NCBI GenBank assembly: GCA_023248295.1
Contig: JAHFEU010000007.1
Span: 1-35,214 of the forward strand
Length of the DNA stretch: 35,214 nt
Origin: Nitrospirota bacterium
Lineage (GTDB): Bacteria; Nitrospirota; Nitrospiria; Nitrospirales; Nitrospiraceae
Direction: 5' to 3'
Below, piece by piece: positions 1 to 35,214 of this stretch. Under the pieces are notes generated by a model. That model was not told the DNA's origin. It searched no databases and saw only the letters and a list, made by a program, of their open reading frames with translations. The translations under genes and the position numbers were made by a program. Each line of letters begins with the position of its first letter. Within the stretch, counting starts at the first letter, position 1.

Positions 1-176
1 CCACGACGAACCGGAACTTCCCCGGTCGGATGGGGTCGAAATCGGCGCAAGTCTATCTGGCTTCTCCCTACACGGTCGCGGCTTCCGCTGTCACAGGGAA
101 AATCACCGACCCTCGCGAGTTCCTGGCCCGGATTACTCATGACGGTTCGTCGCGAAATCGCGCAGCCGCGTCGTGA
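1..176 (+). CDS. leuC: 3-isopropylmalate dehydratase large subunit, C-terminal end (partial)
   Basis: Only the last 57 codons are in the window, reading from base 3 to a TGA at 174-176. The translation contains the family's C-terminal signature NRNFPGRMG, followed by [17 protein letters not shown] and TDPREFL, which is characteristic of LeuC in the aconitase superfamily. With LeuD it isomerises 2-isopropylmalate to 3-isopropylmalate in leucine synthesis, in the cytosol; the large subunit carries the 4Fe-4S cluster, whose ligands lie upstream of the window. The downstream leuD and leuB support the call. The short tail after TDPREFL (about 19 residues) is not conserved in the family as I know it. 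Confidence 0.92.
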
Positions 177-252
177 GACGGGCGCGCGGAGGCGCGAGGG
201 AGGGAGACGTATTCCCTGCAATACGGTGACCGACTAAGCGGCAAGCCCGCCC

Positions 253-282
253 GCCTGCCCGCTGGAGAACCCGCGGGCAGGC
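253..282. repeat. GC-rich hairpin downstream of leuC
   Basis: A perfect 10-bp inverted repeat (GCCTGCCCGC at 253-262 and GCGGGCAGGC at 273-282) encloses a 10-base loop in the 187-base gap between leuC and the cupin gene. No T-run follows, so it is not a classic intrinsic terminator. The bases around it (GCAAGCCCGCC, GGCTTGTC) resemble the GC-rich palindromic block at 19795-19857, so it may be a member of a dispersed palindromic repeat. Otherwise I see nothing in 177-363 beyond a GAGG at 341-344 ahead of the next gene. Confidence 0.45.
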
Positions 283-363
283 TTGTCGCAGCAGCGGATC
301 CGCGATTGCAGCAGAAGCGCTCATGAATAATCCGGGCTAAGAGGAACGGTCCGACCGACGGTC

Positions 364-726
364 GTGCTGATCACCAGCCTGAACAAGTGTGAAGAATTTC
401 TTGCAGGCGACCACACCCGGTTGCGAGAGTTGCTGCATCCATCTCGCGTCCCGGTCTCGATGCAATACAGCCTGGCCCATGGGCGGCTGGAGCCGGGGAG
501 GCGCTCGAAGCTGCATCGTCTCTTGTCGTCGGAGGTCTACTATTTTTTGGCCGGTCGGGGGGTCTTCCGGGTTGGAGACGAATCGGCTGCGGTCGAGCCG
601 GGCACGGTGGTGTATGTCCCGCCGGGGATGGTGCAGGCCTTGGAAAATACCGGCGGCGCCGGACTCGAGTTCCTGTGCCTGGTTGACCCGGCATGGAGGC
701 CCCAGGACGAAGAAGTGATCGAATAG
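364..726 (+). CDS. small single-domain cupin protein with degenerate metal site
   Basis: A 120-residue protein starting at GTG 364; a stop at 328-330 leaves no better upstream start, and the only SD-like GAGG lies about 19 bases upstream. Both cupin motifs are recognisable. Motif 1 runs from G45 through H51 and E57 to G64. Motif 2 runs from G80 through P86 and G88 to N95. Two of the four usual metal ligands are replaced: the second histidine of motif 1 is Leu53 and the histidine of motif 2 is Gln91. Metal binding as in canonical cupins is therefore doubtful. The gene sits between leuC and leuD on the same strand, so it is probably co-transcribed with leucine genes. Its substrate cannot be inferred; it could be a small-molecule binding or sugar-phosphate-related cupin. 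Confidence 0.75.
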   Translation: MLITSLNKCEEFLAGDHTRLRELLHPSRVPVSMQYSLAHGRLEPGRRSKLHRLLSSEVYYFLAGRGVFRVGDESAAVEPGTVVYVPPGMVQALENTGGAGLEFLCLVDPAWRPQDEEVIE

Positions 727-807
727 CGGGACAGAAGCTCGGCACCGATTCGGACCGGATCGGAGCAGGACGGGACGCAGAGGTGGGCGGGAGGACGGGG
801 GACGGGG

Positions 808-1368
808 ATGAGAGACGTGATTCGCGGGAAAGCCTACGTGCTGGGCCACAATATCGATACGGATCAGATTATTCCCGCCAAGCATCTCGTCTATAGCCTC
901 GCCGATCCGGAAGAGCGAAAATTGTACGGGACCTACGCGCTGTCCGGGGTCCCGGACCAGGCGGCGGGCCTGCCGGCGGGTCACGTGAAGTTCGTGCCGG
1001 ACGGCCAGCACCGGTCGGAGTTTCGGGTGATCATCGCGGGCAAGAACTTCGGCTGCGGCTCTTCACGGGAACACGCGCCCGTGGCGCTGCAGATTGCGGG
1101 CATCGAGGCGGTCGTCGCCGAGTCCTACGCGCGGATCTTTTACCGCAATGCGGTGAATGGCGGCTTCCTGCTGCCCTTCGAGCTGGTCGAGTCGGTGTGG
1201 CAGCGGGTGAAGACGGGCGACGAACTGGAGATTCATGTCTCCACGGGGACCCTCCGGAACCTGACCGCCGGTGAGACCTATGCGCTCAGGCCCCTGGGGG
1301 ATGTCATCGGAATCCTGGAGGCGGGCGACGTCTTCGCGTACGCCAAGCAGAGCGGGTTGATGAAATGA
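808..1368 (+). CDS. leuD: 3-isopropylmalate dehydratase small subunit
   Basis: A 186-residue LeuD/aconitase swivel-domain protein. Family motifs are clear: [13 protein letters not shown] near residues 15-27, [14 protein letters not shown] near 78-91 and [13 protein letters not shown] near 107-119. Together with LeuC it forms the 3-isopropylmalate isomerase. The ATG at 808 follows a G-rich ACGGGG stretch that can serve as ribosome binding site. The length is close to the bacterial norm of 165-200 residues. It lies 81 bases after the cupin gene and 28 bases before leuB, consistent with one leucine operon. Confidence 0.96.
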
Positions 1369-1396
1369 CCGCAACCTGCCGGCAGGGAGGGCTCTG

Positions 1397-2473
1397 TTGA
1401 AAGCGCGGATTGCGGTCCTGCCTGGTGATGGGGTCGGGCAGGAAATCGTTCCCGAGGCGGTCAGACTCCTCAAAGCGGTCGGCGAGCGATTTCACCATGT
1501 CTTCGAGTTCGTCAGCGGAGACGTGGGTGGGTCTGCGATCGACAAGGTCGGAGTCCCCTTACCGCAAGAAACACTCGCGCTGGCGCAGCAGAGCGATGCC
1601 GTGCTGTTGGGCGCGGTCGGCGGGCCTCGGTGGGACGGACTGGAGTACCATCGTCGTCCCGAGCGTGCCCTGCTCGGCCTCCGCGAGCAACTCGGCCTGT
1701 TCGCCAACCTCCGTCCCGCCAGGCTGTACCCGATGCTGGCCGAGGCCTCCACGCTGAAGCGGGAGGTGATCGAGGGGATTGATCTCCTCGTGGTCAGAGA
1801 GCTGACGGGAGGCATTTATTTCGGGAAACCCAAGGGGATCGAGAAGATCCCTGGCGGAGAGAGGGGCGTCAACACCGAGGTGTACACCACCGAGGAGATT
1901 CGGCGCATTGCGAAGGTCGCCTTCGAGGCGGCGCGCAAGCGGAGGCGCCGGGTCACGTCCGTGGACAAGGCCAACGTGCTGGAATCCTCAGAACTCTGGC
2001 GGCGCGTGGTCATTGAGGTCCACACGGGCTATCCGGACGTCGAACTCAGCCATATGTACGTCGATAACTGCGCCATGCAATTGGTCAGAAATCCAAGGCA
2101 GTTCGATGTCCTGCTCACCACGAACCTCTTCGGCGATATCCTGAGCGATGAAGCGGCGATGCTGACCGGCTCGATCGGCATGCTTCCGTCCGCCAGCCTC
2201 GGCGCGCGCGCGGGCCTGTATGAGCCGATTCACGGCAGCGCGCCGGACATCGCGGGGAAGAACCTGGCGAATCCCATCGCCACCATCGCGTCGGCCGCCA
2301 TGATGCTGGCCTACACGTTTCATCTCGACAAGGAGGCTGAGGCGATCGAGCACGCCATCCTGAAAGCTCTCGAGCAGGGGTATCGGACGAGGGACATTCA
2401 CAGCCGCGGGACCAAGTTGGTGGGGACGGCGGAAATGGGCCAGGTCATCTTGGAGAACTTCAACCAAGGGTAG
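1397..2473 (+). CDS. leuB: 3-isopropylmalate dehydrogenase
   Basis: A 358-residue NAD-dependent decarboxylating dehydrogenase that converts 3-isopropylmalate to 2-oxoisocaproate. The N-terminus has the [17 protein letters not shown] signature; the substrate and metal region includes DKANVLESS near residue 194 and [13 protein letters not shown] near 243. [18 protein letters not shown] near 276 belongs to the cofactor-binding region. The start is TTG at 1397, chosen because GGGAGG at 1385-1390 is 6 bases upstream and the sequence aligns from the first residue with the family. Its stop is followed after 2 bases by the NHL-repeat gene. Confidence 0.96.
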
Positions 2474-2475
2474 GA

Positions 2476-3720
2476 ATGCGGCGAGGGGCGTCGGTGTTAC
2501 TGTCCACGAAGTCCGGAACGATCAGCACGGTGGCCGGCACTGGTGAGCCAGCGCATGCCGGGGACGGCGGACCAGCCGTCTCCGCGGCCCTGAACGAGCC
2601 GAGGAACATCGCGCTGGATCGCGCCGGGCACCTCTACATTGCCGACTCTGAAAATCACGTGATCAGGAGGGTCGATCTCAAGACTGGAATCGTCGTCACC
2701 GTCGCGGGCTGTCCGGGGGCGGCGTCATCCGGGCAGGAGATCGGGGGTCTTCGCGGGACTTCGGCTGCCGAGGAGGCCGAGGAGGATCTGCTCGGCGGGC
2801 CTCAGCCTGGGACTCCGCAACAGTTCGCCCACCTGGCGGACCTCAGCGGAACGGTACGGTTTGTGGTGGGGGCCGCGGCCGGGGCCGGCCGGTTTCACGG
2901 AGACGGCGGTCCTGCGTCTCAGGCGACGCTGAATGTCCCAAGCGCCGTGGTGGCGGACGAAGCGGGCAACCTCTATATCGCGGATACGATGAACCACCGG
3001 ATCCGACAAGTGGAGGCGGCCACCGGAACCATGACGACCATCGCCGGAACCGGGCACCGTCGCTTCTCCGGGGACGGCGGACCGGCCGTGTCCGCTGCCC
3101 TGAACGAGCCGACGGCCCTGGCGGTGGATCGCAAGGGACACTTGTACATCGCCGATCAGAGCAATAATCGAGTCTGCCGCGTGGATCTGGCTACCGGAAT
3201 CATCACCACGGTGGCGGGCACCGGCGAAGCGGCGTATACGGGAGACAGCATCTTGGCGTCTGAGGCCGGCTTGGCCGGGCCCAGCGGCCTGGCCTTGGGT
3301 CCCGACGGTGCGCTGTATATCGCTGATACCTTCAACGGGCGGATTCGCCGGGTGGATCCGGAGACCGGCCTGATCAGCACCGTGGCGGGAGACGGCGGGG
3401 AGTACCGCTATCAGGGACGGGCGAACGAGTTTTCGACGAGTCTGTCTCGTCCCTACGGGATCGCCCTGGATCGGGAGGGGCATATCCTGATCACCGATTC
3501 GGACAGCCATCTCATCAGGAAATGGGACAGAACGAGAAAGATCGTCACGCGAGTGGCCGGGAACGGCATGGCCCAGTTCGGGGGCGATGGCGGCCCGCCT
3601 GAGGACTGCAGCCTGAATTACCCGTTCGGAGTCGCGGTCGATGACCAGGGGAATCTGTATATCGCCGACACCTTTAATCATCGGATCCGCATGATCAGCA
3701 ACGCACAATGCAAAAGTTGA
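2476..3720 (+). CDS. NHL-repeat beta-propeller protein
   Basis: A 414-residue protein built from NHL repeats, each with a TVAGTG/GDGGPA segment, an ALNEP-type segment and a YIADxxNHRIR segment. I count six YIAD-type blades, near residues 52, 165, 222, 280, 339 and 398, so a six-bladed propeller is plausible. Residues about 80-135 are an acidic, less regular insertion between the first two blades. No signal peptide or membrane segment is visible, so it is probably cytosolic. This is unusual, since most bacterial NHL arrays of this type are exported. The ATG lies 2 bases after the leuB stop and AAGGGTAGGA provides an SD, indicating co-transcription with leuB. The function is unknown; NHL propellers usually bind ligands or proteins. 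Confidence 0.85.
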   Translation: MRRGASVLLSTKSGTISTVAGTGEPAHAGDGGPAVSAALNEPRNIALDRAGHLYIADSENHVIRRVDLKTGIVVTVAGCPGAASSGQEIGGLRGTSAAEEAEEDLLGGPQPGTPQQFAHLADLSGTVRFVVGAAAGAGRFHGDGGPASQATLNVPSAVVADEAGNLYIADTMNHRIRQVEAATGTMTTIAGTGHRRFSGDGGPAVSAALNEPTALAVDRKGHLYIADQSNNRVCRVDLATGIITTVAGTGEAAYTGDSILASEAGLAGPSGLALGPDGALYIADTFNGRIRRVDPETGLISTVAGDGGEYRYQGRANEFSTSLSRPYGIALDREGHILITDSDSHLIRKWDRTRKIVTRVAGNGMAQFGGDGGPPEDCSLNYPFGVAVDDQGNLYIADTFNHRIRMISNAQCKS

Positions 3721-3775
3721 TGAAGTGAACATGCAGACATTTCCATTTTACATGTTTCATTGAGCAGGCGAGCAC

Positions 3776-4789
3776 ATGCTGACCAAGAAACCGAACTATC
3801 GCGTGGCCGTGGTAGGGGCGACCGGAGCGGTCGGGGCCCAGATGATCGAGGTGTTGGAGGAGCGGAAATTTCCGATCGAGACCCTCCGTCCGCTGGCCTC
3901 CTCCCGATCAGTTGGTGGAACTGTTTGGTTCCAAGGGGCCGACCTGCCGGTGCAGCTGCTCACCCATGACTCCTTCGCGGGGATCGACCTGGCGCTCTTT
4001 TCAGCCGGCAGCGATGTCGGCAAGGAATTTGCGCCGGTGGCGGCCAAGGCCGGCGCGATCGTCATTGATAACAGCGCGGCCTGGCGTATGGATCAGGACG
4101 TCCCGCTGGTGGTGCCTGAGGTCAACCCCGACGATCTGGCCCGACACCGGGGGATCATCGCCAATCCCAATTGCTCCACGATTCAGATGGTGGTCGCGCT
4201 CAAGCCGCTTCATGATCGGGCTCGGATCAGGCGGGTCGTGGTGACAACCTTCCAATCGGTCTCCGGAACCGGCAAGGAGGCGATGGATGAGCTGATCGAG
4301 GAGTGCAAGGACCTGCTGAGCTTCAAGCAACCTCAGCCCACCGTGTACCCATTCCAGATCGCCTTTAACTGCTTGCCCCACATCGATGAGTTTCTCCCAT
4401 CCGGGTATACGAAAGAAGAGATGAAATTGGTCCATGAGACCAGAAAAATCATGGGCGATCACTCGATCCAGATCACGGCCACCACGGTGCGAGTGCCGGT
4501 CTACGTCGGTCATTCGGAGTCGGTCAACATCGAGACGGAACGAAAACTGACCGCCAACGAGGCCCGCGCGATTCTCTCGACGGCGCCGGGCGTCCAGGTG
4601 TACGACGATCCATCGCATGCCATCTACCCCATGCCCCTGGAGGTGGCCGGTAAAGACGAGGTGTACGTCGGCCGGATTCGCGAGGACGAGTCCATCCCGA
4701 ACGGGCTGAACCTCTGGGTGGTGGCGGACAACCTCAGAAAGGGCGCGGCGCTGAACGCGGTCCAGATCGCCGAACTCCTCGTGAGGTGA
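3776..4789 (+). CDS. asd: aspartate-semialdehyde dehydrogenase
   Basis: A 337-residue enzyme of the USG-1/ASADH family. It reduces aspartyl phosphate to aspartate semialdehyde with NADPH, the branch point for lysine/diaminopimelate, threonine and methionine. The N-terminal nucleotide-binding motif VVGATGAVG is at residues 10-18 and the catalytic cysteine is Cys133 in NPNCSTIQ. FQSVSGTGKEAMDEL follows near residue 157. The start is ATG at 3776. The preceding 55-base gap is AT-rich compared with its surroundings and holds a small inverted repeat (AACATG at 3728-3733 with CATGTT), but I find no convincing promoter. The gene is followed after 3 bases by the DUF2905 gene. Confidence 0.96.
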   Translation: MLTKKPNYRVAVVGATGAVGAQMIEVLEERKFPIETLRPLASSRSVGGTVWFQGADLPVQLLTHDSFAGIDLALFSAGSDVGKEFAPVAAKAGAIVIDNSAAWRMDQDVPLVVPEVNPDDLARHRGIIANPNCSTIQMVVALKPLHDRARIRRVVVTTFQSVSGTGKEAMDELIEECKDLLSFKQPQPTVYPFQIAFNCLPHIDEFLPSGYTKEEMKLVHETRKIMGDHSIQITATTVRVPVYVGHSESVNIETERKLTANEARAILSTAPGVQVYDDPSHAIYPMPLEVAGKDEVYVGRIREDESIPNGLNLWVVADNLRKGAALNAVQIAELLVR

Positions 4790-4792
4790 GCC

Positions 4793-5038
4793 ATGCCGGA
4801 CTGGACTGGCGTGGGGAAGACGCTGATTCTCGTGGGCGGGATCCTGGCCCTTCTCGGTGCCCTCCTGACTCTGTCCGGCAAGTTCCCGGGGACGGGCGGC
4901 GGCTTCGGATGGTTCGGGAGGTTGCCCGGCGATATCCTGATCAAGCGTGAGAACTTCACTGTTTACCTCCCTCTGACAACCAGTATCCTGATCAGCGTCG
5001 CGGTGAGTCTGCTGCTGTACTTCCTCTCCAAACGGTGA
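4793..5038 (+). CDS. DUF2905 small membrane protein
   Basis: An 81-residue protein with two transmembrane helices (about residues 8-28 and 57-79) flanking the conserved loop GWFGRLPGDILIKRENFTVYLP, whose GDI and FxxYxPL residues mark the DUF2905 family. The function is unknown. Members are often found next to queA, ruvB or spoIID genes, as here. Its stop at 5036-5038 overlaps the start of the SpoIID-like gene, which implies translational coupling. Confidence 0.9.
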   Translation: MPDWTGVGKTLILVGGILALLGALLTLSGKFPGTGGGFGWFGRLPGDILIKRENFTVYLPLTTSILISVAVSLLLYFLSKR

Positions 5039-6321
5039 TGACGATGATCGCGGTCTGTGCAGTCTGGAGCCTGCTGTTCTCGGTCCTGCTCGCCGAACCT
5101 GTCCAGGCGGCGGACCTGATCCGCGCCCTGTTGTTTCAGGAGGCCCAGCGGGTGCTGATCACGTCCGGACGGGGAGTCGTCGTCCAGTTCTCCGACGGCG
5201 CCGAACAGTTCGTGACCACTCCAGTGATCGTGACGCAGCTCGAGGGCGGCATGACCTTGAACGGAGCACGGGCTCCTTCCGACTTGGTGAACGTCCGGGG
5301 ACGTGGCGACGATCTCGTCATCACTGTTGCGGAGGCCTTGGTCTCGGACCGACAGCAGGATTGGTTTGCCGGCAAGGTCCCCCCAGTCGGCGGACCCGCG
5401 ATCCCACCCGCGGATGCAGGGCCGCCTCCGATGGGGGTCCTCCGAGGGACGGCGCCCCTCCACACACTCGTTCTGGGTGGAGCGTTGCAGGTCATACGCC
5501 GCGGGAAAAGCTTGATGGTGATCAATGAGGTGGATCTCGAAGAATACGTGAAGGGGGTGGTGCCCTCGGAGATGAGTGCTGGCTGGCATCCGGAGGCTCT
5601 CAAAGCGCAGGCGGTCGCCGCCCGGACCTATGCCCTCTACCAGCGGATGATGAATGCAGGCCGGGACTATGACGTCGTCGCCGGTATCCAGGACCAGGTC
5701 TATCGAGGCCGGTATGGGGTCGATGAGCGTGTCCAGCAGGCGGTGGAGGCGACGCGCGGGCTGGTGCTCATGCACCAGAATGCCCCGGTGCTCGCCGCCT
5801 TCTCCTCTACCGCTGCCGGTCCTACCGAAGACGCGATCAATGTCTGGTCGAAGGACCTGCCATACCTGAAGGGTGTGGAGTGCCCCTTCGACACGAATTC
5901 TCCCTATTATCGCTGGAGGGCCGAGTTCACCCTGCAGGAGCTCGAGAACAGTCTCAGACGTCAAGGTCTCGCGGTGGGCACCATTGCCAGCGTGACGCCC
6001 TTCTCGTTCAGTCGTGCCGGGCGGGTAGGCCGGCTCAGGATCCTGCATTCCGACGGGGAACTGATCCTGCGCGGCACGGATTTCCGCCGTGTGGTGGGCT
6101 ATACGGCGATCCGGAGCACGCAATTTGAGGTCCAGTCGGTGGGAAGGACCGTCGTGCTGGCCGGGCGCGGATCGGGTCATGCGGTGGGTCTCTGCCAGTG
6201 GGGAGCGAAGGAATTGGCGGAGCTCGGCTATCCGTTCGCCGTCATCCTGCAGTATTATTTCCCAGGGACGGAACTCAAGGACGCCCGGTTTGGAGCGCAG
6301 GCCCCCTCGCCCACCCCTTGA
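5038..6321 (+). CDS. SpoIID/LytB-domain protein, exported
   Basis: About 427 residues with an N-terminal signal peptide (hydrophobic core AVWSLLFSVLLA, likely cleavage after VQA). The second half is a SpoIID domain with VDLEEYVKGVVPSEM, HPEALKAQAVAARTYALY and the C-terminal GRGSGHAVGLCQWGA segment. SpoIID is a peptidoglycan lytic transglycosylase in sporulating bacteria; in non-sporulators such proteins are thought to act in wall remodelling or amidase activation. The organism shows no other sporulation gene here. I take ATG 5038, which forms a TGATG overlap with the previous stop. GTG 5035 is in frame and equally possible. Its own stop overlaps the queA start in the same TGATG arrangement. 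Confidence 0.88.
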   Translation: MTMIAVCAVWSLLFSVLLAEPVQAADLIRALLFQEAQRVLITSGRGVVVQFSDGAEQFVTTPVIVTQLEGGMTLNGARAPSDLVNVRGRGDDLVITVAEALVSDRQQDWFAGKVPPVGGPAIPPADAGPPPMGVLRGTAPLHTLVLGGALQVIRRGKSLMVINEVDLEEYVKGVVPSEMSAGWHPEALKAQAVAARTYALYQRMMNAGRDYDVVAGIQDQVYRGRYGVDERVQQAVEATRGLVLMHQNAPVLAAFSSTAAGPTEDAINVWSKDLPYLKGVECPFDTNSPYYRWRAEFTLQELENSLRRQGLAVGTIASVTPFSFSRAGRVGRLRILHSDGELILRGTDFRRVVGYTAIRSTQFEVQSVGRTVVLAGRGSGHAVGLCQWGAKELAELGYPFAVILQYYFPGTELKDARFGAQAPSPTP

Positions 6322-7340
6322 TGTTGCTCTCGGACTTCGATTTTCCCTTCGACCCCACACTGATCGCCGACCGCCCGATCGAACCCCGTGAGCAGGCGCG
6401 GTTGCTGGTGCTGCCGCGCGGAGGCGGTGCCTGCTCCCATCACCGCGTGGCGGAACTGCCAACGTTGTTGACCCCCGGAGATGTGGTGGTGGTGAACGAC
6501 ACGAAGGTCGCGGCGGTCCGATTGACCGGCCGCAAGCGCCCGGGGGGAGGCAAAATCGAGCTGGTCTTGGTGAAGGATCTGGGGGAAGACCGGTGGGAGG
6601 TGCTGCTCAAGGGGAAGGTCACGGCGGGACAGGTGATCGACTTCGACGGCCATGCCTCGGCCACCGTGTTGACTCGCGGTCGGCCGGGGACGGTGATCAG
6701 GATAGCCAGCAGGTCCCCGATCCGCGAGCTGATCCGGGACATCGGGCAGATGCCCTTGCCTCCCTATATCAAACGAGCCCCGACAGACGCGGACCGCACC
6801 TGGTATCAGACCGCGTTTGCCCGGGTGGAAGGATCGATCGCCGCCCCCACGGCCGGCCTGCACTTTACGAACAGCCTGCTGGATGCATTGCGTCACCGTG
6901 GCATCAGAATGGCCGCCGTCACCCTCCATGTGGGGCCGGCCACGTTTCGGCCGGTGACGGTCTCGTGCATTCAAGACCACCCGATGGGCTCCGAATGGGT
7001 CGAGGTGCCCGCGGAGACCGTCGCGACGATCGAGCGCGTCAAGGCCGAGGGCGGCCGGATTGTGGCGGTCGGGACGACGGTGGTGCGCGCCCTGGAAACC
7101 GCCGCCGATGCCGGCGGGACGCTACGGCCGAGAAACGGGGAGACCGGGTTGTTCATCATCCCGGGCTATCGGTTCCGTGTGGTCGACGTGATGATGACGA
7201 ATTTTCACCTGCCCCGAACCACCCTCTTGATGTTGGTGTCGGCCTTTACGGGACTGGAGCGATTGCGACAGGCCTACCGCGAAGCCATCGGCGAGCGCTA
7301 CCGTTTGTACAGTTACGGTGACGCGATGCTCATCTTGTGA
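6321..7340 (+). CDS. queA: S-adenosylmethionine:tRNA ribosyltransferase-isomerase
   Basis: A 339-residue QueA, which adds the ribosyl moiety of S-adenosylmethionine to 7-aminomethyl-7-deazaguanine in tRNA during queuosine synthesis. Family motifs are LIADRPIEPREQARLLV at the start, PGDVVVVNDTKV near residue 52, PLPPYIKR near 146, VEGSIAAPTAGLHFT near 169 and NFHLPRTTLLMLVSAF near 294. An upstream in-frame start exists, but it would extend the protein 41 residues into spoIID and away from the family start. ATG 6321 matches the known N-terminus and makes a TGATG overlap with the spoIID stop. Confidence 0.96.
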   Translation: MLLSDFDFPFDPTLIADRPIEPREQARLLVLPRGGGACSHHRVAELPTLLTPGDVVVVNDTKVAAVRLTGRKRPGGGKIELVLVKDLGEDRWEVLLKGKVTAGQVIDFDGHASATVLTRGRPGTVIRIASRSPIRELIRDIGQMPLPPYIKRAPTDADRTWYQTAFARVEGSIAAPTAGLHFTNSLLDALRHRGIRMAAVTLHVGPATFRPVTVSCIQDHPMGSEWVEVPAETVATIERVKAEGGRIVAVGTTVVRALETAADAGGTLRPRNGETGLFIIPGYRFRVVDVMMTNFHLPRTTLLMLVSAFTGLERLRQAYREAIGERYRLYSYGDAMLIL

Positions 7341-7351
7341 GCTAATAGCCG

Positions 7352-7380
7352 ATAGCGAATAGCTCGGAGCTGTTCGCTAT
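7352..7380. terminator. bidirectional hairpin between convergent queA and surA-like genes
   Basis: A 13-bp inverted repeat with one G:T exchange (ATAGCGAATAGCT at 7352-7364 and AGCTGTTCGCTAT at 7368-7380) surrounds a 3-base loop. It lies 11 bases after the queA stop and 3 bases before the stop of the convergent gene. No long T-run follows on either strand, so termination efficiency is uncertain, but the position between convergent genes is typical of a shared terminator. Its AT-richer sequence differs from the flanking genes, so it could also be a dispersed intergenic repeat. Confidence 0.6.
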
Positions 7381-7383
7381 GCG

Positions 7384-8082
7384 CTAGAGCAATTCTTTGT
7401 GGATTTCGATCGGCACCCTGGCTTTGACCGCTTCCTTGTACGCCATCAGCGCCCGTTGCTGCTTTTGGAACAGGAAAGACTGCAAGATTCTCTCCCCAGC
7501 CGGCGGGGCTGAGGCGGACTCTCCTTTTGGCTGGTGGGCCATGAGGGCTTGGGCTTCCGCGATCTCGGCCGGCGTGAGCGCCACCGACTCCACGACGACC
7601 GTCCGGGCTTTGTTGCGCAGCAACTCCATGGCTTGCTGAGCCTCGAAGAGCGAGGGGGTCAGACGGTTGGCGGCCAGCAGGCGGCGATACACTTCGGGAT
7701 CAAACTTGCCGTTCCTGGAAAACTCTTCGCGTCCCATGATGTCGTCGCGCAATTCGTTCGCGCTGACGGTCAGTCCCATGTCCTTTGCCACCAATGTCCA
7801 GATTTTGTCTTCGATCAGTCCCTCGACGACGAACTGCTTCAGCATTTCGTCCTTGAAATCCCCTTGCACCTTCTCCTTGTAGAACCGGTAGGTGTTTTGA
7901 TACGCGCGCAAAAACTCGTCGCGCGTCACCGTCAGATTCCCGACCGAGGCCACGGCGTTTGACTCGTGCTCGCCGAACCCCCACCACCCCATGGTGATCA
8001 CGAACGCGATCGCCAAAATCCCCATGGCTGACTTCAACAGCCAGGGATACTTGTGGGCGCTCTCCCGCATCAGTTTGATCAT
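7384..8082 (-). CDS. SurA/PpiD N-terminal-type membrane-anchored chaperone without a PPIase domain
   Basis: A 232-residue protein with an N-terminal cytoplasmic stretch, one membrane anchor (about residues 16-36, SAMGILAIAFVITMGWWGF) and a periplasmic SurA_N-like domain. That domain includes ASVGNLTVTRDEFLRAYQ, MLKQFVVEGLIEDKI and FDPEVYRRLLAANRLTPSLF, the chaperone fold of PpiD and SurA. No parvulin PPIase domain follows, and the protein ends about 50 residues after the SurA_N region. I chose ATG at 8082 because GGAGGG lies 7 bases upstream and the promoter at 8109-8137 places transcription start close to 8100. An in-frame GTG at 8097 is less likely. The likely role is holding nascent exported proteins at the membrane. 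Confidence 0.82.
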   Translation of the reverse strand: MIKLMRESAHKYPWLLKSAMGILAIAFVITMGWWGFGEHESNAVASVGNLTVTRDEFLRAYQNTYRFYKEKVQGDFKDEMLKQFVVEGLIEDKIWTLVAKDMGLTVSANELRDDIMGREEFSRNGKFDPEVYRRLLAANRLTPSLFEAQQAMELLRNKARTVVVESVALTPAEIAEAQALMAHQPKGESASAPPAGERILQSFLFQKQQRALMAYKEAVKARVPIEIHKELL

Positions 8083-8108
8083 GCCGCTTCCCTCCACGAT
8101 GTGCAGAA

Positions 8109-8137
8109 ATTGTACCGATCATCACGCTCGAAGGCAA
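8109..8137 (-). promoter_or_regulatory. sigma-70-type promoter for the SurA/PpiD-like gene
   Basis: On the minus strand, TTGCCT (8137-8132) and TACAAT (8114-8109) are separated by exactly 17 bases. They match the consensus hexamers at 4 and 5 of 6 positions. Transcription would start near 8101, leaving a leader of about 19 bases that contains the GGAGGG site of the ATG at 8082. Confidence 0.6.
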
Positions 8138-8221
8138 GGGCGCGCGGCTCGAAGAACATCCCCGGAGCGGGGACCCAGCCCGTCAGACCGGCTGCGATTC
8201 TGGTCGCAACCGGGCGTAAGT

Positions 8222-8250
8222 TTGTGGAAGAGCAAGAAATTTGGTATACT
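8222..8250 (+). promoter_or_regulatory. sigma-70-type promoter for the RDD gene and possibly the mre cluster
   Basis: TTGTGG (8222-8227) and TATACT (8245-8250) are 17 bases apart. The -10 matches 5 of 6 positions, the -35 only 3 of 6. The predicted start near 8257 lies just ahead of the GAGGAAGGGG ribosome binding site at 8264-8273 and TTG start at 8276. The region lies between divergent genes, where a promoter is expected. Confidence 0.55.
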
Positions 8251-8275
8251 GCTCGACCGATTGTGAGGAAGGGGC

Positions 8276-8734
8276 TTGTCGGAGGAGGGGTCGGGAACAG
8301 GCCCTTTGGGCGGAGGGGTTCATCCCAAAGCGCGTGTTTTGAACCGATTCATCGCCAAATTCGTGGACCTTATGTTGGTGGCTGCCGCAGGTCGGCTCGT
8401 GCCCCCTGTGGGCTGGTTGGCGGGGTTAGCCTACGTGCTGATCGGCGACGGGTTGACGGGAGGGCAGAGTCTGGGCAAGCGCCTGATCGGTCTGCAGACC
8501 GTGGTCCCTCGCAGCCGAGAGGTCTCCGGATTCAGGGAGTCCATCATCCGTAACTTGCCCCTCGCGGTGGCCTATCTCCTGTTTCCGATCCCTTATGTCG
8601 GGTGGGCATTGGCGATTGCCATCGTACTCTTAGAAGCACTGTTGATCATAGGCAATGAGCAGGGCCTCCGGCTGGGGGATGAGATCGCGCATACGCAGGT
8701 GTTGGATGCGGGACAGCTCGATCTGCCGGACTGA
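8276..8734 (+). CDS. RDD-family membrane protein
   Basis: A 152-residue protein starting at TTG 8276, 2 bases after the purine-rich GAGGAAGGGG. After a glycine-rich N-terminus it has LNRFIAKFVDLMLVAAAG, containing the Arg and Asp of the RDD signature, then GGQSLGKRLIGLQTV near residue 61, the second conserved RDD-family segment. A further hydrophobic pair lies at about 95-127. Three to four transmembrane helices are likely. RDD proteins have no general function; some are reported to act in ion exchange. It lies 68 bases ahead of mreB on the same strand, so it may be co-transcribed with the elongation genes. Confidence 0.82.
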   Translation: MSEEGSGTGPLGGGVHPKARVLNRFIAKFVDLMLVAAAGRLVPPVGWLAGLAYVLIGDGLTGGQSLGKRLIGLQTVVPRSREVSGFRESIIRNLPLAVAYLLFPIPYVGWALAIAIVLLEALLIIGNEQGLRLGDEIAHTQVLDAGQLDLPD

Positions 8735-8787
8735 CTCCGGGTCCATCAACCACGAACCGGACCCCGGTTGCCGCCGTCAGTGGCTGA

Positions 8788-9852
<1,065 letters not shown>

Positions 9853-9877
9853 GCTTCACATCCCGCAAGTGGAGGCA

Positions 9878-10759
9878 ATGCTTCGTTCGACATCCGGGCC
9901 AAGGCGGGTGGTGCTGGTCCTGTTTGCCCTTCTCCTGTCGGTCTTCTTGGTCCTCCCGAAACAGAGCCGTAGCCTGCTGCAGCACCTCGGACAGCCGCTC
10001 GCGCAGATCGTCGCGTTCCCGCTCGGAGCTTTGGCTGCACTGGATCGAAACCTTCGGGAGGCGTGGGGCGGGTATGTCGCCTTGCGGCATGTCTACGACG
10101 AGAACCGCCGGCTGCGTCGCGAGATCGAGTTCTTACGGGGGCAGAACGGTGAGCTCCGAGAAGTCGCGACGGCCGGCCAGCGCCTGGCCGCATTGCTGGA
10201 ATTCAAGGAAGGGACGGAATCCGAGACCATCGCCGCGCAAGTCATCGGTCGTGACGCCACCAGCTGGTATCGAGCCCTGGTGCTGAATAAAGGCAAGCGT
10301 GACGGCATCCGTCCGGAGATGGGCGTCATGACGCTGGCCGGAGTGGTCGGACGAGTCGTGAAAGCCAACTCGTCCACGGCCGTGGTGCTGCTTATCACGG
10401 ACCCGAACAATGCGGTGACGGGGTTCATTCAGCGGACCAGGGACGAAGGGATCGTCGAGGGAACCGCGCGAGGGCTCGCTCGCATGAAGTATATCCCTCT
10501 GCTGTCCGCCGTACGGGTTGGAGATTCCGTGGTGACGTCGGGTCTCACCGGCGGCTTCCCGAAGGGGCTGGTGATCGGATCGGTCAGGAGCATCGAGAAG
10601 GTGGAGGGCGATCTCTTCCAGTCGGCTGAGATCACCCCTGAGGTGGATGTCTCGAAGCTCGAGGAGGTGCTGATCATCTCCACTGCGCGTCCGTTCGATG
10701 AGCGCACCGCGGACGCCGGGTCGTTGCTTCCGACACCGCCCAAGCAGAGGGAACGGTGA
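9878..10759 (+). CDS. mreC: rod-shape-determining protein MreC
   Basis: About 293 residues with an N-terminal membrane anchor (VVLVLFALLLSVFLVLP), a coiled-coil stretch (about residues 60-90, rich in Arg, Glu and Leu) and the periplasmic beta-domain with VIGRDATSWYRALVLNKGKRDG and LAGVVGRVVKANSSTAVVLLI, typical of MreC. It links MreB to PBP2 across the membrane. ATG 9878 is used; it has GGAGG only 2 bases upstream, so the in-frame GTG at 9869 remains possible. The stop overlaps the mreD start (GTGA). Confidence 0.94.
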   Translation: MLRSTSGPRRVVLVLFALLLSVFLVLPKQSRSLLQHLGQPLAQIVAFPLGALAALDRNLREAWGGYVALRHVYDENRRLRREIEFLRGQNGELREVATAGQRLAALLEFKEGTESETIAAQVIGRDATSWYRALVLNKGKRDGIRPEMGVMTLAGVVGRVVKANSSTAVVLLITDPNNAVTGFIQRTRDEGIVEGTARGLARMKYIPLLSAVRVGDSVVTSGLTGGFPKGLVIGSVRSIEKVEGDLFQSAEITPEVDVSKLEEVLIISTARPFDERTADAGSLLPTPPKQRER

Positions 10760-11268
10760 AACAGGCACTGTACGCGGGGCTGCTGCTCGGGCTGGTGCCA
10801 ATCCAGACGACGGTCCTCCATTATGCGAGTATCGGCGGAATCCGGCCGGACCTGTGCTTGATCGCCGCCTGTCTTGCGGGATTCGTCGCCGGGGAGCGTG
10901 AAGGGATGATGTTGGGGTTCGCGTTGGGCTTTATCCAGGACCTCTTCTCGGCTGGAGAGCTGTGGCTCAATCTGGTGACCAAGGGGTTGATCGGGTTCCT
11001 CGCGGGCCTCGTGGGGAGGTTTCTCGCCAATGCGACACCGGTCGCGATGCTGGCCACATTGCTGGGCCTGTCGGTCGTCTCCGGTACGGTCTTCCTCATG
11101 GCCGTGCGGATGGGGGAAGGTCTGGCGGACCTCTTCTTTGTCACACGGTCCATCCTGCTGCCGCAGGCCTTGTTCGACGCGGCCGTGGGCACGGGCGCGT
11201 ACTGGCTGATCGCGAGGCGTGGTCGAACCGATCACGCGACTCAGGAAAGACCGGGTCCGCTCTGGTAA
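10756..11268 (+). CDS. mreD: rod-shape-determining protein MreD
   Basis: A 170-residue polytopic inner-membrane protein with about five hydrophobic segments. It begins KQALYAGLLLGLVPIQTTVLHYASIGGIRPDL and contains GFALGFIQDLFSAGELWLN, which aligns with the MreD family core. It works with MreB and MreC in the elongasome. The GTG start overlaps the mreC stop by 4 bases, indicating translational coupling. Confidence 0.9.
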   Translation: MKQALYAGLLLGLVPIQTTVLHYASIGGIRPDLCLIAACLAGFVAGEREGMMLGFALGFIQDLFSAGELWLNLVTKGLIGFLAGLVGRFLANATPVAMLATLLGLSVVSGTVFLMAVRMGEGLADLFFVTRSILLPQALFDAAVGTGAYWLIARRGRTDHATQERPGPLW

Positions 11269-11322
11269 CAGACTTGATCAGCGTGAGACGGACGATCTGA
11301 ACTCATCGGCTGGCTGGCGGCA

Positions 11323-13206
11323 ATGCTGGACCTCTCACCTCAACAAGACGAGCTCCGTGAGCTCCAACGGCGCCTGACGATCCTCAAGATCGGCTTGCTG
11401 CTGGTGATCGTGCTCTTGGCGTTTCGCCTCTGGCACCTTCAAGTCCGGGAGGGCCAGTACTATCGGGATCTTTCCGAGAATAATCGGACCCGATCCGTCA
11501 TCCTGGAACCGGCCCGCGGTCTGATTTATGACCGGAACGGGGTGTTGCTCGCGAACAATGTGCCGAGCTTCAACCTGTACGTGACTCTCGAGGACGTCAC
11601 TGATCGCGAACGCTTGATCAAACGGCTAGTCGGCCTCATCGGGCTCGATGAGGCGAGGCTTCGCAAGAGGCTGTCCGAGCGGGGAGCCAAACTGCTCCCC
11701 AGGAAATTGAAGGGCGGGCTCACGCTGCGGGAGGCGGCGCTCATCGAATCCCATCGCCTGGATCTTCCGGGCGTGATGGTCCAGGCGGAGTCTCAGCGCA
11801 ACTACCCGGCCAGACTGACCGCGTCGCATTTGCTCGGGTACGTCGGGGAGGTGTCGGGCGACCAGCTGGAGAAACCTGAATTCGGGGATCTTCACCAGGG
11901 CAGCATTGTCGGCCAGTATGGCGTGGAGCACACCTATGACCGGTTCCTGAGGGGCCGCGCAGGACAGAAAGTGATCGAAGCGGATGCCCTGGGGCATGAG
12001 AAGCGGACGGTTGAGGTCCAGAAACCGGAGGCCGGTGATGATCTGTATCTGACCATCGACCTGCGCCTGCAAAAGCTGGCGGAAGATCTCCTGGGGGAAG
12101 AGGCCGGCGCCATCGTGGCCATGGATCCGGCCACCGGAGAAGTGCTGGCGCTGGCCAGCCGGCCCGCCTTCGACCCCAACGTGTTGTCACGGGAGCTGAC
12201 CCCCAAGCAGTGGGAGGAAATCGTCCAGGACGAGGGCCATCCGCTGACGAATCGGGCGACGCAAGGACAGTATCCGCCCGGCTCGACGTTCAAGATCGTC
12301 ATGGCGGTGGCCGCTCTCGAAACGAACACCATTGACCCCACCACGACGATCCGGTGCGTCGGCAGCTATCCGTTCGGTCGGCGCCTGTACAAGGATTGGA
12401 AAGAAGGTGGGCACGGCACGATGGTCCTGAGCCAGGCGATCATCGACTCCTGCGACGTCTTTTTTTATACGATTGGACAGCGCATGGGCATTGAGGCCAT
12501 AGCCTCCTACGCCAACCAGTTCGGCCTGGGCCGTGAAACCGGGATCGAGCTACCGTCGGAGCGACTGGGGATCGTGCCGTCTCCCGCCTGGAAGGAGAAG
12601 GCTCGCAACGAACCGTGGCTGCCCGGAGAAACCATCTCGGCCTCGATCGGCCAAGGGTATTTGACCGTGACGCCCCTCCAAATGACCAATCTGATCGCCA
12701 CCGTCGGCAATAACGGGGTGTCATTCCGACCTCGCCTGATCCGGGCTGTGATGGAGCGAGCGACCGGACGGCTGCAGGAATTACCGCACGTGGCGCGCGA
12801 TCGACTCGCGATCAAGCCCGAAACGCTCGCGCTGATTCAGCATGCCCTGGCCGGCGTGGTGACCGAGGGAACGGCGCGACGAGCCAAATCATCTCTCGTG
12901 ACCATTGCCGGGAAGACCGGGACGGCGCAGACCGTGGCGGCTCGTCCAGGACCGGAGCAGGATCTTCCGAAGAAGTTGCGGGATCATGCCTGGTTCATCT
13001 CGTACGCCCCGACCGTGGCGCCGCGCATCGCCGTCACAGTGCTGGTTGAGCACATGGGACATGGAGGATCAGCGGCCGCGCCGCTGGCAAAGCAGCTGAT
13101 CGAAACCTTCATCAAGCTGACGCCGCACGAGCCAGTCATTGCCGAATCCGGATCACCGGTTGGGTCGCCCATGACGGTGATGGTTCAACAGGGACCCCAT
13201 GATTGA
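11323..13206 (+). CDS. mrdA: penicillin-binding protein 2, elongation-specific transpeptidase
   Basis: A 627-residue class B PBP. One transmembrane helix lies at about residues 21-40, followed by the dimerisation/pedestal domain (REGQYYRDLSENNRTR and beyond). The transpeptidase domain has the catalytic STFK tetrad with Ser321 and Lys324, the second motif as Ser376-Cys377-Asp378 (the SxD form found in PBP2) and KTG at 531-533. The enzyme crosslinks peptidoglycan in the periplasm during cylindrical growth with RodA as glycan polymerase. The family start MLDLSPQQDELRELQRR is preceded by GGCGG. The gene overlaps rodA by 8 bases. Confidence 0.96.
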   Translation: MLDLSPQQDELRELQRRLTILKIGLLLVIVLLAFRLWHLQVREGQYYRDLSENNRTRSVILEPARGLIYDRNGVLLANNVPSFNLYVTLEDVTDRERLIKRLVGLIGLDEARLRKRLSERGAKLLPRKLKGGLTLREAALIESHRLDLPGVMVQAESQRNYPARLTASHLLGYVGEVSGDQLEKPEFGDLHQGSIVGQYGVEHTYDRFLRGRAGQKVIEADALGHEKRTVEVQKPEAGDDLYLTIDLRLQKLAEDLLGEEAGAIVAMDPATGEVLALASRPAFDPNVLSRELTPKQWEEIVQDEGHPLTNRATQGQYPPGSTFKIVMAVAALETNTIDPTTTIRCVGSYPFGRRLYKDWKEGGHGTMVLSQAIIDSCDVFFYTIGQRMGIEAIASYANQFGLGRETGIELPSERLGIVPSPAWKEKARNEPWLPGETISASIGQGYLTVTPLQMTNLIATVGNNGVSFRPRLIRAVMERATGRLQELPHVARDRLAIKPETLALIQHALAGVVTEGTARRAKSSLVTIAGKTGTAQTVAARPGPEQDLPKKLRDHAWFISYAPTVAPRIAVTVLVEHMGHGGSAAAPLAKQLIETFIKLTPHEPVIAESGSPVGSPMTVMVQQGPHD

Positions 13207-14320
13207 CCGTGTCATCAGCAGCCGGGGACCCGACAGTTTCGAGTGGCGATTCGTCGCGATCATTGGCGCCATTCTCTCACTTGGCCTCCTGTCCATCTAC
13301 AGTGTCACCCATGCGCAGCCAGGGGGCGGTCTGCCGCTCTACGCCAGGCAGATGCTCTGGGTCGTGATGGGCGGCGCTGCCTTTCTGGTGATGCTGGTGT
13401 TCGACTATCACAAGATTGCGAGGCTGTCGTACCTGCTCTACGTCATCGCGCTGGTCTTGCTGGCCGTCGTCTTGATCGTCGGGAAGACGAGCCGGGGCGC
13501 GCAACGGTGGTTTCCCATCGGGCCGTTCGCGTTTCAACCGGCGGAGTTTGCGAAGGTGGTGCTGATCCTCGTGCTGGCCAGTTACTATGCGAACAGTGCG
13601 CGCGAGGGGTGGCGGCAGAGGGTGGTCTTGCCCGGTCTCATCATGGCGCCCGGACTTCTGCTCATTCTCAAGCAGCCGGACCTAGGGAGTGGCCTCAGCT
13701 TCCTGGCGATTTACGTCGCGATGCTGCTGGTGGTGGGGGTGCGATCAAAAGCGCTGGGGATTCTTCTCCTGCTTGCGCTCATGCTGTTTCCGTTCGCGTG
13801 GGAAGTCATGTGGGGAGCCCTCCATGATTACCAACGAGAACGAATCCTGACCTTCGTGAACCCCGCCTACGATCCGGGCGGGAAGGGCTACCATGGGCTC
13901 CAGTCGCGTATCGCCATCGGGTCGGGAGAGCTGCTGGGAAAAGGGCTCTACGGGGGGACTCAGAGCCAACTTAAATTCTTGCCGGAAGGACACACGGACT
14001 TCGTCTTCGCCGTGTTCGCCGAAGAATGGGGATTCCTGGGCGTGCTGCTGTTGCTGGCGCTCTTTCTCGGGCTGATCATGCTGTCGATGGAGATCGCGTC
14101 GAGGGCCAAGGATGTCCTCGGAGCGCTGTTGGCAGCCGGGGTGATCGCCATGATCGGTTTCAGCATGGTGATCAACATCGGGATGACCGCAGGGATCTTC
14201 CCCATCGTCGGCATCCCGCTCCCGCTGATGAGCTACGGCGGCAGCGCGATTGTCACGACGATGGCCGCCTTGGGTCTGTTGGTGAACATCAAGCGACGGC
14301 GTCTGACGCTGTTTTATTAA
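13199..14320 (+). CDS. rodA: peptidoglycan glycosyltransferase RodA
   Basis: A 373-residue SEDS-family protein with about ten membrane helices. Diagnostic segments are AQRWFPIGPFAFQPAEFAKVVLIL near residue 100, LKQPDLGSGL near 157, a YQRERILTF loop and the C-terminal GIFPIVGIPLPLMSYGGSAIVTTMAALG. SEDS proteins polymerise lipid II into glycan strands and pair with a class B PBP, here the adjacent mrdA product. The start lies inside the 3' end of mrdA, so the two are translationally coupled. Confidence 0.96.
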   Translation: MIDRVISSRGPDSFEWRFVAIIGAILSLGLLSIYSVTHAQPGGGLPLYARQMLWVVMGGAAFLVMLVFDYHKIARLSYLLYVIALVLLAVVLIVGKTSRGAQRWFPIGPFAFQPAEFAKVVLILVLASYYANSAREGWRQRVVLPGLIMAPGLLLILKQPDLGSGLSFLAIYVAMLLVVGVRSKALGILLLLALMLFPFAWEVMWGALHDYQRERILTFVNPAYDPGGKGYHGLQSRIAIGSGELLGKGLYGGTQSQLKFLPEGHTDFVFAVFAEEWGFLGVLLLLALFLGLIMLSMEIASRAKDVLGALLAAGVIAMIGFSMVINIGMTAGIFPIVGIPLPLMSYGGSAIVTTMAALGLLVNIKRRRLTLFY

Positions 14321-14479
14321 ACGCATGTCGGCACGGCTGGCTCCTGCGGCCAGCGCGGTTGGCTTGGTGCCGGCCGGAGCCGAGGCCTCTGACAGATCGG
14401 AGAGCCTGAGCTTTCAAGACAATATTCATGTGCAGCCTGGAGGACGAACGGGACGGAATCCGGAAGAAGGGGCCGTGCC

Positions 14480-14534
14480 GTCCGACCACTCTGCGATCGT
14501 GGCGCGTGGCTGACGGCAGTCGGCCCGGTCGGAC
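14480..14534 (+). promoter_or_regulatory. long-stem structure in the rng leader
   Basis: A perfect 8-bp inverted repeat (GTCCGACC at 14480-14487 and GGTCGGAC at 14527-14534) closes a 39-base loop and ends 8 bases before the SD GGGGAGCGG of rng. The full rodA-rng gap (14321-14552) shows no convincing promoter or gene. Leader hairpins are known to mediate autoregulation of RNase E in enterobacteria; whether this one does so for RNase G is inference. Confidence 0.35.
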
Positions 14535-14552
14535 AGGCTGCGGGGAGCGGAT

Positions 14553-16061
14553 ATGGGACTCGAAATAGCCATCAATGTGACGCGAGAAGAGACCCGAGTG
14601 GCGGTGCTGGATCATCGGGTGCTGACGGAACTGTATGTGGATCGGGCCAAGACGAAAGATTTCGTCGGGAATATCTACAAAGGAAAGGTCGTCAAAGTCC
14701 TTCCAGGCATGCAGGCGGCCTTTGTGGACATCGGAATGGAGCGGGCTGCCTTCATCCATGTCTCGGATCTGTCGAACGATACGGAGCCCGGGGATACCCT
14801 CGTCGACAGCGAGGAAGATGACAAGGGCCCCGAACTGCCCAGGCCTCGTCGCCAGACCACACGGCCCATCGAGCAACTGCTGAAGGAAGGCCAGGAGCTC
14901 ATGGTGCAGATCTCGAAGGGACCGATCGGGACCAAGGGGCCGCGGGTCACGACCTATGTCTCCCTCCCGGGACGGTACCTCGTGTTTATGCCCAACGTTG
15001 AGCACGTCGGGGTGTCCAGGCGGATTCCGAAGGACGAGGAACGGGCCCGGCTGAAGGAGATCATGAAGCGCCTGCGCCGACCCGGCTATGGCTACATCGT
15101 CCGGACGGTGAGCGAGGGCGTCAAGGAGGAGGAACTCCGGTCTGATGTGGAATTCCTGAACGTGCTGTGGCAGGACGTGCTGAAGAAACGGGACCCGCAG
15201 CCGGCCCCAAGCTTGCTGCACACCGATCTGACGCTGACATTCCGGGTGGTCCGCGATCTCTTCACCAAGAAAGTGGAGAGGCTGTTGATCGACTCGAAAC
15301 AGGAGTACGAAGCCGTCAAGGATTTCGTCCATCGCTTTTTGCCTGAGCAGACCTCCCGAGTCCACTATTACGACAAAGAGGAGAGCCTGTTCGATCACTT
15401 GGGAGTCGAGATGGAGATCGCCCGGGCGTTGAGCCGCAAGGTGTGGCTGAAGTCCGGCGGCTCCATCGTCATCGATCATACCGAGGCGATGACGGTGATT
15501 GACGTGAACACGGGACGCTATGTCGGGAAACGCGACCAGGAAGAAACCATCCTCAAAAACAATCTGGAAGCGGTCAAAGAGATCGCCTACCAGATCAAGC
15601 TGCGCGGCATTGGTGGTCTCATCATCATTGACTTCATCGACATGGAGCGCGAGAAGAATCGCGAACGGGTCTATCAGGCCCTGGTGGACGCGATGGCCAG
15701 CGACAAGGCGCGGACCAGAATCTCGCACATCTCTGACCTTGGCCTGATCGAGATATCGCGCGAACGGGTCCGCGAGGATCTGCTGCGGACGATGTCCGAG
15801 CCCTGTCAGTACTGCGAGGGACGGGGATACACGAAGTCACCCACGACCGTGGTGTACGAGATCTTCCGGGAGCTGCGTCGGATCGGACGCTTGCCCGACG
15901 AGCAGAAGATCGTGGTCGGCGTGCATCCCGGCGTCGCCGAGCTTCTGTACGAGGAAGAGCGTCGGGGGGTCGAGGACTTGGAACGCGAGCATGGCACGAA
16001 GATCATCGTCAACGCTGACCAGACCCTTCACTTGGAACAGTATGACATCGTCGTGCTCTAA
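14553..16061 (+). CDS. rng: ribonuclease G (RNase E/G family endoribonuclease)
   Basis: A 502-residue single-strand endoribonuclease for rRNA maturation and mRNA decay. It has an N-terminal S1 domain (VGNIYKGKVVKVLPGMQAAFVDIG, residues about 38-62), an RNase H-like/5'-sensor region and a DNase I-like catalytic region. Predicted metal ligands are Asp317 in IDVNTG and Asp360 in IIIDFIDM, spaced 43 residues as in E. coli RNase E. A zinc-link cysteine pair sits at Cys418 and Cys421 in CQYCEGRG. There is no long C-terminal degradosome scaffold, so the G type is the better call. ATG 14553 follows GGGGAGCGG. Confidence 0.95.
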   Translation: MGLEIAINVTREETRVAVLDHRVLTELYVDRAKTKDFVGNIYKGKVVKVLPGMQAAFVDIGMERAAFIHVSDLSNDTEPGDTLVDSEEDDKGPELPRPRRQTTRPIEQLLKEGQELMVQISKGPIGTKGPRVTTYVSLPGRYLVFMPNVEHVGVSRRIPKDEERARLKEIMKRLRRPGYGYIVRTVSEGVKEEELRSDVEFLNVLWQDVLKKRDPQPAPSLLHTDLTLTFRVVRDLFTKKVERLLIDSKQEYEAVKDFVHRFLPEQTSRVHYYDKEESLFDHLGVEMEIARALSRKVWLKSGGSIVIDHTEAMTVIDVNTGRYVGKRDQEETILKNNLEAVKEIAYQIKLRGIGGLIIIDFIDMEREKNRERVYQALVDAMASDKARTRISHISDLGLIEISRERVREDLLRTMSEPCQYCEGRGYTKSPTTVVYEIFRELRRIGRLPDEQKIVVGVHPGVAELLYEEERRGVEDLEREHGTKIIVNADQTLHLEQYDIVVL

Positions 16062-16091
16062 GAGCGCTGCTCGGCCTCGCACGGGGTTTGC

Positions 16092-17216
16092 GTGAGCACC
16101 GCGTCGCTTCGCTCGTGGCTGGCGCTGCGCGCGGTCAGGGGGCTGGACGATGCGACGGTATGCCGCCTTGTCCAGACGTTCGGTTCGCCGGAGGCGGTCC
16201 AGGCCGCCTCGACAGACTCCCTGGTGGCGTCCGGATGCCTCAGTGCGTCGCTCGCCCAGGCCATTCAGCGGGGTCCGGACCACGACACTCAACAGGCCCT
16301 CGACCGCGAGCTGACGACCCTGGAGCGGTTGCGACTGTCGGTGGTCACCTGTCTCGACCCGGACTACCCGCCGCGGCTCAAGACGATCCACGACCCTCCA
16401 CCCCTGCTGTACGTGAGCGGGGCTCTGGCCCAGGCGGATCGCCACGCGGTGGCCATCGTTGGGTCGCGGCGTGCGACCGCGGCCGGTCGCTTGCTGACCG
16501 AAGAGCTGAGCAGGGACCTGGCTTCCGCCGGGTTCACCGTCGTCAGCGGTCTGGCGAGGGGAATCGACGCGGCCGCCCATCGGGGCGCGCTCGCGGCGCA
16601 GGGCAGAACCGTTGCGGTGCTGGGCTGCGGGATTGACCAGACCTACCCGCCGGAGCACCAATCGCTCAGGAAGGAGATCGAATCGAGCGGAGCCGTGATT
16701 GCCGAACTTCCACTGGGTTCGTATCCGCACGGGTATCATTTTCCGCGCCGGAACCGAATCATCAGCGGAATGTGCCTCGGGGTGGTAGTCACCGAAGCGG
16801 CGACCCAGAGCGGGTCGCTCATCACCGCGCGACTCGCCGCCGACCAGGGACGAGAGGTCTTCGCCGTGCCGGGATTCGTGAAGGCGGACAACAGCCGCGG
16901 TCCCAACGGTCTCATCAAGCAGGGGGCGAAGCTGGTTGAGAATGTCCAGGATGTCATCGACGAACTCTTGCCCCAGCTCGACGCGGCCTTCCGCGAGCGT
17001 CTGAAGGGGCGTGCCCCGCATCCCGTCGAATCGCCGCCTCAGTTGGGAAAGGAGGAGGCGACGGTCTATCTCGCGCTGTCCTTCGAACCGACGCACATCG
17101 ACGACCTGATCACCAACAGCCGTCTGCCCGCGGCCGATGTCGCCGTGCATCTCCTTGCACTGGAACTCAAGCATTTAATCCGCCAACTGCCCGGGCAAAC
17201 CTACCTTCGGCTATAA
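16092..17216 (+). CDS. dprA: DNA-processing protein DprA
   Basis: A 374-residue protein that loads RecA on incoming single-stranded DNA during natural transformation. An N-terminal helix-hairpin-like domain spans residues 1-70. The Rossmann-like DprA core has VAIVGSRRATAAG near 120, VVSGLARGIDAAAHRGAL near 151, AVLGCGIDQTYPPEH near 176, FPRRNRIISGM near 217 and TEAATQSGSLITARLA near 234. A C-terminal winged-helix-like region with FEPTHIDDLI follows. The start is GTG 16092, 30 bases after rng. It is an isolated marker of competence here, since no other com gene is visible. DprA is also conserved in bacteria not known to be transformable. Confidence 0.94.
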   Translation: MSTASLRSWLALRAVRGLDDATVCRLVQTFGSPEAVQAASTDSLVASGCLSASLAQAIQRGPDHDTQQALDRELTTLERLRLSVVTCLDPDYPPRLKTIHDPPPLLYVSGALAQADRHAVAIVGSRRATAAGRLLTEELSRDLASAGFTVVSGLARGIDAAAHRGALAAQGRTVAVLGCGIDQTYPPEHQSLRKEIESSGAVIAELPLGSYPHGYHFPRRNRIISGMCLGVVVTEAATQSGSLITARLAADQGREVFAVPGFVKADNSRGPNGLIKQGAKLVENVQDVIDELLPQLDAAFRERLKGRAPHPVESPPQLGKEEATVYLALSFEPTHIDDLITNSRLPAADVAVHLLALELKHLIRQLPGQTYLRL

Positions 17217-17227
17217 TCGTATATAAT
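17212..17227 (+). promoter_or_regulatory. two perfect -10 hexamers upstream of topA
   Basis: TATAAT occurs twice, at 17212-17217 (over the dprA stop) and at 17222-17227, in an AT-rich pocket about 90 bases ahead of topA. Neither has a recognisable -35 at 16-18 bases and neither is preceded by an extended TGn element. The call therefore rests on the -10 matches and position only. The leader to topA is about 80 bases. Confidence 0.42.
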
Positions 17228-17312
17228 AGGAAGGCTTGAATAGATTGCCGGCATCGGGATATCTCACTGCGCCCTTCTGGGCACCGGCCATGGACGAGAG
17301 ACAGGAGCGAGA

Positions 17313-19643
17313 ATGGCGAAATCGTTGATCATTGTGGAGTCACCGACCAAAGCCAGGACGATCACCAGGTATTTGGGGCGCGGCTATACGGTCATGGCCT
17401 CCGTCGGCCACGTGAAGGATCTCCCCACCAGCAAGCTGGGCGTGGACCTCGACCATGACTTCAAGCCGCAGTACGTGATCATCAAGGGCAAAGCCAAAAT
17501 CCTCGACGAGATCAAGCAAAAGGCGAAGGAGGCCGAGGCGGTCTTCCTTGCTCCTGACCCTGACCGCGAGGGCGAAGCGATTGCATGGCATATCGCAGAA
17601 GAGATCGACGGTAAGTCGAGAGGGAACAATCGAAAAGTGTTCCGCGTTCTCTTCAATGAAATCACCGAGTCGGCCATCAAGCGCGCTCTGCAGTCTCCGG
17701 GGAAGATCGATATGAAGCTGGTCAATGCCCAGCAGGCCCGCCGCGTGCTGGACCGTATCGTCGGGTACCAGGGCAGCCAGTTGCTGTGGAAAAAAGTGCG
17801 ACGGGGCCTCAGTATGGGCCGGGTCCAATCAGTGGCCGTGAAACTGATCTGCGATCGGGAGCGTGAGCGCGAGGCGTTCCGCCCGGAGGAGTACTGGTCC
17901 ATCACGGCCACGCTGGCTGGCGCCAACCCGCCGCCGTTCGAGGCGAGACTCAAGAGCATCAACGGCCGGGATGCAGACATCGCGACCGCTCAAGCGGCCG
18001 AGCGCATCGTGGCCGCCGTGCGGGGGAAGGACTTCGTCGTCCAGTCCATCGAGCGCCAGGAGAAGCGGCGCAACCCGGTGGCTCCCTTTATCACGAGTCG
18101 GCTTCAGCAGGAGGCGGCGCGCAAGCTTCGCTTCACCCCGAAGAAGACCATGACGCTGGCCCAACAACTCTATGAAGGAACGGAGATCGGCCAGGAAGGT
18201 CCCGTCGGGCTGATCACGTACATGCGTACGGACTCCACGCGGGTCTCGAACGAGGCCGCCGAGGAGGCGCGACGACTCATCCGTGAACGGTTCGGGGACC
18301 AGTACCTGCCGGCTACCCCCAATGTGTACAAGACCCAGAAGGCTGCCCAGGAGGCCCACGAGGCCATCCGGCCGACGTCGGCGGGCCGCGACCCGGAATC
18401 GATCAAACAATTCTTAGAGAAAGACCACTACCAGCTTTACAAGCTGATCTGGAACCGCTTCATCGCCTCCCAGATGACCCCGGCGGTCCTGGAAGTGACC
18501 CGCGTCGATTCCGTGCCTCAGGGCACAAGGGATGCGTACGTGTTCCGGGCCAACGGGACCGTGATGAAATTCCCCGGTCACACGGTGGTATATCTCGAGG
18601 GAGAGGATGCGGACGGCGCGGCTCGGGGCCGCAAGACCGAGCAGGAAATTGAGGACGAAGCCGAACGACAGCTGCCCGTCTTGGCCGAGGGAGAACGCTT
18701 GCGGCTGGTTGCCCAGGATGGACAAACGGCGCCAGGTCTCATGCTGAAGCAGCACTTCACCCAGCCCCGGCCGCGGTACAACGAGGCACTGCTGATCCGC
18801 GAGCTGGAGGAAAATGGGATCGGCCGGCCCTCGACCTACGCCAGCATCATCTCCACGATCCAGGAGCGCAAATACGTCGAAAAAACGGAGGGTCGGTTCG
18901 CGCCGACAGAGACCGGCTTGACCGTCAACGACTTCCTCGTCAAGGGATTTCCGGACATCCTCAATGTGGACTTCACCTCCTTGATGGAAAAAGAGCTGGA
19001 CGAAGTGGAAGAAGGCAAGAAACCGTGGGTGGCCGCGGTGCGGGATTTCTACGTGCCGTTCACGAAGGACATGGCCAAGGCGAAAGCCATTCCGGGTCCC
19101 AAAGACATCGTGGAGCCTCCCACGAACATTCCCTGCGAGAAATGCGGGCGCATGATGGAGATCAAATGGGGCCGGAACGGGAAGTTTCTGGCCTGTCCGG
19201 GTTACAAGGATGATCCGCCCTGCAAGAACACCAAGAACTTCGAGAAGCTCGCTGACGGGACCATCAAGATTGTCGCGAAGCAGGAGCAGACCACAAACGA
19301 GAAGTGCGAGAAGTGCGGGTCGCCCATGGTGATCAAAGCCGGCCGGTTCGGCAAGTTCCTGGCCTGCTCGGCGTACCCCACCTGCAAGACCACGAAGCCC
19401 ATCCCGCTCGGCGTCAAATGTCCCCAGGACGGCGGCGACCTGACCCAGAAACGGACCAAGAAGGGGCGCACGTTTTACGCCTGCGCGAATTACCCGAAAT
19501 GCGAGTTCGCTCTCTGGGACCGGCCGGTCGACAAGCCCTGTCCAAGTTGCAAGGCGCCGTTCCTCGTCGAAAAGGTCAGCAAACAGGCCGGCACGACCAT
19601 TCAGTGCCGGAACGAAGATTGCGGGTACAAAGAAGCGGGCTGA
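17313..19643 (+). CDS. topA: DNA topoisomerase I
   Basis: A 776-residue type IA topoisomerase that relaxes negative supercoils. The Toprim domain at the N-terminus has LIIVESPTKARTI and the acidic DPDREGEAIAWH motif near residue 81. The central domain carries the catalytic Tyr303 in GLITYMRTDSTRVS. GIGRPSTYASIISTIQ lies near 505. From about residue 605 there are four C-terminal zinc-ribbon repeats, each opening with a CxxC or CPQ-type pair (CEKCGRMM, CEKCGSPM, CPQDGG, CPSCKAP). The third ribbon has lost one cysteine of its first pair. ATG 17313 follows an AGGAG sequence. Confidence 0.97.
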   Translation: MAKSLIIVESPTKARTITRYLGRGYTVMASVGHVKDLPTSKLGVDLDHDFKPQYVIIKGKAKILDEIKQKAKEAEAVFLAPDPDREGEAIAWHIAEEIDGKSRGNNRKVFRVLFNEITESAIKRALQSPGKIDMKLVNAQQARRVLDRIVGYQGSQLLWKKVRRGLSMGRVQSVAVKLICDREREREAFRPEEYWSITATLAGANPPPFEARLKSINGRDADIATAQAAERIVAAVRGKDFVVQSIERQEKRRNPVAPFITSRLQQEAARKLRFTPKKTMTLAQQLYEGTEIGQEGPVGLITYMRTDSTRVSNEAAEEARRLIRERFGDQYLPATPNVYKTQKAAQEAHEAIRPTSAGRDPESIKQFLEKDHYQLYKLIWNRFIASQMTPAVLEVTRVDSVPQGTRDAYVFRANGTVMKFPGHTVVYLEGEDADGAARGRKTEQEIEDEAERQLPVLAEGERLRLVAQDGQTAPGLMLKQHFTQPRPRYNEALLIRELEENGIGRPSTYASIISTIQERKYVEKTEGRFAPTETGLTVNDFLVKGFPDILNVDFTSLMEKELDEVEEGKKPWVAAVRDFYVPFTKDMAKAKAIPGPKDIVEPPTNIPCEKCGRMMEIKWGRNGKFLACPGYKDDPPCKNTKNFEKLADGTIKIVAKQEQTTNEKCEKCGSPMVIKAGRFGKFLACSAYPTCKTTKPIPLGVKCPQDGGDLTQKRTKKGRTFYACANYPKCEFALWDRPVDKPCPSCKAPFLVEKVSKQAGTTIQCRNEDCGYKEAG

Positions 19644-19794
19644 CCGTTCCTCCTCCAGTTGGTGCTTTTCGCCCTTCGCAGACTGCATTCGGCCGTTTCG
19701 GTGGCGGCCGCTCTAGCTCAGGGCAAATCCGATGACGACCGGCATGACCGCGCCGTTTCCAGAACCGTGCACCTGTCTGTGCAGAGCGCAGTAA

Positions 19795-19857
19795 GGTAGG
19801 CGGGGGCCAGGAGGAACGGAGGCACCCCGCCCGCCGGGCAGGCGGCACAAGCCTACC
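19795..19857. repeat. GC-rich nested palindrome between convergent topA and HD-GYP genes
   Basis: Outer arms GGTAGGC (19795-19801) and GCCTACC (19851-19857) enclose a second 7-bp inverted repeat, GGCGGGG (19799-19805) with CCCCGCC (19825-19831), and a short GCCCG/CGGGC palindrome near 19829-19839. The arms overlap at 19799-19801, so the two pairings are partly alternative. The block shares the strings GGGCAGGCGG and ACAAGCCT with the (reverse-complemented) hairpin region near 241-290. It may be a dispersed palindromic repeat, a bidirectional terminator, or both. The rest of the 223-base gap holds only a weak CGGCCG hairpin at 19690-19710. Confidence 0.45.
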
Positions 19858-19866
19858 CTGAGAACC

Positions 19867-20529
19867 TTAGTCTCCATCCGCTGCGCTGCCTGTACCGTGC
19901 GACGCGCGAAACGCAGGTACGAGGCGAACAAACATCTCCACCAAGTCTGGGTCGAGTTGTGAACCGGCGGCGACCTGAAGAAGGCGAAGGGCTGTCTCGG
20001 GGCTCTGAGGCTGCCCATGGAAATGACTTGAGGTCAGCGCATCGAACGTGTCCGCCACCGCCAGTATGCGCGATCCCAGAGGAATGAACGAGCCTCTCAC
20101 ACCGTACGGATAGCCGGTGCCGTCCCACCGCTCGTGGTGGAGCGCGATCAGAACGGCCGGGATGCGCAGAAACGGGATCGGTTCGAGGAGTTCGGCCCCC
20201 GCACGAGGATGGCACTGGACTAGGGTATACTCCTCCGCGGTCAGCGGCTCTTGCTTTCGCAGGAGCTCCGTGGATAGCGTCAGTCTCCCGATATCGTGGA
20301 GCAGAGCCGCGAGGTAGAGATCAAGCACGTCGGCTCCGGAGAGTCCCACGGTGGTACCAAGCGCCACGGCGTAAGAGGCTGTCCGACGTCCGTGCGCACA
20401 AAGTTCAAGGTCGTTGGCTGCCATGACTCCCAGCAGCAGCTCGATCTGGGACTGTTGATAGGTCTCTGGTGCTGCCTGCAGCACCTCAAGCGCTACGGGG
20501 CTCTCGCCGGTCACCGATATCATGGGCAT
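19867..20529 (-). CDS. stand-alone HD-GYP domain phosphohydrolase
   Basis: A 220-residue HD-GYP protein, likely a cyclic-di-GMP phosphodiesterase. The metal-binding and signature residues are present: His46, His78-Asp79 (LLHDIG), His107, His131-His132 and the GYP loop WDGTGYP at 135-141. Asp160 lies in ILAVADTFDALT. No receiver, GAF or membrane domain is attached, so the sensor must be another protein or the short N-terminus. ATG 20529 follows AAGGAGG on the minus strand; a second ATG lies two codons in. The gene lies just downstream of the terminator that closes the flavin/porin operon and is probably transcribed separately. Confidence 0.9.
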   Translation of the reverse strand: MPMISVTGESPVALEVLQAAPETYQQSQIELLLGVMAANDLELCAHGRRTASYAVALGTTVGLSGADVLDLYLAALLHDIGRLTLSTELLRKQEPLTAEEYTLVQCHPRAGAELLEPIPFLRIPAVLIALHHERWDGTGYPYGVRGSFIPLGSRILAVADTFDALTSSHFHGQPQSPETALRLLQVAAGSQLDPDLVEMFVRLVPAFRASHGTGSAADGD

Positions 20530-20559
20530 CTGTCCTCCTTTCGCAGAGCGCCTCTCATG

Positions 20560-20593
20560 AAAAAGCCCAGTACCGTTTTCGCGGCCTTGGGCT
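20560..20593 (-). terminator. intrinsic terminator after the porin/flavin operon
   Basis: Read on the minus strand, AGCCCA and TGGGCT form a 6-bp stem (20593-20588 with 20569-20564) around an 18-base interior that can pair a little further, and the right arm runs into TTTTT. It lies about 55 bases after the stop of the four-helix membrane protein gene (20647) and ahead of the HD-GYP start at 20529. Confidence 0.6.
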
Positions 20594-20646
20594 CTGGACT
20601 GAAATTCGCTGGCCTTTTTGGAAACGTTTTTGGGATTAGGAAGCCA

Positions 20647-21159
20647 TTACTCCTTGTTCTCCTGGGCCATCAGCGGCTGTTTCAGGATCCACATTTCGTA
20701 GATTGGAATAACCATCATCACAAGAAAGCTGACGGTCATCAAGAGATCGCCCGTCAGCATCGTGAGGACAAATTCGGGCGAGACGTACCTGATCAGCCAA
20801 GGAGAGATGAGATCCAGGATGACTCCTCCGAACGCCGTATAGGTCATGAGTAATTTCAGGCTGGTGCTGGCCATAGTCAGATAGAGCACGTGGGTCAGGA
20901 TCATGAACACCACCGGCATCGTGAACAAGTGGAAATGGGTAATTTCTGCCAGCTCTCGGAATGACATGGGTTCGCCGAAGGTCGCATCAGACCCACGGTA
21001 GTGATCGGCGATACCCTGCGGCGAGAGGCTAGTCATGCTATGCGCCCAGAAGAAGCTGAAGGCAAACCCAACGAGCATGAGCATGAGGAAGAGCGTGTAC
21101 ACGAGCCGAATGTGGCGATCGGCATCCCGCAGGCGAAACCGGGTGTTAAAATTGCGCAT
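20647..21159 (-). CDS. four-helix membrane protein with conserved-looking histidines
   Basis: I do not recognise a named family. The 170-residue protein has four hydrophobic segments: about residues 17-39, 77-97, 102-123 and 130-156. A 35-residue loop lies after helix 1 (SLSPQGIADHYRGSD and on). Histidines sit at 40, 53, 75, 77 and 90. His77 and His90 are both in helix 2, 13 residues apart, the spacing used by bis-heme b-type membrane cytochromes to hold two hemes on one helix pair. Whether it binds heme is unproven. It is the last gene of an operon with an FMN-binding protein and a porin, which suggests a membrane electron donor for the flavoprotein. ATG 21159 has GGATGGG upstream. Confidence 0.75.
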   Translation of the reverse strand: MRNFNTRFRLRDADRHIRLVYTLFLMLMLVGFAFSFFWAHSMTSLSPQGIADHYRGSDATFGEPMSFRELAEITHFHLFTMPVVFMILTHVLYLTMASTSLKLLMTYTAFGGVILDLISPWLIRYVSPEFVLTMLTGDLLMTVSFLVMMVIPIYEMWILKQPLMAQENKE

Positions 21160-21176
21160 TCGGTCCCATCCGGCGC

Positions 21177-21866
21177 TCAGTCACCAAACAGGGATTCCAA
21201 GAATCCCTTCTCCGCTCGCCTCGCCGCCATCGTGTCGCTTCCTCGCCCCAGCGGTTTCAGATAGAACTCGTCAATCAGGACTAAGACGCGTTTCACTCCG
21301 GCGCTTATGGAACGCACCGACATGGTCGCGCCGCTGATATTGACGATGTCCTTGTTGATGCGGATCGGGTCCAGCACCGTTTTGCCCTCATATTGCGAGT
21401 TGAACCGCTTTCGCCCGACTTCGCTCCCTCGAGCTTCGCGGAAGACCAGCAGTTCCACGTCGGTGCAGTAGCCTCTCGGATCCGCACCAACCATGTAGGT
21501 CATGTGCTTGTGCTTGCCGATCGTGTTGTGGACCATCGCGTAGCCATCCACTGTCGCGCCGGTCTCGCCAATGTAGATCTCGAACTCTTCTTCTGGAAAC
21601 TTCCACCCGATCCGCGATTCAACCAAGGCCTTCTGATCCGGGCTCAGGCGCAGCACTTCTTTTCTGATCCGCTGCGACTTGGGCAGCATGATCTTGACCG
21701 CTTCTTCTTCCGACATGAAGACCTCGGCGTGGGTCATCTCTTGTTCGGTGAGATAGCGCTTCAGCTCGCTGTCCCAGATTCGCTCCGCTTTGGCCTCTGA
21801 CAGCGCGCTGAGCAAGAAGATCAGCGGGAGCGCGACAGCGACAGGCAATCTCAGGTACCTGGACAT
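21177..21866 (-). CDS. exported FMN-binding domain protein, likely covalently flavinylated
   Basis: A 229-residue protein with an N-terminal signal peptide (VAVALPLIFLLSALSEAKA). The C-terminal half is an FMN_bind domain with GKTVLDPIRINKDIVNISGATMSVRSISAGVKR. SGATMS (178-183) fits the [ST]GA[TS]x[ST] sequence at which ApbE attaches FMN through phosphoester to Thr, as in NqrC and RnfG; the predicted site is Thr181. The ApbE gene is divergently transcribed about 2.5 kb away, in the same regulatory unit. The start has GAAGGA 7 bases upstream and overlaps the preceding lipoprotein gene by 16 bases. The likely role is electron transfer in the periplasm. Confidence 0.88.
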   Translation of the reverse strand: MSRYLRLPVAVALPLIFLLSALSEAKAERIWDSELKRYLTEQEMTHAEVFMSEEEAVKIMLPKSQRIRKEVLRLSPDQKALVESRIGWKFPEEEFEIYIGETGATVDGYAMVHNTIGKHKHMTYMVGADPRGYCTDVELLVFREARGSEVGRKRFNSQYEGKTVLDPIRINKDIVNISGATMSVRSISAGVKRVLVLIDEFYLKPLGRGSDTMAARRAEKGFLESLFGD

Positions 21867-22330
21867 CCGTGTTCCTTCAGCTTGACATTGAGTCTACTCT
21901 GCACGTCGGCGATGACTTCCTTGGAAGGGTCAGTTGGTGCCCAACCGAACATGCGTGAGCCACCGCGAAAGGCGTACCGCTCACGTTCCTCGGCGAAGCT
22001 GACCCGGGTGACATCGCTCATCCGCTCGAGAGTCAGGACGATGCGGGACCGGTCTCTACTATCCCCGATCTCGCGTCGCATGGCACCGAACGTCCGGCCT
22101 GGAGCCGGAATTTCGAGCCAGTTCGTCTGAATAAAACCCTTGCCCTTGTCCTGCACCTTCACTGAACGGCTTTTAACGGCATCCAGAGCGGAATCCCAGA
22201 CTTGGTCGTATGAACAGACCACGTAGCGCTCCCGGAGGCTGGCGAACGATGTGCATCCTGCAAACGCGCTGACAACCAGCAGTAGGCCGATCGTACGAGC
22301 CAAAGGCATCGGGATCATCGTCCTGCGCAT
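21851..22330 (-). CDS. putative lipoprotein of unknown function
   Basis: A 159-residue protein with an N-terminal basic segment, hydrophobic core (TIGLLLVVSAFA) and a cysteine at 26 in SAFAGC, a near-lipobox (Phe at -3 is atypical). The mature part has YDQVWDSALDAVKSRSVKVQDKGKGFIQTNW, a pattern reminiscent of BamC-like and related small lipoprotein folds, but I cannot assign a family. ATG 22330 is chosen because GGAGGG is 7 bases upstream and it begins the signal peptide; a longer start at 22390 would fall inside the porin gene. The gene is 16 bases after the porin stop and overlaps the FMN-binding gene. Confidence 0.78.
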   Translation of the reverse strand: MRRTMIPMPLARTIGLLLVVSAFAGCTSFASLRERYVVCSYDQVWDSALDAVKSRSVKVQDKGKGFIQTNWLEIPAPGRTFGAMRREIGDSRDRSRIVLTLERMSDVTRVSFAEERERYAFRGGSRMFGWAPTDPSKEVIADVQSRLNVKLKEHGCPGT

Positions 22331-22346
22331 ATGGGTCCCTCCACCC

Positions 22347-23834
22347 TCAGAAGTATGTTGCCAACATGGCGAGGAACCCGTTCCCATCAATCCGAGTGGT
22401 GATGCTGTTACCCGGATTGTTCACGAAGGACTGAATGCTGGTGTCTTTCTGCGTATTGAACATATAGCTGAGCTTTAAGACGGTGTCCTCGATGGGTCGG
22501 AAGTTCAGGCCCAAAGTCAGCCGTTGAAGGTCCCGCTGATTGCTGAGAGCGCCGGTCGCGGTCATCGTTTTGTTGCCTGTGTCGGTGTCCACGGTTTCCC
22601 AGCGGACGACCGCCGTGAAGGTCGACGCGTCCGAGAAATGACTCGGGGCCAGCTTCTTCAGAAACTCCGGCATGAAGTGGTAGTTGGCCTGGATGTAATA
22701 GCCAAACATCCCGTCCGGGCCTATCGTCGCGGGGGTGGTTCCCTGATTGCCTGTGATTCGTGACCAGGCCGCTTCGCCGATGAGTTCCAATGGTCCTCGT
22801 TGGAGGGTCCAGTCTATGGCATAGATGCCCACGTTGTTGTTTTGATTGTTGACCCCGGCTGCATCCTTATTGCTGTATTGGCTGTAGTAGGTGGAGCCTG
22901 CGATCTCGACGCCTAACCGCGGGCTGAACGCGACCCGGGCGACCACGCCCTTGTTGTCGTTGTTGTCCCGCGACACGCTGCCTCGGCAATTCCGCAGGCC
23001 GCTGGTGTCGGTGATTGATCCGCCCTGAGCGTTGCAGCCCATTCCGTTGACGGCGTACAATTCATAGTCCACTTTGGAGAGAGCGGTGGGATAGAGGGTG
23101 CCGTAAATGCCCGCCCCCGACTCAAACCAGGTGCTGGGAATGACCAGCCGATCAACCATCGGTCTGTCCGGCAGGTCGTTCAGCGGGGAGTCATGCAGGA
23201 GGTTGAACTTTCCGACCGGCATCAGAAGAATGCCGGCGCGCAGGTTGATGGTCTCTGTCAGCAGATAGTCGATCTGGGCGAACTCAAGCTGCATCGAGCC
23301 AGAGGCAGTGTTACCGGTGCCGGTAATGGTGCTGCCCGGAGAATTTGTTCCTCCACGCTCGAACTCAATTTCCGTCGCGAACTTCACGCGATCGGTGATG
23401 TCAGCGTAGATAAAAGGCACCATGCGCTCCTGGTTGAAGCTGTTGCGGCTGGGATTATCCAGGGTCGGTCCCGTCAGCGAGCCATACTTGATGTCTGCGT
23501 AGCCACCGATGGTTGACTTGGGTACGGCTAAGAATGGCTTGGCATAGATCAATCGTCCGGATCCGGTTGATCCGAACGACAACGGCACCTTTTCCTCGCC
23601 AGGCCGCTCCACCTTAATCTCGGTGATGGGCCCCGTTCCGCCCGATGGCGGGACTGCGGTCGGAACTCCTGGCTCGCGCTCGCGTTCCCGCTCCCGCTTT
23701 TCGTGTTCCTGAAACTGTTGCAACTTCTCTTCCAATTGCTTCACCCGTTCCTCGAGGTTCTTCTCTTCTGCCAGCGCCGGCATGGCATCGACCGCGCAGA
23801 GTGCCAGAGCCCCGAGGAGTGCCCACATCCTCAT
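22347..23834 (-). CDS. outer-membrane beta-barrel porin with N-terminal coiled coil
   Basis: A 495-residue protein with a signal peptide ending near MPALAEE, then a coiled-coil/charged segment (NLEERVKQLEEKLQQFQEHEKR followed by an Arg-Glu run). A linker rich in Pro and Gly leads to a barrel of about 400 residues with alternating strands. It ends in the aromatic FLAMLATYF, the C-terminal phenylalanine typical of outer-membrane barrels. The coiled coil may form a trimeric stalk, as in peptidoglycan-bound porins. Substrate is unknown. It has GGAGGA 7 bases ahead of ATG 23834 and is co-oriented with the flavin genes downstream. It is not a TonB-dependent receptor: there is no plug domain and it is too short. 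Confidence 0.88.
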   Translation of the reverse strand: MRMWALLGALALCAVDAMPALAEEKNLEERVKQLEEKLQQFQEHEKREREREREPGVPTAVPPSGGTGPITEIKVERPGEEKVPLSFGSTGSGRLIYAKPFLAVPKSTIGGYADIKYGSLTGPTLDNPSRNSFNQERMVPFIYADITDRVKFATEIEFERGGTNSPGSTITGTGNTASGSMQLEFAQIDYLLTETINLRAGILLMPVGKFNLLHDSPLNDLPDRPMVDRLVIPSTWFESGAGIYGTLYPTALSKVDYELYAVNGMGCNAQGGSITDTSGLRNCRGSVSRDNNDNKGVVARVAFSPRLGVEIAGSTYYSQYSNKDAAGVNNQNNNVGIYAIDWTLQRGPLELIGEAAWSRITGNQGTTPATIGPDGMFGYYIQANYHFMPEFLKKLAPSHFSDASTFTAVVRWETVDTDTGNKTMTATGALSNQRDLQRLTLGLNFRPIEDTVLKLSYMFNTQKDTSIQSFVNNPGNSITTRIDGNGFLAMLATYF

Positions 23835-23950
23835 GGTGTTTCCTCCTTCCCCGTGTGTCGGGGAATCTCGACTCGGGACTCTGTCGGTCTCTGGTCTTCT
23901 GGGTAAAGATCGTTACATAGTCCGCCGCTGGGTCGCGGCTGTCGCTTCCC

Positions 23951-24151
23951 TCACCGGTGAACGTTCGGAGCCAGTCCCACGTCGCGCCCCCCCATGGAGT
24001 AGGGGATCACGACGATCCGTTTGCACCGTTTGCATTTCAGCTCGACGCCGTCGTTGCGCAACTTGGCGATCAACTGGCCGCACTCACATCGTGCGTCGGT
24101 GCGCTCGGTTGCCACGGGTTTTGTTGAGTTCATGGAGTTGCCGGGTAGCAT
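23951..24151 (-). CDS. Com-like zinc-ribbon protein
   Basis: A 66-residue protein with a CxCGQLIAKL ... GVELKCKRCKRIVVIP pattern: four cysteines arranged as Cys-x-Cys and Cys-x2-Cys about 17 residues apart. This is the zinc-finger layout of the phage Mu Com translational activator and the related small Com-like proteins on bacterial chromosomes. It is the first gene after the Fur-box promoter on the minus strand and 116 bases ahead of the porin, so it may be a regulator or accessory factor of that operon. The start is uncertain: ATG 24151 has only an AAGAG upstream, and ATG 24133 is in frame. Confidence 0.68.
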   Translation of the reverse strand: MLPGNSMNSTKPVATERTDARCECGQLIAKLRNDGVELKCKRCKRIVVIPYSMGGRDVGLAPNVHR

Positions 24152-24170
24152 GGCTCTTGGTCATGTGGTT

Positions 24171-24199
24171 GAAATTGAGAACGATTATTAGTATCCTAA
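24171..24199 (+). promoter_or_regulatory. sigma-70-type promoter for apbE
   Basis: TTGAAA (24171-24176) and TATCCT (24194-24199) are 17 bases apart on the plus strand. The hexamers match consensus at 5 and 4 of 6 positions. The Fur-box-like 15-mer at 24178-24192 occupies the spacer, so a bound repressor would block polymerase. Confidence 0.55.
24178..24192. promoter_or_regulatory. Fur box in the divergent apbE / porin-operon promoter
   Basis: TGAGAACGATTATTA matches the 7-1-7 Fur consensus TGATAAT-G-ATTATCA at 12 of 15 positions. It lies within the plus-strand promoter spacer and abuts the minus-strand -10, so one Fur dimer site could control both directions. Fur itself is encoded about 7.5 kb downstream. 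Confidence 0.65.
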
Positions 24200-24219
24200 T
24201 CAGCAATACCCTGTCAAGC
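24192..24219 (-). promoter_or_regulatory. sigma-70-type promoter for the Com-like/porin/flavin operon
   Basis: On the minus strand a perfect TTGACA (24219-24214) is followed after 16 bases by GATACT (24197-24192; 4 of 6). The start would lie near 24185, inside or next to the Fur box, with a leader of about 34 bases to ATG 24151. Confidence 0.6.
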
Positions 24220-24322
24220 CCCTTTTTTCTGCTGAAAAGATCAGGCGAGGATGCTAGGCTCGGCTGGACGTAACCGATTGGTTTTTGTGATGATACTGGC
24301 GCTTCCTGCGGAGGATCGTTGT

Positions 24323-25393
24323 ATGAGACGGAGTCTCGCCTTTCTTATGCGACGAAGTTTTCAAGACTCCAGCGCCGTCACCGCTCGGGTTGTCTGTGCG
24401 TCGCTTCTTGCCGCCATCTCGACACTCGCGAGTTGCGCGTCCGTCCCCGGGAAGACGGAGCCTGTCCTCTTGAGACGGGCTCAGATGCACATGGGGACGC
24501 TGGTGACGATCACGGCGATAGCCCAGACGCAGGCCGCCGCCCAGGCCGCCATGACGGCTGGGTTTCAGGAGATCCGCCGACTGGAAGAGTTGCTCAGCAC
24601 CTGGATACCGACAAGCGAGCTCTCGCGTGTGAACCAGGCGGCTGGCCGGGAGCCGGTGAAGGTAGGTCACGATACCATGATGCTGTTGAAGCGATCGCTG
24701 GAGGTAGCCGGCCTGACAGCGGGGGGCTTTAACATTGCTATAGGACCAGCCATTGACGCCTGGGGCTTTTACGGCCGCTCGCGGATTCCTGAGGCATCAG
24801 AATTGGTGGCCCTCCGCCCGTTGGTTGAACTCAAGCAAGTCCGCCTTGATCCAATCGCCGGGACAGTCTATCTGGCGAGACCCGGTATGCGGATTGATGT
24901 GGGCGGGATCGGGAAAGGTTTTGCGGCGGACCTGGCCGTGGAGGTGATGAAAAGCGCGGGTGCTCTCGGCGGAGTGGTGGCGCTCTCGGGAGATATGAAG
25001 ACGTTTGGCCTCGTGCCAGACGAGACGCGCTTGGTGTTCGGTATCAAGCATCCGCGGAAAGAAGGAGCTGTCTTGGCTCGTGTGGAACTTCAGGACGAAG
25101 CGATCTCCACGGCCGGTGATTATGAGCGCTACTTCGATCGGAACGGCGTGCGGTATCACCACATTTTGGATCCCCGGACGCTCCAGCCTGCCCACGGGTG
25201 CCAGAGCGTCACGGTCGTGGCGGAGGAGGGGGTCATGGCGGATGGGCTGGATACCGGAATTTTTGTAATGGGTCCCCAGCGAGGCATGGAACTAGTTGAA
25301 AAGCTGGCCGGGGTCGAGGCGATTATTGTCGATCAGGCAGGCAACATTCTTGTCTCGTCCGGATTGAAGGACAGAATTCAACTTATACAATAG
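24323..25393 (+). CDS. apbE: FAD:protein FMN transferase (ApbE family), lipoprotein
   Basis: A 356-residue ApbE, which uses FAD and Mg to attach FMN covalently to Thr in exported flavoproteins. The signal peptide ends in a good lipobox LASC, so it is anchored in the envelope. Motifs are MHMGTLVTITA at the start of the mature domain, DVGGIGKGFAADLA, GVVALSGDMKTFG, ISTAGDYERYF with HHILDPRTLQP, and ADGLDTGIFVMG, whose acidic and Thr residues bind Mg and FAD phosphate. ATG 24323 has GGAGG 8 bases upstream and starts the signal peptide. An in-frame ATG at 24251 would add 24 unusual residues. Its probable target is the FMN-binding protein at 21177-21866. Confidence 0.92.
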   Translation: MRRSLAFLMRRSFQDSSAVTARVVCASLLAAISTLASCASVPGKTEPVLLRRAQMHMGTLVTITAIAQTQAAAQAAMTAGFQEIRRLEELLSTWIPTSELSRVNQAAGREPVKVGHDTMMLLKRSLEVAGLTAGGFNIAIGPAIDAWGFYGRSRIPEASELVALRPLVELKQVRLDPIAGTVYLARPGMRIDVGGIGKGFAADLAVEVMKSAGALGGVVALSGDMKTFGLVPDETRLVFGIKHPRKEGAVLARVELQDEAISTAGDYERYFDRNGVRYHHILDPRTLQPAHGCQSVTVVAEEGVMADGLDTGIFVMGPQRGMELVEKLAGVEAIIVDQAGNILVSSGLKDRIQLIQ

Positions 25394-25431
25394 ACAGACT
25401 GAGCAGGTTTGGGCCAGAGTGAGAGCTGCGA

Positions 25432-25752
25432 ATGAAGAGAATCTGCCGAGCATCCCAGGTTCTGCTCATGCTGCTGCTGTTCGGTACTGTTTCCTGTGAT
25501 CTCCGTGAGGGCGCGTATTTCCAGGACAAAGTCAATGAGGTCACGCAGGAGAAGGTGGCCAAGCGCTATGGATACCCGCATAAGACGGAGGCGCTGCAGA
25601 ACGGGGGGGAGGCGTGGACCTACTACGACCGGGGGAGCGGAACGGCGAGCTACACCGGCTACGCGACAGGAACCTTCTGTCGAGCTTACATGCTGACGTT
25701 CGACAAGGAGGGCGTCCTGCGCGACTGGACACAGCAACAGTGTCGCAACTGA
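25432..25752 (+). CDS. small lipoprotein, SmpA/BamE-like fold candidate
   Basis: A 106-residue protein with a signal peptide (VLLMLLLFGTVSC) and Cys22 as possible lipidated residue; Thr at -3 makes the lipobox imperfect. The mature part has EVTQEKVAKRYGYPHKTEALQNGGEAWTYYD and a final YMLTFDKEGVLRDW, the pattern of small SmpA/OmlA-type domains (a helix pair, then a sheet with a tryptophan or tyrosine-rich strand). A role in the outer membrane is inference. It lies 38 bases after apbE and is probably co-transcribed with it. Confidence 0.75.
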   Translation: MKRICRASQVLLMLLLFGTVSCDLREGAYFQDKVNEVTQEKVAKRYGYPHKTEALQNGGEAWTYYDRGSGTASYTGYATGTFCRAYMLTFDKEGVLRDWTQQQCRN

Positions 25753-25763
25753 TGCTGAGCCAT

Positions 25764-25782
25764 GTCCGGGACCTCACCGGAC
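25764..25782. terminator. short hairpin between convergent lipoprotein and tonB genes
   Basis: GTCCGG (25764-25769) and CCGGAC (25777-25782) form a 6-bp stem with a 7-base loop in the 33-base gap between the two convergent stops. No T-run follows, so it is a weak call that rests on its location. Confidence 0.4.
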
Positions 25783-25785
25783 CGG

Positions 25786-26679
25786 TTATCGCTCCAGTCG
25801 GTAACTGATCGGCACTTGCACGACCACCTGAGGTTTCCCCAAGGGATGCTTCAGCATCAACGGGGACGCGAGCCTCAGGATCTCAAGGGCATCTTGATCC
25901 AATACGGAATGGCCAGAGCTCTCGGCGACCGCGAGATCCAGGAGATGGCCGTCCTCTCGGATGACCACTCGAAGCACCACCCTTCCTTCCCATCGATTCA
26001 GTCGCGCCATGTGCGGATATCGCTTGAGCTGCTCGACTTTGCTCCACAAGGTTTCCGCCAGCCAGCCGTAATCCACCTTCGTGGCGGGAATCGAACGAAC
26101 CGGATCCTCATGGACCGCCGGGCGGGTGGCCTCCACGACCGGACGGGCAACCACCGTGGGCTCGGGCGGAGAGTCGGGGACCGCCTCGGCGCTCACCGCC
26201 GGCGTAGCCGGCGCTTCAGCTTCTCGGACCGCCGGAGGAGCATCCGAGACGGATGCGGGCTCGGTTGTCTCCACCGGAACGACCTGCTGCGGCCTCGCGA
26301 CGGCTTGAACCGTGCGGTCAACCGTCTGGGTGGCCTGCACGGGAGTCTGCACGACCGGGGCGATCTCGCTGACCTCCTGCCTCACTTCTTGGCGGATCAC
26401 CTGCTGCACCGGTTTGGTGACGAGCTGCGGCTCGACCGGCTGCGCCGCCGTTGGGGTCGGTTCTGCTGCAGATGGTCGTGGCTTTTCCATCTGCGCCGGT
26501 ACCGGCGCCTCGGCCACCGACACATCCCATCGAAACGGCTCGGGTTGGGGCGCGACGTGGAGGTCTGACACCAGCGTGATCGCCGCACCGACGGCGACGG
26601 CATGGAGCAGCACCGAGAGCACCCAGCTCTGCAGGTACCGGTGATGCTCACCGCCATGATACACGGGCAGGGTGTTCAC
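25786..26679 (-). CDS. tonB: TonB-family energy transducer
   Basis: A 297-residue protein with an N-terminal membrane anchor (about residues 17-37, SWVLSVLLHAVAVGAAITLV), a long Pro/Val/Glu/Ala-rich periplasmic spacer (about 45-205) and a C-terminal TonB domain. The C-terminal domain contains YPHMARLNRWEGRVVLRVVIREDG and ILRLASPL and ends in VPISYRLER. It transmits proton-motive force from ExbB-ExbD to outer-membrane receptors. GTG 26679 overlaps the exbD stop in a GTGA arrangement. No TonB-dependent receptor is in the window. Confidence 0.92.
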   Translation of the reverse strand: MNTLPVYHGGEHHRYLQSWVLSVLLHAVAVGAAITLVSDLHVAPQPEPFRWDVSVAEAPVPAQMEKPRPSAAEPTPTAAQPVEPQLVTKPVQQVIRQEVRQEVSEIAPVVQTPVQATQTVDRTVQAVARPQQVVPVETTEPASVSDAPPAVREAEAPATPAVSAEAVPDSPPEPTVVARPVVEATRPAVHEDPVRSIPATKVDYGWLAETLWSKVEQLKRYPHMARLNRWEGRVVLRVVIREDGHLLDLAVAESSGHSVLDQDALEILRLASPLMLKHPLGKPQVVVQVPISYRLER

Positions 26680-27050
26680 AACCGCGCCACCTCCAGGCTG
26701 ACCTGTCGAAACCCCAGGCCACGGACTGCATCCACGACTTCGACAAAGCGCTCCAGCATGGTCACGCGATCCGCGCGAACGACCACGGGCGAATCCTTGG
26801 GGTGGGGGGTCAGCAGGATTTTTAATCCGTCATCGGACACTTGCCGCTCATTCATGAACAGGCGGCCGTCCGCCGTCAAGGTGATCACCAGAGGGACATC
26901 CCGACGGTCACCGGCTTCCTTCGCCTTAGCCAGATCCACCGGAATTTGTCCGGTCGTGATGAACGTGGCGGTGGTCAGCACGATCACCAGCAGCACCAAC
27001 ATCACATCAACGAGCGGGATGACGTTGATCTGGTCCAGTTCACGCTCCAT
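26676..27050 (-). CDS. exbD: biopolymer transport protein ExbD
   Basis: A 124-residue ExbD/TolR protein with a short cytoplasmic N-terminus, one membrane helix (about residues 11-33) that contains the conserved proton-path Asp in NVIPLVDVMLVLLVI, and a periplasmic domain with PLVITLTADGRLFMNER and SPVVVRADR. It forms a complex with the ExbB and TonB products of the adjacent genes. It overlaps exbB by 11 bases and tonB by 4. Confidence 0.94.
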   Translation of the reverse strand: MERELDQINVIPLVDVMLVLLVIVLTTATFITTGQIPVDLAKAKEAGDRRDVPLVITLTADGRLFMNERQVSDDGLKILLTPHPKDSPVVVRADRVTMLERFVEVVDAVRGLGFRQVSLEVARL

Positions 27051-27465
27051 GTTGCACCTTGTACAGCGTCATCAATTCAGTGACTCGACGGCGGAGCACA
27101 TTGTTCATCACCACGCAGGGGATTGCCACGAGCAAGCCAACCGCGGTGGCTTTGAGCGCAAGGCTCAGTCCGATCATGATCGTGCTGACGGCAATCGCCC
27201 CGGAGGTCCCCATGGTATGGAAGGTCAGCATGATGCCGAGCACGGTCCCCAGCAGGCCGATGTACGGAGCATTCGCCGCCACCGTGCCGATGACGACCAG
27301 TCGCTTAGTTAGGGTCATTTCACACAATTGCTGCGTGGGGAACTGAGTCAGGTCCACGCGGCGGTAGAACAGCCACCGCTCCACCGCGACCGCCACCGAC
27401 CAGACGCTCAGAACCAGCAATAATCCGATCACCCCGTAGTCCACGACCGATTTCAAAGCTTCCAT
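27040..27465 (-). CDS. exbB: biopolymer transport protein ExbB, short form
   Basis: A 141-residue MotA/TolQ/ExbB proton channel subunit. Helix 1 is near residues 8-28 (VIGLLLVLSVWSVAVAV), then a short loop, then NAPYIGLLGTVLGIMLTFHTMG and IMIGLSLALKATAVGLLVAIPCVVMNNV for helices 2 and 3. ATG 27465 is used because upstream residues up to an in-frame start at 27654 do not look like ExbB and overlap the neighbouring ABC gene. The short cytoplasmic loop resembles ExbB of TonB2-like or epsilonproteobacterial systems more than the 240-residue enterobacterial form. Confidence 0.9.
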   Translation of the reverse strand: MEALKSVVDYGVIGLLLVLSVWSVAVAVERWLFYRRVDLTQFPTQQLCEMTLTKRLVVIGTVAANAPYIGLLGTVLGIMLTFHTMGTSGAIAVSTIMIGLSLALKATAVGLLVAIPCVVMNNVLRRRVTELMTLYKVQHGA

Positions 27466-27530
27466 AGTCAGCACACCTCGCGCATTAGGACCCGGACCGG
27501 ATTCAATCACTCGGAACTTGCCAATACGGC

Positions 27531-27561
27531 ATGATACCCGGAACCCGGATCGACCTGTCAA
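27531..27561 (-). promoter_or_regulatory. candidate promoter for exbB-exbD-tonB
   Basis: On the minus strand a perfect TTGACA (27561-27556) is followed by TATCAT (27536-27531; 5 of 6), but the 19-base spacer is longer than optimal. It lies 38 bases after the stop of the ABC ATPase gene, so the ExbB-ExbD-TonB operon may be transcribed on its own as well as from upstream. I see no Fur box here. Confidence 0.45.
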
Positions 27562-27598
27562 CCGGAAACTGCCTTGTGTCGCCCGGACCGAGCGGGGG

Positions 27599-28729
27599 TT
27601 ACCGGTCTGGTGGCCGGACGCGATCCTGCTCGAAGAGCACGATATGGGTAGCAATCACCTGAAGCTCTACCGGGGTTCCGACCGGGTAGACGCTGGTCGA
27701 GACCTCGCTGCTGTGCACCACCTGTCCGGAGGGCAGCCCGATGGTATACAGATTTTCGGACCCCCGAAACTGCCTGGCCAGGATCCGCGTGGCGCCATTC
27801 GCCAGTGGAGCGATGTGCACGTCATCCGGGCGGATCATAACCACGACTCTCGCCCCACCGTGATAGCCGACCTGGTTCGGAAATTCTCCGATCTCGGTCA
27901 CCACCTTCCCGTTCTCGACGATGCCCGGGATGAAATCGGCCTGGCCCACGAAGTCCGCGACGAACGGGGTGGACGGCGTGTGGTAGATTGCCTCCGGCGT
28001 GTCGAACTGCTCGAGACAGCCGTTGTTGAGCACCGCAACGCGGTCGGCTAAGGCAAAGGCTTCTTCGTGGTCGTGGGTAACCAGGATGGCGGTGGTCTTG
28101 GTGCGCCTCAGCAGGTCGTGCAGATCCTCCCGCATCTTTCGCGTCATGTCAGGATCCAGATTGCTGAACGGCTCGTCCAGCAGCAGGACGACCGGCTTCT
28201 GCACCAGGGCTCGGGCCAGCGCGACCCGCTGCTGCTGGCCCCCTGAAAGCTCGTGGGGGTACCGTCGCTCGAGACCGGTCAGCCCCGTCATCGCCAACAT
28301 CGCGTGCACCTGTGTCTCCCGTTGGACGGAGGGCAGGTCCCTGAGTCCGAAGGCGATGTTCTCGACTACGCGCAGATGAGGGAACAACGCGTATTCCTGA
28401 AAGACCATTCCTACGCGCCGACGTTCGGTCGGGAGCAGAACCCCCGGCGCTGAGGCCAAGTGTCCCTCCAGGTAGACTTCACCCTCCACTACGGGTTCGA
28501 ACCCGGCGATGACTCGAAGCGTCGTGGTCTTCCCGCATCCGGACGGACCCAGCAGGCAGAGGATTTCTCCCTCGCGGACAGAAAAGGACACTTCCGAGAT
28601 CGCTGCACGCCCGACCTCATAGGCGCAGGTGACCTTGCGGAGCTCCAGGACCATCGGGCGGGTCCCTTCATCCGAGGAAACTCCCCCCGCCTGGGCGGCG
28701 GTCTTCTGGTCCGCACCGATGGGCCTCAT
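27599..28729 (-). CDS. fbpC: ferric-iron-type ABC transporter ATP-binding protein
   Basis: A 376-residue ATPase of the FbpC/PotA class. Walker A is GPSGCGKTT near residue 60, the Q-loop sits in GMVFQEYALFPHLRVVENIAFGL, the signature is LSGGQQQR near 160, Walker B is VVLLLDEPFSNLD and the switch His lies in LVTHDHEEAF. A C-terminal TOBE-like region with VVVMIRPDDVHIAP follows. It energises import with the adjacent permease and binding protein. ATG 28729 has GAGAAGG 7 bases upstream; a start at 28654 (MVLELRKV) would give the minimal family form. The substrate is iron by context only. Confidence 0.9.
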   Translation of the reverse strand: MRPIGADQKTAAQAGGVSSDEGTRPMVLELRKVTCAYEVGRAAISEVSFSVREGEILCLLGPSGCGKTTTLRVIAGFEPVVEGEVYLEGHLASAPGVLLPTERRRVGMVFQEYALFPHLRVVENIAFGLRDLPSVQRETQVHAMLAMTGLTGLERRYPHELSGGQQQRVALARALVQKPVVLLLDEPFSNLDPDMTRKMREDLHDLLRRTKTTAILVTHDHEEAFALADRVAVLNNGCLEQFDTPEAIYHTPSTPFVADFVGQADFIPGIVENGKVVTEIGEFPNQVGYHGGARVVVMIRPDDVHIAPLANGATRILARQFRGSENLYTIGLPSGQVVHSSEVSTSVYPVGTPVELQVIATHIVLFEQDRVRPPDR

Positions 28730-28751
28730 CCCGATACCTTCTCTCCCTTCA

Positions 28752-30338
28752 TCAGGCCGCCCGCCAGTCCTTCGATACCAGCAGCAAAAGGGCCGGCAGA
28801 GTCATAATCACGATCAGGAGTGCCGAAGGCGCCGCAAGCTTGTAATATTCCTCGCTGGCCTCGAGCCAGACCCGGACGGCCAGGGTATCGAACCCCACCG
28901 GGCGGAGCAGGAGCGTGGCCGGCAATTCCTTCATGCTCAGGAGGAACATGAGGACCCACGCGGCAATGAACCCCCCCCGGACCAGCGGCAACGTGGTTTC
29001 CCGGAAGGTGCGGACGGGTCCAAGACCGAGACTCCTGGCTGCCTCTTCCAAATTCGGCGTGACCTGCTGAAGCGCCGGCTCCATCGTCTGCAATCCTGCC
29101 GGAAGGAAATGCACGATGTATGCCACGATCAGGACCACGGCTGTTCCATACCAGAACGGGGCAAGATGGGAGAACAGGACAAGGAGCGCCAGGGCCCCCA
29201 CCGGTCCCGGCAACACGTAGCCGGCATAGGCGGCCTGCAGACAGAGCACATTCAGCCTCGACGGCCATCGGCTTGCAAGATAGGCGAGGGGGCTCCCGAC
29301 TAGTAAGGCGAAGGTCGCCGCCAACCCGGAGAGGAAGACGCTATTCCAGACGAACCCCAGGAACCGGGCATCCACCGCACCTTCCGCCACCGCGGAACCG
29401 CTCCAGTGGATCAGCAAGAGCGCCGGCAGGCCAAACGCGAGGCCGAACACCACGACCATGTAGAGCGTGATGAGCCCGGTCCCCAGCGGGCCGCATGGTT
29501 TTCGCGCCGGCGCCCGGTATCGCCCGGTCGTCTGGTAAAAGCGGCTCCGCTCTCTGAACCAGCGCTCGGTCACCAGGAAGATGAGGGCAAACAGGACCAG
29601 CAACAGACTCAGGACACCGGCGGCGGCCTGGTCGTACCGGCCGGTGATCTGTTGATACACCGCATACGTGAAGGTCTGGAAGCGCAGGAGAGAGACCGCC
29701 CCGAAGTCCGAGGCTACGTAGAGGATCACGAGGGACAGACCGGCGACGATGGCCGGCCGGATCAGGGGCAAGGTCACCTTCAGCATCGTGCGCTGGCGGG
29801 AGGCGCCGCAGACCCGCGCCACTTCTTCATAGGACAGGTTGAAGTTGAGGAGGGCGGCCCTGGTGAGCAGGTAGACGAACGGGAACGTGTCCAACGTCAT
29901 GACCAGGGTTGCCCCCGCGTAACTGTATGGCGAGAACACCCGTCCCTCCGGTCCTGTCCAGGTCTGCCAGAGCTGCTCGACCGGCCCGCCTGCGCCGAGC
30001 AAATAAGTATAGACATAGGCGAGCACGTAGGTGGGCATGGCGAGGGGGAGGACCAACGCCCATTCCCAGACCTGCCGGCCAGGGAAGCTGTACCGGACCA
30101 CGAGCCATGCCAGCGAGACCCCCAAGGCAAACGTGCCGGCCGAGACGCTGACGGCTAGCGAGACGGTGTTGAAGAGCAACTCGGGGATCCGCGTATTCCA
30201 CAGCCGGCTCCAGACCGCGGAGTCTGCGGAGAGCGCGAGATAGACGATGTACATCAGCGGCGCGCAAATTAGCCCCGCGACTCCCAACGCCAGGAAGGAG
30301 ATGGAAGGAGGGACCGTCTGGCGGATTGTTGTCGTCAC
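28752..30338 (-). CDS. fbpB: ferric-iron-type ABC transporter permease, fused two-domain form
   Basis: A 528-residue inner-membrane protein with about twelve helices. Two BPD_transp_1-type halves are each marked by an EAA loop: EVARVCGASRQRTMLKVTLPLIRPAI near residue 190 and EEAARSLGLGPVRTFRETTLPLVRGGF near 435. This fused duplicate is the layout of FbpB/SfuB iron permeases. The start is GTG 30338, 5 bases after the stop of the binding-protein gene, without a clear SD, so translation is probably coupled. Confidence 0.9.
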   Translation of the reverse strand: MTTTIRQTVPPSISFLALGVAGLICAPLMYIVYLALSADSAVWSRLWNTRIPELLFNTVSLAVSVSAGTFALGVSLAWLVVRYSFPGRQVWEWALVLPLAMPTYVLAYVYTYLLGAGGPVEQLWQTWTGPEGRVFSPYSYAGATLVMTLDTFPFVYLLTRAALLNFNLSYEEVARVCGASRQRTMLKVTLPLIRPAIVAGLSLVILYVASDFGAVSLLRFQTFTYAVYQQITGRYDQAAAGVLSLLLVLFALIFLVTERWFRERSRFYQTTGRYRAPARKPCGPLGTGLITLYMVVVFGLAFGLPALLLIHWSGSAVAEGAVDARFLGFVWNSVFLSGLAATFALLVGSPLAYLASRWPSRLNVLCLQAAYAGYVLPGPVGALALLVLFSHLAPFWYGTAVVLIVAYIVHFLPAGLQTMEPALQQVTPNLEEAARSLGLGPVRTFRETTLPLVRGGFIAAWVLMFLLSMKELPATLLLRPVGFDTLAVRVWLEASEEYYKLAAPSALLIVIMTLPALLLLVSKDWRAA

Positions 30339-30343
30339 GGATG

Positions 30344-31429
30344 TTACCGGAGGCCTGCTTGTTCGATGAGCGCCATCGTCGGCTCCCGAAGCTCGCCGAG
30401 TCGAGTCAAGGGAACCGCGGCCGCGCGAAAACTCTCCCGCGTCGGCAAGGCCGGGTCGGCCGGTAAATCCGGCCGCAGAGGGTACTCCTTGTTGAGATCC
30501 GCGAACATCTTCTGCCCTTCCTGCGACACGAGGAATTCGACCAGACGCCTGGCCGAATCGAGATGACGGGTGTGCTTGGTGATCCCGACGCCGGCCACGT
30601 TCATGATCGCGCCCATGCCTCCCTGGTGCTGGTCGAGCATCAGGCCCGAGATCGGCGCTCCTGGCTGGGACGACAGGTGCCGGTAGATGTAATAGTGATT
30701 GACGAGGCCCACTGCGACCTGCCCTTTTGCGACCGCCTCCACGATTTGGGAGCTCTTGCCGTACACATGATTCCCGGCGTTCGCCTTGAGACCATCCAGA
30801 AAGCGCCTGGTGCGCTCGTCGCCGTACACGGCTTTCAGGACCGACACGCCGGCCTGAAGGTATTCGCTCCCGGCGTTCGGGATCGCGATCTTATTGTTCC
30901 AATGCGGCTCTGCCAGATCCAGGATCGACCGGACCTCGGGCGGCTTGACCAGCGTCGTGTTGTACACCAGAATCCAAAACCGTCCTGAGACTCCCACCCA
31001 GCTATTGTCCGGGGCTCTGAAGGCAGCCGGGATCACTCGCTCCACTGCCTTCATGTCCAGGGGGAGCAGGAGTCCCAGCTCCCGCGCGCGCTCCAGGCTG
31101 CCGGCGTCATTGGCGATAAACAGGTCGGCCGGTGTCCGATCCCTCTCGGCTTGCAGTCGGTTGACGAGTTCCGTGGTTCCTGAGGAGAGCAGGTCCACCG
31201 CGATGCCGGTTTTGGCCTGGAATGAATCGAGGACCGGTTTGATCAGGCGCTCCGCGCGGCCCGAGTAGACGACCAACCGGTCAGCCGGCTCGCTGTAGGC
31301 CGCCGTGACCAGGATGGCGCCGACTGCAGCCGTCAGGGTCAGGAGGCGACCCAGCCCCTTCGTGCCTCGATGGCTTCGATACCCGCAACGCTCACGGATG
31401 ACCGGGCGCTCGTCGTCATTTCCGGGCAT
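30344..31429 (-). CDS. fbpA: ferric-iron ABC transporter periplasmic binding protein
   Basis: A 361-residue class C-type ferric-binding protein. The signal peptide has an unusually long charged n-region (about 26 residues) before LLTLTAAVGAILVTAAYS. The mature start RLVVYSGRAERLIKPVLDSFQAKTGI is typical of FbpA/FutA. The ligand segment VGLVNHYYIYRHL holds the Tyr-Tyr pair that binds Fe(III) in this family. It captures iron in the periplasm for the FbpB-FbpC channel. ATG 31429 is the only sensible start in frame, although no SD is visible. Its upstream region shares an 11-mer with the apbE promoter region. Confidence 0.9.
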   Translation of the reverse strand: MPGNDDERPVIRERCGYRSHRGTKGLGRLLTLTAAVGAILVTAAYSEPADRLVVYSGRAERLIKPVLDSFQAKTGIAVDLLSSGTTELVNRLQAERDRTPADLFIANDAGSLERARELGLLLPLDMKAVERVIPAAFRAPDNSWVGVSGRFWILVYNTTLVKPPEVRSILDLAEPHWNNKIAIPNAGSEYLQAGVSVLKAVYGDERTRRFLDGLKANAGNHVYGKSSQIVEAVAKGQVAVGLVNHYYIYRHLSSQPGAPISGLMLDQHQGGMGAIMNVAGVGITKHTRHLDSARRLVEFLVSQEGQKMFADLNKEYPLRPDLPADPALPTRESFRAAAVPLTRLGELREPTMALIEQAGLR

Positions 31430-31445
31430 AGGATTCCAACTGGAT

Positions 31446-31460
31446 GAAATTGAAATTGAG
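31446..31460. promoter_or_regulatory. possible operator upstream of fbpA
   Basis: GAAATTGAAATTGAG is a direct repeat of GAAATT plus GAG, resembling hexamer arrays of weak Fur boxes (about 4 of 6 per GATAAT unit). The 11-mer TTGAAATTGAG (31450-31460) also begins the Fur-box region of the apbE promoter at 24171-24181. No strong fbpA promoter hexamers are visible, so the call is tentative. Confidence 0.35.
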
Positions 31461-31481
31461 TTGTCCTCTCAACAAGCTATC

Positions 31482-31510
31482 AAAAAAAGGGGGCCGCCGT
31501 CAATGGCGGC
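31482..31510 (-). terminator. intrinsic terminator of fur
   Basis: On the minus strand GCCGCC and GGCGGC (31510-31505 with 31498-31493) form a stem with a 6-base loop, followed by CCCC and seven T. The fur stop codon (31500-31502) lies inside the hairpin. It separates fur from the fbpABC operon downstream on the same strand. Confidence 0.75.
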
Positions 31511-31943
31511 ACCTCGAACACAACCCGTACAGCTCCAATTTGTGGGTCTGGATGGTGAACCCATTTCGGCGGGCGACTTCTTCCTGGAGGCGTTCGATGT
31601 CGCAGTTCTCAAATTCCACGATCTTCCCGCAGGCCGTACAGATCAGGTGGTCGTGATGCCCCTTGTGAGCGACATTGTCGTATTGAGTTTGGGCGCCGAA
31701 ATGGCGCGCCTGGGCTAAGCCTGCCTCACAGAACAGGTTCAACGTCCTGTAAATCGTGGCCAGACCGATGTGAGGATCCTTCCTCGCCAGCGAGCGGTAC
31801 ATCTGCTCCGCGGTGATGTGCTCCATCTTGAGGAACATGTTCAGGATTTGCTCGCGCTGGCGGGTCAGCTTGAGCTGATGCTTCGCGAGGTGGTCCTTCA
31901 GTAGTTCGATGTCCTTCAGATTTTTGCTCATGGCGGCAGACAT
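31500..31943 (-). CDS. fur: ferric uptake regulator Fur
   Basis: A 147-residue Fur-family repressor. A winged-helix DNA-binding domain spans about residues 15-85 (LTRQREQILNMF, HIGLATIYRTLNLF). The metal and dimerisation domain has HKGHHDHLICTACGKIVEFE with His96, His97 and His99 and two Cys pairs, 102/105 and 142/145, for the structural zinc. Iron-dependent repression of the neighbouring operons is expected. ATG 31943 is in frame with a second ATG at 31931; neither has a clear SD. Its own promoter carries a Fur box. It could be a Zur or PerR type, but genomic context favours iron. Confidence 0.93.
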   Translation of the reverse strand: MSAAMSKNLKDIELLKDHLAKHQLKLTRQREQILNMFLKMEHITAEQMYRSLARKDPHIGLATIYRTLNLFCEAGLAQARHFGAQTQYDNVAHKGHHDHLICTACGKIVEFENCDIERLQEEVARRNGFTIQTHKLELYGLCSRCRH

Positions 31944-31953
31944 GGGGGGTCAG

Positions 31954-31993
31954 TGATAATGAATATTAAAAACTAATTGGAAAAGCGGGTCAA
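31954..31993 (-). promoter_or_regulatory. fur promoter with overlapping Fur box
   Basis: On the minus strand TTGACC (31993-31988) and TTTAAT (31970-31965) are 17 bases apart; the -10 matches 5 of 6. A Fur box, TGATAATGAATATTA (31954-31968), matches the 7-1-7 consensus at 13 of 15 positions and overlaps the -10. Autoregulation by Fur is the natural reading. Confidence 0.75.
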
Positions 31994-32068
31994 GCGGCAC
32001 TTTCCTCAAGGCTCAGCACAGCGCTGGAGTGAGGGGAGGGCATGGCCGAACGAAAGGGAACCGTGCGT

Positions 32069-32098
32069 TTGACTGGCTCCGCATCGAGAGTCTATAGT
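32069..32098 (+). promoter_or_regulatory. sigma-70-type promoter for the aldehyde dehydrogenase gene
   Basis: TTGACT (32069-32074) and TATAGT (32093-32098) are 18 bases apart, matching consensus at 4 and 5 of 6 positions. Transcription near 32105 would exclude the longer ATG at 32042 from translation and supports the ATG at 32153. Confidence 0.6.
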
Positions 32099-32152
32099 CT
32101 TGAGGAGAGGGAAGCAGCTCGAAAGCACGGGATGTTGCCCGGGAGGTCTGGG

Positions 32153-33655
32153 ATGGCGACGCCACAGATGCAGAACTTTATCGATGGGACCTGGAAAGCG
32201 GCGCAGTCGGGTGACAGGTTCGAAAGTCGGAATCCAGCTCACCCCGGGGAGCTTATTGGAGTCTTTCCCCAGTCCGGAATCGCCGATATCGAAGAGGCGG
32301 TCCACTCGGCCAACCGGGCCCAGGAGAGCTGGCGCGCACTGGGGTTGGTCAAGCGGGCCGAGTATCTTCTTCGGGTGGCGCGAGTGATGGAAGAAGACAT
32401 GGAGCCCCTGGCGCAGATCATCGCCCGCGAAGCGGGCAAGCAGGTGAACGAGGCCCGTGCCGACGTGGTGGAGGCGATCCATACCGCCCAGTACGCCTTC
32501 TCGTTCGGGCATCTGGGTCAATACGGACGGGTCCTGGGGGATGAGGTGCCGAGCAAGCGATGCTATGAGATCCTGGAGCCGCGCGGCGTGGTCGTGGCCA
32601 TCACGCCCTGGAATTTTCCGGTGGCGCTCCCGTTCTGGCTGACCGGGCTGTCCCTCGTTCTGGGCAATTGCGTCATCCTGAAGCCCAGTGAGTATACGCC
32701 GATGTGCGGGGCCAGGATCGCGGGCTATTTTGAACAGGCTGGAGTGCCGGCCGGAGTGTTTCAGGTCCTTCACGGAGCTGGCGAAACCGCCGGGGCGCCC
32801 TTGGTCTCCCACCCCAGGACCCAGGTGGTGCTGTTTACCGGGAGCTACGAGGTGGGTCTTCGGATCAAACAGGAAGTGGCCAAGCATGCGCACAAGGTGT
32901 GCACCATCGAGACCGGCGGCAAGAATGCCGTGCTGGTCATGGAGGACGCCAATATGGACATGGCGGTCACGGCCAGTCTCCTGTCGGCGTTCAAGACCGC
33001 CGGCCAACGCTGCGTGACCGCGGGCCGTTTGCTCGTGGACTCTCGGGTTGTGGAGCGGTTCAGAGATCGGTTCGTGACGACGGCCAAACGGGTCAGGGTC
33101 GGTGATCCCCTCGACGAAAAAGTCTTCTACGGGGCCATGATCAATCGGCAAGGCGTGGAGAAGGGGCGGCGGTTCAATGAAATGGCGCGCAAGGAGGGGT
33201 TCGAGGTTCTGTTAGACCGAAACACCGAAGCGCCCCCGACCGCGGATGGCTACTGGCTGAAGCCGTTCGTCTACACCGGTCCCTGGCGGAGTGACAGCGT
33301 CTGTCTGACTGAGGAAGCGTTCAGCCCTCATGTGGCCATCGTGCCGGTGCGCGGGGTCGGGGAGGCAGTGGCGGTCTACAACGATACCAAGTACGGGTTG
33401 TCCGGTGCCATCATCACCGAAGACTACCGCAAAGCGAAGTATGCCGAGGAGCACATGCAGTGCGGAATCTTCTACTGGAACCTTCCCTGCATCGGGGCCG
33501 GCGTCCGGTTGCCCTTCGGGGGGGTGAAGCAGTCCGGCAACCTGATCCCCTCAGCCGCGGGACTGATCCCCGTTCTCACGCACCTCAAAGCGGTGACGTA
33601 TAACCTGGATACGACCATCGTGATGGCGCAGGGCCTGAGCGCGGAAGTCAAATAA
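32153..33655 (+). CDS. NAD(P)-dependent aldehyde dehydrogenase
   Basis: A 500-residue ALDH-superfamily enzyme that oxidises an aldehyde to the carboxylate. The cofactor region has VVVAITPWNFPVALPFW and VILKPSEYTP. Catalytic residues are Glu253 in IETGGKNAV and Cys287 in GQRCVTAGR. CLTEEAFSPHVAIVPV and LPFGGVKQSGN follow near the C-terminus. The exact substrate is open; glutamate semialdehyde-type and succinate semialdehyde-type enzymes are both possible. ATG 32153 has GGAGG 6 bases upstream and a promoter 55 bases upstream. The in-frame ATG at 32042 would add 37 residues that contain the promoter and look non-homologous. It is divergent from fur, without a Fur box on its side. Confidence 0.9.
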   Translation: MATPQMQNFIDGTWKAAQSGDRFESRNPAHPGELIGVFPQSGIADIEEAVHSANRAQESWRALGLVKRAEYLLRVARVMEEDMEPLAQIIAREAGKQVNEARADVVEAIHTAQYAFSFGHLGQYGRVLGDEVPSKRCYEILEPRGVVVAITPWNFPVALPFWLTGLSLVLGNCVILKPSEYTPMCGARIAGYFEQAGVPAGVFQVLHGAGETAGAPLVSHPRTQVVLFTGSYEVGLRIKQEVAKHAHKVCTIETGGKNAVLVMEDANMDMAVTASLLSAFKTAGQRCVTAGRLLVDSRVVERFRDRFVTTAKRVRVGDPLDEKVFYGAMINRQGVEKGRRFNEMARKEGFEVLLDRNTEAPPTADGYWLKPFVYTGPWRSDSVCLTEEAFSPHVAIVPVRGVGEAVAVYNDTKYGLSGAIITEDYRKAKYAEEHMQCGIFYWNLPCIGAGVRLPFGGVKQSGNLIPSAAGLIPVLTHLKAVTYNLDTTIVMAQGLSAEVK

Positions 33656-33664
33656 CCGTGAAGC

Positions 33665-33700
33665 GGGGCACCCGTTGCTCCGGGAATGCAACGGGTCCCC
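33665..33700 (+). terminator. strong hairpin after the aldehyde dehydrogenase gene
   Basis: ACCCGTTGC and GCAACGGGT form a 9-bp stem (33670-33678, 33688-33696), extended past a single C bulge by GGGG/CCCC. It lies 9 bases after the stop. There is no T-run. The hairpin is flanked by direct repeats GTGAAGCG at 33658-33665 and 33702-33709. Confidence 0.5.
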
Positions 33701-33757
33701 GGTGAAGCGTCGTTCGCAAATCTTTCGCAGACGAGATACGCTTCACGCCACTGAGAG

Positions 33758-34342
33758 ATGCGGAAACCCCACGAAATCATCGTTGATCGCGCGCTGCTGG
33801 TGTACCTCCTACACCTGGCCGAGCCCTTCGGCCGCGCTCAGGACAGGCCGCACGGCCTGATGAGCGATGTCAAGCTCCAGCAGCTCGCGTTTCTCTGCGA
33901 GCTCAAGTTCCTCGACCAGCGCCTCCGGGGCTTCAGCTTCGAATTTTTCCGGTACGCCTATGGCGCCTTCAGCAAGGACCTGGACAACGATCTCCTCTCA
34001 CTGCGGCGCAAAGAGCGGTTGGACAATTTCACTCCGACCGAGAGGGCGACGGAGGTGCTGAAGCTCGTGGAGGAGGCGGCTCAGGCGTCCGAACCCAGCG
34101 GCCGGGTGATCGAGATGCTCCACGCCGTGACCACCACCTATGCCTCTCAAGACAGTGATGCGCTGACCAAGTCGGTGGAGGCCGTCACGCTGATCCTGCC
34201 TGATCAGCCCATGCGGAACCTGACGATCAGAGAAATATCCTTTCATTCCACGCTCCTCGTTCCCTCCCGGATTGAGGTGGAGGCCACCTTTGAACCATCG
34301 TCCGCGATGCTCGCGCGCCTGAGCGCCGCCCTCGGATACTAG
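33758..34342 (+). CDS. Panacea/SocA-like domain protein
   Basis: A 194-residue protein. The middle part, VKLQQLAFLCELKFLDQRLRG, FFRYAYGAFSKDLDNDLLSLRRKERLD and FTPTERATEVL, matches the layout of the DUF4065/Panacea domain (SocA and GepA relatives), an antitoxin domain in many toxin-antitoxin pairs. The N-terminal 30 residues and a C-terminal region of about 80 residues with a predicted beta-rich end are not assigned. No toxin gene is adjacent: the next gene is a convergent coiled-coil protein and the previous one an aldehyde dehydrogenase. The start at ATG 33758 has GAGAG immediately upstream, so it is not firm. It could be a housekeeping member of the family. Confidence 0.68.
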   Translation: MRKPHEIIVDRALLVYLLHLAEPFGRAQDRPHGLMSDVKLQQLAFLCELKFLDQRLRGFSFEFFRYAYGAFSKDLDNDLLSLRRKERLDNFTPTERATEVLKLVEEAAQASEPSGRVIEMLHAVTTTYASQDSDALTKSVEAVTLILPDQPMRNLTIREISFHSTLLVPSRIEVEATFEPSSAMLARLSAALGY

Positions 34343-34472
34343 CCGGCTTGGCCACCTCTCGCGTGGCGGATCCGGGCGTGGAAGATCGCCCCGAGCCTGA
34401 GCATCGTTGACGTCACAAGCAAGCCAGGGTGGCGAAAGGGGAAGGCCGCGTCATGGCATCGGTGTGGGAGCT

Positions 34473-34509
34473 GACGGGGGCCGCCTTCCGAGGTCCGGCA
34501 GCCCCCGTC
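34473..34509. repeat. inverted repeat in the convergent gap after the Panacea-like gene
   Basis: GACGGGGGC (34473-34481) and GCCCCCGTC (34501-34509) form a perfect 9-bp stem with a 19-base loop. It may terminate transcription from both sides, since a second stem, GGCGACC/GGTCGCC (34560-34566, 34582-34588), lies over the stop of the convergent gene. No T-run follows either. The rest of the 230-base gap has nothing I can name. Confidence 0.4.
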
Positions 34510-34572
34510 TGCCTCTGGGATGCCCTACCAGTCGCCTCCGTCCTGTCAAAGGCGACGCGGGCGACCTCCCGG

Positions 34573-35214
34573 TTACCCGGCGGTCGCCTCAAGGAGAAGC
34601 TGCGAATCGATCGGGGTCAGCGCTTCGAGCGCCGTCGAGATCCCATGCAGCGAGGTGGTCAGGCTGTCGAGCTCCGACTGTTTTTTGAGAATGAGATCGT
34701 CCACCAGCGAGGTGAGATGTTCGGCCGACTGATCACGTTCTCTGGCAATGCGAGCGAGCAGATTGCGCAGGCTCGTCAGGTCCTGCCGGAGCCCCGCACA
34801 CACCGCCTGGAGCTCTGTCACTTCCTGGACAGACGACTCCAACTGCTTGTCGCGAGCGGCGAGTTCGGACTCCAGCGCGACCTGCCGCTCGTTGTTCCGT
34901 TGCGAGTGGTGGCGCAGCATCTGAATCGATTCGGTGATGGACTTCAGCTCTCCTGGATTCAAGTCCGGCTGCTCAGGCAAGGCTTCGTCGCTCTGCACGG
35001 CCTTACCGGCCACGTGTAACCACTCCATGAAGAGCATGAGCTCGCGCAACGGTGAAGTCCCGGCAGCGACCGGCTCATCCGGTTTATCGGGCGTCGTGCC
35101 CACGGGCTCTTCCGTGACGGAAGGTTGCCCGGCCGCCGTCACCTGGCGCTGAAATGCCAGCAGCGCCGCGACGCAGTGCGGGCAGAAGGGGAGTTCCGGA
35201 GAGGAACACGAGCA
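34573..35214 (-). CDS. zinc-ribbon and coiled-coil protein, 5'-truncated at the window edge
   Basis: The open frame continues to the last base of the window with no stop, so the protein starts outside it. The first visible residues, CSCSSPELPFCPHCVAALL, form a Cys-x-Cys / Cys-x2-Cys zinc-ribbon-like motif. They are followed by an acidic linker and a long coiled coil (about visible residues 85-180, with SESIQMLRHHSQRNNERQ-like heptads, VQEVTELQAV and LVDDLILKKQSELDSL). An internal GTG at 35142 would lose the ribbon and is probably not the start. The function is unknown; similar architecture occurs in chaperone-like and cell-surface-associated proteins. It ends at 34573 with TAA. Confidence 0.75.
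   Translation of the reverse strand, partial: CSCSSPELPFCPHCVAALLAFQRQVTAAGQPSVTEEPVGTTPDKPDEPVAAGTSPLRELMLFMEWLHVAGKAVQSDEALPEQPDLNPGELKSITESIQMLRHHSQRNNERQVALESELAARDKQLESSVQEVTELQAVCAGLRQDLTSLRNLLARIARERDQSAEHLTSLVDDLILKKQSELDSLTTSLHGISTALEALTPIDSQLLLEATAG

Follow-up and report, generated by a model that had tools for sequence, protein, structure and literature searches.

Why would a Nitrospirota bacterium keep an enzyme of flavin transfer, an exported FMN_bind protein, a small membrane protein and a porin around a predicted Fur site, next to its genes for iron import? The question is raised by positions 20647-25752 of the stretch of DNA analysed here (35,214 nucleotides of a 2.5 Mb genome; hereafter the window). 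From the letters alone, this region had been read as a flavinylated electron chain, repressed by iron and reducing Fe(III) before its uptake by FbpABC. The parts named in that sequence-only reading, namely the porin, a lipoprotein, the FMN_bind protein, the four-helix protein (4TM), ApbE, the Fur box, TonB-ExbB-ExbD, FbpABC and fur, are all found where it had placed them (Table 1). The porin, lipoprotein, FMN_bind and 4TM genes follow each other in one unit, ApbE is transcribed divergently and the Fur box lies in between. The zinc-ribbon gene had been overlooked; its product stays under all Pfam cutoffs, and its CxCG and KCxRCKR motifs are kept phylum-wide.

Table 1. Position of the module genes, the Fur box and the neighbouring iron genes in the window.
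Feature	Position	Strand	Remarks
4TM, four-helix inner-membrane protein	20647..21159	-	Candidate transmembrane electron carrier
FMN_bind protein, exported	21177..21866	-	Pfam PF04205, 26.4 bits vs cutoff 22
Small lipoprotein, lipobox AFAGC (AGC)	21851..22330	-	No Pfam above cutoff
Outer-membrane porin with signal peptide	22347..23834	-	Pfam Porin_O_P 1.1e-7, 31.9 bits vs cutoff 20.9
Small four-Cys zinc-ribbon protein	23951..24133	-	First gene of operon
Fur box GAGAACGATTATTAGTATC	24177..24195	.	Between divergent units
ApbE FAD:protein FMN transferase, exported lipoprotein	24251..25393	+	Pfam 1.8e-79, LASC lipobox
Small lipoprotein	25432..25752	+	Patchy among related loci
TonB, ExbD, ExbB (neighbours)	25786..27528	-	
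FbpC, FbpB, FbpA ferric-iron ABC importer (neighbours)	27599..31429	-	
Fur (neighbour)	31500..31943	-	

The gene set had been expected to recur in other Nitrospirota genomes, and it does: its genes co-occur, are gained or lost together and carry the Fur box. Among loci with enough flanking DNA, the 4TM and FMN_bind genes are neighbours in 38/39 and 77/77, the latter being Nitrospira-group loci. The lipoprotein and the porin were each recovered from 36/36 and 64/66 loci whose flanks were long enough. Cultured Nitrospira such as N. defluvii (locus L111) have the set as well. Among 33 genomes, a set enriched for genomes devoid of 4TM, the presence or absence of FMN_bind tracks that of 4TM in 32; the sole exception is a 72%-complete genome with a partial FMN_bind match. 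Conservation of the 4TM protein extends through the order and, in more remote form, beyond it through the phylum, where distant Nitrospirota retain the porin, 4TM and Fur. Our scan of genome contigs returned, among the best 80 of 150, titles that were nearly all Nitrospira or Nitrospirae, with two Nitrosospira, and the plasmid search gave no match. As to the possibility that the set might lie in non-iron surroundings elsewhere, 52/54 and 27/33 of the loci with sufficient flanking sequence have iron genes next to the set.

The proposal of a Fur box at the shared promoters proved well supported. Such a box occurs within three mismatches in 48 of the 54 Nitrospira-group loci, as compared with five matches, two of them upstream of fur, over 1.53 million positions elsewhere. 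The conserved form GAGAACGATTATTAATATC was met with at most three mismatches in 0 of 100 shuffles, and the box of the window is the only site within three mismatches of this form in the whole 2.5 Mb genome. Matches to the Fur consensus of E. coli are spaced in 6-bp steps (24171, 24177 and 24183), and two overlapping weak matches to the same consensus stand upstream of fur (31949 and 31955). The module has a conserved box at its promoter, as do members of a Fur regulon, and would be repressed by iron through this predicted site.

The flavin-transfer part of the earlier reading, which paired ApbE with an exported FMN_bind protein bearing Thr181, is likewise well supported. The flavin acceptor of FMN_bind is, by motif, Thr181 (codon 21324-21326) in the SGATMS sequence, which is unchanged in 41/41 FMN_bind sequences. 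Genome-wide searches returned a single ApbE match and a single FMN_bind match in the window genome, both at the module, i.e. a one-enzyme, one-substrate pairing. One cluster holds both the enzyme and a substrate bearing an acceptor motif of the SGAT type, as in ApbE-flavinylated extracytosolic electron-transfer systems, and Thr181 would be flavinylated by ApbE. Export of FMN_bind is indicated by a Sec-type signal, read by eye from the translation, and in five distant Nitrospirota ApbE and the FMN_bind domain form a single fusion protein, with a twin-arginine signal ahead of FMN_bind. NqrC and RnfG similarly possess an FMN_bind domain with an SGAT acceptor threonine and are flavinylated by ApbE (a modification predicted here), but our FMN_bind protein scores 18 bits on the RnfG models, whose cutoff is 102, and no Nqr or Rnf genes were recognised in the neighbourhood.

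What could deliver electrons to this flavin? The 4TM protein has no Pfam match; PepSY, MsrQ, NapH, DsbD, NqrB-like and DUF4405 domains were all missing at E up to 0.5 among 25 of its members, and a weak match of two members to Urate_ox_N (0.0066) is a lead only. Its AlphaFold2 model, computed with close homologues only, had a pLDDT of 77, which rose to 89 (pTM 0.82) upon adding distant members. No cytochrome fold is assignable to 4TM, because neither of two single-chain models matched a PDB fold below E = 1 and nothing significant came out of profile searches against PDB sequences; the protein resembles no known cytochrome in sequence or fold. It does have conserved histidines in a transmembrane helix, as expected of membrane b-type cytochromes: H75 (codon 20935-20937), H77 (20929-20931) and H90 (20890-20892) are invariant in the FMN-linked clade and all lie on helix 2 (residues 67-93), thereby forming an HxH-x12-H signature on a single helix. 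All FMN-linked members have H90 (24/24), which none of the other 4TM relatives has (0/11), whereas H75 and H77 are invariant. In nine of these 11 relatives, the predicted periplasmic loop between helices 1 and 2 contains a CxxCH heme motif. Such c-heme relatives (240-280 amino acids in Nitrospirota) share with 4TM the HxH on the equivalent helix and conserved equivalents of W121 and W157, but they have no counterpart of H90 and lie outside the module gene set; one of them, L193, is found near a cytochrome b/c gene. Since its relatives carry CxxCH in this loop, 4TM is probably a membrane redox protein of a new, flavinylation-linked class, and it may bind heme.

The association of flavinylation with iron assimilation is itself an already published concept, flavinylation clusters having been linked with iron transporters and Fur (PMC8238504). 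In the PepSY-, MsrQ- and P19-associated clusters (Meheust et al. 2021, PMC8238504), as in our module, ApbE or an FMN-binding protein is encoded beside iron genes, mostly with a membrane electron-transfer protein, and some PepSY clusters are Fur-repressed. Our module departs from them on three counts: 4TM has no Pfam match to any of the five classes published, a porin is a constant part of the set, and FbpABC stands next to it in place of VIT1 or FTR1/P19. The PepSY-like VciB ferric reductase of Vibrio, as cited in that paper, is also a membrane protein, linked to extracytosolic iron reduction as is proposed for 4TM, but it is not associated with flavinylation components; 4TM has no PepSY match. 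DUF4405, another ApbE-linked His-rich membrane protein, binds heme b (PMC11334425), and heme sites formed via homodimerisation have been proposed for FezC (Huang et al. 2024, PMC11334425). Both resemble 4TM as small membrane proteins with conserved histidines, linked to flavinylation or iron storage, but 4TM, unlike DUF4405, escapes Pfam and has four helices with three invariant histidines on one of them. Neither 4TM, nor the module operon, nor the ApbE-Tat-FMN_bind fusions were found in the literature searched.

Turning to iron import, FbpA is closest in sequence to Fe(III)-binding FutA/FbpA proteins of known structure (7li0 at 1.6e-52), as befits a ferric ABC importer of the FbpABC/FutABC type. 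Neither FeoB nor FTR1 was detected in the tested genomes of the order, Nramp exceeded the cutoff in only 3/25 genomes, and VIT1, which has homologues in some relatives, was not found in the window genome. FbpA is retained in several relatives that lack the module, one genome (G002) has the module without FbpA, and in two loci (L037 and L048) the module lies beside ExbBD and fur without FbpABC. Because FbpA survives the loss of the module, the idea that FbpABC depends on it was dropped. No importer was assigned to a reduced product, as FbpA is of the Fe(III) type and neither FeoB nor FTR1 was found. Together with the separate occurrence of FbpA and the module, these findings leave standing the flavin transfer and Fur control of the earlier reading, not its step of Fe(III) reduction before FbpABC uptake; a ferric reductase feeding FbpABC is a plausible arrangement.

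From these data, we propose that the locus encodes an iron-repressed cell-envelope electron-transfer module dedicated to iron assimilation, with a probability of about 0.58; iron-regulated electron transfer in the envelope is by itself well supported. Release of the shared promoter by iron-loaded Fur would allow two units to be expressed, one for the zinc-ribbon protein, the porin, the lipoprotein, the exported FMN_bind protein and 4TM, the other for ApbE, which would attach FMN onto Thr181 in the envelope. The 4TM protein would then draw electrons from the quinol pool, probably via heme b or directly, and pass them to the bound FMN, which would reduce ferric chelates arriving by the porin or TonB receptors, thereby freeing iron for import. 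Both the direction of this electron flow and the nature of the iron substrate are presumed.

The same parts could serve a respiratory purpose, the flavoprotein replacing a c-type cytochrome in a periplasmic chain under iron starvation, with no direct role in iron reduction. The c-type heme motif of the 4TM relatives, which the FMN-linked clade lacks while having an FMN_bind partner instead, agrees with such an iron-sparing role, as do the location of L193 and the discussion of flavin/cytochrome interchange and iron-poor settings by Meheust et al. (PMC8238504). We nevertheless find it unlikely, as neither the porin and lipoprotein that are kept, nor the iron-uptake or TonB neighbours seen in 52/54 loci, would be required by a substitute serving respiration alone.

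Electrons might also flow the opposite way in an assimilatory ferrous oxidase, FMN and 4TM oxidising the Fe(II) that enters by the porin and 4TM handing the electrons to quinone, so that the Fe(III)-specific FbpA could load the iron. The type of FbpA and the scarcity of other routes are in keeping with this oxidase, since without FeoB and FTR1, and with Nramp so rare, Fe(II) has no obvious entry except through oxidation to Fe(III). Yet flavinylation systems known to serve iron are interpreted as reductases (PMC8238504), and in G002 the module occurs although FbpA is missing; we consider a ferrous oxidase quite improbable. The least probable reading is that the module reduces another iron-linked periplasmic substrate (siderophore ligand, disulfide or copper), or maintains TonB or the porin, rather than acting on ferric ion. 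The loci L037 and L048, and the TonB-dependent receptors present in 13/13 genomes examined, would fit it, but no recurring oxidoreductase partner gene for another substrate was recognised among the annotated ORFs of the neighbourhoods.

We also tentatively advance a more novel scheme, to which we give somewhat less than even odds. The HxH-x12-H helix of 4TM, perhaps in a heme-bridged homodimer, would found a new class of membrane redox proteins, the covalently flavinylated periplasmic partner of which replaces a c-type heme, thereby yielding for Nitrospira an iron-sparing, Fur-controlled reductase; in the distant relatives, a cytosolic ApbE would act on its own fused substrate before export by Tat.

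Nitrospira rank among the main nitrite oxidisers, include comammox bacteria and have a heavy demand for iron. A dedicated Fur-controlled flavin chain would make their iron acquisition, in genomes where FeoB and FTR1 were not found, amenable to testing. The module would also bring a further membrane component to the flavinylation classes known so far, and it would offer a clean case in which flavin may replace heme under iron shortage.

Translations and Pfam searches bore out every gene that the sequence-only reading had named in the window. Transcription on the minus strand runs from a zinc-ribbon ORF (weakly similar to Zn_ribbon_4 and Mu Com) to a Porin_O_P-like porin, a lipoprotein, the exported FMN_bind protein and, last, a membrane protein with four helices (4TM), with 16-17 bp gaps or overlapping genes from the porin onward. 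The ApbE gene is divergent from this unit, and beyond it the minus strand carries tonB, exbD, exbB, fbpC, fbpB, fbpA and fur. By-eye reading of the translations gave a predicted signal-peptide site in the FMN_bind protein (after AKA, before E) and lipoboxes in the lipoprotein (AFAGC) and ApbE (LASC).

Features of the gene set and of its relatives (L-numbers are fetched loci of relatives)
Feature	Location	Strand	Remark
4TM	20647-21159	-	
Four-Cys zinc-ribbon ORF, 60 aa	23951-24133	-	First in operon, phylum-wide conservation
Predicted Fur box	24177-24195		GAGAACGATTATTAGTATC
CxxCH-type 4TM relative	L151:154-867		
CxxCH-type 4TM relative	L152:1992-2753		
CxxCH-type 4TM relative	L153:5006-5812		
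CxxCH-type 4TM relatives	L191-L196		
ApbE-FMN_bind fusion ORF, ~505 aa	L182:5107-6630		
ApbE-FMN_bind fusion ORF, ~505 aa	L183:6943-8466		
ApbE-FMN_bind fusion ORF, ~505 aa	L184:7495-9000		
ApbE-FMN_bind fusion ORF, ~505 aa	L185:7395-8906		
ApbE-FMN_bind fusion ORF, ~505 aa	L187:9229-10755		

4TM was found in 47/61 relatives and is present in 82/246 genomes sampled across the phylum; among the titles listed for contig-scan matches (the best 80 of 150), nearly all are Nitrospira, Nitrospiraceae or Nitrospirota. In two sets of related loci, which partly overlap because public Nitrospira genomes are in both, FMN_bind adjoins 4TM (38/39 and 77/77 loci, counting those whose flank was 800 bp or longer), accompanied by the porin and the lipoprotein (each 36/36 and 64/66), by ApbE (27/33 and 52/54, counted within the fetched stretch only) and by one or more of tonB/exbBD, fbp and fur (also 27/33 and 52/54). 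Furthermore, FMN_bind tracks 4TM in presence and absence in 32 of 33 genomes of a set enriched for genomes without 4TM, the single exception being G027, a 72%-complete assembly in which FMN_bind matches only in part. The two genes therefore appear to be inherited and lost as a pair. One genome carries a second FMN_bind, lipoprotein and porin set beside the first (L042), which suggests that this portion of the operon was duplicated locally.

The expectation that the gene set would recur in other Nitrospirota together with Fur boxes held, as a box within 3 mismatches occurs at 48/54 and 22/33 loci, mostly intergenic and by the zinc-ribbon or porin gene, as compared to 5 matches among 1.53 million positions elsewhere. 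The location of two of these five, upstream of fur in L063 and L064, supports the identification of the conserved site as a putative Fur box. The form GAGAACGATTATTAATATC has a single genome-wide match at ≤3 mismatches, and none at this threshold in 100 shuffles of the window. Fur sites typically overlap at 6-bp steps; the matches to the E. coli Fur consensus in the window overlap in such steps, and a second, weaker stack precedes fur.

Distant Nitrospirota also have the porin and 4TM next to Fur, in many cases together with FbpB and FbpC. There, boxes occur at the porin or ApbE promoter (L183, L184, L188) and at fur (L188, L185), and none was found at the threshold used in L182, L186 and L187. 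In five of these distant loci, FMN_bind is fused to ApbE (L183 was checked by Pfam, the other four were called by ApbE profile and motif), while L186 is truncated by the contig end. The fusion, which links ApbE to this FMN_bind substrate, comprises an N-terminal ApbE lacking an obvious signal, a central twin-arginine signal of the RRxFL type and a C-terminal FMN_bind with an SGAT or SGAS acceptor motif. The internal position of the signal suggests that, in the fusions, flavinylation would occur in the cytosol and be followed by Tat export, ApbE remaining cytosolic. In the window genome (89% complete), ApbE and FMN_bind each gave a single match, and both matches are inside the module. Most module-bearing relatives also have one ApbE and one FMN_bind; families f2 and f4 carry ApbE on a different contig from the module.

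4TM matched no Pfam family, and no PDB entry by profile or by fold search. In a second AF2 model of good quality (pLDDT 89, pTM 0.82), a helix spanning residues 67-93 carries H75 and H77, which are invariant, and H90, found in 24/24 FMN-linked members; H53 occurs in 22/24 of them and H40 is confined to closer relatives. Longer relatives outside the gene set (240-280 aa) keep the HxH and lack H90, and 9 of the 11 examined have a CxxCH heme motif in the loop that joins helices 1 and 2. A cytochrome b/c gene is found close to one of these relatives (L193). Since the periplasm is where c-type heme becomes attached, the helix 1-2 loop should be periplasmic, and the positively charged N terminus agrees with an N-in topology. 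H75 and H77 would then face the periplasm and H90 the cytosol. This predicted arrangement would suit a protein that passes electrons across the membrane to FMN in the periplasm, with heme as a candidate cofactor.

The closest matches of FbpA are FutA and FbpA proteins that bind Fe(III); FutA Tery_3377 of Trichodesmium binds ferric iron (PMC6254336). FeoB was found in 0/41 genomes of the order and FTR1 in 0/25 (positive controls matched), and Nramp exceeded the cutoff in 3/25, so that a reductase would act without an obvious Fe(II) importer. Either reduction only releases iron from chelates, before re-oxidation and loading onto FbpA, or FbpABC takes whatever is offered, or the electron flow is reversed. 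Regarding the proposed iron-repressed chain acting before FbpABC, the tie to iron and Fur stands, whereas that to FbpABC is weaker, as FbpA also occurs in genomes without the module, and G002, a relative genome, combines the module with ExbBD and fur in the absence of FbpA.

Flavinylation has been associated with iron assimilation in PepSY-, MsrQ-, DsbD-, Nqr-like and P19 clusters, some PepSY clusters being Fur-repressed (PMC8238504), and DUF4405 and FezC widen the range of membrane cytochromes (PMC11334425). The main texts of both papers mention neither Nitrospira nor porins (their supplementary tables may list these clusters), and none of the papers searched treats Nitrospira together with ApbE, FMN-binding and iron. 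4TM is outside all described classes of membrane component by the tests applied. On this evidence, what is known is flavinylation with iron assimilation, and what is new is a variant with an unclassed membrane component.

Follow-up and report, generated by a model that had tools for sequence, protein, structure and literature searches.

The window analysed here, a stretch of 35,214 nucleotides from a Nitrospirota draft genome (contig C95 of an assembly of 2.5 Mb in 220 contigs, completeness 88.8), carries a conserved operator on a single conserved promoter, in front of a syntenic group of genes that begins with a com-like gene and a porin gene. The porin leader contains a conserved element together with an arm in the porin codons with which that element can pair, and in two genomes the element and the com-like gene are absent jointly. 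We read this arrangement as a Fur operator on the minus-strand promoter combined with Com-type control of porin translation, and put the probability that both parts hold at a little under 0.6. The fuller proposal, to which we would give about even odds, is that Nitrospirales carry a chromosomal, Fur-controlled switch of the com/mom type, in which iron starvation would induce a Com-like protein that opens porin mRNA stems in cis and in trans. The named relatives within the family of the source genome are Nitrospira, whose nitrite oxidisers and complete nitrifiers are of global importance and whose metabolism is rich in iron. In the open-access literature that was searched we found no description of a Fur box or Fur regulon for Nitrospira and no chromosomal Com-porin system.

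The first gene on the minus strand is a 66-aa ORF (23951-24151, with an alternative start at 24133) for the Com-like Cys4 zinc-ribbon protein, and it is followed by genes for an outer-membrane porin (Porin_O_P, PF07396, E 1.1e-7; 22347-23834), a probable lipoprotein with no family match (21851-22390, the real start being probably 3' of the ORF start), an FMN_bind protein (21177-21866) and a four-helix membrane protein (20647-21159). The FMN_bind protein is a likely ApbE substrate, with an SGATMS motif in which GATMS is invariant across 11 aligned sequences and the residue before it shows one S/T variation. On the opposite (plus) strand lies apbE, for the flavin transferase (PF02424, E 1.8e-79 for the longer ORF 24251-25393), whose start at 24323 was picked on the basis of a GGAGG and a lipobox (24323-25393). 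An FbpABC-type ferric iron ABC transporter and fur are found 3-8 kb further out, both on the minus strand: the transporter occupies 27599-31429 (ATPase 27599-28729, permease 28752-30338, binding protein 30344-31429), its binding protein being FbpA-like with ferric-binding proteins as top PDB matches, and fur (31500-31943) is the sole FUR-family gene detected in the source assembly.

Clusters for ApbE flavinylation have been linked to iron assimilation, and flavin-based iron reduction has been discussed for them (PMC8238504). The present group shares with the clusters described there the combination of ApbE and an FMN_bind substrate alongside iron genes, and by this analogy its ApbE and FMN protein would fit flavin-based iron reduction. 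It differs from them in its membrane partner, here a four-helix histidine protein that matches no NapH, MsrQ, PepSY, DsbD or NQR/RNF family. This protein has five invariant histidines, no match to any family and no related sequence among PDB entries, and its predicted structure (mean pLDDT 67.3) is too low in confidence for use; with its histidines and its place in a flavoprotein operon it is a candidate for a new, possibly b-type, cytochrome.

The original prediction placed two face-to-face promoters sharing one Fur box at 24171-24219. Sequence and consensus scan locate the 15-mer and both promoter-like hexamer pairs as described, apart from the start coordinate, which is 2 nt late because the plus-strand TTGAAA begins at 24169. 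The minus-strand pair TTGACA-16-GATACT (24217-24190) scores 10/12 and the plus-strand pair TTGAAA-17-TATCCT (24169-24197, with the hexamers at 24169-24174 and 24192-24197) scores 9/12; the stretch 23600-24500 has no promoter-like site besides these two (shuffle mean 0.2). The Fur box core TGAGAACGATTATTA (24176-24190, plus strand) agrees with the consensus TGATAATNATTATCA at 11 of 14 defined positions, which becomes the 12 of 15 that had been claimed when the N is counted.

Fur boxes have been described by a 7-1-7 or overlapping-hexamer model in E. coli and B. subtilis. When an unbiased generic consensus was scanned against the source genome with up to 3 mismatches, 17 sites were found, as against 4 for the reversed pattern used as control; the match thus exceeds background, yet the consensus is only moderately selective, and since fifteen sites, this one among them, have 3 mismatches, the generic consensus alone cannot single it out. 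Of the 17 sites, 14 fall in predicted ORFs, for which reason a wide Fur regulon in this genome was rejected, one is intergenic (contig C105), and two overlap promoters, namely the studied site and the box of fur, 7.8 kb apart in the window. A looser pattern, built partly from the studied site, finds just these two promoter sites at no more than 1 mismatch. It is conservation among relatives that, in the aligned sequences, puts the site far beyond chance.

The 15-mer (with at most 1 mismatch) occurs in 124 of 175 genomes of the family and in 87 of 114 high-quality ones, nearly always as a single copy, compared with 8 matches for the reversed-pattern control, and at the level of the order in 140 of 235 genomes; the sequences compared here and below are related and hence not independent. 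From most of the places listed, 122 distinct sites were analysed, 109 of which directly precede a small zinc-ribbon (com-like) ORF on the minus strand, and most of these 109 orthologous loci keep the order with the porin, FMN protein, membrane protein and apbE. The site is also present in 19 of 24 named Nitrospira-group loci (L162-L185). Conservation in relatives that have both operons had been named beforehand as the test by which the prediction might be refuted, and there the operator is kept, beside iron genes. The remaining 13 sites were considered as a possible regulon, a reading that we rejected: five fall within ORFs and four on the border of unrelated ones; three are duplicates of the operator, in front of either com paralogues or a porin, and the last one, in G003, stands ahead of an ORF of 144 aa. 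The second copies (L078, L107, L119) occur in single genomes, and at L119 an inserted sequence splits com from the porin while each retains its own cis element.

The extent of the operator was estimated from the information per alignment column in 90 non-redundant copies (less than 75% identity over 270 bp). Information is high in two blocks alone, 24170-24195, which takes in the box and the minus-strand -10, and 24212-24218, which takes in the minus-strand -35. The first block (plus-strand consensus TGAAATTGAGAACGATTATTAATATC) spans the minus-strand -10, the predicted start site and the first transcribed bases. Its 26-mer, with either A or G accepted at one position, is exact in 61 of the 90 loci, and the core TGAGAACGATTATTA in 81. 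The minus -35 (TTGACA, 24212-24217) is exact in 73, the minus -10 (24190-24195) reads GATATT in 70 and GATACT, as in the window, in 8, and the minus promoter as a whole scores at least 9/12 in 83.

The plus-strand promoter fares differently. TTGAAA occurs in 5 of the 90 loci, TATCCT in 26 and the exact pair of the window in 3. A T opens the -35 in 12 loci and ends the -10 in 39. The match at the plus pair (7.27/12) is the same as that found 6 nt downstream (7.24), an equality that the six-base periodicity of the box would lead one to expect. TGAAA and TATC, which give the plus promoter its apparent quality, are parts of the operator that is conserved and of the minus -10. The footprint and the variation of the plus hexamers thus point to a single promoter under selection, and a bidirectional promoter of the Fur type, with both promoters conserved, is not what the relatives display. 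We therefore retain from the original prediction the conserved Fur-type operator beside iron genes and give up its two face-to-face promoters. That two overlapping opposed promoters are both silenced from one Fur box, which would make apbE and the minus operon a single iron-responsive unit, is unlikely on these figures, even if both hexamer pairs are present in the window with nothing else promoter-like nearby and almost every orthologous locus has apbE downstream on the plus strand; against it, the distance from the site to apbE ranges from 131 to 919 nt, often with another ORF intervening. Co-repression of apbE, which had been part of the same claim, is no more than possible. No second Fur-like site before apbE stood above shuffled sequence (mean best 8.46 versus 8.26 of 14 in 85 loci), and the nearness of apbE in nearly all loci would allow for its co-repression by a roadblock or through a weak local promoter.

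The single promoter that is conserved is that of an iron-related gene, with FbpA-type genes linked to it, and the site overlapping it is very probably a Fur operator. The case for Fur as the protein that binds, which we regard as well supported, draws on the presence of the same operator before fur in a sister family, on genomes with one FUR-family gene, and on the adjoining fur and FbpA-type genes. Each of the five family-f2 genomes examined (G046, G051, G043, G037, G049) has the same 15-mer, together with a GTCAAG block, 17-25 nt upstream of fur, and five genomes that are 97-99% complete (G006, G010, G016, G017, G023) have the site and one FUR-family gene. The Fur protein of the window matches PF01475 with 126 bits and has Fur proteins as its best PDB matches; its best NCBIfam model is the ferric uptake regulator, at 108 bits and under the cut-off of 146, followed by PerR at 90, also under its cut-off. 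Some relatives encode 2-4 FUR-family genes, and a near-invariant, asymmetric operator might suit another member of the family (PerR, Zur) or an unrelated repressor; set against the near-complete genomes with one such gene, the operator before fur in family f2 and the linkage to the iron transporter, a binder other than Fur seems improbable, slightly more so than the pair of opposed promoters.

Further support for Fur comes from loci in which the 15-mer is missing and its position before com is taken by a diverged Fur-like box: TGAGAACGGTTATCA in L164, TGATAACGGTTATTA in L171, TGATAACTATTATTA in L018 (12/14) and TGAGATTTATTATCA in L008 and L011. Several of the changes in the diverged boxes move towards the Fur consensus. 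Weaker forms (9-10/14) are seen in L172, L173, L176 and L024, and in nine of the other loci inspected the stretch displayed ended too early or held no clear box. The promoter of fur itself has a box in the window, TGATAATGAATATTA (31954-31968, plus strand; 12/14), and the fur promoters of near relatives carry related ones (TTAATATTGATACTCAATTTC, on the other strand, in L067 and L162). In most of the Nitrospira fur promoters inspected no Fur box was discerned by eye. The fur promoter CTTGACC-N17-TTTAAT is conserved (L063-L185), with a Fur box visible on it only near the source genus, and autoregulation of fur may have been lost in most Nitrospira.

With the classic Fur box the operator shares a TGAKAAY-N-RTTATYA core, an overlap with the -10 and start, and iron genes and fur nearby; it differs in being asymmetric, almost invariant over 26 bp and usually present once per genome, and a broad Fur regulon would look different. 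Such a single near-invariant operator offers a direct test of iron control in Nitrospira. A partial parallel is found in Geobacter and Desulfuromonas, for which the portion of PMC545781 at hand predicts Fur boxes before psp porins (PF07396-like) and suggests a role in iron. The likeness lies in the Fur box before a porin of the phosphate-selective family. The psp system differs in its box, TGAAAA...TTTCA, and the same portion of PMC545781 mentions no com gene or leader element.

The first gene of the operon is, by its cysteines and profile matches, a zinc ribbon resembling Com of phage Mu. The ORF evolves as a protein, with entropies of 0.29/0.09/1.25 bits at codon positions 1/2/3 in the 81 of 90 sequences that have the motif, and its product is a small Cys4 zinc ribbon, as in the Com family, with four invariant cysteines (C16, C18, C34, C37). 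The PHROG families 6417 ('translational regulator', best 3.3e-6) and 13819 ('gpCom') match 17 of 17 homologues scanned; Pfam support is weak, with PF10122 in 2 of 17 members at a best E of 0.017.

Between com and the porin lies the element GACCAGAGACC-N4-GAGTCCCGAGTC (23870-23896, minus strand), proposed as the Com target from its conservation and a published Com RNA motif. In relatives the element, with a spacer of N3/4, sits in the same gap about 33-36 nt upstream of the start codon. Its exact pattern occurs in 88 of 175 genomes (control 0), and a tolerant form in 110 of 117 com-porin gaps. Two of the seven remaining gaps (L080, L164) do contain the element, their ends having been mis-set; four (L171, L172, L173, L176) have GAGGACC-N4/5-GAGTCCC instead, and L181 has two GAGGACC...GCGTCCC stretches. 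Rfam gave no match at gathering score across the window, with chance-level matches alone in 23750-24330. The idea that a Com-like protein binds the element was formed before it was compared with the motif obtained for Com by SELEX, which PMC6483171 gives as GAG(N)2CC, in bipartite form NGAGNNCC(N)2-3GAGNNCC, and, within the loop, as CC(N)2-3GAG, next to a structure in which the mom start codon is concealed. The loop-type motif is present in 102 of 110 leaders and the strict bipartite spacing, GAGNNCC-N2-3-GAGNNCC, in 9 of the 110 family-f1 leaders, figures to be read with the relaxed form of the motif having been defined after the element had been seen.

Part of the element, GAGTCCCGAG (23872-23881, minus strand), is the predicted 5' arm of a stem that might inhibit translation, and it can pair with CTCGGGGCTC (23807-23816, minus strand), the predicted 3' arm in porin codons 7-10, so as to enclose the start site. 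Duplex energy has a median of -20.3 kcal/mol over 98 distinct leaders, versus -12.4 for synonymous versions, with p <=0.05 in 82 of the 98, leaders that are related to one another. At the arm motif glycine is encoded by GGG in 86 of 86 cases and alanine by GCT in 75 of 78, compared with 30% and 9% in nine genes of the window. Most stem pairs are kept in 90 aligned cases; covariation is thin because most pairs are invariant, both sides having changed in one locus, L164. The probability of pairing between element and codons is below 0.5 in 8 of 122 leaders. In family f3 the stem is retained but formed by different sequences (GAGGACC with GGTCCTC or GTCCTC; GTCCCC with GGGGGC), and the ribosome site is there taken up by an inner helix. 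In these predictions the start codon is hidden within the inhibition structure, and element and codon arm probably form a translation-inhibiting structure that resembles the RNA target of Com.

Control of porin translation by the Com-like protein we hold to be probable, by a narrower margin of confidence than the Fur operator. The competing explanation is that the element is a plain inhibitory or stabilising stem, or the target of another RNA or protein, and we regard this as a substantial, if lesser, possibility: the pairing with the codons is strong by itself, and the element is found before porin paralogues with no com adjacent (L282, L283, L284). Yet the genomes of these three paralogues encode com elsewhere, and the resemblance to the Com SELEX motif also speaks for Com. 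So do the two com-less porin loci, which have no element: in G194 (99% complete) and G049 (92%) the operator stands directly before the porin, com is absent anywhere at E 0.01, the porin leaders have no element and, in G194, the codon arm is lost as well. This joint loss of com and element is suggestive of a link between the pair, not proof of one. The leader element recurs ahead of porin paralogues at other places in the genome (L282, L283, L284, and a second copy in L072), where neither a Fur box nor com is close by. G029 and G071 have it in the leaders of porins that are diverged (43-45% identical), again with no Fur box or com in the vicinity, and in G073 the copy at L284 precedes a similar start.

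From these comparisons we infer the following course of events for the Fur-controlled, Com-type switch. When iron is replete, Fur on 24170-24195, over the -10 and the start site, would block minus-strand transcription of the genes for the Com-like protein, porin, lipoprotein, FMN protein and membrane histidine protein; with iron shortage the operon would be transcribed and the Com-like zinc ribbon would bind the porin leader element. Since the element otherwise pairs with codons 7-10 and encloses the ribosome site, such binding would open the leader and the porin would be made, an effect of activation. The FMN protein would be flavinylated by ApbE. A route of iron uptake and reduction might be made up of this flavoprotein, the porin, the membrane histidine protein and FbpABC together. 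One guess is that the second lock on the porin serves to delay or gate a large pore.

As in phage Mu com/mom (PMC6483171), a small Cys4 zinc finger is proposed here to act on the message of a neighbouring gene, and a GAG/CC RNA motif is predicted to adjoin a structure that conceals the start codon. The present system differs from that of Mu in being chromosomal, in its Fur-type operator and porin target, and in a motif that overlaps the stem arm, whose partner lies in coding sequence. If the Com part is true, what is known as the regulation of one phage operon would prove to be a system of gene control on chromosomes, with many natural variants, and it would hint at a role for small Com-like proteins in bacterial genomes.

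Several Nitrospira genomes encode 2-4 Com-like paralogues (L297, L299-L304). An automatic motif search at such loci gave 0/6; by eye, no GAGGAC...GAGCCC-like stretch was seen downstream at L297, L300 and L303, and one was seen at L299 (with AAGGACC, one letter different), L301 and L302. In genus g19 the com homologues (L293 and L295, in G019 and G030) match across an in-frame stop and are possibly pseudogenes; the Fur box there is TGAGATTTATTATCA.
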